From: Hymenobacter aerilatus
Lineage (GTDB): Bacteria > Bacteroidota > Bacteroidia > Cytophagales > Hymenobacteraceae
Length of the DNA stretch: 64,000 nucleotides
Direction of reading: 5' to 3'
NCBI RefSeq assembly: GCF_022921095.1
Contig: NZ_CP095053.1
Location: 4,258,501-4,322,500, forward strand
Shown here: one piece after another, positions 1 to 64,000 of the stretch
Numbering within the stretch: the first letter of the stretch is position 1
Layout of the letters: every line of letters starts with the position of its first letter
Notes under the pieces: generated by a model
Databases searched by the model: none
Told to the model about the DNA's origin: nothing
What the model saw: only the letters and a program-made list of their open reading frames with translations
Translations under genes and position numbers: made by a program

Positions 1-1
1 C

Positions 2-313
2 GGGCAAAAGCAGCGCGTGAGCATTGCGAGGGCACTGGTGAAGGAACCGCGTATCCTGATCCTGGACGATTCGCTTTCGGCTGTAGACACCAACACCGAA
101 AACGCCATTCTCAACAGCCTCCAACGGGTGATGGAAAACCGCACCAGCCTGATTATTTCTCACCGCGTCAGCTCTGTGAAATTAGCCGACGAAATTCTGG
201 TGCTCGACGACGGGCAGATTGTGCAGCACGGCACCCACGAAGCTCTTATGGCCGACACTGATGGCCTTTACCGCGCCTTGTACGAGCGTCAACTGCAAAG
301 TGAGGAAGCGTAA
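2..313 (+). CDS. ABC exporter half-transporter, C-terminal end of ATPase domain (MdlA-like), 5' partial
   Basis: The gene enters from the left edge, and only the last 103 codons are visible. They begin inside the ABC signature ([12 protein letters not shown]). Next come Walker [13 protein letters not shown], and the H-loop region, IISHRVSS. The residue after the Walker B aspartate is Asp, not the usual catalytic Glu. In characterised heterodimeric exporters (MdlA/YheI/TM287 type) this marks the subunit with the degenerate ATP site. The convergent gene at 2022-3788 has a canonical DE and could be the partner. Membrane domain and substrate lie outside the window. The stop codon overlaps the start of a long terminator palindrome. 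Confidence 0.9.
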
Positions 314-383
314 AAACAGTGAAGAGGTGAGTTAAAAAGCATGGAACATTCCACGCTTTTTAACTCACCTCTTCACTGTTTTT
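312..383. terminator. bidirectional terminator, 29-bp perfect palindrome
   Basis: Arms 312-340 and 355-383 are perfectly complementary over 29 bp, with a 14-nt loop that can itself pair (tggaa/ttcca). The arms start with AAAAA and end with TTTTT, so either strand gives a hairpin followed by U. It lies between two convergent genes and overlaps the stop codon of the first. The stem contains the words GTGAA and GTGAG seen in other spacers of this window. Confidence 0.85.
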
Positions 384-385
384 CT

Positions 386-793
386 TTACTGGCCCAGGTG
401 CACGCGGCGGACACCACTTCGCTCACCGCTGGTGCAGCGCACAATGTAAAAACCAGAGGGTAGGCGGCTCACATCAATGTTAGCAGCCTTGTCGCCCGAA
501 ATCATATCCTTAGTCAGCACAGGACGGCCTTCATCATCGTTGACTTCTACCCGCACCGGACCAGGTATGTCGGTGCGCACAGTCAAACGCTTGCTGACGG
601 GATTTACCTCTGCCTTCACCTTGACGGCGTCGGACGAGCTAGCAGGAGTAGTCAATTTGTCTGTTACCAAGGCAATCGTTTCGGTCGCAGGCTTTGCTGT
701 AACTGCTACCTGACCACTAGCAGTTTGTGCATTAGCAGCAGTAGCTAAGGCTATGCATAGCACACCTGCTAGCATCGATATAACTATTTTCAT
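386..793 (-). CDS. small secreted protein with T9SS type A-like C-terminal domain
   Basis: The 135-residue product has an N-terminal signal peptide with probable cleavage after AANA (about residue 22). The C-terminal ~70 residues (VNPVSKRLTV, DDEGRPVLTK, IDVSRLPSGFYIVR and a final R-rich strand) follow the pattern of the type IX secretion sorting domain: an NP motif, a beta-sandwich, then LPSGxY. There is almost no cargo between signal and tail (residues ~23-60, Thr/Ala-rich). It may therefore be a free-standing tail-like domain, not a classical T9SS effector. It is monocistronic and converges on the ABC gene across the 312-383 hairpin. Function unknown. Confidence 0.75.
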   Translation of the reverse strand: MKIVISMLAGVLCIALATAANAQTASGQVAVTAKPATETIALVTDKLTTPASSSDAVKVKAEVNPVSKRLTVRTDIPGPVRVEVNDDEGRPVLTKDMISGDKAANIDVSRLPSGFYIVRCTSGERSGVRRVHLGQ

Positions 794-1000
794 ATCATTT
801 TTACATTTACTATGTTCAAAAGATGTATTAACAGCAAAAATACGAATTGCATTTATTGGTGATGCAACATCTGTTAGGTTGCCTTAAATAGAAGCAAAAC
901 AACTGCCAAGAATAAGCTTATAGTGAACTATCTCTCCTATGCATGTCCACAGCCAATATGTCCTCCTGTACAGAAATAAATATTTATTTTCTTCTACCTA

Positions 1001-1032
1001 TTGTGGATATATCAAATCTTCTCTTACCTTTG
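1001..1032 (+). promoter_or_regulatory. Bacteroidota-type promoter for tRNA-Pro
   Basis: TTG at 1001-1003 and TACCTTTG at 1025-1032 match the Bacteroidota -33/-7 elements (TTTG and TAnnTTTG) with 21 nt between them. The tRNA begins 15 nt downstream. Confidence 0.7.
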
Positions 1033-1046
1033 CAGCTCAATTCTAT

Positions 1047-1120
1047 CGGGGTGTAGCGTAGCCTGGTATCGCGCCAGCATGGGGTGCTGGAGGTCGTAGG
1101 TTCGAATCCTGCCACTCCGA
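1047..1120 (+). tRNA. tRNA-Pro(GGG)
   Basis: A full cloverleaf can be drawn by hand. The acceptor stem is CGGGGTG/CACTCCG with one G-U pair. The anticodon stem CCAGC/GCTGG carries loop ATGGGGT, so the anticodon is GGG. The T arm is GTAGG-TTCGAAT-CCTGC and the discriminator is A. The 3' CCA is not encoded. A second tRNA-Pro lies 109 bp downstream. Confidence 0.93.
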
Positions 1121-1140
1121 CAGAAGAGCTTCCGGCTCGA

Positions 1141-1173
1141 AAAGCCGCCGAACTTTGGTTCGGCGGCTTTTTT
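1141..1173 (+). terminator. terminator after tRNA-Pro(GGG)
   Basis: Perfect 13-bp arms (1141-1153 and 1158-1170), a TTTG loop and a run of T to 1173. It separates the two proline tRNAs into separate transcription units. Confidence 0.85.
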
Positions 1174-1229
1174 CGGCCGATAGCGAAAATTTTCCTGATC
1201 CGCTGTGTGCGCAGGCTGCACCAGCAACT

Positions 1230-1303
1230 CGGGGTGTAGCGCAGCCCGGTAGCGCGCGTCGTTCGGGACGACGAGGCCGTAGGTTCGAATCCTGCCACCC
1301 CGA
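1230..1303 (+). tRNA. tRNA-Pro(CGG)
   Basis: Acceptor stem CGGGGTG/CACCCCG. Anticodon stem CGTCG/CGACG with loop TTCGGGA gives anticodon CGG. The T arm (GTAGG-TTCGAAT-CCTGC) and most of the D arm are the same as in the upstream tRNA-Pro, so the two look like paralogues that diverged mainly in the anticodon arm. CCA is not encoded. Confidence 0.93.
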
Positions 1304-1325
1304 CTTTTCTTTGATTCAGGCTATA

Positions 1326-1366
1326 AAAAACGGCCCGCTGAGCTTTGTGCTTAGCGGGCCGTTTTT
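1326..1366. terminator. terminator after tRNA-Pro(CGG)
   Basis: Arms AAAAACGGCCCGCT (1326-1339) and AGCGGGCCGTTTTT (1353-1366) pair perfectly with a 13-nt loop. It can also serve the convergent gene at 1396-1920. Confidence 0.85.
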
Positions 1367-1395
1367 GTTGAAAAGGTTAATCCTGCCCGTAGTGA

Positions 1396-1920
1396 TTATT
1401 TCACCACCGCTAGCACCTCTGCCGGTGCGTCAGTAGGAAACTGCTCTAGGTAGGTTTTGGCAGAAGTTAATTTCTGCTTCTGCATGAAGTTTTTCACGCC
1501 CGAGTAGAGCTTATCCGGCGCTACCATATAGCTGGCCTCTATACGCGCTTGCACCACGCGCTGGCCAGCCGGGAATGTGCGGTAGCGGTAGTCAGCGGGT
1601 AGCTTCTGAGAAACTGTATCGGCAACCACTAGGCCTATAAAAGCCCGCACGGTGTCGTCGGAGGCTTCTGGGTCGCTGTAGTAGATGTTGCCTAGCGAGC
1701 CACGCAGCTGGCCGTTGTCGAGCACCTGCTGGGCTTGCCGAAACAGCGGGCCGAACTCGGCGCTGCTGGCTTTACCCTCGAAATAGCGACCCGCTAGGTA
1801 GATGGGCTGCGTAGTAGTCGTGAGTTGTACATATGGATTGCGGAAACCGCCTAAATAGGCATACCACACGGCCACGCTTAGCGATACAAGTAACAATCCT
1901 AAGAAAAGCCAACGAGTCAT
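1396..1920 (-). CDS. membrane-anchored protein, possibly GyrI-like effector-binding fold
   Basis: The 174-residue product has one N-terminal hydrophobic segment (residues ~4-24) and then a soluble domain outside the membrane. The pattern of the soluble part (an 'FGPLFRQ' helix, 'GSLGNIYYSDP', 'YRTFPAGQRVVQARIEASYM', 'YLEQFPTDAPAEVLAVVK') resembles the small-molecule-binding GyrI-like fold found in SOUL/TEX264-type proteins. That match is by eye and weak. It lies downstream of the ABC gene at 2022-3788 across a 101-bp spacer of GTGAA words, so it probably has its own promoter. Treat the function as unknown. Confidence 0.6.
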   Translation of the reverse strand: MTRWLFLGLLLVSLSVAVWYAYLGGFRNPYVQLTTTTQPIYLAGRYFEGKASSAEFGPLFRQAQQVLDNGQLRGSLGNIYYSDPEASDDTVRAFIGLVVADTVSQKLPADYRYRTFPAGQRVVQARIEASYMVAPDKLYSGVKNFMQKQKLTSAKTYLEQFPTDAPAEVLAVVK

Positions 1921-1926
1921 AGATAG

Positions 1927-2021
1927 TGGATTTGTGAAGTGGTGAAATTATGAAAGCTTAGGAGAGAAGCGACGTGCGATGAATCGATACGCAATTCACA
2001 ACTTCACCATTCACAAGTTCA
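1927..2021. repeat. intergenic GTGAA-word inverted repeat
   Basis: The left part carries gtgaagtggtgaaattatgaa. The right part carries its inverted counterpart as four near-repeats of TTCAC with an 8-9 nt period (ttcacaac, ttcaccat, ttcacaag, ttcactat). The arms are imperfect but made of the same word. Similar elements occur at 29886-29990 and 49896-50028. Confidence 0.6.
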
Positions 2022-3788
2022 CTATTCATTTACATACTGCATCTGGTAGAGCTGGGCGTAGAAACCGCCGCGGCGCAGTAGCTCCTCGTGCGTACCAGAT
2101 TCCTGAATCTCGCCCCGATCCAGCACAATGATCCGGTCGGCTTTTTGGATGGTGCTAAGGCGGTGGGCAATGACCAGCGATGTACGGCCTTCCATCAGCT
2201 TATCAATGGCAGCTTGGATCAGCTCTTCCGTTTCAGAATCGACAGAAGAAGTAGCCTCGTCTAGAATGATGATGCGCGGCTGGTAGACCATAGCGCGCAC
2301 GAAGGAAATCAGTTGGCGCTGGCCCACCGAGAGAGTAGCACCGCGCTCCATTACTTGGTAGTGCAAGCCACCGGGTAGGCGTTCGATAAAGCGGCGGGCC
2401 CCCACTAGCTCAGCGGCTTCCCATATTTGCTCCTCCGTAATATCCTTGTTGCCGAGCGTGATGTTATCGGCAATGGAACCCGCAAACAGGAACACATCCT
2501 GCAGCACTACCCCAATCTGCTGGCGTAAGGCCTTCAGGTCGTACTCTTGCAGATCGTGCCCATCAATGCTGATGGTGCCTTTGTTGATATCGTAGAAGCG
2601 GGAGAGCAGGTTGATAATGCTGGTCTTGCCCGCGCCGGTGGCGCCCACAAACGCAATAGTTTGCCCAGCCTGCACTTCAAAGTTGATATCCTTAAGCACG
2701 TAGTTTTCCTCGTTGTAGGCAAACCACACATGGTCGAAGCGCACATCGCCGCGCAAGGTAGGCGGAGCGTAGGTGCCATTGTCGGCAATAAGTTCTTTGC
2801 TGTCGAGCAGCTTCAACAGGCGCTCCGTGCTTACAAGGCCAAGCTGCAGGGTATTGAAACGGTCGGCAATCTGGCGTATTGGCCTAAAAAACAAGCCATT
2901 ATACAAGATAAAAGCAATCAATGCTCCTTTCGTGATGGTACCCTCAATTTGTCCCTGTGCCGCATACCACACCAGCAGGCCGATGCCTACGGCGCCCAAT
3001 ACCTCGGCCACCGGATAGTACACCGAGTAGTACAGAACAGACTTAATGTTGGCCCGGGTGTGTTCTTGGTTGATCTTCTCGAACTTTTGCAGCTCGCGGT
3101 CCTCGTTGTTGAAGATCTGTACCACACTCATACCCGTGAGGTGTTCCTGCACAAAGGAATTGAGGCTGGCCACGGCCGTGCGTACCTCCTGAAACGACTT
3201 TTTTACTTTCTCCTTGAACACATAAGTGCTGAACAGCAACGGCGGAATCACGGACAAGCTTACCAACGTGAGGCGCCAGTCGATGTAAAACATGAAGCCG
3301 ATGATGAATACCAGCTGCAGGATGTCACCAATCATGGCCGCCAGTCCCTCGCTGAACACATCGGATAATGTTTCTACGTCGGAAATATTGCGCGTCACAA
3401 GCACGCCGATGGGCGTACGGTCAAAGAATTTCAGGCGCAGGTCGAGAATGTGCTTATAAAGGTCTACCCGAATATCGCGCACGATATACTGGCCTAGCCA
3501 GCCGCCATAATAGGTTTGCAGATAGCTTACAATAGTGTGCGCCACGAGCAAGCCAATCAGCCAGATAAACATGCGGTTTACGCCTACCATGTCGCCTTGG
3601 TCGATGCTCACATCGACCATTTTCTGAATCAGGAAGGGGCGCAAGGTGCCCAAAGCCGCTGTGGCAATGGTTAGGAAGATCAGAAAGTAGAAGACGCGCC
3701 GGTAGGGCCGTACATACGTCATCAGCCGGCTCAGCACCTGCCAATCGAAGATATTGCCGGTTTTGGTGGCAGTAGTGGTTTGCTCCAC
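2022..3788 (-). CDS. ABC exporter half-transporter (MdlB-like): membrane domain plus ATPase
   Basis: The 588-residue fused half-exporter has a six-helix membrane domain at ~27-320 and an ATPase at ~347-588. Walker A GATGAGKT is at ~382-389, the Q-loop VLQD at ~428, the signature LSVGQRQ at ~487 and Walker B IIILDEA at ~506-512 with an intact catalytic Glu. The H-loop AHR is at ~541. LSVGQ in place of LSGGQ is typical of MdlB/YheH subunits, which pair with an MdlA-type subunit carrying a degenerate ATP site. The gene at 2-313 is such a subunit, so the two may form one heterodimer although they are convergent and 1.7 kb apart. Substrate unknown; lipids or drugs are usual for the family. Confidence 0.93.
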   Translation of the reverse strand: MEQTTTATKTGNIFDWQVLSRLMTYVRPYRRVFYFLIFLTIATAALGTLRPFLIQKMVDVSIDQGDMVGVNRMFIWLIGLLVAHTIVSYLQTYYGGWLGQYIVRDIRVDLYKHILDLRLKFFDRTPIGVLVTRNISDVETLSDVFSEGLAAMIGDILQLVFIIGFMFYIDWRLTLVSLSVIPPLLFSTYVFKEKVKKSFQEVRTAVASLNSFVQEHLTGMSVVQIFNNEDRELQKFEKINQEHTRANIKSVLYYSVYYPVAEVLGAVGIGLLVWYAAQGQIEGTITKGALIAFILYNGLFFRPIRQIADRFNTLQLGLVSTERLLKLLDSKELIADNGTYAPPTLRGDVRFDHVWFAYNEENYVLKDINFEVQAGQTIAFVGATGAGKTSIINLLSRFYDINKGTISIDGHDLQEYDLKALRQQIGVVLQDVFLFAGSIADNITLGNKDITEEQIWEAAELVGARRFIERLPGGLHYQVMERGATLSVGQRQLISFVRAMVYQPRIIILDEATSSVDSETEELIQAAIDKLMEGRTSLVIAHRLSTIQKADRIIVLDRGEIQESGTHEELLRRGGFYAQLYQMQYVNE

Positions 3789-3874
3789 GGAATATAAACT
3801 TGAAGGGGAATCGATTAGCTAACCACTAGTATACGGGGAAGGTTATGGGTATCGACTGCTGATTATGCTGGAAC

Positions 3875-3902
3875 TGTCTTCCTGAGCGAAGCAAAGAATG
3901 AC
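3875..3902 (+). repeat. degenerate single REP-like unit
   Basis: GTCTTCCTGAGCGAAGC followed by AAAGAATGACC resembles the GTCATTCCGAGCG-AGCGA-GGAATCT units at 6611, 10593, 21302 and 61445, but no inverted partner is visible here. It lies between truA and the ABC gene. Confidence 0.5.
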
Positions 3903-3920
3903 CGACGCATTTTAACCGCC

Positions 3921-4709
3921 CTACCCCGCGAAATACGGCAGACCCGTGGGCAGTAACTCCGTAGGCACCAGTCCCGCCGGGTACTCTACCCGGCACAGAA
4001 ACAACCCCTGCGCCTTAGCCGCGCCGCTAGCGTGTACTCGGTTCAGCGACGCAAACACCTGCCGAAACTCTTCAGGAGTCAACTTGCCTTTGCCTACCGT
4101 GAGCAGGGTGCCTACCACCAGCCGCACCATACCCCGCACAAAGCGGTTGGCCCTGATACGGAATACCACACCGCCCGGCGCGGGGTGCCAGCCAGCCTCG
4201 TAGCAGAGGCAGCGGTAGTGCTTTTCGCTGCCGCCTACCTTGGAGAAGCTCGTAAAATCATGGTCGCCGATGAGGTAGGCTGCGGCCTCGTTCATAGCGG
4301 CTACATCGGGGGCACGGTCGAGGTAGAGAGCGTGGGGTGCGGCAAACGGGTCGGGCACGAGGCGCACATGGTACTCATAGGTGCGTACGCGCGCATCAAA
4401 GCGGGCGTGGGCCGTGGGCGGCACCGGGTGCACTAGGTAGCCGCGCATATCGGCGGGTAGGGCGCGGTTGAGACGGTAGAGCAGGGTATCGAGGTCGAGG
4501 CCCGTGGGTAGCTCTGCGTCGAAGTGCGCTACTTGGTGGCTGGCATGCACCCCCGAGTCGGTGCGGCCACTACCCAGCGAGTACACCGGCTGCCGCAGTA
4601 TCTGCGACAAGCACCGATCCAGCTCCTGCTGCACCGTGAGCGTGCCCGGCTGGATTTGCCACCCGTGAAAGCGCGTGCCGTCGTAGGCAAGGTGAAGAAA
4701 GTAGCGCAA
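3921..4709 (-). CDS. truA: tRNA pseudouridine(38-40) synthase
   Basis: The 262-residue product has the usual length for TruA. The first strand, RYFLHLAYDGTRFHGWQ, is the family opening. The catalytic aspartate is D51 in the block GRTDSGVHA. The later 'HDFTSFSK' and 'NRFVRGMVRLVVGTLL' blocks, which shape the active site, are present. It isomerises uridines 38-40 in the tRNA anticodon arm, in the cytoplasm. It reads in the same direction as the thiolase upstream, from which a 116-bp TTGAA-word repeat separates it, so co-transcription is uncertain. Confidence 0.96.
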   Translation of the reverse strand: MRYFLHLAYDGTRFHGWQIQPGTLTVQQELDRCLSQILRQPVYSLGSGRTDSGVHASHQVAHFDAELPTGLDLDTLLYRLNRALPADMRGYLVHPVPPTAHARFDARVRTYEYHVRLVPDPFAAPHALYLDRAPDVAAMNEAAAYLIGDHDFTSFSKVGGSEKHYRCLCYEAGWHPAPGGVVFRIRANRFVRGMVRLVVGTLLTVGKGKLTPEEFRQVFASLNRVHASGAAKAQGLFLCRVEYPAGLVPTELLPTGLPYFAG

Positions 4710-4725
4710 AGGATAAATTGTTGAA

Positions 4726-4825
4726 TGATTGAAGGTTGAAGGGTTGCTGTTGGTTTGACAGCACTAGTTGAGTTGTGGTAATCGAACGATCCAGCAATCA
4801 ACCATTCAACCTTCAATCAACTCAC
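4726..4825. repeat. intergenic TTGAA-word inverted repeat
   Basis: The left side has 'gttgaatgattgaaggttgaagggttg'-type repeats (TTGAA spaced 7-9 nt). The right side has the inverted series 'caatcaaccattcaaccttcaatcaa'. The architecture matches the GTGAA elements, but a different word is used. It fills the gap between the thiolase stop and the truA start. Confidence 0.6.
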
Positions 4826-6025
4826 TTACAGCTTCTCATAAATAGCCGCAGCCCCCTGCCCTACCCCTACGCACATAGTTACGAGGCCATACCGAGCGTT
4901 TTCGCGGCGCTGCATCTCGTACAGCAGTGTGGCCGTGATGCGGGCGCCGGCGCAGCCTAGCGGGTGCCCAATAGCAATACTGCCGCCATTGACGTTCACT
5001 TTAGCCGGGTCTAGCTCCAGGTCGCGCATGCAGGCAATGCTTTGGGCAGCAAAGGCTTCGTTCAACTCAATCAGGTCGATGTCGTTCATGGTCAACCCAG
5101 CGCGCTGGAGCACTTTCTGAGTAGCCGGCACCGGCCCGATACCCATATAGGCCGGGTCGACGCCCGCCACAGCTGAGGCCACAATGCGGGCCATCGGCTT
5201 CAGGTTATAGCGCTTTAATGCCTCTTCGCTCACCACCAGCACGGCGGCAGCACCGTCGTTGATGCCTGCCGAGTTGCCGGCCGTAACAGTGCCATTCTCA
5301 ATAAAGGCTGGTTTCAGAGTGGCCAGCTTTTCCATGCTCGACAAACGTGGGTGCTCGTCGGTGTCGAACAGCGCCGTGTCGCCTTTGGGCTGAGCAATAA
5401 ACACAGGCGCAATCTCCTTGCGGAAACGCCCCTTTTCGTAAGCATTCTTGTATTTGCGCTGCGTGTCGTAGGCAAACTGGTCTTGCTCTTCACGCGTGAT
5501 GCCGTACTTAGCAGCCACGTGCTCAGCCGTTTCGCCCATAGTGTAGGGCAAGTGTTTGGCCGAGAGCTTGGGGTTCACGAAGCGCCAACCCAGAGTAGTA
5601 TCGTGAGCGGTGAAGTCGCGGCCGAACGCCGTAACGGATTTTGCCATTACGAAGGGCGCCCGCGTCATGTTTTCAGAGCCACCAGCCAAATACACGTCGC
5701 CTTCTCCGGCCCGGATAGCCCGAAACGAATCCATAATGCTCTGCAAGCCGGAGGCACACAGGCGGTTCACAGTGTTGCCGGGCACCGATAAGGGTAGGCC
5801 GGCCAGCAGCGCCGCCATGCGGGCCACGTTACGGTTGTCTTCGCCGGCCTGGTTGGCAGCGCCCATAATTACGTCTTCGACGGCGGCAGGGTCTACGCTT
5901 TTGTTGCGGCGCATCAGCTCGCGCAATACGTGCGCGGCCATATCATCGGGGCGGACACTGCTGAGCGCGCCGCCAAATTTACCAATCGGGGTGCGGACGG
6001 CGTCCACGATATATGCTTGAGACAT
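4826..6025 (-). CDS. acetyl-CoA C-acyltransferase (thiolase)
   Basis: The 399-residue product is of standard thiolase length. The nucleophilic cysteine is C90 (VNRLCASG). The NEAFAAQ block is at ~322, the catalytic His in GHPLGCAG is at H354, and the second catalytic Cys is C385 in CVGVGQG. It carries out thiolytic cleavage or Claisen condensation of 3-ketoacyl-CoA in fatty-acid oxidation. The sequence does not say whether it is FadA-type degradative or acetoacetyl-CoA forming. With the acyl-CoA dehydrogenase at 17694-18833 and the Fe-S pair at 10625-13015 it suggests beta-oxidation capacity nearby, though not in one operon. Confidence 0.95.
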   Translation of the reverse strand: MSQAYIVDAVRTPIGKFGGALSSVRPDDMAAHVLRELMRRNKSVDPAAVEDVIMGAANQAGEDNRNVARMAALLAGLPLSVPGNTVNRLCASGLQSIMDSFRAIRAGEGDVYLAGGSENMTRAPFVMAKSVTAFGRDFTAHDTTLGWRFVNPKLSAKHLPYTMGETAEHVAAKYGITREEQDQFAYDTQRKYKNAYEKGRFRKEIAPVFIAQPKGDTALFDTDEHPRLSSMEKLATLKPAFIENGTVTAGNSAGINDGAAAVLVVSEEALKRYNLKPMARIVASAVAGVDPAYMGIGPVPATQKVLQRAGLTMNDIDLIELNEAFAAQSIACMRDLELDPAKVNVNGGSIAIGHPLGCAGARITATLLYEMQRRENARYGLVTMCVGVGQGAAAIYEKL

Positions 6026-6065
6026 CAGAAGGGTTAGAAGTGCGGTTATTCCGGTCGTTGTTGGC

Positions 6066-6073
6066 TACTTTTG
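6066..6073 (+). promoter_or_regulatory. -7 element TACTTTTG upstream of the DUF4293 gene
   Basis: TACTTTTG matches TAnnTTTG and lies 48 nt before the ATG at 6122. No clear -33 TTG is present at the expected distance. Confidence 0.5.
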
Positions 6074-6121
6074 CGGCTTCGGTACCTGTTAGCACCAGCC
6101 CAAAACTGTTCAACTACAAAG

Positions 6122-6598
6122 ATGATACAAAGAATTCAAAGCGTATTCCTGCTTTTGCTGGCCTTAGCGATGGGCAGCGTTTTATTTCTGCCTATTTGGA
6201 GTAAAACCGACCCTACCACCGGGCAGCACCTCGTGCTCACAGCCTTCGAGTTGGGCTATGCTCCCTCCGACCCAGGCATGTCCGTCTCAACCGGCACGTG
6301 GCCTATTGCCGCGTTGGCCGCAGCGGCCACTGTGGTGGCGTTCATCGAGATTTTCCAGTACCGTAGCCGTTTGCGGCAGTTGCAACTGGGCCTGCTGAAC
6401 CTACTCTTCATGCTCGGCACCATCGGCACCAGCTTCTACTATTCCACTCTGGGCGAGCAAATGCTGAACCTGAAGCTCACGGGCAGTTTTCATGCCGGCT
6501 TCTACCTCCCTACCCTTGCCTTGCTGCTGAATATCCTGGCCAACCGCTTCATCCGCCGCGACGAACAGCTGGTGCGCAGCATGGACCGCTTGCGGTAG
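6122..6598 (+). CDS. DUF4293 family membrane protein
   Basis: Start chosen at ATG 6122, giving MIQRIQSVFLLLLALAMG, the typical opening of this Bacteroidota family. Upstream in-frame codons run into promoter sequence. The 158-residue product has four predicted membrane segments (about residues 6-24, 60-79, 93-113 and 127-145). No enzyme motif is visible and the family has no assigned function. The gene diverges from the thiolase. Confidence 0.85.
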   Translation: MIQRIQSVFLLLLALAMGSVLFLPIWSKTDPTTGQHLVLTAFELGYAPSDPGMSVSTGTWPIAALAAAATVVAFIEIFQYRSRLRQLQLGLLNLLFMLGTIGTSFYYSTLGEQMLNLKLTGSFHAGFYLPTLALLLNILANRFIRRDEQLVRSMDRLR

Positions 6599-6610
6599 AT
6601 GGCGAATAGT

Positions 6611-6687
6611 TGTCATTCCGAGCGTAGCGAGGAATCTGAGCAAGTTGTAGCAATGTGTAAACTCAGATTCCTCGCTATGTTCGGAAT
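6611..6687. repeat. REP-like inverted repeat (CATTCCGAGCG type)
   Basis: The unit at 6611-6640 (GTCATTCCGAGCGTAGCGA then GGAATCTGAG) is followed, after a 21-nt spacer, by its inverted copy at 6662-6687 with one change (TATGTTCGG for TACGCTCGG). Single or paired relatives occur at 3875, 10593, 21302 and 61445. All are intergenic. Confidence 0.8.
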
Positions 6688-6745
6688 TAGTATCAACAAG
6701 AAGGGCTTCCGCGCATTGCGGAAGCCCTTCTTGTTGATACTAATT
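6685..6745. terminator. bidirectional terminator, 28-bp perfect palindrome
   Basis: Arms 6685-6712 and 6718-6745 pair perfectly over 28 bp around a GCATT loop. It lies between the convergent DUF4293 and DUF4476 genes and directly abuts the REP-like repeat. Confidence 0.85.
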
Positions 6746-6752
6746 TCCTACC

Positions 6753-7682
6753 TCACCGCTGTTGAGTAGCACCATTCAATCGTTGCAGCTCCTGGATACT
6801 AGCTTCAAAATCGAAGACATCGTAGACGCAGCTGAAGTTCTGTGGATCGGCCACGTAGGGGTAGGCGTATTTGGCCAACGTCAGGCGGGAGCCTTCCATG
6901 CTGAGCGTTTGTAGTAAGCGCACCAGGTCGTTGGTCTGGACGCTGGTTTGGTTGATGGCCTGACGGGCTAGGCTCAGTCGAGTTTCGTCGGAGGCCGTGC
7001 GCTGCATCGACTCGGCGAGGCTTGTTATTTCCGTGGGCGTCAGCGTACGGAAACGGGTGGTGCTGTTGTAGCTGCCGTTGCCTGGGTAGTTGGGCGCGGG
7101 GCCACCCATCTGGTTGGGGTAGGAAGCATTTGGCGCTGGATACGAATCAATAGGCTGATTGCCTGCATTTGGGGGGTAGCCGTGGCCGCCAGGGTAGGCC
7201 GCGCCTGGCACGGGTTGCGGCGCGGGGCTAGCATTCGGGTATGCACTGCCGTTGCGGCGGTAATCATAATCGTCGGGGTATTGACCGTAGGGTACAGCGG
7301 GTGGGTAGGGCATTGTCTCTCCCATGCCGTAGCCGCGCCGAATAGGTGCCTCAGCTACTTTGCGCAGCTGCAAGCCGTAGCCGGGCCGAGCTAACAGTAC
7401 ATAGCTACTCTCTAAACCGGGGTCGAGCAGCACGCGGGTACGGTAAGCGACTACCCGCCCGTAGCCAGTCGGAATCAGAAACTCGGCCCAGTGAAAGCCC
7501 GCCGTCAGGCGGTCGATGCGCACGGCGCGGGCACCGGGCTGCGTAAGCGGGCGACCATCAAAAATCAGCTGAAATGCCACGCCGCGCTCCGACGAGAAGT
7601 TAACTACGGCCGGCGCTGCGTGTAACTCTCCGCCTAATAATAGGAGCAGTAGCAAAGCAAAAGCAGAGAGAAGCTTTTTCAT
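6753..7682 (-). CDS. secreted protein with C-terminal DUF4476 domain
   Basis: Start placed at ATG 7682 (MKKLLSAFALLLLLLLGG), which gives a clean signal peptide cleaved near HAA. The 309-residue product has three parts. Residues ~20-120 form a beta-rich domain (FQLIFDGRPL, GFHWAEFLIP). Residues ~130-220 are Pro/Tyr/Asn/Gly-rich and probably disordered. Residues ~225-309 are a helical DUF4476 domain (LTPTEITSLAESMQ, NTDLVRLLQ-like helices ending FEASIQELQRL). This domain layout is common in Bacteroidota envelope proteins of unknown role. It faces the 28-bp terminator. Confidence 0.85.
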   Translation of the reverse strand: MKKLLSAFALLLLLLLGGELHAAPAVVNFSSERGVAFQLIFDGRPLTQPGARAVRIDRLTAGFHWAEFLIPTGYGRVVAYRTRVLLDPGLESSYVLLARPGYGLQLRKVAEAPIRRGYGMGETMPYPPAVPYGQYPDDYDYRRNGSAYPNASPAPQPVPGAAYPGGHGYPPNAGNQPIDSYPAPNASYPNQMGGPAPNYPGNGSYNSTTRFRTLTPTEITSLAESMQRTASDETRLSLARQAINQTSVQTNDLVRLLQTLSMEGSRLTLAKYAYPYVADPQNFSCVYDVFDFEASIQELQRLNGATQQR

Positions 7683-7826
7683 GGCAGTAGAGATTAAGGA
7701 GGGGAGAAGGAAGAGCAGACTGCAGAACAATTACGTTCTATAAAAGCCAAGTATTGTGCCAAAAGCAGCTTTCTTTTTCGCCGCTGCCTTGTAGCCTTTC
7801 CTTGCCTTACAGTTGAACTAAAATAC

Positions 7827-7857
7827 AAAAAGTCTCGGCAGTTTGCCGAGACTTTTT
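7827..7857 (-). terminator. terminator downstream of the PorE-like gene
   Basis: AAAAAGTCTCGGCA (7827-7840) pairs perfectly with 7844-7857 across a 3-nt loop. On the minus strand the hairpin is followed by U residues, 25 nt after the stop of the 7882-9819 gene. Confidence 0.85.
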
Positions 7858-7881
7858 TTCTGACAGTGAGCCACTTACCTC

Positions 7882-9819
7882 CTACTCAGCAATGCGCGTC
7901 ACCTTAAACTCGGTGCGGCGGTTTTGCTGATACTCGGCCTCCGTTTTGGCATTCTTGATGACGGGTCGGGTTTCACCGTAACCCTTGGCCGTCACGCGGC
8001 TGGCCTCAATGCCCTTCGACAAGATATAATCTACGGCCGATTGCGCCCGACGCTGCGAAAGCGCTAAGTTATAGGCATCCTTACCCCGCGAGTCGGTGTG
8101 GGAGCTGAGTTCGATGGTAATTTTGGGGTTGTCTGTCAGTGTCTCCACCAGCTTGTCCAGCTCCACAGCCGCATCAGGACGGATATTGGCTTTGTCGTAG
8201 TCGTAGAAAATGTTTTCGACCACGATGGCCTTATTCTTCACAATCTCAGTAAGCGTGAGCGTCACAGGGATGCGAATTTCCGTTAGGTCGTTGGTGAGCT
8301 GGCTCTGCGGGGGGCGCTTGCCTATTGTCTTCACGCCCTGACGAGCTGTGAAATATCCTGTGCGCTCAGCTACCAACGAATACGCTGTGGCTGAGTCCAG
8401 CTTCAGGCTGAACTTGCCGTTGGCATCGGCCGTCACATCCTGCAACTTCTGTCCTTTCGAGTACACTGCTACCGGTTCGCCACCGAGGGGCCGTACGGCG
8501 CCGCCGCTAGCTGGACGCGTCTGCACGGTGCCATCCACGAAGAAGACCACCTCCTTAAACATGTTGCGTTTAAAGGAGTAGAGGTCGTCGGCCCCTTGCC
8601 CGCCGCTGCGGTCTGAGGCAAACAGGCCCGTCGTGTTGGTGAGTAGGTAGGGTGCGAAGTCGTCGCCCGCGCTGTTGATGGGTGCGCCCAAGTTCTTCAC
8701 TTTACCCTTCTCCACCACAAAAATATCGAGCTTGCCCAGGCCGGCATGTCCATCTGAAGAGAAGTAAAGCGTGCCGTCGGGTGCTAGAGCCGGAAAGCTT
8801 TCGTTGCCGGGCGTATTGATTTGCTCACCCAGGTTTTCGGGCGGCGAGAAACGACCATTTTCGCTTAGCTCTGCCTTATACAAATCGGTACCGCCCTGGC
8901 CGCCGCTGCGGCTGGATGCGAAGTAGAGTGTTTTACCATCGGGCGAGAACATGGGCGAGAAATCGTCGGCCGAACGGCTGTTGAGGCCCCGCGCCAGTTC
9001 CGGTTCCGTCCAAGCCCCGTTCTGGTAAGCCGACATATACAAATCGACGCTTTGCAGACCGAGTTTTGCTTGTTTCTTGGTGCCGTTGTTGGAGCGCGCA
9101 AACACCATAAAGCGTCCGTCGGGTGTGAAGGTGGCGCTGGCCTCGTGCATGTCGGTGGTGTTGATGGGAGCCGTCAGCTTGCGCACGGTGCCGCCAGTCA
9201 TCGCCTGGTCGTCGTCGAACTTAATGGCATACAGGTCATTAAATCCTAAACCATTGCCCAAGTATGTTTTCCCTTCCCTACCCGACGCAAAGATTAGCTC
9301 CTTGGTTTGGGGCATGAAGGTGGCACCAAATTCGGACGAAGGTGAATTCAACTGAGCCACGGGTTGCACCTCGTCGCGGGTGCGAGTAGCGGCCAACTCC
9401 TGGCTTAGCTTGCTGTTTTTGGCTTCCAGCTCGGCGCGGGCTACCAGTGTGCGGTTGCTGCCATTTTCGGCGTAAGCCGCGAAACGTTGCGCGGCTTCAT
9501 CGTAGTTGCCGTTGGTTTTCAGGGCTAATGCGTGGTAAAACGGAGCATCGGCGCTGCGTATTTTGGCGTCAAGAGCGGCCTTATAATACGGCTCTGCTTC
9601 GCCTATGCGGTTGGAAAGCCGATACGCCTCGGCAATGCGCAGATTGGCATAACCCGCATTGCGGCCCTTGGCTAAGTCCTTTTTATATAGCTCAATAGCC
9701 GGCTCGTATTCGCCGCGCGCAAAACGCTTGTCGGCCTTGCTTCCACCGCCCGCCGTAGCACAGCCCCCCAACAATCCCGCCGAACCGGCCACAGCACATA
9801 AGTAAATAAGTTTTCGCAT
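7882..9819 (-). CDS. OmpA-family lipoprotein with TPR and PD40 propeller (PorE-like, T9SS-associated)
   Basis: Start set at ATG 9819. The 645-residue product then begins with a lipoprotein signal (lipobox LGGC, Cys20). Domains in order: TPR-like helices (~30-150), a WD40-like propeller with PD40 signatures such as FSPDGKTLYFASSRSGG and LAPDGTLYFSS (~160-425), a carboxypeptidase-regulatory-like beta-sandwich (~430-520), and a C-terminal OmpA peptidoglycan-binding domain (FYDYDKANIRPDA, LSSHTDSRG, LSQRRAQS). PorE (PG1058) of the type IX secretion system has the same order and anchors the ring complex to peptidoglycan. Paralogues with this layout are numerous in Bacteroidota, so PorE itself is only one option. 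Confidence 0.88.
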   Translation of the reverse strand: MRKLIYLCAVAGSAGLLGGCATAGGGSKADKRFARGEYEPAIELYKKDLAKGRNAGYANLRIAEAYRLSNRIGEAEPYYKAALDAKIRSADAPFYHALALKTNGNYDEAAQRFAAYAENGSNRTLVARAELEAKNSKLSQELAATRTRDEVQPVAQLNSPSSEFGATFMPQTKELIFASGREGKTYLGNGLGFNDLYAIKFDDDQAMTGGTVRKLTAPINTTDMHEASATFTPDGRFMVFARSNNGTKKQAKLGLQSVDLYMSAYQNGAWTEPELARGLNSRSADDFSPMFSPDGKTLYFASSRSGGQGGTDLYKAELSENGRFSPPENLGEQINTPGNESFPALAPDGTLYFSSDGHAGLGKLDIFVVEKGKVKNLGAPINSAGDDFAPYLLTNTTGLFASDRSGGQGADDLYSFKRNMFKEVVFFVDGTVQTRPASGGAVRPLGGEPVAVYSKGQKLQDVTADANGKFSLKLDSATAYSLVAERTGYFTARQGVKTIGKRPPQSQLTNDLTEIRIPVTLTLTEIVKNKAIVVENIFYDYDKANIRPDAAVELDKLVETLTDNPKITIELSSHTDSRGKDAYNLALSQRRAQSAVDYILSKGIEASRVTAKGYGETRPVIKNAKTEAEYQQNRRTEFKVTRIAE

Positions 9820-9943
9820 GGATAGATTGCAGGTAGGCAAGGAAGAAGGAAACCCGGCCGGTTGACGCGGCTCAGACAAGTATACTAGGTTTTGAGAGAA
9901 ATAGTGCGGCGGCAGCCCCGTGTTTCAGTGCTTTACAGTCGTA

Positions 9944-10435
9944 TTATTTCCCCGCAAAATACCGCGCCAGCCAGGTTTCGGCGGCTGGTGCGGGCCAGGC
10001 CTGTGCCAGTTGGGCGTGGCGGGCAATGGTGTTGTCAAAGTAGGGCGTATCGGGCTGGAGCTGGCCTTCGGCTACGGCTGTGCGCAACTCGCGCCGGTCG
10101 AGCAAACGTACTTCGCCATCCACCAAGAAAGCCAGCCGCGACTTCTCCAGTAGCTCTACACCGAGAGACGTCTCCAACTCCCGCACAAACCGTACGGAAG
10201 CATCTATGGAACAGCCGCTGGCATCGGCCATGGCTTCATCCAGACCAATAACCAGAAATTGGTGGTGCAGAATAGCCGCCGAAGCGTGCAAAGTGCGGCC
10301 GTGGCTGGTCCAGGCGGCGGCAAACTGCGCCAGTGCAGGCTGCACACGCGTTAGCTCGGTATCGGTCAGGGGCCGGTTGGCCTGATATATCCAAATGCGC
10401 GCCTCGGGCGGCAATTGGTCGAAAGAAACGTACAT
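9944..10435 (-). CDS. conserved Bacteroidota protein with SGCSIDAS motif
   Basis: The 163-residue soluble protein has no signal or membrane segment. Its opening (MYVSFDQLPPEARIWIYQANRPLTD) and central motif ASGCSIDASVRFVRELE are the recognisable parts. Relatives in Cytophagales are often labelled 'ABC transporter ATPase', but no Walker A, signature or Walker B is present, so that label is not supported. The second half resembles a sensor-like beta fold (LAFLVDGEVRLLDRRELR, then TPYFDNTI). The gene is single, between the PorE-like gene and a terminator. Function unknown. Confidence 0.75.
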   Translation of the reverse strand: MYVSFDQLPPEARIWIYQANRPLTDTELTRVQPALAQFAAAWTSHGRTLHASAAILHHQFLVIGLDEAMADASGCSIDASVRFVRELETSLGVELLEKSRLAFLVDGEVRLLDRRELRTAVAEGQLQPDTPYFDNTIARHAQLAQAWPAPAAETWLARYFAGK

Positions 10436-10496
10436 AAGTGAAGTAGCAAAAACGGTATACCTCTAACGTACACCGCTTGTTTTTATTGACAAAGTA

Positions 10497-10528
10497 ACAG
10501 CCCCGACGGGAAGTTCCGCCGGGGCTGT
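10497..10528. terminator. hairpin upstream of the 9944-10435 gene
   Basis: ACAGCCCCG (10497-10505) pairs with 10520-10528, with a further short inner pairing. No strong T run follows, so termination strength is uncertain. It may close the Fe-S operon reading leftward from 13015. Confidence 0.55.
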
Positions 10529-10592
10529 GAAAGAGGGGCACATTCCAAGCGGAGACGAGGAGTCTGTGCTTTATCATGCCTGCTATTTTAAA

Positions 10593-10622
10593 CTCAGATT
10601 CCTCGCTACGCTCGGAATGACA
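10593..10622 (-). repeat. single REP-like unit
   Basis: CTCAGATTCCTCGCTACGC followed by TCGGAATGACA is the complement of the 6611-6640 unit, almost base for base. It lies just beyond the stop codon of the CCG-domain gene and has no inverted partner beside it. Confidence 0.75.
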
Positions 10623-10624
10623 GT

Positions 10625-11527
10625 CTACGCATTCAAGCCTTCAGCTGAGGCCACCAGCTCCGCTAGGTCAAACACCTGCACGTTGCTTTCGCGCTCTTTA
10701 TTTTTCACGCCATCGGCCATCATCGTCATGCAAAACGGGCAGCCTACCGCAATGATGCTACTCTGGTCGTTTTGCTTGGGGGCGGGGGTAGCGCCTTCAT
10801 TACCGCTTTCTTTGCCCTGAATGCGGGCCAAGGCTTCGGCGTTGCCGTCGAGGGTAGCCAGGGCCTCTTCGGTGCGCTCAATGTTCACGTCTTTCTTGCC
10901 GGGTTCAGGCTCTTTCCACATCTGGGCACCGCCGGCACCGCAGCATAGCCCATTGGCTTTGCTACGCTTCATCTCTACCAAGTCGGCGTCTAGGGCTTCT
11001 AGCACAGCGCGGGGCGCTTCGTAAATGTTGTTGGCGCGGCCCAGGTAGCAGGAGTCGTGGAAGGTGATACGCCGTCCTTTGTACGCCTCGCCCCCTTCCA
11101 GTTTCACCCTACCCTCATCGATAAGCTGTTGCAGGAAGGTGCTGTGGTGAATCACCTCGTAGTTGCCGCCCAGCGCCGGGTACTCGTTTTTGATAGTGTT
11201 GAAGCAGTGCGGGCAAGCCGTCACAATCTTCTTCACGTTGTAGCCCTCGAACGTGGTGATGTTCTGCATAGCCTGCATCTGAAACAGGAACTCGTTGCCA
11301 GCCCGTTTGGCAGGGTCGCCGGTGCAGGTTTCTTCCATGCCTAGCACAGCATATTTCACACCCACGTGCTCCAGAATGCGCACAAAGGCCCTGGTTACAC
11401 GCTTGTACCGGTCGTCAAACGCACCGGCACAGCCTACCCAGAACAGCACTTCGGGTTCCTCGCCACGGGCGGCGAAGTCAGACATCAGCGGTACAGTTAT
11501 TTGGCGTTTGGCAGTTTGTTCAGCCAT
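10625..11527 (-). CDS. (Fe-S)-binding oxidoreductase subunit with two cysteine-rich CCG domains
   Basis: The 300-residue soluble protein is of the HdrB/GlpC/LutA type. The first cluster region has WVGCAGAFD, EETCTGDPA and ACPHCFNT. The second has DSCYLGR, GLCCGAGG and GCPFCMTM. An Ala/Gly/Gln/Asn-rich linker of about 30 residues sits between the second CCG and its final CxxC; relatives usually lack it. It probably passes electrons with the membrane ferredoxin-like protein encoded immediately upstream (11639-13015), in the same direction. In related bacteria such pairs link flavoprotein dehydrogenases to quinone. The partner and substrate here are inferred. Confidence 0.88.
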   Translation of the reverse strand: MAEQTAKRQITVPLMSDFAARGEEPEVLFWVGCAGAFDDRYKRVTRAFVRILEHVGVKYAVLGMEETCTGDPAKRAGNEFLFQMQAMQNITTFEGYNVKKIVTACPHCFNTIKNEYPALGGNYEVIHHSTFLQQLIDEGRVKLEGGEAYKGRRITFHDSCYLGRANNIYEAPRAVLEALDADLVEMKRSKANGLCCGAGGAQMWKEPEPGKKDVNIERTEEALATLDGNAEALARIQGKESGNEGATPAPKQNDQSSIIAVGCPFCMTMMADGVKNKERESNVQVFDLAELVASAEGLNA

Positions 11528-11530
11528 ATT

Positions 11531-11638
11531 GTTGGGAAGCTGTTAGCGAAAGGCTGTTAGCTATTCTTTTTTATAGAAGGATTGATTTCGTCCGTTGTTG
11601 GTCGTTAGGGCTAACGACTAGCGGCTAGTAGCAAACAG
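11531..11638. repeat. intergenic GTTAG-word inverted repeat
   Basis: The left half holds agctgttagcgaaag and gctgttagcta. The right half holds gctaacgacta, gcggctagtagc and aaacagct, which pair with the left arm imperfectly. The element fills the 111-bp gap between the two Fe-S genes. It is another example of the word-based spacer architecture. Confidence 0.55.
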
Positions 11639-13015
11639 CTATTTTTCAGCCACGTATAGCTCATCGGCCCAGTTGAAGCGGTCGGAAGGCGAGAAGGCCC
11701 AAGGCGCACCGTTGTTTTCGATGTTCGAGAACATCACGTTCAGCGAGTTAGGCGCTGCCGACTCTTCTAGTACCAAGAAGCGGCGCATCTCAATGATGCT
11801 CTCCAGCGGGTTGATGTTCACGGGGCAGGCCTCTACGCAAGCATTGCAAGTGGTGCAGGCCCACAGTTCCTCGGGTGTCACGTAGCCGCGCAGCAGCGTG
11901 TGGTTTTCCTTGTCGAGTTGCTCCTGTGGCTCGTGCTTGGCAGCGGGACCGTAGAGCGCCGGATCGAAAATCAAAGGCGAGTTATACTTCTCCTCCATCC
12001 GGTCGCGCGTGTCCATGATGATTTTGCGCGGAGAAAGTAGCTTACCCGTCAGATTGGCCGGGCACACCGAGGTACAGCGGCCGCATTCGGTGCAGGAATA
12101 TGCATGCAGTAGATTGGTCCAGGCCAAATCGTTCACGTCCTTCGCCCCAAAGGTGGTAGGGGCTGCTTCGGCTCCCTCAGAGGCTGGGGGGGTAGGCACT
12201 TGGTAGGTAGGGTCCATCATGGCTTTCACCTCGTGCGTAATGCTATCCACGTTCGAGAACTGCCCCTGCGGCATCAGTCGCGAGAAGTACACGTTCGGGA
12301 AAGCCATGATAATGTGGAAGTGCTTACTACTCGGTAAGTAGTTCAAAAACAGCAATATGCCCACGATATGCACCCACCAACCCAAGCGCTCCAGCACTAG
12401 CAGCGTGGTGGCGTTATCCGGCAATAGCCCCGTAAGCAAACCGCTGATGGGGTAGGCGCCCGGCAAATAGGCATTTTCCACCTGGTGCAGCTTCAAATCG
12501 GCAGTGTTCATCAGAAACAACGCTACCATCAGCGCTGCCTCTATGTAAAGAATGAGGTTGGCATCGAGCTTTGGCCAAGCACGCATCTCAGTGCCACGGA
12601 AACGCCGTACGGGCTCGGTGCGGTTGCGCCGCCACCAAAACGCCGCCACAGCAATGATGACCAGCGCGCTCAATATCTCATTGGTGGCAGTCAGGGCATT
12701 ATAGAAACCGCCCGTGAAACCCAGTATTCGGTGCGTGTTGAACAGGCCATCAATGACAATCTCGATGACTTCAATGTTGATAACCAGAAAGCCGACATAC
12801 ACGATAAGGTGCAGAAGCGCCGGCGTGATACGCTTAAACATCTTCTGCTGCCCAAAGGCCACAAGTAGGGTTTTCTTGAGTCGCTCGCCTACGTCTCCGG
12901 ACATATCCCGGTCGCGGCCGTGAGAAATATTAGCGCGAATCTTTCGTACCTGCCACGCAAACAGCCCAAAGCCGGCGAGGACAACGAGAAGAAAAATAAT
13001 GTTCTGGATGGTCAC
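11639..13015 (-). CDS. membrane-bound 4Fe-4S electron-transfer protein (HdrE/NarI-like plus ferredoxin domain)
   Basis: Start taken as GTG 13015 (VTIQNIIFLLVVLAGFGLFAW). An upstream TTG start would add residues with no family resemblance. The 458-residue product has about six membrane helices in the first ~270 residues, then two 4Fe-4S motifs: CTECGRCTSVCPANL and CTTCNACVEACPVNI. It is expected in the inner membrane with clusters facing the cytoplasm, exchanging electrons with quinone and with the CCG protein downstream. The pair may serve electron-transfer flavoprotein in beta-oxidation, given the acyl-CoA dehydrogenase and thiolase in this window. That link is inferred. Confidence 0.88.
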   Translation of the reverse strand: MTIQNIIFLLVVLAGFGLFAWQVRKIRANISHGRDRDMSGDVGERLKKTLLVAFGQQKMFKRITPALLHLIVYVGFLVINIEVIEIVIDGLFNTHRILGFTGGFYNALTATNEILSALVIIAVAAFWWRRNRTEPVRRFRGTEMRAWPKLDANLILYIEAALMVALFLMNTADLKLHQVENAYLPGAYPISGLLTGLLPDNATTLLVLERLGWWVHIVGILLFLNYLPSSKHFHIIMAFPNVYFSRLMPQGQFSNVDSITHEVKAMMDPTYQVPTPPASEGAEAAPTTFGAKDVNDLAWTNLLHAYSCTECGRCTSVCPANLTGKLLSPRKIIMDTRDRMEEKYNSPLIFDPALYGPAAKHEPQEQLDKENHTLLRGYVTPEELWACTTCNACVEACPVNINPLESIIEMRRFLVLEESAAPNSLNVMFSNIENNGAPWAFSPSDRFNWADELYVAEK

Positions 13016-13173
13016 GGAATGGAAGTAGAGTTGGTGGGACCGAAAAATACTCGTTATGCCTAACAAATTTACCCTTTTCGCCGGAAAGATTTTTCGGCAA
13101 AACAGTGCTAGCGCTTTTGAAGTACGTAAACTTACTTGAGAGAACTAGCCGCGCATATTTTTTTTCTAAGTGC

Positions 13174-13203
13174 TTGTATTCCTCAATCTCTTTACTACTT
13201 TTG
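13174..13203 (+). promoter_or_regulatory. promoter for tRNA-Phe
   Basis: TTG at 13174-13176 and TACTTTTG at 13196-13203 (TAnnTTTG), 19 nt apart. The tRNA starts 35 nt downstream. Confidence 0.7.
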
Positions 13204-13237
13204 TGCCTCCCAAGGCGCACACCGCTACCGGGAAGCT

Positions 13238-13301
<64 letters not shown>

Positions 13302-13310
<9 letters not shown>

Positions 13311-13361
13311 CAACAAAAAAGGCCTCGCTATGCAGCGAGGCCTTTTTTGTTGTGGTAACAG
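13302..13361. terminator. bidirectional terminator, 28-bp perfect palindrome that includes the tRNA-Phe 3' end
   Basis: Arms 13302-13329 and 13334-13361 pair perfectly around ATGC. The core (ACAACAAAAAAGGCCTCGCT) is a normal terminator with A/T flanks. The outer nine base pairs use the tRNA 3' end (CTGTTACCA), so an inverted copy of that end lies at 13353-13361 next to the DnaJ-TPR stop codon. Confidence 0.85.
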
Positions 13362-13366
13362 GTTCG

Positions 13367-14503
13367 CTACTGGCACTCCTGCACTGCTTCCGACGCGTAG
13401 AGGTAGCCTAGACGCAATGCTCGGCGGAAAAACTCGCATGCAGCGCCAGTATTTCCTTCCTGCTGCGCCAGCCTACCCAGTAGGAAGTGTACTTGCCCAT
13501 TCTGCGGGGTAAGGAGCAGCACCTGCCGGTAGTCGGTGCGGGCGGCAGCATAGTTGCCTTGCTTGTAGTAAGCCAGCCCGCGGTAGGTCAGCGGCTTCAC
13601 ATCTACTGACCAGCCCACGGCGGCTCGTTGCCGCAAGCCCGTAGAAAAATCCCGAATGGCGCCCACAAACTGCCGCTGCTCAAACAATCGGATTTCGCCT
13701 CGCAGCAGGTAGGCGTCGCTCAATAAGGAATCTTGTTGTATGGCCTGAGTTAGGCTATTAGCTGCAGCTGGCGAAAGGCCCAATTGAAACTCGCACTGGC
13801 CTAACCGCATCCATAACGCCGCCGCGCCTTTACCCGCGGGCTCTTCCGTTAGCGCTACCTGATAATCGGCGCGGGCGGCGGCATAGTCGTGGTTGATGTA
13901 CTGCGCAATCTCGCCACGGCGTCGGTGTGCGGCGGCGTAGGTAGGGCGAAAAGCAATGGCACTGGTAAAATAGCTGCGCGCAATTTTCCATTGCCGGTTG
14001 GTGTAGGCGCGTAGACCGTAGCGGTAGTTGCGCGTAGCCGATACATAGTCCAGCGTTACTTTCACTGACAAGCAAAACAGCACCAGCCCCACAATGAAAC
14101 CTGCCAATAGCCACGCGTCGCGGCGAGTGAAACGGCGGCGCTTAGGAATGGGACGGTAGTAGCGCTCGGCTGCGCCGGCCGGCCGCCGGGTGCGCAGAGG
14201 TGCGGGCGGTGGCATGGGTACGCCATACACGTGCTGGCTGTGCGCGCGGTAGTGTTGGGCGCGGCGCTGCTCATCGGCCCGGCGCACGGCCATGCGCAGC
14301 TGGTGGTCGTAGGTGGCCCGCCGGCCGGGGTCCGATAGTACCTGATATGCCGCGGCCACTGCTTTAAACTCCTCCTCAAACTGCGCGCTTCCACCATGCA
14401 TGTCCGGATGATACCGCACTGCCAGGCGCTTGTACGCTGCTTTTATTTCCTGCGGCGTGGCCGTGGCCGCCACACCCAGCGTGTGATAGTGATTCTGACT
14501 CAA
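13367..14503 (-). CDS. DnaJ-domain membrane protein with C-terminal TPR repeats
   Basis: No ATG precedes the J domain. TTG 14503 is the most economical start, putting NHYHTLGV at residue 4 onward; another TTG lies at 14569. The J domain (residues ~3-70) has the HPD motif in AVRYHPDMHGG. A basic, Pro-rich linker follows, then one membrane helix (WLLAGFIVGLVLFCLSV). The last ~210 residues hold five or six TPR units (for example RSYFTSAIAFRPTYAAAHRRRGE). It would recruit DnaK to a membrane site. The client is unknown, and the start is uncertain. Confidence 0.85.
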   Translation of the reverse strand: MSQNHYHTLGVAATATPQEIKAAYKRLAVRYHPDMHGGSAQFEEEFKAVAAAYQVLSDPGRRATYDHQLRMAVRRADEQRRAQHYRAHSQHVYGVPMPPPAPLRTRRPAGAAERYYRPIPKRRRFTRRDAWLLAGFIVGLVLFCLSVKVTLDYVSATRNYRYGLRAYTNRQWKIARSYFTSAIAFRPTYAAAHRRRGEIAQYINHDYAAARADYQVALTEEPAGKGAAALWMRLGQCEFQLGLSPAAANSLTQAIQQDSLLSDAYLLRGEIRLFEQRQFVGAIRDFSTGLRQRAAVGWSVDVKPLTYRGLAYYKQGNYAAARTDYRQVLLLTPQNGQVHFLLGRLAQQEGNTGAACEFFRRALRLGYLYASEAVQECQ

Positions 14504-14655
14504 AGTGCGGGGGTTATCAGTAAAAATAACGCAAACTTCAGACGTGATAGTTGCTTTTGCGTATGACAAACCATTTGGCTCAGCCGCTTTTCTTAACGGC
14601 TAAAACAATCTTTTGCTGTTAGCTTTATCTATCTGACCCTCTTTTTCTTCGCCGT

Positions 14656-15030
14656 ATGGCCTTCGACAACGACGCTAAAACACCCCGCAACGACAGTCTT
14701 TTTGGTAATCTGAAAGGCTACCTCGATACACGCATCGATATTCTTCGGCTGGAAGCTCAGGAAAAAGCGAAAACAGCTTTCGTGGGCGCGGCCCACGGAA
14801 TTACGATGGCTGTCATCGGCTTATTCTTTCTCATTTTCGTGAGTGTTTTTGCAGGGTTGGCGCTCAACTCGGCGCTCGACAGCTCTTTCTGGGGCTTTGG
14901 TATCGTAGCAGGTTTCTACCTTCTACTGCTTATCATTTTCCTAGTTGGCGTCGATAAAAAGGTGTTTCAGGGAGTGGCCGATAAGCTGCTGGACAACACG
15001 ATCTACAAATCCGATAAGCGTCAAGCATAA
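14656..15030 (+). CDS. phage holin family / YqjE-like membrane protein
   Basis: The 124-residue product starts with a polar amphipathic segment (LFGNLKGYLDTRIDILRLEAQEKAKTA), followed by two strong membrane helices (about 44-70 and 78-97) and a short basic tail. This is the layout of the YqjE/Holin-X superfamily, which despite its name is usually an inner-membrane stress-related protein, not a lysis factor. It is followed after 5 bp by a gene for a single-helix protein, then the GGGP synthase gene. The three are probably one operon. Confidence 0.85.
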   Translation: MAFDNDAKTPRNDSLFGNLKGYLDTRIDILRLEAQEKAKTAFVGAAHGITMAVIGLFFLIFVSVFAGLALNSALDSSFWGFGIVAGFYLLLLIIFLVGVDKKVFQGVADKLLDNTIYKSDKRQA

Positions 15031-15035
15031 CGCGC

Positions 15036-15752
15036 ATGGCTGAGCTACATAATCCGTTATTTGAGAACGAAAGAGAATTTCTGGAGCGCCAGAAATTGGA
15101 ATACGAACGTGCCCTGATGGGTGACGTGGAAGAAATCAAAGTCAAAACCCAGAAGGTAGGCAAAATAGCCTTAATTGGAGTAGGGGTAGCTAGCGGCGTG
15201 TGGCTACTGAGCAAGGTATTTGGTAGCAGCAAGTCATCGGCCAAAAAGTTGTCTGCTGGCTCTAAGGGCCGGAAGAAAAAGAAACGCCTGAAATCTAGCG
15301 CTCCACTAGGGGTAGGCGCTGTAACGGACGATCTAGGCTTTGGCAGCGCCCCACTCACGGCAGCGCACAGCCACAGCCACGGCCGCCCGGCCCAATTGGC
15401 CCCCGATGTGTACCACACCGACGCACCCGACGCCGACCCGTTTCCTCCGCTTCCGCCACAGCCTAACCGGTTCTCGGCACCACACTACCATGCTACAGAA
15501 CCAGAAGAGGAGGGCTCTGGCTTCTCGTCTATTCTTGCCGATGGCGTGCAGGCCTTTTTGAAGTCTGATACGGGCAAGATGCTGATGGCGCAAGCTACGG
15601 CTGTAGTAATGGCCTACGCGGCGAAAAAGGTAGGAGAGTACTTGCCTCTGGTCAAAAATCCCGACCTTGCCACTCCTCCCGAGCCAGAAACCCGGGATAT
15701 TGACTTTACTTACCACCACGACGACGCGCATGCGCCTCGACCCGCTGTATGA
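15036..15752 (+). CDS. single-pass membrane protein of unknown function, partner of the YqjE-like protein
   Basis: The 238-residue product has an acidic coiled N-terminus (residues ~1-40, FENEREFLERQKLEYERAL), one membrane helix (~47-65), a very basic stretch (KGRKKKKRLKS), a His/Pro-rich low-complexity region, and a second hydrophobic amphipathic helix (LMAQATAVVMAYAAKKVGEYL). Position five bases after the holin-like gene mirrors YqjD-YqjE pairs of proteobacteria, but sequence similarity is not evident. Its last 23 bases overlap the start of the GGGP synthase gene in another frame, suggesting coupled translation. Confidence 0.8.
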   Translation: MAELHNPLFENEREFLERQKLEYERALMGDVEEIKVKTQKVGKIALIGVGVASGVWLLSKVFGSSKSSAKKLSAGSKGRKKKKRLKSSAPLGVGAVTDDLGFGSAPLTAAHSHSHGRPAQLAPDVYHTDAPDADPFPPLPPQPNRFSAPHYHATEPEEEGSGFSSILADGVQAFLKSDTGKMLMAQATAVVMAYAAKKVGEYLPLVKNPDLATPPEPETRDIDFTYHHDDAHAPRPAV

Positions 15753-16494
15753 TACGTTTGTAACCCGTCGTCTGCGCGGCCAGAAAGCGCTGGCCGTTCT
15801 CCTCGACCCCGACCAGCTGGATCAAGCCGGTTGTGAGCGGTTGCTGACGCTAAGCGAACAGTATCCAATAGATTACTTTTTTGTGGGTGGTAGCTTGGTG
15901 ACGACAACGCACCAGGCTACCCTCATTCATTTTATAAAGCATCGTAGCTCGGTACCGGTGCTGTTGTTTCCAAGCCACAGCCTGCACCTAGATGCACAGG
16001 CCGATGGAATTTTACTGCTGTCCTTGATTTCGGGCCGTAATCCAGAATTCCTGATCGGACAACACGTCATTGCGGCACCAGTGCTTCGGCAAAGCGGACT
16101 GCAAATCCTACCTACCGGCTACATGCTCGTTGACACAGGTAGGCAGACTACAGCCAGCTATATGAGCGGCACCACTCCCCTACCCTACGATAAGCCCGCT
16201 ATTGCGGCCTGCACGGCTATGGCCGGCGAGCAGTTAGGCTTGCGCTTGATCTTTCTGGATGGTGGCAGTGGTGCCCTCCACCCCATCGCACCGGCTATGA
16301 TCAGTGCCGTACGGGCAGCCGTTGAAGTTCCTGTTGTTGTAGGCGGCGGCATTAATACCACTGAAAAAGCCCGTGCTGCCTTCACCGCCGGTGCCGACGT
16401 GCTGGTAGTAGGCAACCAGATCGAAAAAGACCCTAGCTTTTTAGCCGATATGGCTCAACTCGTGCATAGCTTCAACGCTACCCTAGCAGGGTAG
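15730..16494 (+). CDS. geranylgeranylglyceryl phosphate synthase family protein
   Basis: Start set at ATG 15730 (MRLDPLYDTFVTRRL), giving 254 residues, normal for the family. The TIM-barrel phosphate-binding blocks are clear: LLDPDQ near residue 24, FFVGGSL, LLFPSHS, VVVGGGINTTEKA and ADVLVVGNQIEK. The enzyme forms the ether bond between glycerol 1-phosphate and a prenyl diphosphate. Bacteroidota carry group II enzymes of this kind. The prenyl donor could come from synthases like that at 60400-61371. Membrane neighbours in the same operon fit a role in envelope lipids, though the bacterial product is not settled. Confidence 0.92.
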   Translation: MRLDPLYDTFVTRRLRGQKALAVLLDPDQLDQAGCERLLTLSEQYPIDYFFVGGSLVTTTHQATLIHFIKHRSSVPVLLFPSHSLHLDAQADGILLLSLISGRNPEFLIGQHVIAAPVLRQSGLQILPTGYMLVDTGRQTTASYMSGTTPLPYDKPAIAACTAMAGEQLGLRLIFLDGGSGALHPIAPAMISAVRAAVEVPVVVGGGINTTEKARAAFTAGADVLVVGNQIEKDPSFLADMAQLVHSFNATLAG

Positions 16495-16540
16495 GGATTA
16501 CATAAGAGTTATTTACAGACACGATATCAGTTCCTACCGC

Positions 16541-16587
16541 TACAACGCAACAACGCCCGACCTAAGGCCGGGCGTTGTTGCGTTGTA
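16541..16587. terminator. bidirectional terminator, 19-bp perfect palindrome
   Basis: Arms 16541-16559 and 16569-16587 pair perfectly; the loop can close further with CCTAAGG. It is shared by the GGGP synthase operon and the convergent AraC-type gene. Confidence 0.8.
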
Positions 16588-16612
16588 TACTGGTCGTCTA
16601 CGAAATCTGTGC

Positions 16613-17536
16613 TTAGATGTTCATGGCCGACTCGCGGCGACGCATCTTACCAGCTGGAATACCAAACATCATCTTAAAACGGCGGCAGAAATACGCGGTA
16701 TCCTTGTAGCCTACCTCTTTGCCGATGTCGCGGATGCTCTTCTTGGTGGTGCGCAGCAAGAACACAGCACGTTCCATGCGCTGGTACTCGATGTAGTCTT
16801 GCGGGTTGATGCCGGTCAGCATTTTGAAATACTGACCCACGTAATCTTCGCTCACGTTAGCCACGCCCGACAGCACTTTATTAGACAGGTCACCCCCGAT
16901 GTTCTCCTTAATATAGTTGAACAGGTCGATGAGACGTGGGTCTTTAAAGTAGGTGCTGTTGGTAGCAAGCTGCTCCACAAACATCTTGTTTTTCAAGATG
17001 TAGCGTACGATTTCCACCACAATATTCTCGGTGTAAATCGTAATCAGCCGCTCGCGGCCGGGAAGATCCTGCAGACTTTCCTCTACTACCTTGATGACCA
17101 GATTAGCCAGCTTAGAGTTGTTGGAAATGACGAAAGCCGGCACATCCAGCGAGGAGAAGAAGTTAACCGAGTCGAACACCTTGGCTTCGAAGCTCACGAA
17201 GCTGTGGCTTTCCTCAGCGTCGCCAATCAAATCAAGGTCGGAGTTCGAATGGAAGAACTTGTCTTTGTTGGTAATCAGGTCGTCGTTGCTGATGAGCTTC
17301 CCGCCGCTTTGGCCATAGCTCACCCGCGTAGCCCGACCACCTGGAATAAACAACATTTCGCCTTCTTCTATCACTTGTTCCTCATCACCAAAAGCGATGC
17401 GGCCCTTATGTAATAGAATAAGGTTGTTCCCCATATCATAGGAATTACGAACAGTGAAAGGCTGCTGCAATACCAGATTTTTCGCTTTGATGTAACGAAC
17501 TCCCAGTGATTCAATCACTTTATTGTAATCTTCCAT
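16613..17536 (-). CDS. AraC-family transcriptional regulator
   Basis: The 307-residue product has an N-terminal cupin-like sensor (NLILLHKGRIAFGDEEQVIEEGEMLFIPGG) and a C-terminal pair of helix-turn-helix units (NKVLSGVANVSEDYVGQYFKMLTGINPQDYIEYQRMERAVFLL, then IRDIGKEVGYKDTAYFCRRFKMMFGIPAGKMRR). The second HTH is close to the AraC consensus. The sensor ligand is unknown. The 157 bp upstream is very AT-rich and separates it from the acyl-CoA dehydrogenase, transcribed in the same direction. Regulation of that gene is possible but not shown. Confidence 0.92.
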   Translation of the reverse strand: MEDYNKVIESLGVRYIKAKNLVLQQPFTVRNSYDMGNNLILLHKGRIAFGDEEQVIEEGEMLFIPGGRATRVSYGQSGGKLISNDDLITNKDKFFHSNSDLDLIGDAEESHSFVSFEAKVFDSVNFFSSLDVPAFVISNNSKLANLVIKVVEESLQDLPGRERLITIYTENIVVEIVRYILKNKMFVEQLATNSTYFKDPRLIDLFNYIKENIGGDLSNKVLSGVANVSEDYVGQYFKMLTGINPQDYIEYQRMERAVFLLRTTKKSIRDIGKEVGYKDTAYFCRRFKMMFGIPAGKMRRRESAMNI

Positions 17537-17693
17537 TTCTTAGGGGAGGTGGTATATTGTGTTAATGCCAGACGTAACTAGGTCTTTTTCTAGACAATGC
17601 AAATAAACATATAAAAATTCACAAAAACGAAAACAAAAACTTATTATCACTAAGTTTTGTACAATAAATCCCGAAATTAGACAATATATATGG

Positions 17694-18833
17694 TTATTTT
17701 AATAGTTCGCGTGAGATTACAATTTTCTGTATCTCGGAAGTTCCCTCATAAATCTGCGTAATTTTTGCGTCCCGCATCATGCGCTCTACGTGGTATTCCT
17801 TAACAAAGCCATACCCACCGTGAATTTGTACTGCTTCTACTGCCGCATCCATAGCGGTTTTAGAGGCGAAGAGCTTTGCCATAGCGCCCGATTTGGCGTA
17901 GTCCTGCCCGTTGTCTTTATCGTTAGCTGCTTGCAGGCACAGCAAGCGGGCTGCATCAATATTTGTAGCCATTTCCGCCAGTTTGAACTGAATGGCTTGG
18001 TGCTTGGCAATCTCGACACCGAATGCTTTACGCTCCTGGGCATACTTCAACGACAACTCCAGCGCGCCCGACGCAATGCCCAGCGCTTGCGCAGCAATAC
18101 CAATGCGGCCACCAGCCAGCACCTGCATGGCAAACTTAAACCCGAAGCCATCTTCACCAATCCGATTCTCTTTGGGCACGCGCACGTCTGTAAACATCAG
18201 TGAGTGCGTATCGGAGCCTCGAATGCCAAGCTTGTTCTCTTTGAGACCCACCACAAAGCCCGGCGTGTCTTTCTCTACTATAAAGACATTGATGCCGCGG
18301 TGTTTTAACTCGGGGTTGGTTTGGGCAATAACTAAGTAGACCGAAGCCGACGACCCATTGGTAATCCAGTTTTTAGTACCGTTCAGCAGATAATAGTCGC
18401 CTTTGTCCTCGGCGGTAGTGCGCTGCATGGTAGCGTCAGAACCAGCTTCGGGCTCCGAAAGGCAGAAGGCTCCTATTTGCTCACCGGTAGCCAGCTTGGT
18501 CAGGTACTTTTGCTTTTGCTCTTCGGTACCGTATTTCTCTAGCCCCCAGCATACCAGCGAGTTGTTCACTGACATAATGACGGAGCAAGAAGCATCTACC
18601 TTGGAAATTTCTTCCATGGCCAGCACGTACGATACCGTATCGAGGCCGCTGCCACCGTACTCGGGGCTTACCATCATACCCATAAAGCCCAGTTCACCCA
18701 TCTTCCGGATTTGCTCGGCAGGGAATTTCTGATGCTCATCGCGCTCAATCACGCCGGCCCATAGCTCGCTTTGGGCAAACTCGCGGGCGGCAGCTTGTAC
18801 GGCTAGCTGTTCTTCGGTTAATTGGAAATTCAT
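17694..18833 (-). CDS. acyl-CoA dehydrogenase (short/branched-chain type)
   Basis: The 379-residue product is typical of the family. The N-terminal helical domain (MNFQLTEEQLAVQAAAREFAQ), the flavin/substrate block AFCLSEPEAGSDA (~130), WITNGSSA, and the C-terminal GGYGFVKEYHVERMMRDAKITQIYEGTSEIQ are all present. The Glu in YEGTSEIQ is the catalytic base position of butyryl/short-chain enzymes. FAD-dependent, it introduces the trans-2 double bond and passes electrons to electron-transfer flavoprotein. It is monocistronic by spacing. Works with the thiolase at 4826-6025 in beta-oxidation. Confidence 0.96.
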   Translation of the reverse strand: MNFQLTEEQLAVQAAAREFAQSELWAGVIERDEHQKFPAEQIRKMGELGFMGMMVSPEYGGSGLDTVSYVLAMEEISKVDASCSVIMSVNNSLVCWGLEKYGTEEQKQKYLTKLATGEQIGAFCLSEPEAGSDATMQRTTAEDKGDYYLLNGTKNWITNGSSASVYLVIAQTNPELKHRGINVFIVEKDTPGFVVGLKENKLGIRGSDTHSLMFTDVRVPKENRIGEDGFGFKFAMQVLAGGRIGIAAQALGIASGALELSLKYAQERKAFGVEIAKHQAIQFKLAEMATNIDAARLLCLQAANDKDNGQDYAKSGAMAKLFASKTAMDAAVEAVQIHGGYGFVKEYHVERMMRDAKITQIYEGTSEIQKIVISRELLK

Positions 18834-18956
18834 ACTTGTGTAATGTGGGTGGGGTGGAATTTAGAAGTCAAATTTACTCTGCAAACGTTAGCAGTACGGC
18901 TTGCGACCTACATTTTCTCCTATTTATACTTTAAGAGAAAACAATAGGCACTAAAA

Positions 18957-18981
18957 AACCCTCCGCGGGAGGCGGAGGGTT
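18957..18981 (-). terminator. terminator of the Zn-protease operon
   Basis: AACCCTCCGC (18957-18966) pairs with 18972-18981. On the minus strand a U run follows (the aaaaaa at 18953-18958). It lies 30 bp past the protease stop codon. Confidence 0.8.
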
Positions 18982-19010
18982 CCATTAGACTATGCTGGGC
19001 AATGCCTACC

Positions 19011-19706
19011 CTAGCGCCGGTCGCGGCCACCCATAGCAATGCTTACATAGTAGAGAAGAGTAGCCAACGAAGCCAGCGCTGCTACCACGTACGTCATGGC
19101 GGCCCACCAGAGGGCATCTTTGGCCATGGCGTGCTCCTGCTGCGTCACAATGCCGCGGCGGTCAATCCAAGCCAGCGCCCGGCGCGAGGCGTCAAACTCT
19201 ACGGGTAGGGTCACGAAGCTAAACAGGGTAGTAAGCGAAAACAGCGCAATACCAATCCAGAGAGGTATGGCCGTGGTTTGCAGCATGAAAATACCTGCCA
19301 GCAGAATCCAGGTCATGTATTTAGAAACGGAGCTGAGCACGGGCACCATCGCTGACCGAAACTGCAGGGCAGAATAGGCCGTGGCGTGCTGCACGGCATG
19401 GCCGCACTCGTGGGCCGCTACGGCGGCGGCGGCGGCGCTACGCTCCTCATACACGGCTTCACTCAGGTTCACCGTTTTATCGGTAGGATTATAGTGGTCG
19501 GAGAGCTTGCCGGGAGTGGAAATCACGCGCACATCGGTAATACCGTGGTCTTGCAGCATCAGCTCGGCAATCTGCCGCCCCGATAGGTTGGATTGCAGGC
19601 CTACCTGCGCATACTTGGCAAATTTGCTGCGCAGGCGCCATTGAATCAGGCCACTCACAATCATGGCCAAGATGATCAGGAAATACATTGGCGTTATGTG
19701 GAACAT
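19011..19706 (-). CDS. neutral zinc metallopeptidase (YugP-like)
   Basis: The 231-residue product has an N-terminal membrane helix (residues ~7-22), the zinc motif HECGH in AAHECGHAVQHATAY (~113-117), and two or three further hydrophobic helices (MTWILLAGIFMLQ, IPLWIGIALFSLTTLFSFV, and one near the C-terminus). This matches the DUF2268/YugP-type membrane metallopeptidases. Substrate unknown. It is the last gene of an operon with the flippase-like and heptose nucleotidyltransferase genes, 15 bp after the latter. Confidence 0.9.
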   Translation of the reverse strand: MFHITPMYFLIILAMIVSGLIQWRLRSKFAKYAQVGLQSNLSGRQIAELMLQDHGITDVRVISTPGKLSDHYNPTDKTVNLSEAVYEERSAAAAAVAAHECGHAVQHATAYSALQFRSAMVPVLSSVSKYMTWILLAGIFMLQTTAIPLWIGIALFSLTTLFSFVTLPVEFDASRRALAWIDRRGIVTQQEHAMAKDALWWAAMTYVVAALASLATLLYYVSIAMGGRDRR

Positions 19707-19721
19707 TGTACAGGAGAGACG

Positions 19722-20210
19722 TTAGGGTTGAAACTGTTGGCGGATGCGCTCGACGATACGGGTAGTGCTGTAGCCTTCTACCAACGGTACGGTACATACC
19801 TCGCCACCGTTTTGTAACACGGTTTCGTGGCCCACAATTCCACTGATAGTGTAGTCGTCGCCTTTCACTAGAATGTCGGGCTGCAACTGCTCAATCAGAG
19901 TCAGCGGGGTAGGCTCGTCGAAGAGCACCACGGCATCCACAAACAAAAGCGACGCCAGGATGCGCGCACGTGCCATTTCGTCCTGTAGCGGCCGTCCGGG
20001 CTTTAAGTTGCCTACCGATTGATCGGTATTGAGGCCGATTATCAATGCATCGCCCAAGTGCCGAGCCTTTTCCAGGTAGTCGACGTGGCCTAGGTGCAGC
20101 AAGTCGAAGCAGCCATTGGTAAACACTACCCGGCGGTTCTCAGCGCGCCAGATCGTACGCTGGGCTACGGCTGCCTCCAGGCTCAGAATTTTATCTTTAC
20201 TCCACAACAT
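19722..20210 (-). CDS. rfaE2: D-glycero-beta-D-manno-heptose 1-phosphate adenylyltransferase
   Basis: The 162-residue nucleotidyltransferase carries the cytidylyltransferase-fold motifs FTNGCFDLLHLGHVDYLEKAR (HxGH-type) and EGYSTTRIVERIR. It matches the C-terminal half of HldE. The free-standing form implies a separate heptose kinase gene elsewhere. It makes ADP-heptose precursor for lipopolysaccharide core or other glycans. Its start overlaps the end of the upstream flippase-like gene by 14 nt, so the two are translationally linked. Confidence 0.93.
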   Translation of the reverse strand: MLWSKDKILSLEAAVAQRTIWRAENRRVVFTNGCFDLLHLGHVDYLEKARHLGDALIIGLNTDQSVGNLKPGRPLQDEMARARILASLLFVDAVVLFDEPTPLTLIEQLQPDILVKGDDYTISGIVGHETVLQNGGEVCTVPLVEGYSTTRIVERIRQQFQP

Positions 20211-21249
20211 GCGCGGGGGCTTTTACGGCCAGCGGCTCTGCGCCTACCCGGCGGCCCGCCCGGCCCGATTGTACCATACTCAAGGCGAAGCTGATGCCGC
20301 CCATCAGCACCACCAGCAACGTTTGCGAACCGTGCACTACCAGGGCGTACACAATACCGTCTTCTTTTGATATGCCATAGACCAGCAATGTACTCTGTAC
20401 CAGCACATGGTACACGCCAAACCCGCCCTGCACCGGGGCAGCCATGCCGAATGTACCGAATGTGAGAACCGCCAGCGCTGCCACCAAGCCTAGGTGCTGG
20501 GTAGCCGGGAAGGCGAAGAATGCCAAGTAGCCCATCAGGAAATACACCACCCACGTGAAGATGGTATGCAGCAGAAAGGTGCCTTTGTGCTGCATACGGC
20601 GGATGCTAAAAATACCAGCCAGCATTCCTTTCACAAAGCTGAGCACCTTACCAAATACCCGATGCTGCCGCAGCCGCTCTAAGTTGCGCCACAGCAGGTA
20701 GACAGATATAAGGCTCAGCCCGAGCCCAATTACGGCCAGCGCAATCAGGGTTTGTTTGCTCTGGCCCAGCGTATCGTACTTATCAGTGACCAGCCCGGTA
20801 GCGAAGCTCCAGAACTTATTGAAAGCCAGTAGCAATGTGGCGCCCAGAATCAGCCCCAGCACCACCACATCGATAACACGCTCCGTAATCATGGTGCCTA
20901 CCCCCACCTGCACCGGCACCCCGCTGGTGCGGCGCAGCACCGAGCAACGCAGCACTTCGCCCAAGCGGGGTAACACCAAGTTGGCTAAATAGCCTACCAT
21001 CATGGCGTGGTATACCTCCCAATAAGATGGGTGGTGGCCGGTAGCATCAATCTGCATTTTCCAGCGGTAGGCTCGGCTGAAATAACCCAGCGCTGATAGA
21101 ACCAGCGTTAGGCACAGCCACCAATAGTTGGCTTGCCGAATAGACTCGCCTACCCTACTCAAGTTCAGGCCACGCACCGCGTACCACATCATGGCCGCCG
21201 AAAAGGCCAGCAGCAGCGCGTATTTCAGAACATTAAGTAGTTTTTTCAT
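20197..21249 (-). CDS. lysylphosphatidylglycerol synthase TM-region/UPF0104 family membrane protein
   Basis: The 350-residue polytopic protein has about eight membrane segments. Family landmarks include SALGYFSRAYRWKMQI, NLVLPRLGEVLRCSVLRRTSG, ITERVIDVVVLG and the late MAAPVQGGFGVYHVLVQ. The family corresponds to the flippase half of MprF and includes many stand-alone proteins thought to move lipids or glycolipids across the inner membrane. First gene of the operon with rfaE2 and the zinc protease, so a role in glycolipid or envelope assembly is plausible. Confidence 0.9.
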   Translation of the reverse strand: MKKLLNVLKYALLLAFSAAMMWYAVRGLNLSRVGESIRQANYWWLCLTLVLSALGYFSRAYRWKMQIDATGHHPSYWEVYHAMMVGYLANLVLPRLGEVLRCSVLRRTSGVPVQVGVGTMITERVIDVVVLGLILGATLLLAFNKFWSFATGLVTDKYDTLGQSKQTLIALAVIGLGLSLISVYLLWRNLERLRQHRVFGKVLSFVKGMLAGIFSIRRMQHKGTFLLHTIFTWVVYFLMGYLAFFAFPATQHLGLVAALAVLTFGTFGMAAPVQGGFGVYHVLVQSTLLVYGISKEDGIVYALVVHGSQTLLVVLMGGISFALSMVQSGRAGRRVGAEPLAVKAPAHVVE

Positions 21250-21301
21250 TAAGCAGGATCTGTAATATGAGCTGCGAGTTACTAATTATCAGAAAAAAGA
21301 A

Positions 21302-21402
21302 TGTCATCCTGCGCTTGCGAAGCATCTTACCAGGCCAAAACAACAAGCGTACGTAACGACTCGTGTTAGCCTGGTAAGATGCTTCGCAAGCGCAGGATGA
21401 CA
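21302..21402. repeat. REP-like inverted repeat, 34-bp perfect arms
   Basis: Arms 21302-21335 and 21369-21402 are perfectly complementary over 34 bp with a 33-nt spacer. The arm begins TGTCATCCTGCGCTTGCGA and continues AGCATCTTACC. It resembles the GTCATTCCGAGCG unit at 6611 but differs in detail. It lies between panD and the flippase-like gene. Confidence 0.85.
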
Positions 21403-21436
21403 GTTGTATGGTACCAACACACTTAGGCTGTCAACC

Positions 21437-21784
21437 TCAGCTCAAGCGGTTGTGCTGATCGGGAAAAACAAGGGTAGGCTTGTGAGCGCGAGCTTCCGCG
21501 AAATCGATAAGAGCGTAAGAGAAGATAATCACGATGTCGCCTACGGCTACGCGGCGAGCGGCCGGGCCATTCAGGCAGATCATACCCGAGCCCCGCTCCC
21601 CGCGAATGGTGTAGGTTTCAAACCGCTCCCCGTTGTTCACGTTTACGATAGTTACCTTCTCGTTTTCTACCATGTTGGCCGCATCCAGCAAGTCTTCGTC
21701 AATGGTGATGCTACCCACGTAGTGTAGCTCCGCCTGTGTGACTTTGGCGCGGTGAATCTTCGACTTCAGAACCTCAATATGCAT
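21437..21784 (-). CDS. panD: aspartate 1-decarboxylase proenzyme
   Basis: The 115-residue product is of family length. The opening [29 protein letters not shown] contains the self-cleavage site between Gly24 and Ser25, which becomes the pyruvoyl group. R54-type ([13 protein letters not shown]) and NGPAAR blocks follow. It makes beta-alanine for pantothenate. It lies 83 bp after panC in the same direction, so a panC-panD operon is likely. A 17-bp hairpin between them may tune expression of the second gene. Confidence 0.97.
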
Positions 21785-21842
21785 GGGTGAAAAGCGGGTG
21801 GAATTATATCCCGCAAAGATACGGAAGGGAAAGCTGGTAGGG

Positions 21843-21883
21843 AGTAGTAAAAAGGTGAATCACAATTTCACCTTTTTACTACT
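21843..21883. terminator. 17-bp hairpin at the end of panC
   Basis: AGTAGTAAAAAGGTGAA (21843-21859) pairs perfectly with 21867-21883 across 7 nt. It overlaps the panC stop codon. There is no extended T run, so it may be an attenuating or mRNA-end-protecting hairpin. The stem contains the GGTGAA word. Confidence 0.6.
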
Positions 21884-22719
21884 ACATTATCAATCAGGCG
21901 CACGCTGCCCAAGTGTGCTGCCAAACATAAGGCCACATCGGCTTGCCCTTGCCAAGGTCCCGCCAAAGATTGTAGCGTTTGCGCGTCAGCCACCTCTATG
22001 TATTCTAATGAAATGGTTGGGGTAGCCGACAGATATTCGGCCACGGCAGCTTGCACGGCAGCGGACTTGGCACCAGATTGCACCAGCTCAGCAGCCAAGC
22101 GGAGCGCCTTGTATAGGCGCGGCGCCACGGTCCGCTCGTCCGGCGAGAGGCGCCGGTTGCGCGATGACATCGCCAGTCCGTCTTCTTCCCGTACGGTAGG
22201 GAACACCACCAGCTCCAACGCAAACGATAAGTCGGCTACCAACTGCCGGATAATGGCTACCTGCTGCAAGTCCTTCTGCCCGAAGTAGGCGCGGTGCGGC
22301 TGACACAAATGAAACAGCTTGCTGACCACCGTGGCTACCCCGTTGAAGTGACCCGGCCGGTGGGCACCCTCCATCACGCGCTCCAGGGCACCAAAATCAA
22401 ACCGCAACACGGTAGGCGCTGGGTACATTTCTTCTACAGAGGGCGAAAACAACGCCGTGCAGCCCGCCGGGCCCAGCAAAGCAGCATCGGCCTCGGGTAG
22501 GCGGGGGTAGAGCCGGAAGTCGTCGGGGTTGTTGAACTGGGTAGGATTGACGAAGATACTCACCACTACCACGTCGTTGTCGGCGGCAGCAGCGCGCACC
22601 AGTTGCAAGTGTCCTTCGTGCAAAGCACCCATCGTGGGCACCAGTCCAATACGCTTGCCTGCCTGCCGCCACTGCTCCACTTGGGTGAGCAGGGAGGCCG
22701 CCGTGTAAAGTATGTCCAT
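21868..22719 (-). CDS. panC: pantothenate synthetase
   Basis: The 283-residue product has the ATP-binding PTMGALHEGHLQLVR block (HxGH type, residues ~28-42), VSIFVNPTQFNNPDD, the FGQKDLQQVAIIRQLV block and the KMSKS-like AMSSRNRRLS. It condenses pantoate and beta-alanine using ATP. panD follows; panB is not in the window. It diverges from the half glycogen-synthase gene with a 118-bp gap that carries that gene's promoter. Confidence 0.97.
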   Translation of the reverse strand: MDILYTAASLLTQVEQWRQAGKRIGLVPTMGALHEGHLQLVRAAAADNDVVVVSIFVNPTQFNNPDDFRLYPRLPEADAALLGPAGCTALFSPSVEEMYPAPTVLRFDFGALERVMEGAHRPGHFNGVATVVSKLFHLCQPHRAYFGQKDLQQVAIIRQLVADLSFALELVVFPTVREEDGLAMSSRNRRLSPDERTVAPRLYKALRLAAELVQSGAKSAAVQAAVAEYLSATPTISLEYIEVADAQTLQSLAGPWQGQADVALCLAAHLGSVRLIDNVVVKR

Positions 22720-22761
22720 GAAACAAAAAGCCCGCTATTTACGATGCCCAGGCCGGATTAG

Positions 22762-22792
22762 TTGAAATTTTGCTTAAAAATGTTTAATTTTG
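22762..22792 (+). promoter_or_regulatory. promoter for the glycogen-synthase-like gene
   Basis: TTG at 22762-22764 and TAATTTTG at 22785-22792 (TAnnTTTG), 20 nt apart, 45 nt before the ATG at 22838. Confidence 0.65.
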
Positions 22793-22837
22793 TGCATCCC
22801 AAAGTGTTGCCCTTTCCCAATCACCAACATAAACACT

Positions 22838-23650
22838 ATGTCTAAGTTGAGAATACTCTATGCTGCCACGGAAATCAACCCGTTTTTGCAGACGACCAAG
22901 GTAGCGGAGTTTCTGCGCATGTTGCCGCAGGGAATGCAAGAGATGGGGATGGAAATCCGCATTTTCGTACCCCGATTTGGTATTATTAACGAGCGTAAAA
23001 ATCGCTTGCATGAGGTAGTTCGGTTGTCGGGCATCAACATCGCCGTGGGAGAAGAGGAAAAGCCGCTGGTCATTAAAGTAGCGTCGATTCCGAATGCGAA
23101 GTTGCAGGTATATTTTATCGATAACGAGGATTATTTTCACCGTAAATCGGTGCTGGTCGACAAGAATGATAAGTTTCACGCCGACAATGACGAGCGGGCT
23201 ATCTTCTTCTGCAAGGGTGTACTGGAAACTGTGAAGAAGCTAGGCTGGGCCCCGGACATTGTGCACTGCAACGACTGGATGACGGGCCTGATTCCGATGT
23301 ACCTGAAAACGACCTACAAAAAGGATCCGATTTTCAAAGATGCCAAATCGGTATTCACCATCTACAACAATGAGTTCAAGCACAAGTTTGGGCAGGACAT
23401 CATTGAGAAAGCCAAGATGCTGGACATCGACGACGAGATGCTGGCGGCGCTGAAGTCGGCCGATTTCGGGGGCTTTATCAAGGTAGGGATGGAGTACGCC
23501 GATTCGGTAGTGAAGTCGGATGAGGATTTCAGCGACAATCTAAACGCGCTGTTTACTGAGTACTCACAGAAATGCCGCATCGGGCAGGTAGGTGCCGATC
23601 AGGATTTGCTGACTTCTTACTACGATCTATATAATGAACTGGCCAACTAA
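22838..23650 (+). CDS. half-length glycogen/starch-synthase-like protein (GT5 N-terminal domain only)
   Basis: Start at ATG 22838 (MSKLRILYAATEINPF). The 270-residue product matches the N-terminal domain of GlgA (ILYAATEINPF, IRIFVPRFGIINERKNRLHEV, DIVHCNDWMTGLIPMYLK, SVFTIYNNEF) and then stops. The whole C-terminal nucleotide-sugar domain is missing. The KTGGLADV glucan/ADP-glucose motif near residue 15 reads QTTKVAEF. It probably does not make glycogen and may be a binding or regulatory protein. The 3' end overlaps the DUF4270 gene by 17 nt, so the two are co-expressed. A similar arrangement beside panC seems to be usual in Cytophagales (from memory). Confidence 0.85.
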   Translation: MSKLRILYAATEINPFLQTTKVAEFLRMLPQGMQEMGMEIRIFVPRFGIINERKNRLHEVVRLSGINIAVGEEEKPLVIKVASIPNAKLQVYFIDNEDYFHRKSVLVDKNDKFHADNDERAIFFCKGVLETVKKLGWAPDIVHCNDWMTGLIPMYLKTTYKKDPIFKDAKSVFTIYNNEFKHKFGQDIIEKAKMLDIDDEMLAALKSADFGGFIKVGMEYADSVVKSDEDFSDNLNALFTEYSQKCRIGQVGADQDLLTSYYDLYNELAN

Positions 23651-25142
23651 GGCCCTGCGCCGCTGGTCGGCGTGCCTGCTTTCCGCACCGGTACTCCTGC
23701 TGACAACCGGCTGCGAAGATCCTAACAGCATAACGGTGGAACTGCCTGGCAGTGCTACCACTACTACCGAGTACCGCGACTTACCCGTAACAGCATACAC
23801 CGTACGACGGGATTCTTTGCCTACCCTTAATGCAAGCCAAATATTGGTGGGTAGAGTGCGCGACAACAATACGGGTATCGTGACAACAACGCGGGCTTAT
23901 ACCAACCTGCAAGTTACCTCCGACCCGCTGCCTGCTACGTTTGCCGGCGCACAGCTCGATTCCGTTACGCTTATCATGGCGTATACCCGTGCCTATGGTA
24001 CTACGGCGCAACCAGGCCGGTTCAGCGTGCTCCATTTGCAGCAAAAGCTTGACGAGCGGGTGGCGTATAACTCTAGCACCAGCGCAGCCGTAGGCATACC
24101 CTTGCTACGCGATGTAGCTGTATCCTATGGGCCAGAGCGGCGGGAGCGGCAGCCAGCATCTCCTTCCAGCACCACCGATACGGTGACAACGGTAGCCACT
24201 ATCCCGCAGGCACTGAATTTTCGGATTGCAAAATCTGCCTCTTTCAGCACGGGCTTGTTTGCCCTACTGCAAAAAACAGACTTCTCGCAGGCGAAGCTTG
24301 ATGCGTATATAGCCGGTTTGGCTATAATACCAACCGATGAGTATGTAGGCGCTGTTGCCAGCGTTAATCCTTCATACACGATACTGGCTGTTTACTACCA
24401 CGACCCAGCCCGGCCTTCTATGCGGCGCGTATACCGTATAGCCAGCAACGTGAACAACGACGCCCGTTATTTTACGCAGATCACGTCCGATTTCAGCGCG
24501 GCTGGCCCGCTGGCAGTGGTAGCTAATAAGCAGCAGTCTGTACCTGCCGCCGCTACCAATGGCGTAACCTATATCCAGGATGGCGTAGGATTGGCTACTA
24601 AATTGGTCATTCCTGGGTTGGAAGACCTACGTAAGCAGTCAGGCGTCACGATTAACCGTGCTGAGCTATTGGTACCGGTTAAGCCATTCAGTAATAGTGT
24701 GTTCCCCTATCCTGGGTACCAATCACTGAACGATGCTACGAAATCTGCCTCTATAAATAAGACCTATCTCTACGAAGCAAACAACGAAAACAACCGCGTT
24801 TTGCAACGTACCATTCTGGCAAATCCGGTGAACCGTCTTGTGCAGGCAGATGGGTACAACGCTCAGAGTCAGTCCCTCGACAGAACAGGCGCAGGCTCGC
24901 AGGCCGAAGGCACGCTGTACAGCGTGGATGCTTCTACCTTCTATTATAGTATGCTGATGACTAGCTACACGCAGGCCTACCTTCTGAATCAGCTAGGCGG
25001 CGAGTTGCCTTCGGCTTTTCTGTTTTCGCCTACCCTGTCGTTGTCAAAAGCCTATCAGCCTACTGTAAATTTATCGCTGAACCGGGCAGTGCTGGATGCC
25101 AACAACATAAAGCTGCGCGTTTACTTTTCTAATAGGCAGTAG
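23634..25142 (+). CDS. DUF4270 family lipoprotein
   Basis: The 502-residue product has a lipoprotein signal with lipobox LTTGC (Cys27) followed by acidic/polar residues. The body is beta-rich and Ser/Thr-rich without enzyme motifs. The pattern near the start (DPNSITVELPGS, VTAYTVRRDSLPT, LVGRVRDNNTGIVTTTRAYTNL) is typical of DUF4270, a Bacteroidota family of surface lipoproteins. Its start overlaps the end of the upstream half glycogen synthase gene. Role unknown; its link to polysaccharide metabolism rests only on the neighbour. Confidence 0.88.
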   Translation: MNWPTKALRRWSACLLSAPVLLLTTGCEDPNSITVELPGSATTTTEYRDLPVTAYTVRRDSLPTLNASQILVGRVRDNNTGIVTTTRAYTNLQVTSDPLPATFAGAQLDSVTLIMAYTRAYGTTAQPGRFSVLHLQQKLDERVAYNSSTSAAVGIPLLRDVAVSYGPERRERQPASPSSTTDTVTTVATIPQALNFRIAKSASFSTGLFALLQKTDFSQAKLDAYIAGLAIIPTDEYVGAVASVNPSYTILAVYYHDPARPSMRRVYRIASNVNNDARYFTQITSDFSAAGPLAVVANKQQSVPAAATNGVTYIQDGVGLATKLVIPGLEDLRKQSGVTINRAELLVPVKPFSNSVFPYPGYQSLNDATKSASINKTYLYEANNENNRVLQRTILANPVNRLVQADGYNAQSQSLDRTGAGSQAEGTLYSVDASTFYYSMLMTSYTQAYLLNQLGGELPSAFLFSPTLSLSKAYQPTVNLSLNRAVLDANNIKLRVYFSNRQ

Positions 25143-25231
25143 GCTCGTTCTGCGCTTACACCTTGTATGTTCCGGCACGCACTTTGCCGGCCAACTCTCC
25201 TTTCCATTTTATCAGCTTTTTTCTGAACGTT

Positions 25232-27067
25232 ATGTGCGGAATCGTTGCGTATATCGGGCACCGCGAGGCTTGCCCTATTATTCTAAAAGGATTGCATCGC
25301 CTCGAATACCGGGGGTACGATTCGGCTGGCGTGGCCTTGCTTAATGGCACGTTGAACGTGTACAAAAAGAAAGGCAAGGTAAACGACCTCGAAAATTTCA
25401 TTGCTGGCAAGGATTTGCACGCGCAGATAGGTATGGGCCATACCCGCTGGGCTACCCACGGGGAACCCAACGACGTGAATGCCCACCCACATTATTCTAC
25501 TTCGGAGCGGATTGCCATCATTCACAATGGCATTATCGAAAACTACGCGTCTCTGAAGACGCACTTGCAGCAGCAAGGCCATGTATTCCATTCCGATACC
25601 GACACAGAGGTTTTCGTTAATCTGATTGAGGAAATTCAAAGCAAAAACAACTGCTCTTTGGAAGAGGCCGTCCGCCTGGCCCTACACGAAGTAGTAGGCG
25701 CCTATGCTATTGTGGTTCTGAGCAAGGATGCGCCTAATCAGCTGATTGCGGCCCGCAAAGGCTCCCCATTAGTTATTGGGGTAGGCCAGAATGAGTTTTT
25801 CTTGGCCTCGGATGCTACTCCCATCATTGAGTATACCAATGAAGTAGTATATGTGAACGATTACGAAATCGTGGTCATTCGCGACGGTAAACTCGATATT
25901 CAATCCAAAGAAGCTGTACAGCAAACGCCTTACATCCAAAAGCTGGAACTGGCGCTGGATAGCATTGAGAAGGGTGGCTACGAACACTTCATGCTGAAGG
26001 AAATCTTCGAGCAGCCCCGTTCTATCCTTGACTCTATGCGCGGGCGTCTGGAATTGAGGTCCGGCCATTTGAACATGGCCGGTGCGCGGGCCTACGAGCA
26101 AAAGTTCATCAATGCGCACCGGATTATTATTGTGGCCTGTGGCACTTCCTGGCACGCCGGTTTGGTAGCCGAGTATCTGCTGGAAGATTTGGCGCGCATC
26201 CCTGTGGAAGTAGAGTACGCTTCGGAGTTCCGCTACCGCAACCCCGTGCTCACGGAGCGTGATATCGTCATTGCGATTTCGCAATCGGGTGAAACAGCCG
26301 ACACGCTGGCGGCCATTGAACTGGCTAAGTCGAAGGGCGCTACCATCTTTGGTATTTGCAACGTGGTGGGCAGCAGTATTGCCCGTGCCACAGACGCTGG
26401 CGCCTACACCCACGCGGGTCCCGAAATTGGTGTAGCCTCGACGAAAGCCTTCACTGCTCAGGTAACGGTACTCACCTTGCTGGCCATGATTGTAGGTAGC
26501 AAGCGCGGTACCCTCACCGACACCAAACTGCGCGAGCTGATGGTAGAGCTGGACAATATTCCGGCGAAGGTAGAGAAGGCGCTGCAGCTGGATACCGAAA
26601 TCAAACAGATTTCCGAAATCTTTAAGGACGCTAGCAATTTCCTATATCTAGGCCGGGGCTATAACTTCCCGGTAGCCCTGGAAGGCGCTCTTAAACTAAA
26701 GGAAATCAGCTACATTCATGCCGAGGGCTACCCTGCCGCCGAGATGAAGCACGGTCCTATTGCCCTAATCGACGAAAACATGCCGGTAGTGGTTATTGCT
26801 ACCAAAGATCAATCGTACGAGAAGGTAGTTTCCAACATTCAGGAGGTGAAGGCGCGCAAGGGCCGCATTATTGCCGTAGTGACCGAAGGAGACGAAGTAA
26901 TTCCGAAGATGGCAGAGTTTGTCATTGAGGTGCCTGCTACGTCTGATGTACTGATGCCGCTGGTATCGGTAGTACCACTACAATTGCTCTCGTACTACAT
27001 TGCCGTGATGCGTGGTTGCAACGTAGACCAGCCCCGCAACCTGGCAAAGTCTGTGACAGTGGAATAG
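25232..27067 (+). CDS. glmS: glutamine-fructose-6-phosphate aminotransferase (isomerizing)
   Basis: Start at ATG 25232, so that Met removal exposes the catalytic Cys of MCGIVAYIGHREACP. The 611-residue product has the class II glutamine amidotransferase domain (to ~235; GHTRWATHGEP, HNGIIENY) and two SIS domains (CGTSWHAGLVAEY, SQSGETADTLAA, GRGYNFPVALEGALKLKEISYIHAEGYPAAEMKHGP). The C-terminus is the conserved DQPRNLAKSVTVE. It makes glucosamine 6-phosphate for peptidoglycan and lipid A. No glmS ribozyme is evident upstream, and a terminator follows directly. Confidence 0.98.
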   Translation: MCGIVAYIGHREACPIILKGLHRLEYRGYDSAGVALLNGTLNVYKKKGKVNDLENFIAGKDLHAQIGMGHTRWATHGEPNDVNAHPHYSTSERIAIIHNGIIENYASLKTHLQQQGHVFHSDTDTEVFVNLIEEIQSKNNCSLEEAVRLALHEVVGAYAIVVLSKDAPNQLIAARKGSPLVIGVGQNEFFLASDATPIIEYTNEVVYVNDYEIVVIRDGKLDIQSKEAVQQTPYIQKLELALDSIEKGGYEHFMLKEIFEQPRSILDSMRGRLELRSGHLNMAGARAYEQKFINAHRIIIVACGTSWHAGLVAEYLLEDLARIPVEVEYASEFRYRNPVLTERDIVIAISQSGETADTLAAIELAKSKGATIFGICNVVGSSIARATDAGAYTHAGPEIGVASTKAFTAQVTVLTLLAMIVGSKRGTLTDTKLRELMVELDNIPAKVEKALQLDTEIKQISEIFKDASNFLYLGRGYNFPVALEGALKLKEISYIHAEGYPAAEMKHGPIALIDENMPVVVIATKDQSYEKVVSNIQEVKARKGRIIAVVTEGDEVIPKMAEFVIEVPATSDVLMPLVSVVPLQLLSYYIAVMRGCNVDQPRNLAKSVTVE

Positions 27068-27094
27068 TAGATAGAACAACCGCTCCCTGCTCAT

Positions 27095-27127
27095 GAAAAG
27101 CCGCTCCGGTACCCGGAGCGGCTTTTC
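27095..27127 (+). terminator. glmS terminator
   Basis: GAAAAGCCGCTCCGG (27095-27109) pairs perfectly with 27113-27127 around TAC. Confidence 0.85.
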
Positions 27128-27184
27128 TGTTTTACATTTATGTCTATCAAAACTTCTTTTCTTTCACAAGCTCACTTTACTATT

Positions 27185-27568
27185 ATGGCTCATTCCGTCA
27201 TTTTTTCGCCCAATGCTCCTGCGCCCATTGGGCCCTACAGCCAAGCCGTGCAGGCTGGTGATACGGTATATGTTTCGGGGCAGATTCCGCTGGATGCAAC
27301 GGGGCAAATGGTAGGCGACGGTGATGTGGTAGCCGAAACCCACCAAGTAATGCGCAACCTACAGGCTGTACTAGAAGCCGCTGGCCTTACGTTGGCCAAC
27401 GTAGTGAAGTGCAGCATTTTTGTGAAGGATCTACACAACTTTGGCCGTATCAACGATGTGTACGGCAGCTATTTTGGTGCGGACTATGCTCCTGCACGCG
27501 AAACAGTAGAGGTAACGCGCTTACCCAAAGATGTGCAGGTAGAGATTTCCTGTATTGCCGTTCGGTAA
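27185..27568 (+). CDS. ridA: RidA family enamine/imine deaminase
   Basis: Start at ATG 27185 (MAHSVIFSPNAPAPIGPYSQAVQAGD), the standard RidA opening. The 127-residue product has VYVSGQIPLDATG, RNLQAVLEAAGLTLANVVKCSIFVKDL and VEVTRLPKDVQVEISCIAV. RidA hydrolyses reactive enamine/imine intermediates made by PLP enzymes such as threonine dehydratase. Single gene between two strong terminators. Confidence 0.94.
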   Translation: MAHSVIFSPNAPAPIGPYSQAVQAGDTVYVSGQIPLDATGQMVGDGDVVAETHQVMRNLQAVLEAAGLTLANVVKCSIFVKDLHNFGRINDVYGSYFGADYAPARETVEVTRLPKDVQVEISCIAVR

Positions 27569-27629
27569 TCAGCATTAATACAAAGCCCACTCAGCCACAG
27601 CGTTGCTAGTGGCTGAACTTATTCCGCGA

Positions 27630-27675
27630 AAACAAGAAAGCCCCTGGTCTTATAAGACCAGGGGCCTTCTTGTTT
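27630..27675 (+). terminator. ridA terminator
   Basis: Arms 27630-27652 and 27653-27675 pair over 23 bp with one mismatch (A versus G) and GACCAGGGGC-type core. Confidence 0.85.
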
Positions 27676-27950
27676 AAATGCAAAATTTATTCCCTTTCTC
27701 AACACTACAATCAGTACAATTTGCACAAATCCTACATCCTTTAAGATGGTATTTATAAAGTACAATAATGGCATCAATATTGAAATTAAAAGTGCAATTA
27801 TTTAGTGTTTAGCAGCTTAAAAAACATAATACCGCTAGTAATAATAGAATCGCATAGGCTTATAGTATAGATACAATACAAATTAAGAGTGCTAAAACGA
27901 CTCCTATTTTAAATAGCCCTTCTTTCCTCAGGACCATTTAACAGTAGTGT

Positions 27951-29606
27951 ATGCGATTTTTCTACAGCCTTCTGCTTTGCCTGCTGACCGTACTTGCTAC
28001 CCAGGCGCAAACCGTGCCTGCAGTTACGTACACAGAGCCAATTGTTATTACGCGCGGCGGAACATATACAGGTAATTACCGCAGTTTGGACTCGAAAGTG
28101 CCGTGCATAGCCGTCTATACCTCGGAGCCGGTAACGCTGGTAGACTGCACCCTGGTAGGGGCCGGCGACCTGATTAAAACGGGCGGAGGCGTGGATCTGA
28201 CGGTGCGCAACTGCCGCGGCTATGGCCTGACACCGACTGTAGACAACCGCACCCGGGGCCGTTTTCTGGATGCCTATCAGGCAAAACAGCTAACCGTTGA
28301 GCATAACTACATGGAGCACACAGCCGGCATGGTAGTGAACCGCTGGAGCGGCAACGGCTCAGCAAAGCAAACCCTGACGGTACGCTACAACCAAGGCTTG
28401 AACTGCGACGGTCGTTACCGCAACGGCGGCAAAGAAACCCGCAGCTTTGTGCAGCTCAACACCGTGCAGCAGTTGGCAGGCATCGATATCAGCTACAACG
28501 AGTTTCGCAATGAACCCAACGAAAGTGCAGTGGAAGATAATATCAACTTCTACAACTCGTCGGGCACGGCACAGAGCCCCATCAAAGTACACGACAACTA
28601 CGTGGAAGGCGCCTACCCTTACCCTGCCACTGAGCTGTCCTTTCATGGTACCGGTCTTACCACCGATGGCGACGGTAGCACGCCGACCACGACGGCCGCT
28701 TACATTGAGGCTTACCAAAACCAGTTTGTGAGCACCTGCAACGCGGCCATGAATATTGCTGCTGGTCATCACATTCGCTTCTACAACAACCGCATGGTGA
28801 CAGACGGCCTGCTACCAGACGGCACAAAGCTAAAGGCCACGTATGCTGCCACGGCCGTTTTCAATTATTACAAAAAGGACGCTGCTACCTTCAACAATAA
28901 CTCGATCAGCAACAATACCATTGGGTATGTGAAATGGGGTTATAACAGCCCGTATAAAGACCGCCAGGATCTGAGCGCCGGTAACTGCGCAACTTGCACC
29001 GAAACCACACACTTGCCCAATCCCATTACTCCTGATATGGAGCAGAGTGAGTGGTCACGGTGGGAGCAGAAGCTACAGCAGGAGAAAGTGACAGTGGGGG
29101 TGCTACGCGCCGCTAGCAGCGGAGGCGGTACGGTCCTACCCGTTACGTTGGCTCGATTTGAAGCCAAATACGCAGATGCTCGCTTGCTGGCTACCTGGAC
29201 CACTGCTCAGGAAATTAACAGCAGTTATTTTGAAGTGCAGCAGAGTGCTACGGGGCTGGAGTTTTCTTCAGCGGGTAAAGTGCGGGCGGCCGGCAACAGC
29301 ACTGGAGCCCGCACCTACTTCCTGGCGCTACCAGTTAGCGCCGAACGGGTCTACCTACGCCTGAAAATGGTAGATAGTGATAGTAGCACCCGGTATAGCG
29401 AGGTTATCAGCTGTCAGTCTTCGGCCGGAAACGCAACAATCCGAGCTTCTGAGCACACGTTGTATAGCCTAACCGGTGAGCAGCTATGGCGCCGTCCGGC
29501 CTCTGAAGATGGCCCCGATTTACGTAGTGTACGCCCCGGAATCTACGTACTCCGAACGCGTCAGACTGATGGCACTCAGGTGAGTAAGAAAATACTGATA
29601 CAATAG
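27951..29606 (+). CDS. secreted right-handed beta-helix protein with T9SS C-terminal sorting tail
   Basis: The 551-residue product has a signal peptide cleaved at ATQAQ (about residue 19). Residues ~30-340 are a parallel beta-helix-like series (LTVRNCRGYGL, LTVEHNYMEHT, LTVRYNQGLN, IDISYNEFRNE, IKVHDNYVEG, IRFYNNRMV, NNSISNNTIGY), as in pectate-lyase-like or polysaccharide-binding proteins. From ~395 a Bacteroidota-type module (LPVTLARFEAKYADARLLATWTT... SSYFEVQQS) leads to a C-terminal sorting tail (YSLTGEQLW, LRSVRPGIYVLRTRQTDGTQVSKKILIQ). It is expected to be exported by T9SS. No catalytic residues could be assigned. The 274 bp upstream are AT-rich, with no feature I recognise. Confidence 0.88.
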   Translation: MRFFYSLLLCLLTVLATQAQTVPAVTYTEPIVITRGGTYTGNYRSLDSKVPCIAVYTSEPVTLVDCTLVGAGDLIKTGGGVDLTVRNCRGYGLTPTVDNRTRGRFLDAYQAKQLTVEHNYMEHTAGMVVNRWSGNGSAKQTLTVRYNQGLNCDGRYRNGGKETRSFVQLNTVQQLAGIDISYNEFRNEPNESAVEDNINFYNSSGTAQSPIKVHDNYVEGAYPYPATELSFHGTGLTTDGDGSTPTTTAAYIEAYQNQFVSTCNAAMNIAAGHHIRFYNNRMVTDGLLPDGTKLKATYAATAVFNYYKKDAATFNNNSISNNTIGYVKWGYNSPYKDRQDLSAGNCATCTETTHLPNPITPDMEQSEWSRWEQKLQQEKVTVGVLRAASSGGGTVLPVTLARFEAKYADARLLATWTTAQEINSSYFEVQQSATGLEFSSAGKVRAAGNSTGARTYFLALPVSAERVYLRLKMVDSDSSTRYSEVISCQSSAGNATIRASEHTLYSLTGEQLWRRPASEDGPDLRSVRPGIYVLRTRQTDGTQVSKKILIQ

Positions 29607-29700
29607 ATTATATATGTATTAGCCTAGCATCAGGAATTGTCAAAAATCACCATAATTACTTATAAGCAAACAACATACACAACATCTATTTTCCTCCTAT

Positions 29701-29886
29701 ATGAAAGAACTTGGGTTGGGTCTGTTTCTACTCGGTCTGGTATCATTGGTACTCCCGCTGCTAGGCATGAAATTCATCTTTCTAACCTGGATTGAGCAAT
29801 GGGGGCCCGCTGTATCCTGGGCTATTCGAGGGGGTATTACGTTACTGGGGCTTATTTTCTACCTCAGTACCCGCAACCGGGACTAG
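29701..29886 (+). CDS. small membrane protein, 61 residues
   Basis: MKELGLGLFLLGLVSLVLPLLG forms one membrane helix, and a second helix covers GPAVSWAIRGGITLLGLIFYLS before a short charged end. Coding is supported by GC content higher than the flanking spacers, a good ATG and clean hydrophobic pattern. Similar tiny proteins are widespread in Bacteroidota without assigned function. Confidence 0.7.
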   Translation: MKELGLGLFLLGLVSLVLPLLGMKFIFLTWIEQWGPAVSWAIRGGITLLGLIFYLSTRNRD

Positions 29887-29990
29887 GTGGTGAGTTTGAC
29901 GATTTGATTGCACTTACTAGCGCAGTTTGCGCAAGCGGCGTAATCCAGAGCGTCAAACTCACTATTTCACCACCTCACCATCTCACCGTT
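29886..29990. repeat. intergenic GTGAG-word inverted repeat
   Basis: The arm GGTGGTGAGTTTGACG at the left is answered by CGTCAAACTCACT at ~29951-29963 and by the series TTTCACCACC, TCACCATC, TCACCG. An inner hairpin (gcgcagtttgcgc) lies in the spacer. It is followed directly by the gltX -7 element. Confidence 0.65.
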
Positions 29991-29992
29991 CG

Positions 29993-30000
29993 TATCTTTG
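29993..30000 (+). promoter_or_regulatory. -7 element TATCTTTG upstream of gltX
   Basis: TATCTTTG matches TAnnTTTG and lies 42 nt before the gltX ATG. The -33 region falls in the repeated TCACC words and has no clear TTTG. Confidence 0.5.
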
Positions 30001-30042
30001 CATAGTGCTGCAGTCTGGCGGCACTACGAACTATTGTTTCTT

Positions 30043-31596
30043 ATGGAAAGAGAAGTACGGGTGCGCTTTGCCCCCAGCCCTACCGGTCCGCTGCACATCG
30101 GCGGCGTACGCACTGCGCTGTATAATTATTTGCTGGCCCGCAAATTGGGCGGCAAAATGCTATTGCGCATCGAGGATACTGACCAGAACCGCTTCGTGCC
30201 CGGCGCCGAGCAGTACATTCAGGATTCGCTGGCGTGGTGCGGTATCGAGCTGGACGAAAGCCCGTGGAAAGGTGGCCCGCACGCGCCCTACCGTCAGAGC
30301 GAGCGGAAGCCTATGTATATGCAGTATGCCTTGCAGCTCATCGACTCGGGCCACGCTTATTACGCTTTCGATACCCCCGAGGAGCTCGACGCCATGCGCG
30401 CCCGCCTGACGGCTGCCAAGGTGCCTAATCCGCAGTATAACGCTATTACGCGCAGCCAGATGCGCAACTCTACTACTCTACCCGAGGATGAGGTGAAGCA
30501 GCTGCTGGAATCGGGTGTGCCCTATGTAATCCGCCTGAAGGTGCCGCGCAAGGAGGAAATCCGCTTCAACGACCTGATTCGCGGCTGGGTAGTGGTGCAC
30601 TCTTCGGCTGTAGACGACAAGGTATTGATGAAGTCGGATGGCATGCCTACCTACCACCTGGCCAACATCGTGGATGACCACCTGATGGAAATCACCCACG
30701 TGATTCGGGGTGAGGAATGGCTACCCTCGGCGCCGCTGCACGTGCTGCTGTATCGTTACCTGGGCTGGGAAAGCACTATGCCGCAATTTGCCCACTTGCC
30801 GCTGCTACTCAAGCCCGACGGTACTGGAAAGCTGAGCAAGCGCGACGGCGACCGGCTGGGTTTCCCAGTATTCCCACTGGAGTGGCACGGCAAAGACGCT
30901 GAAACCGGCGAGCCAACCGTAAGCAGCGGCTACCGCGAAAGCGGATACCTGCCCGATGCCTTCATCAATTTCCTGGCTTTTCTGGGTTGGAACCCCGGCA
31001 CGCAGCAAGAGCTCTTTTCGATGGATGAGCTGATTGAGGCGTTTTCTATTGACCGCGTGAGCAAGTCGCCGGCCCGCTTCGACCAGCACAAGGTGCGCTG
31101 GTACAACGAGCAGTACTTGCGCGCCAAGCCCAACGCCGAGCTAGCGCAGTACCTCCTCGACGCCCTGCACGAGCACGGCGTGGACTGTACCCGCGAGAAA
31201 GCCGAGCAGATTGCCGGCGTCATGAAAGAGCGCGTGGCCTTCCCGCAGGATTTCTGGCAGGAAGCGCAGTATTTCTTCCAAGCTCCGGAAAGCTACGATG
31301 AGCAGGTAATCAGCAAGAAATGGAATGCCGCTACGGCCAACGCGCTGGCCGCGTTTGCAAAGGAGCTGCCCGCCGCTGCCCCCACTACTCCCGATGACAT
31401 CAAAACTCTACTCACACAGGTGCTGGAACGTGAGGGCGTGAAGCTAGGCCAGGTAATGCAGGCCCTGCGCGTAGCCGTAACTGGCGCCGGCGCCGGCCCC
31501 GACCTCATGGAAACCATGCATATCCTGGGCAATGAGGAAATCAGCCAACGTATTCTGACGGCCGTAGAGCGCCTGAGCACTCGCGCTACGGCCTAG
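30043..31596 (+). CDS. gltX: glutamate-tRNA ligase
   Basis: Start at ATG 30043 (MEREVRVRFAPSPTGPLHIGG). The 517-residue product has the class I motifs HIGG (~18-21) and KLSKRDGDRLGFPVF (KMSKS loop). Other blocks are LLRIEDTDQNR, RGEEWLPSAPLH, and a C-terminal anticodon-binding helical domain. The HIGG/KLSKR forms are normal for GluRS. The length is typical for bacterial discriminating or non-discriminating enzymes; the sequence alone does not tell which. Confidence 0.97.
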   Translation: MEREVRVRFAPSPTGPLHIGGVRTALYNYLLARKLGGKMLLRIEDTDQNRFVPGAEQYIQDSLAWCGIELDESPWKGGPHAPYRQSERKPMYMQYALQLIDSGHAYYAFDTPEELDAMRARLTAAKVPNPQYNAITRSQMRNSTTLPEDEVKQLLESGVPYVIRLKVPRKEEIRFNDLIRGWVVVHSSAVDDKVLMKSDGMPTYHLANIVDDHLMEITHVIRGEEWLPSAPLHVLLYRYLGWESTMPQFAHLPLLLKPDGTGKLSKRDGDRLGFPVFPLEWHGKDAETGEPTVSSGYRESGYLPDAFINFLAFLGWNPGTQQELFSMDELIEAFSIDRVSKSPARFDQHKVRWYNEQYLRAKPNAELAQYLLDALHEHGVDCTREKAEQIAGVMKERVAFPQDFWQEAQYFFQAPESYDEQVISKKWNAATANALAAFAKELPAAAPTTPDDIKTLLTQVLEREGVKLGQVMQALRVAVTGAGAGPDLMETMHILGNEEISQRILTAVERLSTRATA

Positions 31597-31625
31597 ACTC
31601 ACCGTCGCTGTAAGACATCCTGAAC

Positions 31626-31660
31626 AAGGGCCGCCTCGTACTAGCTACGGGGCGGCCCTT
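31626..31660 (+). terminator. gltX terminator
   Basis: AAGGGCCGCC and GGCGGCCCTT pair, with a further TCGTA/TACGG stem and ctag loop. Confidence 0.75.
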
Positions 31661-31709
31661 TGCGTTGCTATGGCTTGCACCCTACCCTGTACGACGAAGC
31701 ACTACGACG

Positions 31710-32090
31710 ATGGCTAAGAAACCAGTAAGCAAAAAAAAAGTAGACCCCGATAAGAAAGCGCGGGTACACAAAGAATTGGATGGCTTTGAAATCAAAGTAA
31801 ATCCACTGGGCGAAATCACTTCCAATTATTCCATCGAGGACATCAACAAATTTCTGAACCGCCACGTGCGCGACAAGAAACTGGTGAACCGCGACGGTCA
31901 GTTTGGTGGCAACGACGAGGACGACCTCTACCCAGTGGAGGAAGGTAGCACCGAGGTAGAAGAATCGGAGGAGGACTTTATGGCGCGCACCAGCAAGCCC
32001 ACGCCCAAAAAGCCTACCCGCAAAGGCAAGCCTGCTCCAGACGATGAAGAAGACGAGGAGTTTGACACCAGCCGCGAGGACGACGAATAG
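31710..32090 (+). CDS. charged conserved protein of unknown function
   Basis: Start at ATG 31710 (MAKKPVSKKKVDPDKKARVHKELDGFEIKVN). The 126-residue product has a basic head (residues 1-17), a folded core at ~17-60 (ELDGFEIKVNPLGEITSNYSIEDINKFLNRHVRDKKL) and an acidic tail (EEDEEFDTSREDDE). The core pattern is seen in many Bacteroidota genomes without a name. Opposite charges at the two ends suggest intrinsic disorder and possible nucleic-acid or protein binding. Confidence 0.8.
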   Translation: MAKKPVSKKKVDPDKKARVHKELDGFEIKVNPLGEITSNYSIEDINKFLNRHVRDKKLVNRDGQFGGNDEDDLYPVEEGSTEVEESEEDFMARTSKPTPKKPTRKGKPAPDDEEDEEFDTSREDDE

Positions 32091-32105
32091 GAGCGAAGGA
32101 ACGGG

Positions 32106-32135
32106 TTGATTTCAGCAGCCAATGTGCTATACTTG
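32106..32135 (+). promoter_or_regulatory. promoter for the AIM24 gene
   Basis: TTG at 32106-32108 and TATACTTG at 32128-32135 (one mismatch to TAnnTTTG), 19 nt apart, 24 nt before the ATG at 32160. Confidence 0.5.
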
Positions 32136-32159
32136 TGCCCGTTCCTCTCCCCTACCGCC

Positions 32160-32930
32160 ATGCACTCTCACGACGTCGACTACCGCATTTTTGGCCACGA
32201 TATTCAGGTTCTGGAAATAGAGCTGGACCCGAACGAAACCGTTATTGCCGAAGCGGGCGCTATGGTGTACATGGAGGAAAGCATTGCTTTCGAAACCAAG
32301 ATGGGCGACGGCTCGGAACCCGATCAGAGCGTACTGGGCAAGTTGTTTTCGGCCGGCACGCGCCTGCTTACGGGCGAGTCGCTGTTCATGACGCACTTCA
32401 CCCACCGGGGCAGCTATGGCAAAAGCAAGGTGGCCTTTTCGGCACCCTACCCTGGCACTATCATCCCTGTTGATCTTAGCACACTGCCTCAGGGCCTGAT
32501 TGTGCAGAAAGACGGATTTCTGGCGGCGGCACGCGGCACCAAAATCAGCATTCATTTCAACCAGAAGCTAGGCACGGGCTTTTTTGGCGGTGAAGGCTTC
32601 ATTCTGCAAAAGCTTACCGGCGACGGCAAAGCCTTTGTGCACGCCGGCGGCACCATTATCGAGAAGCGCCTCACCAACGAGCTACTGCGTGTAGATACCG
32701 GCTGTGTGGTGGCCTTCGAGCCAGGTATTGATTTTAGTATCACGCGGGCCGGCGGGCTTCGATCCATGATGTTTGGCGGCGAAGGATTGCTGCTGGCTAC
32801 CCTACGCGGTACCGGCCGCGTGTGGCTGCAATCGATGCCCGTGAAAAAACTGATACAAGCGCTGGCCCCTACTGGCAGCAATGCCAGCAAAGAAAGTGGG
32901 GGCTTGTTTGGCAGCTTACTGGATGAGTAA
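32160..32930 (+). CDS. AIM24/TIGR00266 family protein
   Basis: Start at ATG 32160 ([38 protein letters not shown]). The 256-residue product shows the family repeats: [37 protein letters not shown]-type strand, [24 protein letters not shown] and [22 protein letters not shown]. The fold is a beta-prism related to the tryptophan RNA-binding attenuator protein. Yeast Aim24 helps mitochondrial architecture; the bacterial role is not known. Single gene. Confidence 0.92.
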
Positions 32931-32943
32931 GCTCGCTGATAAC

Positions 32944-33153
32944 TTAGCCGAGCAGGTTTACCACAATAACCAAGAGACTAACTACAAAAGCGGCTCCCAA
33001 AGCACCTAAAACGCCTAGCACAGCTTTATTGCCTAGCCGCGGCAGGAAAGAAAATGTCCGGCGACGTTTGCGGCGGGTATATACCCCCCGGTGGCGCGTG
33101 TGAGAGCGGGACGACGAAGACGCAGAATCAGCGGAACTGAAAGTAGTGGGCAT
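32944..33153 (-). CDS. small tail-anchored membrane protein, 69 residues
   Basis: Start set at ATG 33153 (MPTTFSSADSASSSSRSHTRHRG). Longer readings would include the upstream spacer. The product has a Ser-rich head, a very basic middle (YTRRKRRRTF), and one C-terminal membrane helix (KAVLGVLGALGAAFVVSLLVIVV). No family recognised. Its stop lies 13 bp past the AIM24 stop, so the two genes converge closely. Confidence 0.6.
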   Translation of the reverse strand: MPTTFSSADSASSSSRSHTRHRGVYTRRKRRRTFSFLPRLGNKAVLGVLGALGAAFVVSLLVIVVNLLG

Positions 33154-33306
33154 GGGCGGGGTAGGGTTAGAGCGTAGTAGTCCTAATGTACCTTTTATGC
33201 TAAAAGGTTCGTCCGTGAAGTCGACTAACATACGCTTTCTACCGACGAGTTGGATTGCGCACACGTTATTCACTTATAGCGCATTATGCAAAATAGAGGC
33301 CACACC

Positions 33307-33780
33307 TTACTCCCTTACTGTTGAGTCGCTACTTACTCGCACGCCTACTTCGTATGTTTCTATTTTCGTTACCCTACCCTGCGGATCAAGGTAGTGCCAC
33401 GGCCCAAACCAATAGAAATGCGGTCCATCGGGCTCGTTGACGTAGCGAGCCTGCCCATGGCGGTAAAGCTTGCCGGCTAGGTCGTAGTGACGGATGGAAA
33501 CCAGGCCCGCAGGAGTGCGGTGGTACCGCTCCCATTTCTCCCGCTGCCCATTGAAGGTATAATAGTGCCAGCGTCCCCGTGCGTAGTTGTGTCGAAAGCG
33601 TCCTTTAGCCGCCACGTGCCGCTCGGCATCGTCATAGTACATGCGCCAGGGCCCTTGCCGCTCCAGCTTCGCGTTGTAGCGGTTTCGCGACCAAAAACCA
33701 ACGGGTTTGTGTACGGCAGTGCAAGCTGCTGAGCTTAGACCCAACAGTAGAATTAATTCGAAAGAAGGAATATAACGCAT
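33307..33780 (-). CDS. MORN/YwqK-like putative lipoprotein
   Basis: The 157-residue product has a signal sequence ending LSSAAC, possibly a lipobox (Cys20). The rest consists of MORN-like strands: RQGPWRMYYDDAERHVAAKGRFRHNYARGRWHYYTFNGQREKWERYHRTPAG, with W-x-YY and G-x-W patterns. Proteins of this kind are often named YwqK-family antitoxin-like, but there is no toxin gene here and I do not support that role. Probably exported and envelope-bound. Confidence 0.75.
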   Translation of the reverse strand: MRYIPSFELILLLGLSSAACTAVHKPVGFWSRNRYNAKLERQGPWRMYYDDAERHVAAKGRFRHNYARGRWHYYTFNGQREKWERYHRTPAGLVSIRHYDLAGKLYRHGQARYVNEPDGPHFYWFGPWHYLDPQGRVTKIETYEVGVRVSSDSTVRE

Positions 33781-33840
33781 CGTATATAAGTGAACAGAGC
33801 TCTTGATAATGACTCCGTTAACTTACAACTAAATTTTTAG

Positions 33841-35373
33841 TTATACTAGTTCTTCTGGTAGCTGTCGTAGGACTTCTTCCAGCAGCTCGCGGGAGTTGCT
33901 GAGGCGCGGTACTTTGTGCTGCCCACCCAGCTTGCCTTTACCGGCTAGCCACTGCTCAAATGTGCCAGGCGGTGCTACTGTCAGCACGGGGCGTACCAGA
34001 GCAAGGTCGCGGTGGCGCTTGGCATCGTAGTCAGAGTTGAGTTGGCGCAGTGTGTCATCTAGCACAGCTATAAACCTATCTGTATCAACGGGCTGCACAT
34101 TGAACTCGACCAACCACTGATGACCACCCCGCGAAGCATCAGCAGCGTTGAAATAGATGGGCGCAGCTGTGAAATCGCGCACGGTGGCGCCAGTTGCCTG
34201 GCAGGCCGCGGCAATAGCAGCGTCGGCGTTTTCGATAACTACCTCTTCGCCAAAGGCATTGAGAAAATGCTTGGTACGGCCCGCAATGCGAATACGGTAG
34301 GGCGCCAAGCTGGTAAAACGTACTGTGTCGCCGATGTTGTAGCGCCACAGACCCGCATTGGTGCTCATGATGAGGGCGTAGCGCGGCCCGATTTCTACCT
34401 CTTCCAGCGTGCAGGCCCGCGGGTGCTCCTGCCCTAGCTGATCGAGGGGTAGAAACTCATAGTAAATACCATGGTTTAGTAGCAGCAGCAGGTCTTCTGA
34501 GTTAGGCTCATCCTGCAACGCCAGGTAGCCTTCAGAAGCGTTGTAAATTTCGAGGTAGTGCATCTGTTTCCGCGGAATTAGCTGCCGAAACAACTCGCGG
34601 TAGGGTCCAAAGGCTACTGCGCCGTGTAGAAACAAGCTCAGGTTGGGCCATACCTCTGTGATGTTGGCTGCGCCAGCCAGTTCTACTACCCGACGCAGCA
34701 GCACAATCATCCAGGTAGGCACACCGGCCAACACAGTCACGTCCTGCGTAAGCACGTGGCGGGCAATACGCTCTATTTTCTCCTCCCACTCATCCAATAG
34801 AGCTAGTTCTAACGGCGGCGTGCGGATGTACTCGGCCCAGGCCGGCAGGTTCTGCATAATCACCGCCGATACGTCGCCGACGCGGGAATCAGGATCAGCT
34901 GGGCGAAACGGATTAGGCGCGTGTGTGCCGCCCAACGACAGTGTTTTGCCACCCAACACTTTGCACTCGGGGTAGTGATAGGTAGCCAGCGCGGTCATGT
35001 CGCGGCCGGCCCGGTAATGCCCTTCCTGCAACGACTCCTGGGTAACAGGAATGTACTTGCTACGCGCATTGGTGGTGCCGCTGCTTTTGGCAAACCACTG
35101 CACTCGGCCGGGCCATAGCACATTGGCCTCGCCTTGCAGTACGCGCTCCAGCGCCGGGTAGAGCTCCTCGTAGGTGCTGATGGGAACCCGCTGCGCAAAT
35201 TCGGCAGCCTTTAGTCCGTCACCGAAACCGTATTTCCTACCCCATTCTGTATCCTGAGCTGTGCGCAAGAGCATGCGCAAGACCTGCGCCTGCGCCTCGT
35301 GCGGATAGTCCCGAAACTGCGCGATATCACTTAATCGCCGCTGTACTGCCCAAGAGAGAATGGAGTTTAACAC
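33841..35373 (-). CDS. GH3 family acyl-adenylate-forming protein
   Basis: Start taken as GTG 35373 (VLNSILSWAVQRR); an in-frame TTG lies 9 nt upstream. The product is about 510 residues. It contains the GH3 adenylation landmarks: WFAKSSGTTNARSKYIPVT (ATP loop), VLAGVPTWMIVLLRRV, EIYNASEGYLALQ, LIMSTNAGLWRYNIGDTVRF and GRTKHFLNAFGEEVVIENAD. Plant GH3 enzymes couple hormones to amino acids. Bacterial members are common in Bacteroidota and their substrates are unknown. It reads in the same direction as lptB, 53 bp after its stop codon. Confidence 0.93.
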   Translation of the reverse strand: MLNSILSWAVQRRLSDIAQFRDYPHEAQAQVLRMLLRTAQDTEWGRKYGFGDGLKAAEFAQRVPISTYEELYPALERVLQGEANVLWPGRVQWFAKSSGTTNARSKYIPVTQESLQEGHYRAGRDMTALATYHYPECKVLGGKTLSLGGTHAPNPFRPADPDSRVGDVSAVIMQNLPAWAEYIRTPPLELALLDEWEEKIERIARHVLTQDVTVLAGVPTWMIVLLRRVVELAGAANITEVWPNLSLFLHGAVAFGPYRELFRQLIPRKQMHYLEIYNASEGYLALQDEPNSEDLLLLLNHGIYYEFLPLDQLGQEHPRACTLEEVEIGPRYALIMSTNAGLWRYNIGDTVRFTSLAPYRIRIAGRTKHFLNAFGEEVVIENADAAIAAACQATGATVRDFTAAPIYFNAADASRGGHQWLVEFNVQPVDTDRFIAVLDDTLRQLNSDYDAKRHRDLALVRPVLTVAPPGTFEQWLAGKGKLGGQHKVPRLSNSRELLEEVLRQLPEELV

Positions 35374-35434
35374 GGCAAGCAAATTAATACACGTGCTTCA
35401 ATCTGGCACTGGCTTTCGCTACCACAATCGCCCG

Positions 35435-36166
35435 CTATATTTTACGCTTCAGCTCGAAATGCTTGCCTAGATACACGCGGCGCACCATTTCATCGGCGGC
35501 AAGCTCCTCGGCAGTACCGGCTTTCAGGAGCTTGCCTTCGAAGAGCAGGTAGGCACGGTCGACGATGCTGAGCGTCTCGTTCACGTTGTGGTCGGTGATA
35601 AGAATACCGATATTCTTGTGTTTGAGCTTGGCCACAATGCCCTGAATTTCCTCCACCGCAATGGGGTCGACGCCAGCGAAGGGCTCGTCTAGCAGCACAA
35701 ACTTAGGATCTACGGCCAGGGCGCGGGCAATTTCGGTGCGGCGCCGCTCGCCGCCGCTGAGCACACGGCCCAAGTTTTTGCGCACGTGCGTGAGGCTGAA
35801 CTCATTCAGCAGCTCTTCTACCTTATCGCGCTGGGCTTGCTTGGGCTGGCCGGTCATTTCCAGCACCGACAGGATGTTTTCCTCTACCGTCAAATCCCGA
35901 AATACGGAGGCCTCCTGCGCCAGGTAGCCAATGCCACGGCGTGCGCGCTGGTAGATGGGCAGTTTCGTGATTTCCTCATCGTCTAGAAATACCTTGCCGG
36001 CGTTAGGCTTCACCATGCCTACCGTCATGTAGAACGACGTGGTTTTGCCGGCACCGTTTGGTCCTAGCAATCCCACAATCTCGCCCTGCTCCACGTGCAG
36101 CGACATGTCGTTGACGACCGTGCGGGCTTTGTATTTCTTGAATAAGTGCTCAGCGCGAAGAATCAT
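35435..36166 (-). CDS. lptB: LPS export system ATP-binding protein
   Basis: The 243-residue ATPase has Walker A GPNGAGKT (35-42), the LptB-typical Q-loop region [21 protein letters not shown], signature LSGGERRR, Walker [14 protein letters not shown] and switch ITDHNV. It powers lipopolysaccharide transport with LptFG. lptC is 11 kb away in this window. It is 17 bp downstream of the M61 peptidase gene and probably co-transcribed with it. Confidence 0.96.
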
Positions 36167-36183
36167 ACGGCAAAAATGGTGAT

Positions 36184-38031
36184 TTACTGGCTCAATGGCT
36201 TCAGCACCTGCCCACGCAAGGCTACCTGGGCGGGCGTGGCGGCGGGGTCCACCCGCAGTACGTTGTGCAGCTTTACGTCGAAGGTGCGGGGCGCGGCCGT
36301 ACGTTCTTTGGGCTTGGCGGTAGCCGATGCCTGAAAACGCACCGTAACGGGCTCGGCAGAGGTAGGCTCTACCAGCGGCCGCAGTAGCTGCTCGGCATTG
36401 GCCATTGTCACGGGTTGGTCGTTCACTGCTACTATGATGCTGCCTTCTTCCAGGCCAAAAGCATTTTCGGCGGCTTTGGTTTGGGTGGCTTTGAACTGTT
36501 CCCGGGCGCTGTCGTAGCTGAAGCCGATATTACCGAAAGCCAGCGTTTTGCCTTCCTCGTTGGGCGCGTAGTGCCAGCCTATCTTCTGGAAATACTCGGC
36601 GTAGGGTAGCGGCTCGTTGCCAATAACGTAGCGGTCGAAGAAATCCTGCATTTGCGGATTGGTGAGGGCCACAAACTCCGGAATCAGGTCTTTATCCTCG
36701 AAGGAGCGGGTAGGGCCGTACTTCTGCCGCAGGGTCAGCAGCACGTCGCGCAAGCTCTGGCGGCCTTGGCTCAACTCCTGCAACCGGATGTCCAGCAAAA
36801 AGCCCATGAGCGCGCCCTTTTCGTACACGTTCTGGTACATATCCTTGTAGGGCGCGTCTAGAATCTGCCGGCTCATGGTGGTAAACGACACATTGGGGTA
36901 CTTCTCCGCGTTGTCGATTTTCTGCTTGATGTGCTGGCGGAACTCGTCGGGCGTGTTCAAGCCGCCGCGCACCTGCACCAGCTGGGCAATGTACTCCGTT
37001 ACGCCCTCGTAGAGCCACAAATGCTGCGACATCTGCGGGTCGCGGAAGTCGAACTCACCGATTTCGCGGCTGTGAATGTTCAGTGGCGCCAGCATGTGCA
37101 GAAACTCGTGCGAAGCTACTTCTTGCACCATGCTCTTCACGCGGTCCGGATCCGGTATTTCGGGTAGGAAGTAGACCGAGGAATACGAGTGCTCCATGGC
37201 CCCATACCCGCCGTTTTTGCTGTTCAGCGGCGAGTTCATCCCCGGAAAATACAGCAGAAACTCGTAGTGCTCTACCGGCATCTGACCGCCAAAGTACTGC
37301 GCCAGCGCCTCGGCCATGGGCCGCATGATCTCGCGTATCTGCGCGGCCTTCACTACTCCGCTTTCTGATACTACCGACACGCCAATGCGCGCCCCTCCCG
37401 CCGCGAAGCTCGCCGTATCGGGGTGGCTGTAGAGGATGGGGCCGTCTGAAAGCGTGACGTAGCTAGGAGCCGTGTATACGTCCTCGGTAGCCGAGGGGCT
37501 TTGTTTGGGTAGGGCGGTGGCACCGTAGAGGTCGGCAGGTTTGCGAACGGTGAGCTGGTAGGGCATCATCTTTTGCCCATCGAGGTAGCCGTAGAGGCCG
37601 TAGTGATTAAGCACGAAGCTGCTACCTGCTTCAAAGTTGGTGCCGCCGGGCTGGAAGATGAAGTTGTCGTCCTGCCGAGCATCCCAGGTGTCGTCTACGA
37701 AGTATTCGAGGCGAGCCAGCGTGCGGGCCTTGTCGATAACGAACAGGTTGGGCGAAGGGTGTTTCACCTTCAGCTTGCGTCCCTTGGCATCCAATGCCGT
37801 GAAACCAGACACAAAGCGGCCGTAGTCCTTGCGCGCGTACGAGCCGGGTATCACCGAAGGCATGATGTAGGTGGCCTGGTCCTGGGTAGGGGTAGGCGGC
37901 TGTACCACCACCTTCACGCGGTCGTTGGCAACCTGTTGCAGGTCAAGCGTAATCTGGTATCCAGCAGGTTGTTGGGCGAAGGCAACACCTGTGGTCAGCC
38001 CCATAGCAAGGGCCAGGAAAGCAAATTTCAT
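36184..38031 (-). CDS. M61 family metallopeptidase (glycyl aminopeptidase type) with PDZ domain
   Basis: Start at ATG 38031 ([20 protein letters not shown]), giving a signal peptide cleaved after AFAQ. The 615-residue product has the M61 zinc motif HEFLH in [25 protein letters not shown] and the downstream Glu helix [16 protein letters not shown]-terminal PDZ domain follows (GNIGFSYDS... [28 protein letters not shown]). Expected in the periplasm or outside. M61 enzymes remove N-terminal glycine or act as endopeptidases with PDZ targeting. First gene before lptB. Confidence 0.93.
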
Positions 38032-38150
38032 AAGAAAGGAGAAAGATAGAACACGCGCACAGGCAACGAATGAGCCAAGGTACACATTGCCCTACCCAAA
38101 ACCCGGTCGGGGTGCCCTCCGTTTCTACCCTACTCTCCTACCCTTGTTGC

Positions 38151-38540
38151 ATGTCGCGCCGTAGTCGTACCCTTAGCCTTTCTCTGATGGCCCTGCTTTA
38201 CGTGGGGGCCGGTGTGATGCACTTCGTAAAGCCGAAGGTCTACACGAAGATTGTTCCGCCTTACCTGCCCGCGCCCCTCACGCTGGTATACGTGAGCGGT
38301 GTGGCTGAGCTGGCGGGCGGCCTGGGCCTGCTACTGCCCGCTACGCGCCGGCCAGCCGCCTGGGGGCTCATTCTACTGCTGGTGGCTGTGTTCCCAGCCA
38401 ATGTATATATGGCCCGCCACAACGATGAGCTGTTTCGGCTGCCTACCTGGTTGGTATGGACCCGCCTCCCCCTGCAGCTAGTACTCATTGGCTGGGCATG
38501 GCAGTTTGCCCGGCCCCCTCAACGGCTTGCAACGTTGTAA
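38151..38540 (+). CDS. DoxX family membrane protein
   Basis: Start at ATG 38151 (MSRRSRTLSLSLMALLYVGAGVMHFVKPKVYTKIVPPYLP). The 129-residue protein has four membrane helices and the DoxX-like GVMHFVKP and ELAGGLGLLLP blocks. A second DoxX gene follows 42 bp downstream, but the two share only the fold, so they are not a recent tandem duplication. Members have been linked to thiosulfate metabolism or redox protection; the role here is open. Confidence 0.88.
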   Translation: MSRRSRTLSLSLMALLYVGAGVMHFVKPKVYTKIVPPYLPAPLTLVYVSGVAELAGGLGLLLPATRRPAAWGLILLLVAVFPANVYMARHNDELFRLPTWLVWTRLPLQLVLIGWAWQFARPPQRLATL

Positions 38541-38582
38541 GCCGAAGGCCGTTACAGACTCATCACTCATTTTTCTCGCAAT

Positions 38583-38999
38583 ATGGCAGCTACTACTTCT
38601 ACCCCTACCTATTCCGCTACCTGGATGCCCCGTTTGCTGAGCGTTTTGCGTATTGTGGCGGGCTTCATGTTTATGCTACACGGCACGCAGAAGCTGTTTA
38701 ATTTTCCGGCTGGGGAGCATGGCGCCGCCGAGCTTTTTTCGCTCATGGGCTTAGCTGGTGTGCTGGAGGCGCTGGGAGGCTTGCTGCTTATATTAGGTCT
38801 GTTCACGCGGCCCGTGGCATTCGTCATGTCGGGCCTCATGGCTGTGGCCTACTTTATGGCGCACGCACCGCAAGCGCCCCTACCCATCCAGAATCAGGGC
38901 GAGCTAGCGGTGTTGTACTGCTTTGTATTCCTGTTTCTGGCCGTTGCTGGCGCCGGCGAGTGGAGTTTAGATGCCTGGCGGCAGCGGGTAACCCGATAA
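38583..38999 (+). CDS. DoxX family membrane protein
   Basis: The 138-residue product has four membrane helices and the classic DoxX pattern LRIVAGFMFMLHGTQKLFNFP, LMGLAGVLEALGGLLLILGLFTRPVAF, MAVAYFMAHAPQ and NQGELAVLYCFVFLFLAVAGAGEWSLDAW. Probably in an operon with the DoxX gene before it and followed by a terminator. Confidence 0.92.
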   Translation: MAATTSTPTYSATWMPRLLSVLRIVAGFMFMLHGTQKLFNFPAGEHGAAELFSLMGLAGVLEALGGLLLILGLFTRPVAFVMSGLMAVAYFMAHAPQAPLPIQNQGELAVLYCFVFLFLAVAGAGEWSLDAWRQRVTR

Positions 39000-39025
39000 T
39001 CTGAATACAGAATATAGGATAACTG

Positions 39026-39055
39026 AAAAGGCGCTCTTACTTTCGAGCGCCTTTT
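39026..39055 (+). terminator. terminator after the DoxX pair
   Basis: AAAAGGCGCTC (39026-39036) pairs with 39045-39055, followed by T residues. It ends only 4 bp before the next start codon. Confidence 0.8.
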
Positions 39056-39058
39056 TAT

Positions 39059-39583
39059 ATGCTGTATTCTGTGCTTTCTACCCGTTATTACCTCAGTGCT
39101 GCGGTTGGTCTCTTCCTTTTTGCTGGTTCCGCTCAGGCACAGCTCATTACAGATTCGGTCCAAGCCACCGCAGCCCGCGATACACTGTTTCATCACGCTG
39201 ATATGCTGCGCGCAGTAGCACAGCAAAACACCCCTAAGTTCACCACCAATCGGAAAGGATTAGCTCAACGGCGGCATGTGGTGAAAGGTCGTTCGGCGGA
39301 ACTTACCAGTAATACGACGAATACGGTGCCGCTCTCAAACTCTGCAAAATCCAGTAAGTGGAGTCACAGAACTATCTATTGGTATAGCGGTAACACAGAG
39401 GAGCGCTTTAAGCTAAAGCAAGCAGGCCGCACCGTATTGCGTGAGCAGCGGATAAACGGCGTGGTTACGTGGCTTCAACTACAGCCATTGCTATATCGAA
39501 AGTCTCACGCAGGTTCTTATCTGAAAGAAGGCTACGTAGTGCTAGACGGCAAACCCTACCGTCTTGCAGAAGCTACGCAGTAG
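39059..39583 (+). CDS. putative secreted protein of unknown function
   Basis: The 174-residue product has a signal peptide ending GSAQAQ (about residue 28), then a polar, Thr/Ser/Arg-rich body with the phrase YWYSGNTEERFKLKQAGRTVLREQRINGVVTWLQLQPLLY. No family recognised. Its start directly follows a terminator, so its promoter must overlap that hairpin or lie within the DoxX gene; an alternative later start cannot be excluded. It converges with recJ, with only 4 bp between stops. Confidence 0.65.
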   Translation: MLYSVLSTRYYLSAAVGLFLFAGSAQAQLITDSVQATAARDTLFHHADMLRAVAQQNTPKFTTNRKGLAQRRHVVKGRSAELTSNTTNTVPLSNSAKSSKWSHRTIYWYSGNTEERFKLKQAGRTVLREQRINGVVTWLQLQPLLYRKSHAGSYLKEGYVVLDGKPYRLAEATQ

Positions 39584-39587
39584 GAGC

Positions 39588-41306
39588 TTATTCCCACCGA
39601 ATATCCTTTAAGCGCAGCTGAAGTGTGCGCACGCCGCGGTATTCATTCATCTCTACGTTGTAGCACACGCTGAATGGCTCGCCCTGCTGCATCCGGTCGT
39701 AGTACTCCCCTAGTCCGAAGCCGATGGCGTCTACCACATGGTAGCCGTCTTGAGTAAGGGCTACCTTCAAGTGCGAGTTGCCAACGATGCGGGCAGAGTC
39801 CGGGGCGGCATATACACCCCGCGACTCGAACACCGGGTTTGGGTTGCCCGGGCCAAACGGCTCCATCTGGCTCAGCAAGCGGTAGAAGCCATTGGTGATG
39901 TCGGTAAGTTGTAGCTCGCTGTCAATTTCGACGGGCGGAATCAGCTGCTCCGGCAGTATGCGGCTAGCAACGATCTGCTCAAACTTCTTCTGAAACGCGG
40001 GCACGTTTTCTACGGCCAGTGTGAGCCCAGCTGCGTACATGTGTCCGCCAAACTGCTCCAGCAAGTCGGCGCATTCTTCTATAGCCTGGTGCACATCGAA
40101 ACCCGCCACCGAACGCGCCGAGCCAGTAGCCTTGCCGTTACTCTGGGTGAGGATGATGGTAGGACGGTAGTATTTATCGAGGCAGCGTGAGGCCACAATA
40201 CCCACAACGCCCTTGTGCCAATCTTCCTTATAGAGCACCGTGGAGCGGGCATTTAACAGCCGGCTGTCATTCTCAATCATTTCCAGCGCCTCTTTGGTGA
40301 TACTGGTGTCGAAGCCGCGACGCTCTTGGTTGGTTTTATCAACCACACCAGCACGGGCAATGGCGTCTTCCTTGGTTTCGGCCAGCAGCATGGCTACTGA
40401 ACGCTTGGCATCGCCCATGCGCCCGGCTGCATTGATGCGAGGTGCAAAGCCAAATACCAAGCTACTGATATTCAACCCAAAGCGTAGCCCAGCTAACTCT
40501 CGCAGGGCGTCGAGGCCAGGGCGTTGCGGACGCTCGGGGTCATTGAGCAGGCGCAAACCGTGGTAAGCCAGAATCCGGTTTTCGCCGTAAATGGGTACAA
40601 TATCAGCCGCAATACTCACAGCTACTAAGTCCAGCAGCTCGTACAGTGGCGCTTCGCTCAGACCTTGTGCCTGCGTAAAAGCCTGCATTAGCTTGAATCC
40701 TACCCCACAGCCCGACAGTTCCTTGAAGGGGTAGGGACAATCGGCACGCTTAGGGTCCAATACGGCTACGGCCTGCGGGAGCGATTCGCCGGGCAGGTGA
40801 TGGTCGCAAATAATAAAATCGACCCCTTTGGCGGTGGCATCGCCTACCTTTTCCACAGCCTTCACCCCGCAGTCGAGAGCAATGATGAGCGCATAGCCGT
40901 GCTCGGCGGCATAGTCAATACCCGCATCGGACACGCCGTAGCCTTCCTTATAGCGGTCAGGGATGTAATAGTCGATGCGCTCGGGGCCGAAGAACTGCCG
41001 TAGGTAGGAATATACTACCGCCACAGAGGTAGTACCATCTACGTCGTAGTCGCCAAATACCAGCACCTTTTCCCCTGCGTGCAACGCGTGGGTCAGGCGT
41101 TGCACGGCCCGGTCCATATCGCGCATAAGCAGTGGATTAGGCAGGTCGGCCAATGAGGGACGGAAGTAGGCTTTTGCCTCCTCAAACGTGCACACGCCGC
41201 GCTGGCATAGCAGGCTGATAATGGCTTCGTTGACGCGCAAGGCATCTGCCAACTGCCGGACATTAGCGGGGTCCGGCGAAGACTTACGAATCCATCTTTT
41301 TTCCAT
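39588..41306 (-). CDS. recJ: single-stranded-DNA-specific exonuclease RecJ
   Basis: Start at ATG 41306 (MEKRWIRKSSPDPANVRQLADALRVN). The 572-residue product has the DHH phosphoesterase motifs VFGDYDVDGTTSVAV, IIALDCGVKA, FIICDHHLPGE, and the DHHA1 part GSARSVAGFDVHQAIEECADLLEQFGGHMYAAGL (GGH motif). A C-terminal OB domain follows. 5'-3' exonuclease for recombination and mismatch repair. The 268 bp upstream has no gene and is AT-rich. Confidence 0.96.
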   Translation of the reverse strand: MEKRWIRKSSPDPANVRQLADALRVNEAIISLLCQRGVCTFEEAKAYFRPSLADLPNPLLMRDMDRAVQRLTHALHAGEKVLVFGDYDVDGTTSVAVVYSYLRQFFGPERIDYYIPDRYKEGYGVSDAGIDYAAEHGYALIIALDCGVKAVEKVGDATAKGVDFIICDHHLPGESLPQAVAVLDPKRADCPYPFKELSGCGVGFKLMQAFTQAQGLSEAPLYELLDLVAVSIAADIVPIYGENRILAYHGLRLLNDPERPQRPGLDALRELAGLRFGLNISSLVFGFAPRINAAGRMGDAKRSVAMLLAETKEDAIARAGVVDKTNQERRGFDTSITKEALEMIENDSRLLNARSTVLYKEDWHKGVVGIVASRCLDKYYRPTIILTQSNGKATGSARSVAGFDVHQAIEECADLLEQFGGHMYAAGLTLAVENVPAFQKKFEQIVASRILPEQLIPPVEIDSELQLTDITNGFYRLLSQMEPFGPGNPNPVFESRGVYAAPDSARIVGNSHLKVALTQDGYHVVDAIGFGLGEYYDRMQQGEPFSVCYNVEMNEYRGVRTLQLRLKDIRWE

Positions 41307-41575
41307 ACTAGGCGGGGTTGACAGCAAAGGGCGCTATCTTCAAAAGTAAGAAGAAAACCGCTTCTATCCCGCTCTCGCTTCGCTATTGCAACTCATCCCC
41401 ATCATTTTTCTTTCAGGTCTTATGCAGTAGTTTACGTGGTAAGTGCCTGTCATACTTTTACCAAGCTCGTCCTTATTGCATAAGTTAGAATTAGAGGTTT
41501 AGTCTTATAGGTTTTAAGTTTCTCGGCAACGCAGCGCATAGATTTTAGTATACTCTCACTTATAGTAAAGCAACT

Positions 41576-42574
41576 TTATTTTGCTTCTGCAGCAATTTCA
41601 GCGTACAGATTATAATACATCTCACCAATTCTGGCTATATCATATCGCTTAATATTGTCAAACCCTTTTTTTATTAACTCATCTCTTAAACCGTCATCAT
41701 CAATTAGTTTTAAAATTCCGTCACGAATATCTGCTACTGAATACGGATCAACTAACAACGCCGCGTTGCCCGCTACTTCTGGCATAGAGGATGTATTGCT
41801 GGTAATAACCGCCCTACCCACCGCCTGCGCTTCTAAAATAGGCATACCAAATCCCTCAGCAGTAGATACAAAACACATTATATCACACTGCTGATATTGT
41901 TCCCGCACTTCTATATCCGTTAGATTTTGCTTCCATTCATAACTTATTTGTTTAGATAGCAATAGTTCTTCTATATTTTTATTGTATCTCCCGACAATCA
42001 CAAGCGTGCAGTTAATATCCTCGACGGCTTCAATCAGCCGCTCTAGATTTTTATTGGCGCTAGTACCTATCTGCAGTAAAACTGGTTTTTCTTTATTAAA
42101 TGGTTTTTCAAATATCTCGTAAGCAGGATCATAGAAATTAGGCACTACTCGTATTTTATTTTTAAAAAACGGCACATACTCAAGCACTTCCCTTTTAGTC
42201 TGTTCGGAAACGACTGTTACTATTTTGGCTTTCGCTATCGGAATTAAAAGAGAAAAAATATACGGTTCTACTAATTTTAAATAATTCCTCCTCTTCATAA
42301 AATTGACATCATGAATGGTTAGCACTGTGGAAGCACTAGCCAAGCCCAACGCCACGTAATGAATATCGCCCGTGATATGATTAATAGACCCGTTGTTTTT
42401 TCTTGACCACAGGACATTTTTATATTTATATTCTAATCTATCACAAAAAAAAGGCATTTCTTTTCTTTCTACCTCTACTTCCTTTTGCAAATAGCTGCTC
42501 ACTGCATCGAAAATTCTTTCGATGCTAAAATGAAAATGAGGTATCGGCTTGCGATAGAAATAAGAAACCTTCAT
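41576..42574 (-). CDS. glycosyltransferase family 4 (GT4) protein, AT-rich
   Basis: The 332-residue product has the GT4 C-terminal block VLLQIGTSANKNLERLIEAV, CDIMCFVSTAEGFGMPILEAQAVGRAVITSNTSSMPEVAGNAALLVDPYS with the E-x7-E motif, so it uses an activated nucleotide sugar. The N-terminal domain starts MKVSYFYRKPIPHFHFSIERIF. Base composition is clearly more AT-rich than all neighbours (many A/T third codon positions), a sign of recent transfer or of a fast-changing glycan gene. It stands alone with no sugar-biosynthesis neighbours. Acceptor unknown. Confidence 0.92.
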   Translation of the reverse strand: MKVSYFYRKPIPHFHFSIERIFDAVSSYLQKEVEVERKEMPFFCDRLEYKYKNVLWSRKNNGSINHITGDIHYVALGLASASTVLTIHDVNFMKRRNYLKLVEPYIFSLLIPIAKAKIVTVVSEQTKREVLEYVPFFKNKIRVVPNFYDPAYEIFEKPFNKEKPVLLQIGTSANKNLERLIEAVEDINCTLVIVGRYNKNIEELLLSKQISYEWKQNLTDIEVREQYQQCDIMCFVSTAEGFGMPILEAQAVGRAVITSNTSSMPEVAGNAALLVDPYSVADIRDGILKLIDDDGLRDELIKKGFDNIKRYDIARIGEMYYNLYAEIAAEAK

Positions 42575-42643
42575 GTCAGGAATTTATCGTTTTTTTTGTA
42601 AGCTACTGCTTTCTTTTGTCTTACACAGTAGAGCTCTTACACT

Positions 42644-44461
42644 TTAAACACCATCCCCGCGTAACGACCGGAACCGCTTACGAGCCTCTGCTACATAAAT
42701 ACTACCCGGATACTTCACCAGCAGTTGATTATAGAGCTCTTTAGCCTTGTCTTGCTCCTTGAGATTTTCCTCATAGATGCTGGCCATCAGAAAGAGTGCA
42801 TCGTCGCTGAGCACATCATATTTTGGGTTGGCTGTAATTTTGGCAAGCGTCGCTACGGCAGCCGGATAGTCGCCCATGCGGCGCTGGAGTTGGCCTTGCA
42901 GGTACCACACCTCATCTGTGAGAGCGTGACCAGGATATTTGGTCACCAGCGTTGTGAGGCTGCGGCTGGCTTCAGCTAATTTATTCTGAAATACCAGGAG
43001 CTCAATGGCTGCATAATCACGCAGGGCTACTCCAGCCGTATCCATGGCCGTATTATCAGAGATGAGCAGACTGAGTTGCATAGCATCGTTGGCAATTTCG
43101 CGGCTGGTGGCTTGCTTGAGTATATCCAGGTGGCTCTGAGCCAGTTTGAAGTCGCCAGCGTAGTAGCTGAGGCGGGCGTTGCGGAGCTTGGCCTCGTAGC
43201 CAATGGGCGAGTCCTTATGGTCTTTCTCTACCTGTGAGTAAAGCAGGGTAGCCTCCCAGGGCTCGCCGCGCAGCAGGTAAATATCGGCTAGGTTGATTTT
43301 GGCATCGGCCACCGTGGTAGGGTTAGCACGGGGCATAGCAATTACCTCCTGCAACAACTGAATGGCCCGCGGTTTGTCGTCGAGCTGAAAGGCATACAGC
43401 TCGGCCATATTGGTCAGGATAGACGCCGTTTCGGGTGTGCGCCCCAGCTCTTGCAATACCTGCTCGTACTCGGTTATCAGTCCTTGGATTTTGGCCGGCT
43501 CTACGGGGTACGTCGTGCGCACCTGCTCCTCGCGGGCTTCTACCAGCCGCTGCCGCGAAATGGCGTAGAGCGGTCCGCCTTTGTACTCGCGCAACACGTA
43601 TTGATAGCCCGCAATGGCGCTTTCGTAATCGTGGTTGTGCTGGGCAATGGCGGCCACCTCCAGCACGCGGCTGCCATTGGTTCGTTCGCGGCGGTCGAGG
43701 GCCTTGGCTTGCACTAGCGCGCCTACAAAGTCGTGACGCTGCACCTGTAGCCATAGCAGCAGCTCGCTATACACAGGCTGCTCCGGGTATTTCTGCACAT
43801 TACTAAGCAGTTGCTTTTCGAGCGCCTCAAAGTCTTTTTCTTCCCGTAGCGAGTTTTGTAGCATGTTGCGCACAAAGGGAAGCTGCCGCTCGTCTTGCTG
43901 CACCAGGCGCAACGTTTCGGCCATTAGTTGCTCTGTTTGTCCACCTTGGGTATAGAGCTGAATAAGTTGAGGGGCAAATTCCGCGTCATTTTTTGTCAGC
44001 TCCCTACCTCGCAAGTAGGTTTTCTCGGCCCATTCTGGCTGCTGGCGACGCATAAATTCTGTGGCAACGGGTATGATTTGCTCGCTGGTCAGGCGTGCCA
44101 AGGCTTGATCGTATTGCTTTATAGCAGCGGCTTGGTTGCCGGCGGCAGTGTATACTTCCCCTAATAGCACGGTATATACTGGCTCGGCAGCATGCTGCTT
44201 AGCCGCCTTACGAGCCACTTTCTCCGCTTCCTTGTAGTTGTGCAGGGCCTGCAAGGCATTCAGGTAGTCGGGCAATACATCAGGGCGCTGCTGCTCGGCG
44301 GTAGGTAGGCGACTGAACAGGAAAGTAGCCTTTTCATTCTCGCCTTTGCGGGCGTACTCCTTGGCCAGCGCTACATCGCCTCCCAGCATAGATTGGGCTG
44401 CCAACGGGGCCGCTGGCAACATTAGCATCAGAACAGGCAGTAAACGACGGGAAAAGCGCAT
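42644..44461 (-). CDS. large periplasmic TPR protein
   Basis: The 605-residue product has a signal peptide (MRFSRRLLPVLMLMLPAAPLAA, about 22 residues) and then TPR-like repeats over nearly its whole length, e.g. LYSQVEKDHKDSPIGYEAKLRNARLSYYAGDFKLAQSHL and VWYLQGQLQRRMGDYPAAVATLAKI. The C-terminal part resembles outer-membrane-assembly TPR lipoproteins (ELYNQLLVKYPGSIYVAEARKRFRSLRG). A scaffold role in the envelope is likely. It lies 182 bp from the ppiD-like operon terminator. Confidence 0.85.
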   Translation of the reverse strand: MRFSRRLLPVLMLMLPAAPLAAQSMLGGDVALAKEYARKGENEKATFLFSRLPTAEQQRPDVLPDYLNALQALHNYKEAEKVARKAAKQHAAEPVYTVLLGEVYTAAGNQAAAIKQYDQALARLTSEQIIPVATEFMRRQQPEWAEKTYLRGRELTKNDAEFAPQLIQLYTQGGQTEQLMAETLRLVQQDERQLPFVRNMLQNSLREEKDFEALEKQLLSNVQKYPEQPVYSELLLWLQVQRHDFVGALVQAKALDRRERTNGSRVLEVAAIAQHNHDYESAIAGYQYVLREYKGGPLYAISRQRLVEAREEQVRTTYPVEPAKIQGLITEYEQVLQELGRTPETASILTNMAELYAFQLDDKPRAIQLLQEVIAMPRANPTTVADAKINLADIYLLRGEPWEATLLYSQVEKDHKDSPIGYEAKLRNARLSYYAGDFKLAQSHLDILKQATSREIANDAMQLSLLISDNTAMDTAGVALRDYAAIELLVFQNKLAEASRSLTTLVTKYPGHALTDEVWYLQGQLQRRMGDYPAAVATLAKITANPKYDVLSDDALFLMASIYEENLKEQDKAKELYNQLLVKYPGSIYVAEARKRFRSLRGDGV

Positions 44462-44616
44462 ACTAAGGATAGTTACGAATTACAAGCTGTAGGTTGCCAG
44501 GTGCCGGTGTCTTATTCCAACCTCCTACCCTTGCTCAACTTTCTGAACGACTCACCATTCAGAATCATTTCAAGATAGCCACAAAAACCTGTTGGCCATT
44601 GCGAGTACACCAAAGG

Positions 44617-44645
44617 AAAAGGCCACTCTTGCGGAGTGGCCTTTT
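44617..44645 (-). terminator. terminator of the coaX-ppiD operon
   Basis: AAAAGGCCACTC (44617-44628) pairs with 44634-44645; on the minus strand it is followed by U residues 30 bp after the PpiD-like stop codon. Confidence 0.8.
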
Positions 44646-44674
44646 GGTAAGGGGATGCTACAGGGTAACAGAAC

Positions 44675-46804
44675 CTACAGGTTCGGGAATTTTACCCGTT
44701 CGTCTTTTACGTTGGCGTTGGCTTTCACAGCTTCGTAGAGCAAGCCGTCGGCGCGGGCGGTGCGCTGTTCGGTAAGTTGCTTGCGGGTAGCGGCTACGTC
44801 GCCGGCCTCCGTGGGCGTATTAATGGCCGTGGGCTCTACAATCAGTACACCTTGCTCACCCTGAACAGGCGCCGACTTCTGCCCGACTTTCAGGCCGAAG
44901 ATTTTGCCAACTGCCACTGGCTCGGCCCCCAGACCGGGCAGCACACCCGACCCGAGCACCACGTTATCGGCGGTTTTCACCTGCGCCGACGGACCGTAGG
45001 CAGCAGCCAGTTGCTCCAGTGTGCCGGTCTTACCTTTTAGCTTGTTCATGATCTGCTCTGCCTTCATGTCGTTGCGCACCTGGGCAGTCAGTTCGGGGCG
45101 GATGCTGGCAATATCGGCCGTTCCTTTGTCGCGGGTACCAGTGAGCACGGCTACCACGTACTGGTCGCCAACTTCCAGCACATCCGACACGTCGCCTACC
45201 TTCGTGGCTTTGCCATTGTTGCTGTAGTACGCCCAGCGTACCAAGTCGCGGGCATTTTGCAGGTTGTTTACGTTGCGGTCGGCCGAGCCAATGCCCTGCG
45301 CTTCTTGCTTCTGCAACGACTTATCGGCGGCTATGGCTTTGCGGAACGATTCTACGTCCGTAATCTGGCCTTTCAGGTCCTGAGCACGCTGGTAGGCGGC
45401 GTCGCGAGTAGCGTCGGTGGCCACAATGGCTTTCTGTACAGCTGCTACCTGGTAGGTCTGGTTGGTTTTGGGCTGGGTTATTTTGATGATGTGGTAGCCA
45501 AACGAGGTTTCTACCGGCGCGGGTAGCAAGCCTTTCGAGTTGGTACCAAATACGGCCTTTTCAAACTCGGGTACCATACGGCCTTGCGAGAACCAGCCTA
45601 GGTCGCCGCCGGTGGCAGTGGTACCATCGGTGCCGTACTGGCGGGCCATAGCGGCAAAGTCGGCGCCGCCTTTTATTTTGTTCAGGATGTCCTGGGCTTT
45701 GGCCTTGGCAGCAGCTTTGGCTTCGGGAGTAGTGCCTTCTGGTTTGATGAGGATGTGGCTGGCACGGGCAGCAGCCTGCTCACCTTTCTTTTCGCCGGTT
45801 ACTTTGAATAGCGAGTACACGCCATTCTCAGCGTAGGGGCCGTACACTTGCCCTACCGTGAGGGGTAGGTTTTCGCGCAGTTTCTCGGGCAGGTCGGCGG
45901 GTGAGAGGTAGGCGCCATTATAGGGCTGCTCCGAATTCAGCTTCACAAACAACGAGTCGTTGGGTGCACTCTGAAACTGAGTAGCCAGTTGGTCGATGGT
46001 GCTACGCACGGCGCTGCTGTCTTCCACCGAAGCTGCCACCGGAATGGTCACGTACTCAATGCTGCGTCCCTGCTCTACCTTGTAGCGGCTCTTGTGCTTG
46101 TCGAGGTAGGCCTGCAACTCCGCGTCCGTTACCTTCACCGACGAGTCGGATACGGTGTAGTAGGGCACCAGCAGGTAGCGGGCGTTGGCGGTAGTAGCTT
46201 GGTTGGTGAGGTAGTTCTTGGCCTCCGCGCTGGTCACGTAGGTCGAGAACTTCATCAGGTTATTGTACTTGTTGGCCATGCGCTCAATGGGCAGGTTGGC
46301 TTCGAAGTTTTCGAAGGCAGCGCGGGCCTGTGGAGGCAGCTTGTCGAGGTTGCGCAGATAGTCAAGCAGCTTGGCGCGGTCGAATTGACCGGTCTGCGGG
46401 TCGGTGAAAGCTTGGCGAATGCTGGGGCTAATGTTTTTACCCTGCACCATATCCACTACCTCATCATCCGATACTTTCAGCCCCAGCTTTTCAAACTCCT
46501 TTTGAAAGGCAATGCGGTAGATAGTCAGGTTCCAGGCCTGGTCGCGCAGGTAGCCCATCACTTGCTCGTCGGCGGGGCGACCTTGCTGGGCGGCAAAAGC
46601 CTCTTTTTGCTGTTCCAGCGTGTTCTGAAACTCGGCTAGCTCTACTTTCTCGCCAGCTACCTCGCCCACAGTTGTATCGTTGCTGCTGAACAAACGGTTG
46701 TTTCCGCCTATTAGGTCGCCGCCCACGATGAAGAGCAGCATACCGATGGCCACCGTGCCAACGGCCCAGCCGGATTTTTCCCGAATCGTGTTAATTAAAG
46801 CCAT
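44675..46804 (-). CDS. peptidylprolyl isomerase, PpiD/SurA-like membrane-anchored foldase
   Basis: The 709-residue product has one N-terminal membrane anchor (WAVGTVAIGMLLFIVGGDLI, ~13-32) and a SurA-type N domain (~40-270). A parvulin domain follows (~345-440: AARASHILIKPEGTTPEAKAAAKAKAQDILNKIKGGADFAAMARQYGTDG... GGDLGWFSQGRMVPEFEKAVF... SFGYHIIKI). Two further domains follow. It helps newly exported proteins fold in the periplasm. It is the last gene of a run with coaX, the OmpP1-like protein, lptC and a small membrane protein, fitting an envelope-biogenesis operon. Confidence 0.95.
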   Translation of the reverse strand: MALINTIREKSGWAVGTVAIGMLLFIVGGDLIGGNNRLFSSNDTTVGEVAGEKVELAEFQNTLEQQKEAFAAQQGRPADEQVMGYLRDQAWNLTIYRIAFQKEFEKLGLKVSDDEVVDMVQGKNISPSIRQAFTDPQTGQFDRAKLLDYLRNLDKLPPQARAAFENFEANLPIERMANKYNNLMKFSTYVTSAEAKNYLTNQATTANARYLLVPYYTVSDSSVKVTDAELQAYLDKHKSRYKVEQGRSIEYVTIPVAASVEDSSAVRSTIDQLATQFQSAPNDSLFVKLNSEQPYNGAYLSPADLPEKLRENLPLTVGQVYGPYAENGVYSLFKVTGEKKGEQAAARASHILIKPEGTTPEAKAAAKAKAQDILNKIKGGADFAAMARQYGTDGTTATGGDLGWFSQGRMVPEFEKAVFGTNSKGLLPAPVETSFGYHIIKITQPKTNQTYQVAAVQKAIVATDATRDAAYQRAQDLKGQITDVESFRKAIAADKSLQKQEAQGIGSADRNVNNLQNARDLVRWAYYSNNGKATKVGDVSDVLEVGDQYVVAVLTGTRDKGTADIASIRPELTAQVRNDMKAEQIMNKLKGKTGTLEQLAAAYGPSAQVKTADNVVLGSGVLPGLGAEPVAVGKIFGLKVGQKSAPVQGEQGVLIVEPTAINTPTEAGDVAATRKQLTEQRTARADGLLYEAVKANANVKDERVKFPNL

Positions 46805-46966
46805 TTACTTGAAAAAAAGCACCGTATAAAAAAGGAGAAGGAAGCGCAAAATAACCAGAATCCGCCCGACATTCAAAGCTGCCTGCTAGTGGTAGGGTAG
46901 GAAAGGCGTATTTCGATGATATTCAGTATCGTAAATACCCTCTTTGCTGGCAAAAAAGAAGCAGCC

Positions 46967-47245
46967 TTACTTACGCCGCTTGCTTTTTGACTTACTCGCA
47001 ACTGACTTTGCGCCGACTTTAGCAGCGGTGCCCGGGCGGGTAGCCGGCGTGTCTTTGGTAGCGGCCTTATCGTCCAATCCTAAGTAGCGAAACCACATCA
47101 CGCACACAAACGACACCATGTATAACTCGTAGTTTTTACCGATGCTGTTTTGCAGAATGGTCTGGTACACAGCAATGATAAATGACACTACGGCCACCGA
47201 AAACAAAACTGTTCGTCCCAGCGACTTATCAAATCGAAAGGCCAT
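46967..47245 (-). CDS. small membrane protein, 92 residues
   Basis: Two membrane helices (about 12-28 and 38-55: FSVAVVSFIIAVYQTILQ, ELYMVSFVCVMWFRYLG) are followed by a Lys/Ala/Ser-rich basic tail (AAKVGAKSVASKSKSKRRK). It sits 3 bp after the lptC stop and 162 bp before the PpiD start. Similar small proteins in this position are common in Cytophagales, but no function is known. Confidence 0.8.
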   Translation of the reverse strand: MAFRFDKSLGRTVLFSVAVVSFIIAVYQTILQNSIGKNYELYMVSFVCVMWFRYLGLDDKAATKDTPATRPGTAAKVGAKSVASKSKSKRRK

Positions 47246-47248
47246 AAC

Positions 47249-47800
47249 TTAGGGGGTAGTCGTCTCGGTGATATTGCTGAATATACCAGTCACACGCTTC
47301 AACTTATAACGAGAAAAATTTTGATCGGCTTCCAAGCCGTAGCCGTCTACCTTTTCCGTCGGCGTTTCGATGTGTACAAACATCTCGGGCTGCGTATAGA
47401 TCAGCAACCGCTGCTGATCGTAGAACAGTTCTTCCGTTTGCAAAGTCTGTTGCTTGGGTTCGTTTTTTACCCGCACGTGGCCGCGTAAGGAATAGACACC
47501 TTTGCTCTTTTCCTGCTTGCCGTAGTCGCCGCTGATGGTGTTGACTACCGTTTGGCCGTCCTTGCTATAAAATAGCAGCTTCACGCCTTTCGGGTAAATC
47601 ACATCGCCCGACTCAAACTGTTGCTGCAACGGTGAAGTCAGCTTTACCTGAAGCTTGGCCGAGTCGCTAACGAAGGTCAGAACGTTGGTAGTTTCCATAA
47701 TAGGACCCTCGTACTTGACCTTCTTTGTTGGATCAGCTTCTTGCTTCTGACAACCAACCAAGGCGAGCCCCACCCCTATCCAAATACGTAACTCTCGCAT
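47249..47800 (-). CDS. lptC: LPS export protein LptC (lipoprotein form)
   Basis: The 183-residue product has a short signal with lipobox LVGC (Cys17). The body is the LptC/LptA beta-jellyroll: VLTFVSDSAKLQVKLTSPLQQQFESGDVIYPKGVKLLFYSKDGQTVVNTISGDYG, then LRGHVRVKNEPKQQTLQTEELFYDQQRLLIYTQPEMFVHI and a GYGLEADQNFSRYKL strand. It bridges LPS from the inner-membrane LptBFG to LptA. Bacteroidota LptC is often a lipoprotein, as here. It lies 20 bp after the OmpP1-like gene. Confidence 0.9.
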   Translation of the reverse strand: MRELRIWIGVGLALVGCQKQEADPTKKVKYEGPIMETTNVLTFVSDSAKLQVKLTSPLQQQFESGDVIYPKGVKLLFYSKDGQTVVNTISGDYGKQEKSKGVYSLRGHVRVKNEPKQQTLQTEELFYDQQRLLIYTQPEMFVHIETPTEKVDGYGLEADQNFSRYKLKRVTGIFSNITETTTP

Positions 47801-47820
47801 GTTCTTCTCCTTCCCCTACC

Positions 47821-49164
47821 TTACTCAATACGCCGTTTGATAAACCAGCGGTTGTTGAGCGAAACTCCAACCTGCATCCGGATATAATTTTCCTTTACGT
47901 TGCCGCTGGGGCTATCAATAGTTACGTTGTTGTTGCCGCGCTGCCCATAGGTAAAGGCCAAACTCAGGGTAGTAGCATCCAGCGGTGTAGCGCCGGGTAT
48001 CGGGAAGCCAAAGCCCCAACTTACGGCCCGGTCGTAGAGACGCTGACCACCGGGACGGTAGGGAACCTCCGCGAGGCTGATGCCGGCCCGATACACCACG
48101 CGCTTAAAGTAGTTGTCGACGTTAGTGGGGTCTGGCGCCCACTCGCCGCCTAGTCCTACCCGATATGTGTCGCTCAGCGGCACGTTGGCAGCGCTGGTTA
48201 CGCCCGCCAGCGTTGGCACTTGAAAGCGCGACCATTGCTGCCGGGCCAGGTCTAGGCTGGTACTCCAGTTGCGGTTGTTATCGAGGCTGATGCCGAACTG
48301 TGCTAGGGTAGGCACACGGGCTTCGCCTTTCTGACCGCTCACCAATACAATGCTGGTGTTAGCAATAGGCGCGCCGGTCAACGTGCGCTGCTCCTGCGTC
48401 ACATCGTACGTGCCGTTCAGGTTGGACTGAAAGCCATATACGGCTGCCAGGTTGTAGTTGAGCTTGTCCGTTAGCTTGCTGCGGTAGTGTGCACCAGCTC
48501 GGAAAATAAAATCTGAATAGCGGACGTGCTCTAGGCGCACAGTGCTCTGTGCGTTTGAATTGTCGCCGGAGGTTATAACCGTGGTGCCGGAAGTAGCGTC
48601 GATAGTGCCAAATACATAAGAGGCCGTGCCCCCTACTGTCAGGCCTTTCGCCAGACGGAAGGCGTGCGCCATATACGCCTCCGACAGCCCACCATCACCT
48701 GTAAAGCGGTTGATGGATTGCGCGTTGGGGTCGCCCGCTACGCTGTTGCTTGTGGTGCTCTCGTAGTCGACGGCCGTATAGGGCCGCAAGCCGGCCGCCG
48801 CTGCCCAGCGCTTGGAGATGGGAAAAGCCAGTGCCAGGTAACCTAGCGTGCCGCTACCATCGCGCTGCGAATTGGTGCGGTTGCTGATGGTTTTGAACTG
48901 CCCGGTTACGGCTACCTCGTAGGTAGTGCGAGAGGTGTAGTACACCAGAGCCGGGTTCAGCTCATTCACATTGGTACCGTTGGGCGCGGCCAGCCCTACC
49001 CCTCCCATTGCCATTTGCCGGACTCCACCCGTGTTGATATAGGCGTCGCCCAGACCCAGGCGCGAATAAGGCGAGTTTCCCAGACCTTGTGCATGCGTTT
49101 GTGCAGCGCTCAGCCACCCTAGCAGCGACAACCCGGCCAGGCCGGCAAATTTAGTTTTCAACAT
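47821..49164 (-). CDS. outer-membrane beta-barrel protein (OmpP1/FadL-like)
   Basis: The 447-residue product has a signal peptide cleaved at THAQ. The start of the mature part, GLGNSPYSRLGLGDAYINTGGVRQMAMGGVGLAAPNGTNVNELNPALVYY, is characteristic of a Bacteroidota OmpP1-like family. The rest consists of alternating amphipathic strands ending in an aromatic-rich last strand (KENYIRMQVGVSLNNRWF). Cargo unknown. Its start overlaps the end of coaX by 14 nt. Confidence 0.85.
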   Translation of the reverse strand: MLKTKFAGLAGLSLLGWLSAAQTHAQGLGNSPYSRLGLGDAYINTGGVRQMAMGGVGLAAPNGTNVNELNPALVYYTSRTTYEVAVTGQFKTISNRTNSQRDGSGTLGYLALAFPISKRWAAAAGLRPYTAVDYESTTSNSVAGDPNAQSINRFTGDGGLSEAYMAHAFRLAKGLTVGGTASYVFGTIDATSGTTVITSGDNSNAQSTVRLEHVRYSDFIFRAGAHYRSKLTDKLNYNLAAVYGFQSNLNGTYDVTQEQRTLTGAPIANTSIVLVSGQKGEARVPTLAQFGISLDNNRNWSTSLDLARQQWSRFQVPTLAGVTSAANVPLSDTYRVGLGGEWAPDPTNVDNYFKRVVYRAGISLAEVPYRPGGQRLYDRAVSWGFGFPIPGATPLDATTLSLAFTYGQRGNNNVTIDSPSGNVKENYIRMQVGVSLNNRWFIKRRIE

Positions 49165-49894
49165 TATGCACTAATATTCGATGGAGCCCAAGTAGCACAA
49201 GCTCCGGAATGGCAAAGATATAGCCTTTCAGCCGTGGTTGAAAAAAACCGGCATCACCACCTGTTAGCAACACTGCTAACCCAGGATATTGGGCACGGTA
49301 GGTATCAATGAGGCCGTTCACCTCGGCGGCAGCCCCGTTTAGCACGCCGCTCCGAATAGCCGACTGCGTATCGTCTCCAATCAAGGGTACGGCCACCGAG
49401 GGAGCGTTGGGCACTTCCAGTAACGGCAGGCGGCCCGTAAACGTATGCAGCGCCTGAAACCGCAGCCGCAGCCCTGGCCCAATGCTTCCCCCCCGAAAGG
49501 TGTGGCCACCCTCTACAAAGTCGCACTTAATGGCAGTGCCAGCATCAATCACCAGTACATCCTGCTTGGGGTGCAGCCACGCTGCCCCTACTGCTGCGGC
49601 TAGCCGGTCGGCGCCTAATGTGTGAGGCGTAGCGTAGCCATTGCGCAATGGGAGTGGTGTGGTAGCAGGTGCCAGCTCTAGCACGTGCCCCGGTATAAGT
49701 GGTCGGAGCGCAGCGGCCCAGTCAGTAGTAGGCTCTGCCACCGAGGCTACAATAGCATGAGTAGGCTGATGCAGTTGCACCAATGCTAACACTTCGGCCA
49801 ACGTTTGTCCCGTCGCCCGATACCGCAACTCATTGCCCTCAAAGTACCCGTACTTCACGGCCGTGTTGCCAATATCGAGGGTAGCGGTACACAT
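49151..49894 (-). CDS. coaX: type III pantothenate kinase
   Basis: The 247-residue ASKHA kinase has DIGNTAVKYG (phosphate-1), VIDAGTAIKCDFV (aspartate base), and GGSIGPGLRLRFQALHTFTGRLP, GGDAGFF (adenosine motif). It makes 4'-phosphopantothenate, the first step of CoA synthesis, and so is downstream of panCD functionally. First gene of the envelope operon to ppiD; CoaX-OMP-LptC order is a typical Bacteroidota arrangement (from memory). Confidence 0.95.
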   Translation of the reverse strand: MCTATLDIGNTAVKYGYFEGNELRYRATGQTLAEVLALVQLHQPTHAIVASVAEPTTDWAAALRPLIPGHVLELAPATTPLPLRNGYATPHTLGADRLAAAVGAAWLHPKQDVLVIDAGTAIKCDFVEGGHTFRGGSIGPGLRLRFQALHTFTGRLPLLEVPNAPSVAVPLIGDDTQSAIRSGVLNGAAAEVNGLIDTYRAQYPGLAVLLTGGDAGFFQPRLKGYIFAIPELVLLGLHRILVHNVEN

Positions 49895-49895
49895 G

Positions 49896-50028
49896 GAGGT
49901 GAAATAGTAAGCGGTGAAATAGTGAGCAGTGAAATGGTGAGTTGATATTCCGTTACAGGGACGAATCGCGCAAACGGAATCAGTAGAACATCAAACTCAT
50001 CATTTCACAATCTCACAACTCACCTCTA
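49896..50028. repeat. intergenic GTGAA/GTGAG-word inverted repeat
   Basis: The left arm is a run of near-repeats: gaggtgaaatagtaag, cggtgaaatagtgag, cagtgaaatggtgagttgat. The right arm carries the inverse: atcaaactcatcatttcac, aatctcacaactcacct. Each word is 7-9 nt. The central part has a separate hairpin (attccgttac ... gcaaacggaat). It fills the spacer before coaX and is the clearest member of the group. Confidence 0.7.
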
Positions 50029-50058
50029 AGAGCCCCGCTGTTGTCAGGGGGTTGCGTG

Positions 50059-51858
50059 CTACATAAAGTATTTCAGGCGGATAACCTCTTTTTCCGTCAG
50101 GAAGCGCCACTTGCTGCGGGGCAGGTCCTTTTTGGTGAGGCCAGCGTACTGCACGCGGTCCAGCGTGACTACCTCGTAGCCTAGGTGTTCAAAGATGCGG
50201 CGCACAATGCGGTTACGCCCCGTGTGTAGCTCAATGCCAACAAAATGTGCATTGCCGGCTACCACGGCTACATCGTCTACCTCTGCTTTGCCATCTTCCA
50301 GCTCCAGGCCTTCTGAAATGCTGCGCAGGTCAGCTTCCGTAAGTGGCTTGTCCAGTTCTACCTGATAAATCTTCTTGTTCTTGTTGGAAGGGTGCGAAAG
50401 CTTCTGCGCTACTTCACCGTCGTTGGTGAAAAGCAGCAGACCCGTCGTGTTGCGGTCGAGGCGGCCTACTGGGAAAATGCGTTCCTTGGAAGCACCTGCC
50501 ACCAGATCCATTACCGTTTTACGGCCTTCCGGGTCATCGGTGGTGGTGATGAAATCCTTGGGCTTGTTCAGCAGCACGTACACCAGCTTCTCGCGGTTGA
50601 GGTTGGTTTTGCCGTACTGCACCGTATCCGATGGCTGCACCTGGTAGCCCATTTCGGTTACTACCTCTCCATTCACCCGAATTTCGCCAGCAGCAATCAG
50701 CGCATCGGCTTCCCGGCGCGAGCAGATGCCCGCGTTGGCGATGTAGCGGTTCAACCGAATTAACTCCGCCCCAAACTCCTCCTCGTTGCGACGGCGCTTG
50801 TTACCACGGTTCGGGTCCTTTTCGTAGTGTTTCAGGTTTTTGTAGTCGGGTGCTTGACCAGCTACTTCGCCGCGCTTTAATTTACCAGCACGGTGCGCAT
50901 TGGCATCGGGCGCAGACTTTTTATCGGTGGCAGTGTCACTACGACGCTCACGCGTTTCGTAGGCGCGGTTAGCCCGCGTCTCGCTAAAGCTGCGGCTACC
51001 TCCCCCAAAGTTACGTTCTGCCCGATCACCATATGACGGACGACCTTCGCGCTGCCTACCGAAGTCACGCTTGCCGAAATCACCCGTTGATTTTCGTTCG
51101 CCGTAGCCACTCCGATTGTCGCGGCGGTCTTCGCCACCGCGCTCAAACGCACGGGTAGGCCGCTCACCACGCGTATTGCCCTCTTCAGGCTTGCCGCGGT
51201 AGTCGAACGGACGTGCTGCCCGGATGGGACGGTCAGTTCCCGTTGCCTCGTTGCGCTCAGGGCGGGTAGGCGCTTCCGGCTGTGGCCGGTAAGCAGAAGC
51301 TTCCGCATTGGGGTTCACCTTCTGAAACTTACGGTTTCGCTCACCCGGCGCGCCGCGTGGTACCGTAGGTTTACCTTCCTGACGATAGGGCTGGCCACTC
51401 CAGGTTTCTCTTGATTCGTAGGCGCGCACGGGCCGGTTGTCGGGCTGCTCCCGCTGGCTGTAGCCCTCATTGCGGCTGCTGCCAGCGCGGCGGTCATTAC
51501 CACCGAAATTTCGGTCTGTGCCAGCGCGGCGGTCGGCACCGCCAAAATCTCTACCCCCACCCGGGCGCCGGTCATTACCACCAAAGCCACGGCCACCGCT
51601 GTTGCGGTCTTCCCCGAAGCTACGGTTGCCAAAGTCCCGGCTGCCACCAGGGCGGCTACCCTGCCCCTGTGGCCGTCCAAAGGATGGACGAGAAGTAAAG
51701 CCTTCGCCCCGACGCTCATTGTCCCGGCCGAAGCTATTACCAGTAGGGCGGTCGTTGCGACGCGGTTTTGCATCGCGGCCGCCCTCCCTGTTATTGTCGT
51801 TGAAAGAAGTGCGACCACGACGGCCGGCGGGTTCATCGGAGAAGTGTTTCTTGCCCAT
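50059..51858 (-). CDS. RluB/RsuA-type pseudouridine synthase with long RG/D-rich disordered N-terminus
   Basis: Start chosen at ATG 51858 (MGKKHFSDEPAGRRGRTSFN); an in-frame ATG at 51897 is possible. Of 599 residues the first ~340 are low complexity, dominated by R, G, D, N and F with near-repeats such as RRAGTDRNFGGND and RDFGGADRR. The S4 domain (IRLNRYIANAGICSRREADALIAAGEIRVNG) and the catalytic domain follow, with FPVGRLDRNTTGLLLFTNDGE holding the catalytic Asp. The enzyme modifies 23S rRNA. The RGG-like head resembles RNA-binding, condensate-forming tails and is far longer than in the Proteobacterial enzyme. Confidence 0.92.
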   Translation of the reverse strand: MGKKHFSDEPAGRRGRTSFNDNNREGGRDAKPRRNDRPTGNSFGRDNERRGEGFTSRPSFGRPQGQGSRPGGSRDFGNRSFGEDRNSGGRGFGGNDRRPGGGRDFGGADRRAGTDRNFGGNDRRAGSSRNEGYSQREQPDNRPVRAYESRETWSGQPYRQEGKPTVPRGAPGERNRKFQKVNPNAEASAYRPQPEAPTRPERNEATGTDRPIRAARPFDYRGKPEEGNTRGERPTRAFERGGEDRRDNRSGYGERKSTGDFGKRDFGRQREGRPSYGDRAERNFGGGSRSFSETRANRAYETRERRSDTATDKKSAPDANAHRAGKLKRGEVAGQAPDYKNLKHYEKDPNRGNKRRRNEEEFGAELIRLNRYIANAGICSRREADALIAAGEIRVNGEVVTEMGYQVQPSDTVQYGKTNLNREKLVYVLLNKPKDFITTTDDPEGRKTVMDLVAGASKERIFPVGRLDRNTTGLLLFTNDGEVAQKLSHPSNKNKKIYQVELDKPLTEADLRSISEGLELEDGKAEVDDVAVVAGNAHFVGIELHTGRNRIVRRIFEHLGYEVVTLDRVQYAGLTKKDLPRSKWRFLTEKEVIRLKYFM

Positions 51859-52029
51859 AGTTGCAAGGATTAGCGCCGTATCGCTACGGTGCGACATGAA
51901 AAAATCAATAGTTGATAGTAAACTGAGACTCCCAACACCTAGCCTCAGAAAACAGTGCCCGGACCGGCGGTCGGGCGCTTTGCAGCTTCCAACCAACCCG
52001 CCCGGGCACATTCAAATCGTCGGCTACCG

Positions 52030-52413
52030 TTAGTCGCGGCGAGCCATTTTTGCTTCAATCGAGTGCTGCGTGTGCGGCACAGCACGCAGGCGTTCTTTCG
52101 GAATCAGCTTGCCTGTACCGATACACACACCGTACGTACCGTTCTTGATACGGATCAGTGCGTTTTCCAGCTGCTGAATAAACTTCATCTGGCGCGAAGC
52201 CAATTGGTTTAAGCTTTCCTTCTCGGCAGTATCAGCGCCGTCTTCCAGTACCTTCGACGATGACGCCGTGTTATCGGTACCCGAATCGTTGCGCCGGCTC
52301 AGGGTTTCCTTAATAAAGCTCACTTCTTTCCGAGCAGCAGTTAGCTTATCCTGAATAATCTGCTCGAACTCAGCTAGCTCTTCCCTGGAATAGCGTAGGT
52401 TGTCGTCACTCAT
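52030..52413 (-). CDS. TraR/DksA family protein with degenerate zinc finger
   Basis: The 127-residue product has the DksA coiled-coil hairpin (about 10-80) and the C-terminal block NGTYGVCIGTGKLIPKERLRAVPHTQHSIEAK. In canonical C4 DksA proteins this block has two CxxC pairs. Here only one Cys (in GVCIG) is left and the others are replaced by T/H/S-type residues. The fold may hold without zinc, as in some oxidation-resistant DksA variants. DksA proteins bind the RNA polymerase secondary channel and mediate stringent control. It lies upstream of the rluB-type gene in the same direction. Confidence 0.88.
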   Translation of the reverse strand: MSDDNLRYSREELAEFEQIIQDKLTAARKEVSFIKETLSRRNDSGTDNTASSSKVLEDGADTAEKESLNQLASRQMKFIQQLENALIRIKNGTYGVCIGTGKLIPKERLRAVPHTQHSIEAKMARRD

Positions 52414-52653
52414 GTTGGGCAGGGAAAATATGATAAAGGGGTGATTGATTGCCTACCAGCATAGCCTTCTCGGTCATTTACTGGAATAGCCGGTCAACAG
52501 CAGCTTCTATAAATAAGTTTATAAGGCACTGTGTAGGGTTATATCCAGCCAATCAGCCGACGCTGCGCAAGGCTTTTCGGCCGCAAAGCTACGTCTTTGT
52601 CAATTAATTAGCTAACCTGCTTTTCCCTTCCTACCCCACCTAGTGTCTGCTTT

Positions 52654-53130
52654 TCAGAAGCCTAGCATATGAATGGCAGCCACGGCGCCTTCTACCCCTT
52701 TATTGCCGTGCTTGCCACCGGCCCGATCCCACGCTTGCTCCAGGGTATTGGTGGTAACCAACCCAAAGATGACGGGTTTATTAAACTTCAATCCCACGTT
52801 GGTGATGCCTTGTGCCACAGCATGGCATATATAGTCATCGTGCTTCGTTTCACCTTTGATAACCACCCCTAGGCAAATCACTGCATCTATTTCCTCGTGC
52901 TGAGCTAGTAGTTGGGCACCCAATGTCAACTCGAAGCTACCTGGTACGGTGTTGCGGTAGATGTTTTCCTCTTTTGCTCCGTGTTTGAGCAAGGTTTCAT
53001 ATGCGCCTTGCGCTAGTGTATCCGTGATTTCACGATTCCACTCGGCTACTACCAAGCCAAACCGCTTATCACTGATATCGATGAAGTGGTCAGAAGTGTA
53101 GTCGCTGAGGTTTTTGAGAGCAGTTGCCAT
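52654..53130 (-). CDS. ribH: 6,7-dimethyl-8-ribityllumazine synthase
   Basis: The 158-residue product has VVAEWNREIT (substrate loop), PGSFELTLGAQLLAQHEEIDAVICLGVVIKGETKHDDYICHAVAQGITN and FGLVTTNTLEQAWDRAGGKHGNKG. The GET-KHDDYI region holds the catalytic His position. Penultimate step of riboflavin synthesis. It lies downstream of the YfgM-like gene in the same direction, across a terminator. No FMN riboswitch seen. Confidence 0.96.
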   Translation of the reverse strand: MATALKNLSDYTSDHFIDISDKRFGLVVAEWNREITDTLAQGAYETLLKHGAKEENIYRNTVPGSFELTLGAQLLAQHEEIDAVICLGVVIKGETKHDDYICHAVAQGITNVGLKFNKPVIFGLVTTNTLEQAWDRAGGKHGNKGVEGAVAAIHMLGF

Positions 53131-53206
53131 GTAGCGCAGAGTTTAAAGATGTAGAGGTTTTGTAGTTGTGCAGAGTAGGGAGTAGCAGTTGCTACCCGTA
53201 TTCATA

Positions 53207-53237
53207 AAAAAAGGACGGTACCGGACCGTCCTTTTTT
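53207..53237 (-). terminator. terminator after the YfgM-like gene
   Basis: AAAAAAGGACGGT (53207-53219) pairs perfectly with 53225-53237 and is followed by U residues on the minus strand. Confidence 0.85.
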
Positions 53238-53274
53238 GTAGTAGTTGCTGAAACAGCGAAACCAACACAGGGTT

Positions 53275-54054
53275 TTACTTGCCTGCTAATGCTTCGTCGC
53301 GGGCTTTCAACTGACGAGCTTCGTTTACTTGCTGAGCGCTCTGGTAGTCATTAATGATTTTATCATATGTCTCCACTGCGCCGCTGTAATCTTTCGCCAT
53401 TTCCTGCGCCGTTGCTTTCTTCATTAGATACTCAGGCGAGAAATACTCATTGGACTTGTAGTTGGCAGCCTTGTCGTAAAAATCAGCGGCTTCCTTGTAC
53501 TTGTTCAACTCCATGTTGGCATCACCTATCAAAGAGTAAGCACGGGCCTGCACCAGCAGATCATCGGAGCTAAAGTCTTCCAGATAATCAATAGCAGCCT
53601 GATACTTACCCTGCTTCAGCGCAGCTACTCCAGCATAGAAGCTAGCCAAGTTGCCGGCTTTTGTGTTGCCGTATTCCGACGCAATGGTAGTAAGACCGTC
53701 ATATTGTCCATCGCCTTGCATGGCTTTGTTCAAGGAGTCGGCTTCCCAGTAGTTGACGGCCTGAAACATGGCAGTCTGCGCTTTCTCGTCTTGCGACGAA
53801 CGCCACATATAATAGCCTATAGCGCCTACCACGGCTAGTACCACTACAGCCAACAACCCCAGCAGCAGATTTTTATTACGCCGCACAAAATCCTCCGACT
53901 CAGCCAAACGGATAGCTAGCGCATCCGGATCTTCAAGTAACGGGTGCTCAGGCGTGCCATAGCGCCCTTCGTTGGTTGTGGGCTGCAACGGGTCGGCAGG
54001 CACCCGTTGCGGGCGATTCTGTGAACTATTGCGCGTATAAGGAATCTTAGACAT
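53275..54054 (-). CDS. YfgM-like membrane-anchored TPR protein
   Basis: Start at ATG 54054 (MSKIPYTRNSSQNRPQRVP). The 259-residue product has a polar cytoplasmic head, one membrane helix at ~62-83 (LLLGLLAVVVLAVVGAIGYYMW) and periplasmic TPR repeats (NLASFYAGVAALKQGKYQAAIDYLEDF, AYSLIGDANMELNKYKEAADFYDKAANY, TAQEMAKDYSGAVETYDKII). It resembles YfgM, a periplasmic chaperone partner of the Sec translocon. It starts 52 bp after the stop of pdhA. Confidence 0.88.
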   Translation of the reverse strand: MSKIPYTRNSSQNRPQRVPADPLQPTTNEGRYGTPEHPLLEDPDALAIRLAESEDFVRRNKNLLLGLLAVVVLAVVGAIGYYMWRSSQDEKAQTAMFQAVNYWEADSLNKAMQGDGQYDGLTTIASEYGNTKAGNLASFYAGVAALKQGKYQAAIDYLEDFSSDDLLVQARAYSLIGDANMELNKYKEAADFYDKAANYKSNEYFSPEYLMKKATAQEMAKDYSGAVETYDKIINDYQSAQQVNEARQLKARDEALAGK

Positions 54055-54106
54055 ACTACAAGTGGCTTTTACAAGCCGCAAAAGTGCTTATCAATGACTG
54101 GCCGTA

Positions 54107-55312
54107 CTATTCGCGGATGAATGGATAATCTTCCTCCACGTATACGTCGCGGTAGAGTTCTTCCGGATCGGGGAAGGGCGAGTTTTCAGCGAAATCAACC
54201 GACTCCTGCACCCGACCTTTGATATTCTCGTCAACGGCGTTGAGTTCATCTTCCGTCGCAAAGTTGTGCGTCAGAATCGTGTGGCGCACGGCTTCAATGG
54301 AGTCGCGCGAGCGGAAATCCTCTAGCTCTTCTTTAGTGCGGTATTTTGCCGGGTCACTCATCGAGTGGCCTTTGTAGCGATAGGTCTTGAACTCTAACAG
54401 GGTAGGACCTTCGCCGGCGCGGGCACGCTCGGCGGCGCGGGCTACGGCTTCGTGTACATCCTCTACGTTCATGGCATTCACTGGCTCCGAGGGCATGTCA
54501 TACGACAGTCCTAGCTTGTACAGCTCAATCACGTTGGAAGTACGCTGCACGGAAGTACCCATAGCGTAACCGTTATTTTCGATAACGAAAATAACGGGCA
54601 GCTTCCACAGCATTGCCATGTTGAAGGCTTCATGCAAAGCGCCCTGGCGCACGGCTCCGTCGCCCATGTAGCAAATGCAGAGGTTGCCCGTCTTGTTGTA
54701 TTTCTCAGCAAAGGCAATACCAGCGCCCAGCGGAATCTGACCGCCAACAATACCGTGGCCGCCAACGAAGTTCACCTCTTTATCGAAGATGTGCATGGAG
54801 CCACCTTTGCCCTTAGAACAACCCGTAGCTTTTGCAAACAGCTCGGCCATGATGGCATTAGGCGAAGTGCCCAGGGCCAGAGGGTGGGCGTGGTCACGGT
54901 AGGCCGTAATCCACTTATCGTCTTTGGTGAGGGCCGATACGGCACCTGCTACGCAAGCCTCTTGTCCAATATACAAGTGGCAGAAGCCTTTGATCTTTTG
55001 CTGACCATATAGCTGCCCTGCTTTTTCCTCAAACTTGCGCATGAGCTGCATCTGCTCATACCAAGATAGGTACTGCTCTTTGGAAAACTCTGGGTTATCC
55101 GGAGTCGTAGCCTTAGGGGCGCCGGTAGCCTCTTTCGCCTCGGGATTGGAGGCCGGCGCACCCGAATCGGGTTGCTGAACCGTTTCCGTCAGCTCCGTTG
55201 CTTCTTGCGCAGCTTCGGAAGGTTTGGCCTTGCCGCTAGGGGCATTTTTCGTTTTAGCTGGCTTGCTCTCCTTGGAAGCTTTGGGGGCAGCCTTTACTTT
55301 CGTCTCCGCCAT
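54107..55312 (-). CDS. pdhA: pyruvate dehydrogenase E1 component subunit alpha, with N-terminal K/A/P-rich extension
   Basis: The 401-residue product has the E1-alpha core from about residue 80 (SKEQYLSWYEQMQLMRKFEEKAGQLYGQQKIKGFCHLYIGQEACVAG). The thiamine diphosphate motif is GDGAVRQGALHEAFNMAMLWKLPVIFVIENN, and the phosphorylation-loop region is KTYRYKGHSMSDP. The first ~75 residues are an Ala/Lys/Pro/Glu-rich tail that other E1-alpha proteins usually lack. It resembles the flexible linkers of E2 and may help tether E1 to the complex. pdhB is not in the window. It diverges from recF with a 65-bp gap. Confidence 0.94.
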   Translation of the reverse strand: MAETKVKAAPKASKESKPAKTKNAPSGKAKPSEAAQEATELTETVQQPDSGAPASNPEAKEATGAPKATTPDNPEFSKEQYLSWYEQMQLMRKFEEKAGQLYGQQKIKGFCHLYIGQEACVAGAVSALTKDDKWITAYRDHAHPLALGTSPNAIMAELFAKATGCSKGKGGSMHIFDKEVNFVGGHGIVGGQIPLGAGIAFAEKYNKTGNLCICYMGDGAVRQGALHEAFNMAMLWKLPVIFVIENNGYAMGTSVQRTSNVIELYKLGLSYDMPSEPVNAMNVEDVHEAVARAAERARAGEGPTLLEFKTYRYKGHSMSDPAKYRTKEELEDFRSRDSIEAVRHTILTHNFATEDELNAVDENIKGRVQESVDFAENSPFPDPEELYRDVYVEEDYPFIRE

Positions 55313-55377
55313 CGTGCTCTTGGTTGTTCGCGTTTGGGATGCGAAAGTACGTAAAAGGATTGCAATTCCGAACCCGA

Positions 55378-56487
55378 ATGAATCTTGAAACTCTGCACCT
55401 TCTCTTCTTCAAAAACTACGAAGAAGTCAATCTACGCCTCTCGCCGCACATTAATTGCTTCATTGGCGACAATGGTAGTGGCAAAACCAATCTACTGGAT
55501 GCTATTCACTATTTATCACTTACTAAGAGTGCTTTCAACGCGGCTGATACGCAGACAATTAAACACGGTGAAGAGTTCTTTGTAGTGCGTGGCCGGTTTC
55601 ATGCTCTTTCTTCTGACCATGCCGATGAGGTTATCCAATGTAGTCTGCGGATGGGCCAGAAGAAAACCGTTACGCACGACAAACAGCCCTATGAGCGGAT
55701 ATCCGACCACATCGGGCGCTACCCTGTTGTGTTGATTTCGCCTTATGATACAGACCTAATTCGGCAGGGTAGCGAGGACCGGCGCCGCTACTTTGATAGT
55801 TTGATGTCGCAGCTCGATCATACGTATCTAGAGCTATTAATTTCTTACTCACATTTGCTGCGCCAACGAAACGCGCTGCTCAAAGCTGCTAATGGCCAAG
55901 CGTACGACCGGGATTATCTATTGGTATTAGATGAACAATTAGCGCCCCTCGGAGAGCAACTAGCTCAGCTTCGCCAGCAATTCTTGGATGAATTTACACC
56001 GCTTTTTCAGAAGCACTACCAGCAACTTTCCGACGACCGGGAGGAAGTGACGCTTACTTATAAGAGCCAAGTACCAGCCACTGACTTTCTGAAAGTACTG
56101 CGTCTCAACGAACGCAAAGATCTGTTACTTCAGCGTACCCACGCCGGCCCACACCGCGACGATTTCGTTTTTCTGATGAACGACTTACCTGTTAAGAACT
56201 ACGGCTCGCAGGGTCAGCAAAAGTCGTATGCCATTGCTTTAAAACTTGCGCAGTTCGAGATACTAGCCATCCGTAAGCAGCAAAAACCCATTCTACTGCT
56301 AGACGATATTTTCGACCGATTAGATGAGAAGCGCATTACCCAATTAATGCGCTTAGTGGCTGACCATACTTTCGGCCAGGTTTTCTTAACGGATACTCAC
56401 CTCGACCGGACTGATCGAGTCTTATCAACGCTATCTGAACAAATCAGCCGCTTTCGTGTAGAGAACGGCGCAGTCTCTCCGTTATAG
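55378..56487 (+). CDS. recF: DNA replication and repair protein RecF
   Basis: Start at ATG 55378 (MNLETLHLLFFKNYEEVNLRLSP). The 369-residue product has Walker A GDNGSGKT (30-37), the RecF-specific signature NYGSQGQQKSYAIALKLAQF, and Walker B PILLLDDIFDRLD, with the FLTDTHLDR D-loop. SMC-like ATPase loading RecA at gaps with RecOR. In many bacteria it lies near the chromosomal origin, which agrees with the nearby parS-like site. Confidence 0.96.
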   Translation: MNLETLHLLFFKNYEEVNLRLSPHINCFIGDNGSGKTNLLDAIHYLSLTKSAFNAADTQTIKHGEEFFVVRGRFHALSSDHADEVIQCSLRMGQKKTVTHDKQPYERISDHIGRYPVVLISPYDTDLIRQGSEDRRRYFDSLMSQLDHTYLELLISYSHLLRQRNALLKAANGQAYDRDYLLVLDEQLAPLGEQLAQLRQQFLDEFTPLFQKHYQQLSDDREEVTLTYKSQVPATDFLKVLRLNERKDLLLQRTHAGPHRDDFVFLMNDLPVKNYGSQGQQKSYAIALKLAQFEILAIRKQQKPILLLDDIFDRLDEKRITQLMRLVADHTFGQVFLTDTHLDRTDRVLSTLSEQISRFRVENGAVSPL

Positions 56488-56500
56488 CTAATGGGTTGCG

Positions 56501-56508
56501 TACCTTTG
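56501..56508 (+). promoter_or_regulatory. -7 element TACCTTTG upstream of the DUF721 gene
   Basis: TACCTTTG fits TAnnTTTG. It begins 13 nt after the recF stop codon and 46 nt before the GTG start of the next gene. The -33 box is unclear. Confidence 0.5.
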
Positions 56509-56554
56509 TATACTCTTCATATTTTGAGTATTCGCCCGTCCTTACACAATTTCA

Positions 56555-56872
56555 GTGAAAAAACATAAGTCTTCAGAAAATTACCGACAGGCAGATATTA
56601 TTCCTTTGAAGGACGGTATTAGTGCTTTGCTGAAGGCTTACCGCATACAGGGCAAACTGAATGAGGTGGTTGTCGTTTCCAGTTGGGAACGGGTGATGGG
56701 AAAGGCTGTGGCCTTAAAAACACAAGAAGTATTTGTGAGTAAAGGAAAACTGTTTGTCCGTCTCACTTCTGCCCCTCTCAAGCATGAGCTCGTGATGGCC
56801 AAGACAAGAGTACTGGAGATTATCAACGCAGAGGTTGGCGAGGAGATAATTAAAGAAGTAGTCTTTCTATAA
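56555..56872 (+). CDS. DUF721/DciA-like protein
   Basis: A GTG start gives a 105-residue product (VKKHKSSENYRQADIIPLKDGISALLKAYRIQGKLNEV) matching the KH-like DUF721 domain, with VSSWERVMGKAVALKTQEVFVSKGKLFVRLTSAPLKHELVMAKTRVLEIIN. DciA-type members recruit the replicative helicase in bacteria that lack DnaC; the Bacteroidota version is shorter. It follows recF by 67 bp, which fits a replication-repair group. Confidence 0.88.
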   Translation: MKKHKSSENYRQADIIPLKDGISALLKAYRIQGKLNEVVVVSSWERVMGKAVALKTQEVFVSKGKLFVRLTSAPLKHELVMAKTRVLEIINAEVGEEIIKEVVFL

Positions 56873-57605
56873 GGGCACTCTGCTTCCCCTACCCTCATCT
56901 CAATACTTAATTGAGCGCATCACTGCCGCACTTCGGCACAGCAGGCAACAACATCAAGATTGTGGATTGAATCCTCTCTTGCATGGCCGGTGTTTATACC
57001 TCTCATTTTCGCTCGCTATTCGTTCCATATTTAGCTTTCGTGCTCAAGCGATTTTGTCGGTAGAGTAATATATAGTTCTTCTCTTAGCTGAAAGAACCAG
57101 CTACAGCCGTAGTGGCTATTTCAGGCGCTGTAGTACTAAGACAAATTGCCTCCTCCATTATCTGGTTTATGTTATTGAAGTTGCCACTTCAACAAAACAA
57201 AGTTCTCAGTCTACACTAAACGTCGTTTCTCAAAAGCATCTGCTATGGCATGCGCTTGCTTTAGGGTCGCTAGAAGAAATATAGCACCTACTTCATAGGG
57301 TTAGTTGCCCGAAGTAACAGAGCTTATACCGACCGATCTAACCGGCTCTCTATACTTTCAGTTGAGAAGCTAATTATCTATTTACGGTTCTTAAGCATAT
57401 GTGCTATTGCTCAGTGGCGCAGTAATGGTGTGACCCGTTTCTTATTGGGCACTGAACAGAGTCTGCTGAACTATCCGACAAATTGGTTGCTAACTCTATT
57501 TCTTATTAGGCTGAGTTGCTATATAGCTATAAGCTTAACAGCAATCAGTACATCCTCTTTTGGCCTATACTTGTTCACTGCGGTATTGAACTATTTGACA
57601 AAAAT
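56873..57605. other. AT-rich gene-free stretch before parS
   Basis: About 730 bp with no convincing coding ORF: the only ORF (57430-57666) has poor codon composition and overlaps the parS-like site. I see no tRNA, rRNA or familiar RNA and no strong terminator after the DUF721 gene. It may be a decayed gene or a structural DNA segment. Confidence 0.55.
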
Positions 57606-57621
57606 GTTTCACGTGGAACAT
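57606..57621. other. parS-like centromere site
   Basis: TGTTTCACGTGGAACA matches the bacterial chromosomal parS consensus (TGTTNCACGTGAAACA) at 15 of 16 positions, with A replaced by G at position 12. It is a near-perfect palindrome around CACGTG. No other such site was seen in the window, although CACGTG occurs many times. ParB binding here would place this region near the replication origin. It lies 6 bp past the stop codon of the HTH gene. Confidence 0.75.
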
Positions 57622-57626
57622 AATTG

Positions 57627-58013
57627 TTATTTAGGACCATACACTTTTATCAATAGCTCATTATAAGCTTCGAGTAAAGCAATGTACTTGGTTTGGAGAG
57701 CTAAAAGCTGTTCTGTTTGATCCTGAGAAGATGTTACAGGGGAGGTGTTACGCTGTAAAGCAGAAGGACTAGACACTTTTGTAGGGGCGTTCGTTACAAA
57801 TGACAGAACAGACTGATGACTTTGTGTAAAGTCTTGAGAGAAATCATGCCCAATAATGTCACCTATTTTTTTTACAAAGTCGTAATCAAGTGTATCATCC
57901 TTGAATTTACGATAGATTGTAGGTCGTGTAATACCTAGTTCGTCAACAATGCGCGTGATAGAAATACCACTGTTTTTAATAGCATTTTGCAGTATTTCTC
58001 CTTGATGAGGCAT
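57627..58013 (-). CDS. helix-turn-helix DNA-binding protein
   Basis: Start at ATG 58013 (MPHQGEILQNAIKNSGISITRIVDELGITRPTIYRKFKDD). An upstream in-frame start would lie inside the repeat array. The 128-residue product has an N-terminal HTH (~10-40, SITRIVDELGITRPTIYRKF), a linker rich in S, T, P and Q, and a C-terminal coiled coil (LLALQTKYIALLEAYNELL) suited for dimerisation. A dyad operator and many TGTAA half-sites lie directly upstream and overlap its promoter, so self-repression is likely. It is not ParB or DnaA. Cellular role unknown. Confidence 0.85.
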   Translation of the reverse strand: MPHQGEILQNAIKNSGISITRIVDELGITRPTIYRKFKDDTLDYDFVKKIGDIIGHDFSQDFTQSHQSVLSFVTNAPTKVSSPSALQRNTSPVTSSQDQTEQLLALQTKYIALLEAYNELLIKVYGPK

Positions 58014-58024
58014 ATCCTGAGCAT

Positions 58025-58289
58025 TGTAACTACTGTATGTAAAGTTGTAAACATTGATACAATAAAGCAAATACAATTACAAATATAAACAATGAACTGT
58101 AACACTGTAAATAATTACATTGTTACAGCATAGTTACACACATTACAAGTTAATACAAGTCGTTACAACCTTACATATTACGTAACATAATCATAAAAGC
58201 GGTACATAAATAGCGTGTATAGCCATATGATAATCTAAAAACGGCTCCAATACATGTTTTAAAACAGTGTTACACTGTAATAGGTGTAA
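58025..58289. repeat. array of TGTAA/TTACA half-sites with dyad operator
   Basis: In 265 bp I count 7 TGTAA and 8 TTACA. Four times two half-sites are spaced as TGTAA-N3-TGTAA (58038-58050, 58098-58110, 58115-58127, 58163-58175; the last two on the minus strand). A dyad at 58097-58110/58115-58128 pairs 13 of 14 with a 4-nt spacer. A smaller odd palindrome, CAGTGT-T-ACACTG, is at 58265-58277. The likely ligand is the product of the gene at 57627-58013. Confidence 0.8.
58080..58087 (-). promoter_or_regulatory. -7 element TATATTTG for the HTH gene
   Basis: On the minus strand this reads TATATTTG (TAnnTTTG). The dyad at 58097-58128 covers the expected -33 position, and the start codon is ~67 nt downstream. 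A bound dimer would block RNA polymerase. Confidence 0.5.
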
Positions 58290-58493
58290 TAGTTATTTAG
58301 GTACAGTAAAACCGTGCTGATCCTTTATCTAAAAAACTGTCAAGGATGAAATCAGATGGAGTGAATGATACACAAGCTAGAGTAAACGGAGATGATACAG
58401 TTTGTATCCGTTGAGCTGTAGTTATCAATTGCATTACTGTGCCTTTGAATGCGCTCAGTGGAAAGAAATAGTATACAGGCTAAGGGAGTTTGC
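58290..58493. other. gene-free AT-rich spacer, proximal part
   Basis: No coding ORF of credible composition and no RNA gene recognised. It contains only scattered single TGTA-type words. Confidence 0.5.
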
Positions 58494-58539
58494 ACCCTAC
58501 CCTACCCTACCCTACCCTACCCTACCCTACCCTACCCTA
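58494..58539. repeat. tandem ACCCT pentamer repeat (nine units)
   Basis: Nine perfect ACCCT units from 58494 to 58538 plus one A. The minus strand reads (AGGGT)n, with nine GGG runs separated by TA, enough for one or two intramolecular G-quadruplexes. Simple pentamer repeats of this length are prone to slippage, so unit number may vary between strains. It lies in the gene-free stretch upstream of the DUF2939-like gene. Confidence 0.9.
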
Positions 58540-58991
58540 TACCATGCTTCATGACTCTCAATTAGGTCATCGCCTGATAATAAACTCTTGCCTTATAAGA
58601 GAATTTGAGGTTCACCACACTATAGCTGAACAGCGACAGCAGGTCACTTTATCTATGCGTGGTAGTGCCAGCCTTCTGGATAGCCAATCAAAATGACATT
58701 CGGTTTGTGTATATACTATTGCGTACTGTGAGTTTAGAGTTGATCTTGTAGATAGTGTACTCAAGTAGCACGCTCCAGTCAGTGCGAGAAACCTGCGTAG
58801 AAAAGCTTTCAAAGCAACGAGCGGTAGCGGCACATAGGTTGCCTCAGTTACAGGGAGGTGGGATAGGTTAGAGCTGCTAAGGAAATACTTGATACCAGCA
58901 GTCCTTTCTCAATAGCGTATGTCATTGCATCTTCTTACTCCTGCCTTTCTATATGACCCGTCTTTTCAGTTTGTTTATAGAATACTCTACC
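58540..58991. other. gene-free spacer, distal part
   Basis: About 450 bp without a supported gene; short ORFs on both strands (for example 58612-58833 minus) have no family features. The last part must hold the promoter of the DUF2939-like gene, but no clean TAnnTTTG is visible. Confidence 0.5.
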
Positions 58992-59615
58992 ATGAAAAAA
59001 GCTTTTTTACTTGTCACATTGCTCTCTGTGCTGATAGGCGGCTATTGGTATTACCGCACTACAGCAGCAGGCCCGAAATATTCTCTATTGAAGGCAGCAG
59101 CCGCAGTACAATCACACGACGTAGCGGCATTCGAGCAATACGTAGACGTGGAAAGCATAGCAAGTGATATAGTAGATCAAGTAACTACCCAGCGTACTAC
59201 CCTGAAATTACTGAACCCAGGTGGTGTCGCTTTTATGAGTAGCCTACGATTACTTAAGCCACAACTAGCCGCAGCTGCGCGCGAGGAAGTACAGCGCTAT
59301 GTAGAAACTGGCTCCGTAGAAGCTGCAACAGCCGCTCAGTCAAAGCGTCCGCTCAACGTATCGATACTAGGCTTGGCTGGTAAGATGGTGAGTCCCGACA
59401 GCAAATTCAAAGACGTAAAATATGTGAAGGAAGAAAGTAGTGAGCAGGCTTTGGTTGGGCTGGAATTCACGCAGCCTGCATACGACACTACTTTGGTGCT
59501 GGAGTTGAAGATGATCAAGCGCGATGACCATTGGCAAGTAACGCAAGTGACCAATACAGATGAGCTAATACGCCACGTGGCACGATTGGAAAAGCAACGA
59601 ATGCTTAGAAAGTAA
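58992..59615 (+). CDS. DUF2939-like membrane-anchored or secreted protein
   Basis: Start at ATG 58992 (MKKAFLLVTLLSVLIGGYWYY), giving one N-terminal hydrophobic segment (signal anchor). The 207-residue product has the DUF2939 pattern AAAVQSHDVAAFEQYVDVESIASDIVDQV, followed by a helical region and a C-terminal beta-rich part (VKYVKEESSEQALVGLEFTQPAYDTTLVLELKMIKRDDHWQVTQVTN). Function unknown. Single gene with a strong terminator. Confidence 0.82.
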   Translation: MKKAFLLVTLLSVLIGGYWYYRTTAAGPKYSLLKAAAAVQSHDVAAFEQYVDVESIASDIVDQVTTQRTTLKLLNPGGVAFMSSLRLLKPQLAAAAREEVQRYVETGSVEAATAAQSKRPLNVSILGLAGKMVSPDSKFKDVKYVKEESSEQALVGLEFTQPAYDTTLVLELKMIKRDDHWQVTQVTNTDELIRHVARLEKQRMLRK

Positions 59616-59639
59616 GTCTGACGCTATACACACACAAAC

Positions 59640-59679
59640 AAAGAGAGGCCCGGTTGCATGTGCAACCGGGCCTCTCTTT
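59640..59679. terminator. bidirectional terminator, 19-bp palindrome
   Basis: Arms 59640-59658 and 59661-59679 pair perfectly around TG. It is shared by the DUF2939-like gene and the convergent rhomboid gene. Confidence 0.85.
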
Positions 59680-59742
59680 ATAGTAGTGCTGGAGATTTTT
59701 TAATTATTGATTTTCAAACTTAAATTTCTGAATATCAATTAC

Positions 59743-60366
59743 TTAAAACAAATATTGTTGTATTTGCTGAATGAAGTAAGGGCCAATCTGTGGAATGAAA
59801 ACCAACGTGAGCACTACCCCATATAAAGCCCCGTAGAAGTGCGCATCATGGTTGATATTATCGCCCGACCGACGGCCCATATAGTAGGAATAGCCAAGGT
59901 AGAGAAAGCCGAAAATGAAGCCGGGAATGCTAAATGGAATCGGGAAGATGTGAATACCACCAATTGGCTGGAACAGGATACCTGAGAAAATAACAGACGC
60001 TACCCCACCGGATGCACCCAGGCTACGGTAGTCGGGGTCTTGGCGGTGACGGAGGTAGGTGGGGATATCAGAAACGATGATGCCGCCCAGGTAGAGTAAT
60101 AGGTAACGCCATAGGCTGCCTTCAACCCCGAAAATCTGCTCGAATCCGCCTTGCACCAACTGCCCGAAGGAGAAGAAGGCAAACATGTTGAAGAGTAAGT
60201 GCATCCAGTCGGCGTGCAGAAAGCCGGAAGTGAGGAAGCGGTAGTATTCCTGCCGCTTGGCCACTAGGAAGGGACTCAGAATCCATTTGTCTAAGAAGGT
60301 CGGGTTCGACCAGGCGTAGACGGAAACGATGGCCGTTAGGACGACCAGAATGAGGGTAATGTCCAT
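59743..60366 (-). CDS. rhomboid family intramembrane serine protease
   Basis: The 207-residue product has six or so membrane helices. The catalytic serine is in SLGASGGVASVIF (GxSG), and the partner histidine is in INHDAHFYGALYG. An HxxxN-type motif is at HADWMHLLFNMFAFFSFG. Cleaves substrates within the inner membrane. It is 33 bp downstream of the polyprenyl synthase gene in the same direction, so co-transcription is likely. Confidence 0.94.
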   Translation of the reverse strand: MDITLILVVLTAIVSVYAWSNPTFLDKWILSPFLVAKRQEYYRFLTSGFLHADWMHLLFNMFAFFSFGQLVQGGFEQIFGVEGSLWRYLLLYLGGIIVSDIPTYLRHRQDPDYRSLGASGGVASVIFSGILFQPIGGIHIFPIPFSIPGFIFGFLYLGYSYYMGRRSGDNINHDAHFYGALYGVVLTLVFIPQIGPYFIQQIQQYLF

Positions 60367-60399
60367 AGAGGAAAGTGAAATCAGAAAGTGGAAACGCGA

Positions 60400-61371
60400 C
60401 TAGCTTTCACGCTCCATCAGTTGGAGCGCTAGTCGGTGGAGGGGCTCTTTGCGAGCTGCTAGTACCGCCACCTGCTCCAGATGGGCCAGCGCTGCTTCGA
60501 AGTATTCGTTGATAAGCGCCTCGGTTTGGGCACGAATGTTTAGCTCGTCATATACAGCCGTTACTGCCTGTACTTTGCGTTCGGCATCAAATACCGGCTG
60601 CCCGATGTGCTGCTGCAATACGGCTTGTTGCGCAGCACTAGCTTGCGCCTGGGCTGTAAGTAGTAGGAACGTTTTTTTATCAGATACAATGTCGCCCCCT
60701 ACCCGCTTGCCGAAGGTAGCAGCGTCCCCATACACATCCAGCAGGTCGTCGCGGAGTTGAAAAGCTATGCCGATGGCCGTTCCGAACTGCCGCAGTTGGT
60801 CGGCTTCGGAAGCGGGTGCCCCGCCGAGCAGGGCGCCCAGCTCTAGCGCAAAGCCGAGCAAGACAGCTGTTTTCAGCCGGATCATATCAAGGTACTGCGC
60901 AATGCTTACCTCAGAGTCGATTTCAAAATTCATATCCCACTGCTGTCCTTCACATACCTCGGCGGCGGTCTGGCTGAAGCGACGCAATACGGTAGGAAGT
61001 AGCGCAGCCGGCACGTCGAAAAACAGCTCGTAGGCCCGCACCAGCATTACGTCGCCACTCAGGATGGCCACGTTAGGGTTCCACTTTTCATGCACAGTAG
61101 CCTGGCCACGGCGCAGGGGGGCCTGGTCCATCAAATCGTCGTGCAGAAGCGTGAAATTGTGGAATACCTCGGTGGCCAGCGCAGGCTTCAGAACAGGCGT
61201 TAAGTCGTCGGTGAAGAGCTGGGCGCCGAGGAGCGTGAGCAGCGGCCGGATACGCTTGCCGCCAAGGGCCATGATGTAGCGAATTGGCTCGTATAGCGAC
61301 GTGGGTTGGTCGCCGTAGGACAGGAGGGCCAGTTGGTCGTTTATCGTGCGTGTAAGGGCAGAAATATCCAC
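60400..61371 (-). CDS. polyprenyl (all-trans) diphosphate synthase
   Basis: Start taken as GTG 61371 (VDISALTRTINDQLALLSYGDQPTSLYEPIRYIMALGGKRIRPLL); a TTG lies 30 nt upstream. The product of about 323 residues has the first Asp-rich motif LLHDDLMDQAPLRRG and the second LRDDLLDVYGD, with GKRIRP. Chain length is set by residues before the first DDxxD (VFHNF here) and cannot be fixed by eye; GGPP or longer is possible. It could feed quinone, undecaprenyl or the GGGP synthase at 15730-16494. Confidence 0.93.
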   Translation of the reverse strand: MDISALTRTINDQLALLSYGDQPTSLYEPIRYIMALGGKRIRPLLTLLGAQLFTDDLTPVLKPALATEVFHNFTLLHDDLMDQAPLRRGQATVHEKWNPNVAILSGDVMLVRAYELFFDVPAALLPTVLRRFSQTAAEVCEGQQWDMNFEIDSEVSIAQYLDMIRLKTAVLLGFALELGALLGGAPASEADQLRQFGTAIGIAFQLRDDLLDVYGDAATFGKRVGGDIVSDKKTFLLLTAQAQASAAQQAVLQQHIGQPVFDAERKVQAVTAVYDELNIRAQTEALINEYFEAALAHLEQVAVLAARKEPLHRLALQLMERES

Positions 61372-61444
61372 AGAAGGTAGATGATAGAATGAGGTAGGCA
61401 AGGTACAACGGAAAGACGGGTAGGGCGACAGTATGGATAGAACG

Positions 61445-61543
61445 AAAGAACGTCATGCCGAGCGGAGTCTGAGCATCTCTACTGGGAGTAGATGTATTAT
61501 CTACAGTAGAAATGCTCAGACTCCGTTTGGCATGACGTTCTTT
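61445..61543. repeat. REP-like inverted repeat (GTCATGCCGAGCGGAG type)
   Basis: The arms at about 61445-61483 and 61504-61543 are ~39-40 nt with three differences, all transitions, so in RNA from one strand or the other they would be G-U pairs. The core GTCATGCCGAGCGGAGTC followed by TGAGCATCTCTACTG shares its start with the other REP-like units. It lies just past the RNase R stop codon. Confidence 0.85.
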
Positions 61544-61557
61544 AAACTTCGGCGTTC

Positions 61558-64000
61558 CTACCGGCGGCGCTTGCCACCACCCTTGCCCGGCTTGCTGGAG
61601 CTTTCTTTGCCACCACCGTGGCGGCTGCCCCCGCGGTTGCCACGCTTCTCATCTTTCTCGCGGCGCTTCACGGCATCAGGCCGGCGGTCTACTAGGTCGA
61701 AGTCGATGGTGCGGTCGAGTAGGTTGGCAGATTTCACTACCACCTGCAGCGGGTCGCCGAACTGGATGACGCGCTTGGTTTTCTTTCCTACCAGGCGATA
61801 GTTGTCCTTATCCAGTTCGAAGTAGTCACCGGGAATGTCGCTGATGCGAACCATGCCCTCGCACTTGTTCTCCTCGATTTCCACGTACACGCCCCACTCC
61901 GTGAGGCCCGATACTACACCGGTAAATTCGGCCCCGATTTCATCGGCCATATACTCTACCTGCTTGTACTTGATGCTGGCACGCTCGGCAGTGGCGGCGC
62001 GTTTCTCGCGTTCCGAGGAATGCTTACACTCCTCTTCTACCGGCTCCACGGGCACGTTCTTACCGCCTTCGAGATAGTGCTCCAACAGGCGGTGCACCAT
62101 CATGTCGGGATAGCGGCGGATGGGTGAGGTGAAGTGCGTGTAGTGCTCGAATGCCAGACCGAAGTGCCCGATGGGCTCGGTGCTGTAAATAGCCTTCGAC
62201 ATGGTACGGATGGCCAGCGTCTGGATGACGTTCTGCTCGGGCTTACCAATTACCTCCTCCGACAAATCATTCAGTTCGGCACTGAGCTTTTTGGGGTTAG
62301 TGAGGTCTAGCGTGTGGCCAAACTTCTGGGCGAATAAGGCGAAGTTTTGCAGACGGTCGGGGTCGGGTGCTTCGTGAATACGGTACACCATCGTCATGCG
62401 CGGCTTGCGGGCTTTGATCTTGAACACGAACTCCGCCACCTTACGGTTAGCCAGCAACATGAACTCCTCAATCATCTTGTGGGCATCCTTGCGCTCCTTC
62501 ACATACACGCCCACTGGCTTACCGTTCTCATCCAGCCGGAACTTCACCTCCTGCGTTTCGAAGCTGATAGCGCCTTTCTTGAAACGCTGCTCGTTGAGCT
62601 TTTTGGCAATGCTGTTCAGCAGATTCACCTCCGTAGCAAAGTCGCCTTCTTTGCTTTCGATGCGCTCCTGAGCCTCTTCGTAAGAGAAGCGACGGTCGGA
62701 ATGAATGATGGTTTTGCCATACCAGGCATCATACAGCTTACCCTTTTCGTCTAGCTCAAATACAGCTGAGAAGGTCAGCTTGTCCTCGTTGGGGCGCAGC
62801 GAGCAGAGGCCATTCGAGAGGCGCTCGGGTAGCATCGGAATCACGCGGTCGACCAGGTACACGGAGGTAGCCCGGAACTCGGCCTCCTTCTCTAGCGCCG
62901 TATCGGGGCGCACGTAGTGGGTCACGTCGGCTATGTGCACACCTATCTCCCAATGCCCATTTTCCAACTGGCGCAGGGATAGGGCGTCGTCGAAGTCCTT
63001 AGCGTCGGCGGGGTCGATAGTGAAGGTAGTCACGTCGCGGAAGTCGCGGCGACGCTCGATTTCCTTGGCCGAAATCACATCCGGAATAGCTTCCGATTCG
63101 GCTTCTACTTCGGCCGGGAATTCAAACGGCAACCCAAACTCCGCCATGATGGCGTTGATTTCGGCTTCGTTCTCACCGGCTTGGCCGAAGCTGCGCACCA
63201 CCTCGCCTACCGGCTGGCGGCCGGGGTCCTCGGGCCATTCCGTAATCTTCACCAATACCTTCTCGCCGTCGCGGGCTTCGTGCAAACCATCAGTCGGCAC
63301 AAACACATCGAAGTAGAGCTTACGGTAGTCGGGCTTCACAAAGCCGAAGCCCGCATTCTGCGTCATCAGGCGACCTACCACGGTGTCTTTCTCGCGATTC
63401 AACACTTCTACCACGTCGCCTACTGGGCGACCATCACGCTGGCCGCGCAGACGCACGCGCACCGTGTCGCCGTCCATCGCGAACATGAGGCGGTCGGTGA
63501 ACACGCGCACGTCTTCCTCCGATTCATCACTCACTACGAAGGCAAATTTTTGGGTAGCCAGATCTACACGGCCGGTGATGTACTCGCCGGGACGCTCGGT
63601 TTCGGCGGCACGCTCGGGGCGACGCTTCTTCTGGTGGCGCACATCGCCGGCATGGTCGAAGCCGGCCTCGCGGCGGCGGTGAACCACGGGGTCTTTGCCG
63701 AACTCGGCTTCTACCGGGCGGCCTTTAGAAACCGCTTCGTCTTCCTCCTGGCTTGTCGATTGCTCGGGGGTAGGCTCCTCGTTCTGGCGCTGCTTGGCAG
63801 TAGCGTACTTCGATTTTTTGCTACCCTTGGCAGCGTCTGGGGTGAGCTCAGTGGCTGCTACTTCGGGCGCAGCAGCGGGTGCCGGGGCGGTCGAATCGGT
63901 ACCGGCCAGGCGGTACTCGTCGTTGCCGACCAACTCCAGCTGCCCGGTTTCGCGCAGGGTACGCAGGTGACCAAATAGCACCTCGCGCTGCTCCTTCGTA
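61558..64000 (-). CDS. rnr: ribonuclease R, 5' end outside the window
   Basis: The reading frame stays open to the right edge (TKEQREVLFGHLRTLRETGQLELV), so the N-terminus is missing. Visible are a winged-helix-like start, an Ala/Pro/Glu/Lys-rich linker, two cold-shock OB domains (GRVDLATQKFAFVVSDE, GRLMTQNAGFGFVKPDYRKLYFDVFVP) and the RNB catalytic domain with IDPADAKDFDDALSL (Mg-binding aspartates). An S1 domain (GVVSGLTEWGVYVEIEENKCEGMV) and a basic Gly/Lys/Arg tail follow. Processive 3'-5' RNA exonuclease that degrades structured RNA. Confidence 0.96.
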   Translation of the reverse strand, partial: TKEQREVLFGHLRTLRETGQLELVGNDEYRLAGTDSTAPAPAAAPEVAATELTPDAAKGSKKSKYATAKQRQNEEPTPEQSTSQEEDEAVSKGRPVEAEFGKDPVVHRRREAGFDHAGDVRHQKKRRPERAAETERPGEYITGRVDLATQKFAFVVSDESEEDVRVFTDRLMFAMDGDTVRVRLRGQRDGRPVGDVVEVLNREKDTVVGRLMTQNAGFGFVKPDYRKLYFDVFVPTDGLHEARDGEKVLVKITEWPEDPGRQPVGEVVRSFGQAGENEAEINAIMAEFGLPFEFPAEVEAESEAIPDVISAKEIERRRDFRDVTTFTIDPADAKDFDDALSLRQLENGHWEIGVHIADVTHYVRPDTALEKEAEFRATSVYLVDRVIPMLPERLSNGLCSLRPNEDKLTFSAVFELDEKGKLYDAWYGKTIIHSDRRFSYEEAQERIESKEGDFATEVNLLNSIAKKLNEQRFKKGAISFETQEVKFRLDENGKPVGVYVKERKDAHKMIEEFMLLANRKVAEFVFKIKARKPRMTMVYRIHEAPDPDRLQNFALFAQKFGHTLDLTNPKKLSAELNDLSEEVIGKPEQNVIQTLAIRTMSKAIYSTEPIGHFGLAFEHYTHFTSPIRRYPDMMVHRLLEHYLEGGKNVPVEPVEEECKHSSEREKRAATAERASIKYKQVEYMADEIGAEFTGVVSGLTEWGVYVEIEENKCEGMVRISDIPGDYFELDKDNYRLVGKKTKRVIQFGDPLQVVVKSANLLDRTIDFDLVDRRPDAVKRREKDEKRGNRGGSRHGGGKESSSKPGKGGGKRRR

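Follow-up and report, generated by a model that had tools for sequence, protein, structure and literature searches.

Why should the spacer upstream of a pantothenate kinase gene be an inverted repeat whose arms are built from short repeated words, and what is it that such a site retains? The spacer in question lies in the genome of Hymenobacter aerilatus (contig NZ_CP095053.1), within a stretch of 64,000 nucleotides (positions 4,258,501 to 4,322,500) that was analysed as a whole and is here called the window. Intergenic arrays of heptamers have been reported since 1990 (Mazel 1990, as referenced in PMC2670836), and the literature, as excerpted, calls their role unknown or speculative; statements on published repeats below likewise refer to excerpts of the papers cited.

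Results

The element occupies positions 49896-50028 of the window, between coaX, which encodes a type III pantothenate kinase (49151-49894, minus strand; Pfam PF03309, E 5.7e-39), and a gene with S4 and RNA pseudouridylate synthase domains (50059-52011, minus strand; Pfam PF01479 and PF00849). As the initial annotation had proposed, it is an inverted repeat with word-built arms: the left arm (49898-49944, plus strand) is a run of GTGA words at 8/7-nt spacing arranged in three 15-nt units, with 93% identity to the first unit in the second and 73% in the third; the right arm (49994-50024, minus strand) consists of TCAC words. The central region (49945-49993) holds an inner palindrome, ATTCCGTT/AACGGAAT, and then AGAACATCAAAC, which runs into the right arm; this is a type A core (see below) by eye, and the core-class regular expression, which permits substitutions only and no gaps, did not class the coaX element as A in any of three species. 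Six inverted word pairs give several pairing registers, so that the alternative hairpins anticipated in the initial annotation are available, and the element folds far more stably than shuffled sequence (z -7.2 and -4.6 on the two strands). An Rfam scan of the window at the gathering threshold matched three tRNAs and no other RNA family. Outside the element, the stretch that follows the stop codon of the pseudouridine synthase gene (50025-50058) carries a GC-rich hairpin, which can be made out by eye in many of the relatives inspected, including some with a short spacer or without a word element.

The coaX spacer also holds an element in the two relatives used for comparison throughout, G016 and G055, which are 87% identical over the coaX region. 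Across 37 coaX loci (the best 30 from 120 genomes plus seven more, two of which are species already counted), the spacer gave z < -3 in 26, with palindromes of several unrelated kinds, while four spacers of 52-57 nt had no strong fold.

The same word had been noted at four other places in the window, and it is present at all of them, in differing amounts. The element at 1927-2025 (1927-2021 as first delimited) has word-built arms and no recognised core; by eye, G016 has a type A-like element in the orthologous spacer, and G055 a degenerate type B. At 29886-29990 lies a type A element with a single GTGA in its left arm, where G016 and G055 have more words; the arms of the G055 orthologue are perfect over 36 nt. 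The hairpin at 312-383 is perfect over 29 nt, has two GTGA words per arm and, with its A-tract and T-tract, looks by eye like a two-way terminator. That at 21843-21883 is a 17-nt perfect hairpin that contains the word once per arm and is not a word array; the matching spacer of G016 holds a word-armed type B element. Over both strands, the folds of these four gave z values from -3.2 to -15.6. Two further elements in the window use other words: an inverted array of TTGAAGG words at 4710-4825, and an AGCTGTT element at 11528-11638 with a weak fold (z -2.1 to -3.0), at whose site G016 has a CATGCTGAGC palindrome. A CCCTA pentamer array lies at 58489-58540 within a predicted spacer of ~2.5 kb, and long predicted spacers of G016 (L102:12153) and G055 (L106:16587) have TAGGG/CCCTA arrays too.

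The GTGA words are concentrated between genes. In a sample of 864 kb (the window plus 40 stretches of 20 kb, with 683 predicted genes), chains of at least three GTGA words at 7/8 spacing on either strand numbered 32 in intergenic and 0 in coding sequence, and the reversed word AGTG under the same chain criterion gave 0 and 0; because gene calls came from a simple codon-usage script, spacer borders are approximate. When all 256 tetramers were ranked by counts taken on the plus strand within spacers, GTGA (17) came first and TCAC (14) second, with TGAA (6) next. In the whole genome (5.28 Mb, 3 contigs) the pattern GTGAN(3-4)GTGAN(3-4)GTGA had 209 matches versus 6 for the pattern read backward; among the matches listed, steps are mostly 8 nt and some 7 nt, with variable letters inside the word. 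Chained words (at least three) were found in 26 of 542 spacers of at least 30 nt: 19 of 365 co-directional, 6 of 80 convergent and 1 of 97 divergent. With smaller samples of six more species, partly orthologous sequence around coaX, the counts became 31/675, 7/146 and 2/165, so that divergent spacers are weakly avoided (2/165 vs 38/821). Two chains in the added species fell in predicted coding sequence, both in G109 (2 of its 10 GTGA chains). In the 19 co-directional spacers, the outermost chained word lay within 15 nt of the upstream stop in nine (median 35 nt) and within 15 nt of the downstream start in nine (median 19 nt).

In a wider search, the strict pattern occurred in 60 of the 150 family genomes, and two genera account for almost all of the matches; the control was zero in most genomes, its highest counts being 16 (G140) and 5 (G172 and G193). 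Among phylum genomes it was found in 13 of 395, this genome included, and a viral collection gave 3 matches of one 20-nt pattern. A looser genus-wide count is unreliable in some species, where the reversed control was equal or higher (G058, 100/77 vs 99/75; G070; G086). The initial annotation would have fallen had such words not been enriched in intergenic regions elsewhere in the genome or in related species; they are enriched in the one and present in the other, and the GTGA-word phenomenon is real and wider than first noted.

Words were chained in both arms in 37 element copies. The tip of an element often carries a further palindrome, and two families of such cores were recognised by eye. 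Core A reads GTGAGTTTGAYGTTCTG ... often TTGCGC ... CAGAACRTCAAACTCAC; core B reads TGTCATCCTGAGC ... GAAGGACCTT ... plus complement, spans ~100 nt and occurs also without GTGA words; some elements have no recognised core. Beyond core B, further palindromes are present at several loci of this genome, for example CATGCTGAGCTTGTCGAAGCATCTC.

The words themselves are not always GTGA. A word-blind scan for inverted tandem arrays of period 5-13, from which low-complexity segments of sub-period 5 or less were removed, found 26 arrays in 983 spacers of six species, with a best period of 7 in 10 and of 8 in 16; none had a best period of 6 or of 9-13, period 5 being unreportable because of the filter, and the same scan of shuffled spacers found none. 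Without the inversion requirement, pentamer arrays do occur. The vocabularies, labelled by eye, are GTGARNTD, AGCTGTT, TTGTCAG, TTGGTTT, TTAATTC, GAGGAAT, GGGTCTTG, GAGTAACT and ATTTAACC. A search for AGCTGTT was positive in 52 of the 150 family genomes, no genome having more than 1 control match, and its abundance does not track that of GTGA: G010 has 0 strict GTGA matches, and 38 and 59 AGCT matches. AGCT is itself palindromic, and some AGCTGTT arrays match both strands at one place (G012:C3:332493, G000:C1:3512913; G000 is the present genome). Two genomes nearly free of GTGA gave arrays in 1 of 143 (G031, GAGGAAT) and 0 of 92 (G102). The view that a single vocabulary is involved was dropped once the others turned up; the class is defined by architecture, not by one word. 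An autocorrelation averaged over hairpin spacers was less informative than the array scan: its signal was weak, and periods 3 and 4 scored no lower than 8.

Orthologous spacers were compared next. For the 26 GTGA sites of the sample, G016 yielded both flanks in 25 cases and G055 in 17 (the whole-genome flank search omitted the window sites at 29607 and 49895, found separately, and at 314, with flanks outside the stretches). At least two chained GTGA words were present in the orthologous spacer at 23 of 25 sites in G016 and 15 of 17 in G055, where a zero-length result at L097:13423 was dropped from the count; at three or more words the figures were 22/25 and 11/17. Control window spacers without such words had an element in 1 of 29 (G016) and 0 of 22 (G055), by the stricter criterion of at least three words or core A. 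Of the two exceptions in G016, L202 holds what by eye is a type A-like element lacking chained words, and L200 an inverted GGGTCTTG array; in G055, L212 has a degenerate B and L182 a palindrome of an unrelated kind. At GTGA site L047 the G016 counterpart is a GGGTCTTG array.

Within occupied spacers, words are permuted between orthologues, and the palindromic core is swapped at three sites: in the order this genome, G016, G055, the cores are B, A and B at L088:15777; B, A and not found at L088:16602; and A, A (by eye) and B at L091:181. For 12 non-GTGA sites, hand-picked by eye, the spacer was found in G016 for 12 and in G055 for 11. The vocabulary in a relative was clearly different at 3 of the 12 (4710 in the window, L037 and L096:4913), weakly different at 3 whose own words are few or mixed (11528 in the window, L095 and L100), kept at 5 and ambiguous at 1. 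At 4710-4825 the TTGAAGG words of this genome correspond to TGATG in G016 and, in G055, to TTGGTTT, whose arms are perfect over 28 nt. At L037, where this genome has TTGGTTT, the relatives have AGCTGTT, with arms perfect over 32 and 27 nt. Sites may also be nearly unchanged, L096:4913 differing from G016 at 2 of 101 nt.

Arms were more similar to their own partner arm than to arms of other loci in 28 of 37 elements (p=4e-5), and orthologous arms were somewhat more alike than arms of other loci (17/27, p=0.02). Partner arms showed no excess likeness over the orthologous arm (14/27, p=0.5), and the case for arm-to-arm copying therefore rests on the elements with perfect arms. One of these, at G016 L131, has arms that match perfectly over 49 nt, with a single additional word to one side. 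Also in G016, the contig ends at the end of L147 and the start of L124 are complementary over 77 nt; they are probably the two arms of a single perfect palindrome at which the assembly broke. Such cases suggest that arms are repeatedly re-matched and then decay. In three copies B follows directly after the A stem (..GTTCTG|TCATCC..), on one side at L046:16571 and on both sides at G016 L213 and L138, as if B had been inserted at the tip of A. A chimera at G016 L373 has GGGTCTTG words to the left and TCAC words to the right of a B core. A target-site duplication was seen at no pair of empty and filled sites, the short coaX spacers (G030, G037, G092 and G102) being too diverged to show one, and insertion is something that we infer from these junctions.

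Discussion

The reading that we favour, with confidence and doubt about evenly balanced, is that these elements are sequence-tolerant palindromic spacers, kept by place and changed by slippage, arm copying and nested insertion. What is retained would not be a sequence but a spacer able to form a hairpin (mostly ~70-250 nt among the cases examined), placed where one is tolerated and rarely in a divergent gap that holds only promoters. The arms would change as word units are added or lost; copying of one arm from the other within the hairpin would re-match them; and a new palindromic repeat, inserting at the tip or recombining with the element, would replace the text as the old arms decayed. Copies furnished with an A-tract and a T-tract probably serve as two-way transcription terminators as well, and the class overall gives no indication of working through its sense RNA. 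We infer both the function of the class and the route of replacement. That relatives at some sites have a hairpin in the same gap but built from different words suggests that text matters less than shape or place. Transfer of the locus from another strain by ordinary recombination would look the same as replacement of a vocabulary. Re-occupation of a site by an unrelated palindrome is partly to be expected, because strong hairpins of any kind are common in this genome: z < -4 was found in 148 of 390 spacers of 60-300 nt (54/64 convergent, 89/271 co-directional and 5/55 divergent).

Alternatively, one could regard the elements as mRNA hairpins under selection, serving as intrinsic terminators, in 3'-end protection or in attenuation between co-directional genes. 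This is possible, if doubtful. Their presence in co-directional and convergent spacers but rarely in divergent ones would agree with it, as would the A-tract/stem/T-tract arrangement seen by eye in several type B copies and at 312-383. The motif TAnnTTTG, which we take to be the -7 box of Bacteroidota promoters, was found in the last 100 nt of 5 of 19 word spacers vs 27 of 300 others (co-directional, this genome; small numbers). For the hairpins of cyanobacterial short tandemly repeated repetitive (STRR) sequences, a part in transcript stability, coupling or termination has been suggested (PMC2670836). However, type A copies were seen by eye without T-tracts, the four short coaX spacers lack a strong hairpin, and among 29 co-directional elements (2 of 31 having been dropped for length) the sense RNA was the more stable in 11, with a median of +1.6 kcal/mol and p=0.05 in the wrong direction. 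With no bias toward the sense RNA, the class as a whole lacks support for a role at the RNA level alone.

It is improbable, to our minds, that a cellular process keeps the sites filled with inverted 7-8 nt word arrays and rewrites their text from a small set of vocabularies; were this so, site and shape would be inherited while the sequence was overwritten. Neither Y1 transposase nor RVT_1 reverse transcriptase, the two enzyme families searched for, accounts for such rewriting.

We think it quite improbable that the arms are arrays of binding sites for a protein that reads the words. The regular 7-8 nt spacing and the recurrence of one word at many loci invite the idea, and there is precedent in that CspB is cited as a binder of heptamer repeats, one protein per heptamer, and that a binding-site role was proposed for the TAACTGA repeats, with S1, Csp or CsrA proteins as candidates (PMC4679880). 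Yet the words stand in both arms in opposite orientation, have variable letters inside them and in some cases give way to an unrelated word at the same site in relatives; because they can be replaced wholesale, they are poor candidates for sequence-specific binding sites.

Very unlikely, too, is a REP/REPIN-like family moved by a RAYT, that is, a Y1 transposase. REP/REPIN/BIME and MITE are dispersed non-coding palindromes between genes, with a RAYT in the genome as a feature of REP/REPIN and a target-site duplication as a feature of MITE. The present elements resemble them as dispersed intergenic palindromes in many copies, patchy across species, but their arms are word arrays, no target-site duplication was found, and Y1_Tnp (PF01797), which a Pfam search matched in 83 of 120 genus genomes, had no match in this genome or in the word-rich G013, G014, G029, G049 and G050; mobilisation by a RAYT is for that reason disfavoured. 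Scarcely credible, finally, is a DRT10-like origin, in which a reverse transcriptase akin to telomerase would write the words from short RNA templates: short-period repeats with several 'templates' do recall DRT10, which makes tandem-repeat DNA from varied templates (9-nt units in one system), but the DRT10 products are cDNA and not chromosomal spacers, their entry into the chromosome is not stated in the excerpted text (PMC12632851), and a reverse transcriptase writer finds no RVT_1 (PF00078) match in this genome or in the likewise word-rich G016, G001, G002, G004, G013, G014 and G020, the 120-genome search of the genus having matched 24 only, with one Pfam model that could miss a divergent enzyme.

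The initial annotation knew of no described repeat class with this design, which was too strong because relatives had already been described in Xanthomonas and among cyanobacterial STRR. The Xanthomonas GGGAATC repeats are perfect or heterogeneous heptamers, (GGGANTN)n, reported in 2015. Two arrays in opposite orientation stand close together in 70 and 75 cases, most of which occupy the same gene gap in two species but vary extensively in length and sequence (PMC4692102). The elements described here share with them short words, a mostly intergenic position, many loci and opposed arrays in one spacer, as well as persistence in the same gene gaps of sister species while length and sequence vary. 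They differ in that their words are GTGARNTD, AGCTGTT and others rather than GGGANTN, that GTGA words are mostly 8 nt, and that they come in several coexisting vocabularies, which can differ from relative to relative at one site; the Xanthomonas repeats have one G-rich vocabulary, discussed as a quadruplex former, and central cores go unmentioned in the excerpts (PMC4692102).

Cyanobacterial STRR are 7-bp words between genes that can fold into intergenic hairpins (PMC2670836), three such heptamers having been reported in Calothrix (PMC2670836, PMC4692102). The GTGA elements are similarly intergenic, dispersed over many loci and hairpin-capable, but we have not filed them as STRR because that class has units of exactly 7 nt, and GTGA steps are mostly 8 nt (several of the other vocabularies are best at 7); STRR are moreover cyanobacterial, and the excerpted accounts make no mention of word replacement at fixed sites (PMC2670836, PMC4692102). 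The TAACTGA repeats, found in some Bacteroidetes together with other heptamers, are likewise tandem, mostly intergenic and in many cases near start codons; they are direct repeats of one fixed word, with one inverted case in the main genome (PMC4679880, as excerpted). In the literature searched, subscription papers lying outside it, several vocabularies with one architecture that interchange at the same sites were not described.

In these genomes several vocabularies have a period and an architecture in common, and which of them a site holds can differ between orthologues. The restriction of inverted arrays to units of 7-8 nt constrains models of array growth. The differences between orthologous sites make it testable whether sequence, hairpin or site is retained, and by what means words are copied from locus to locus.
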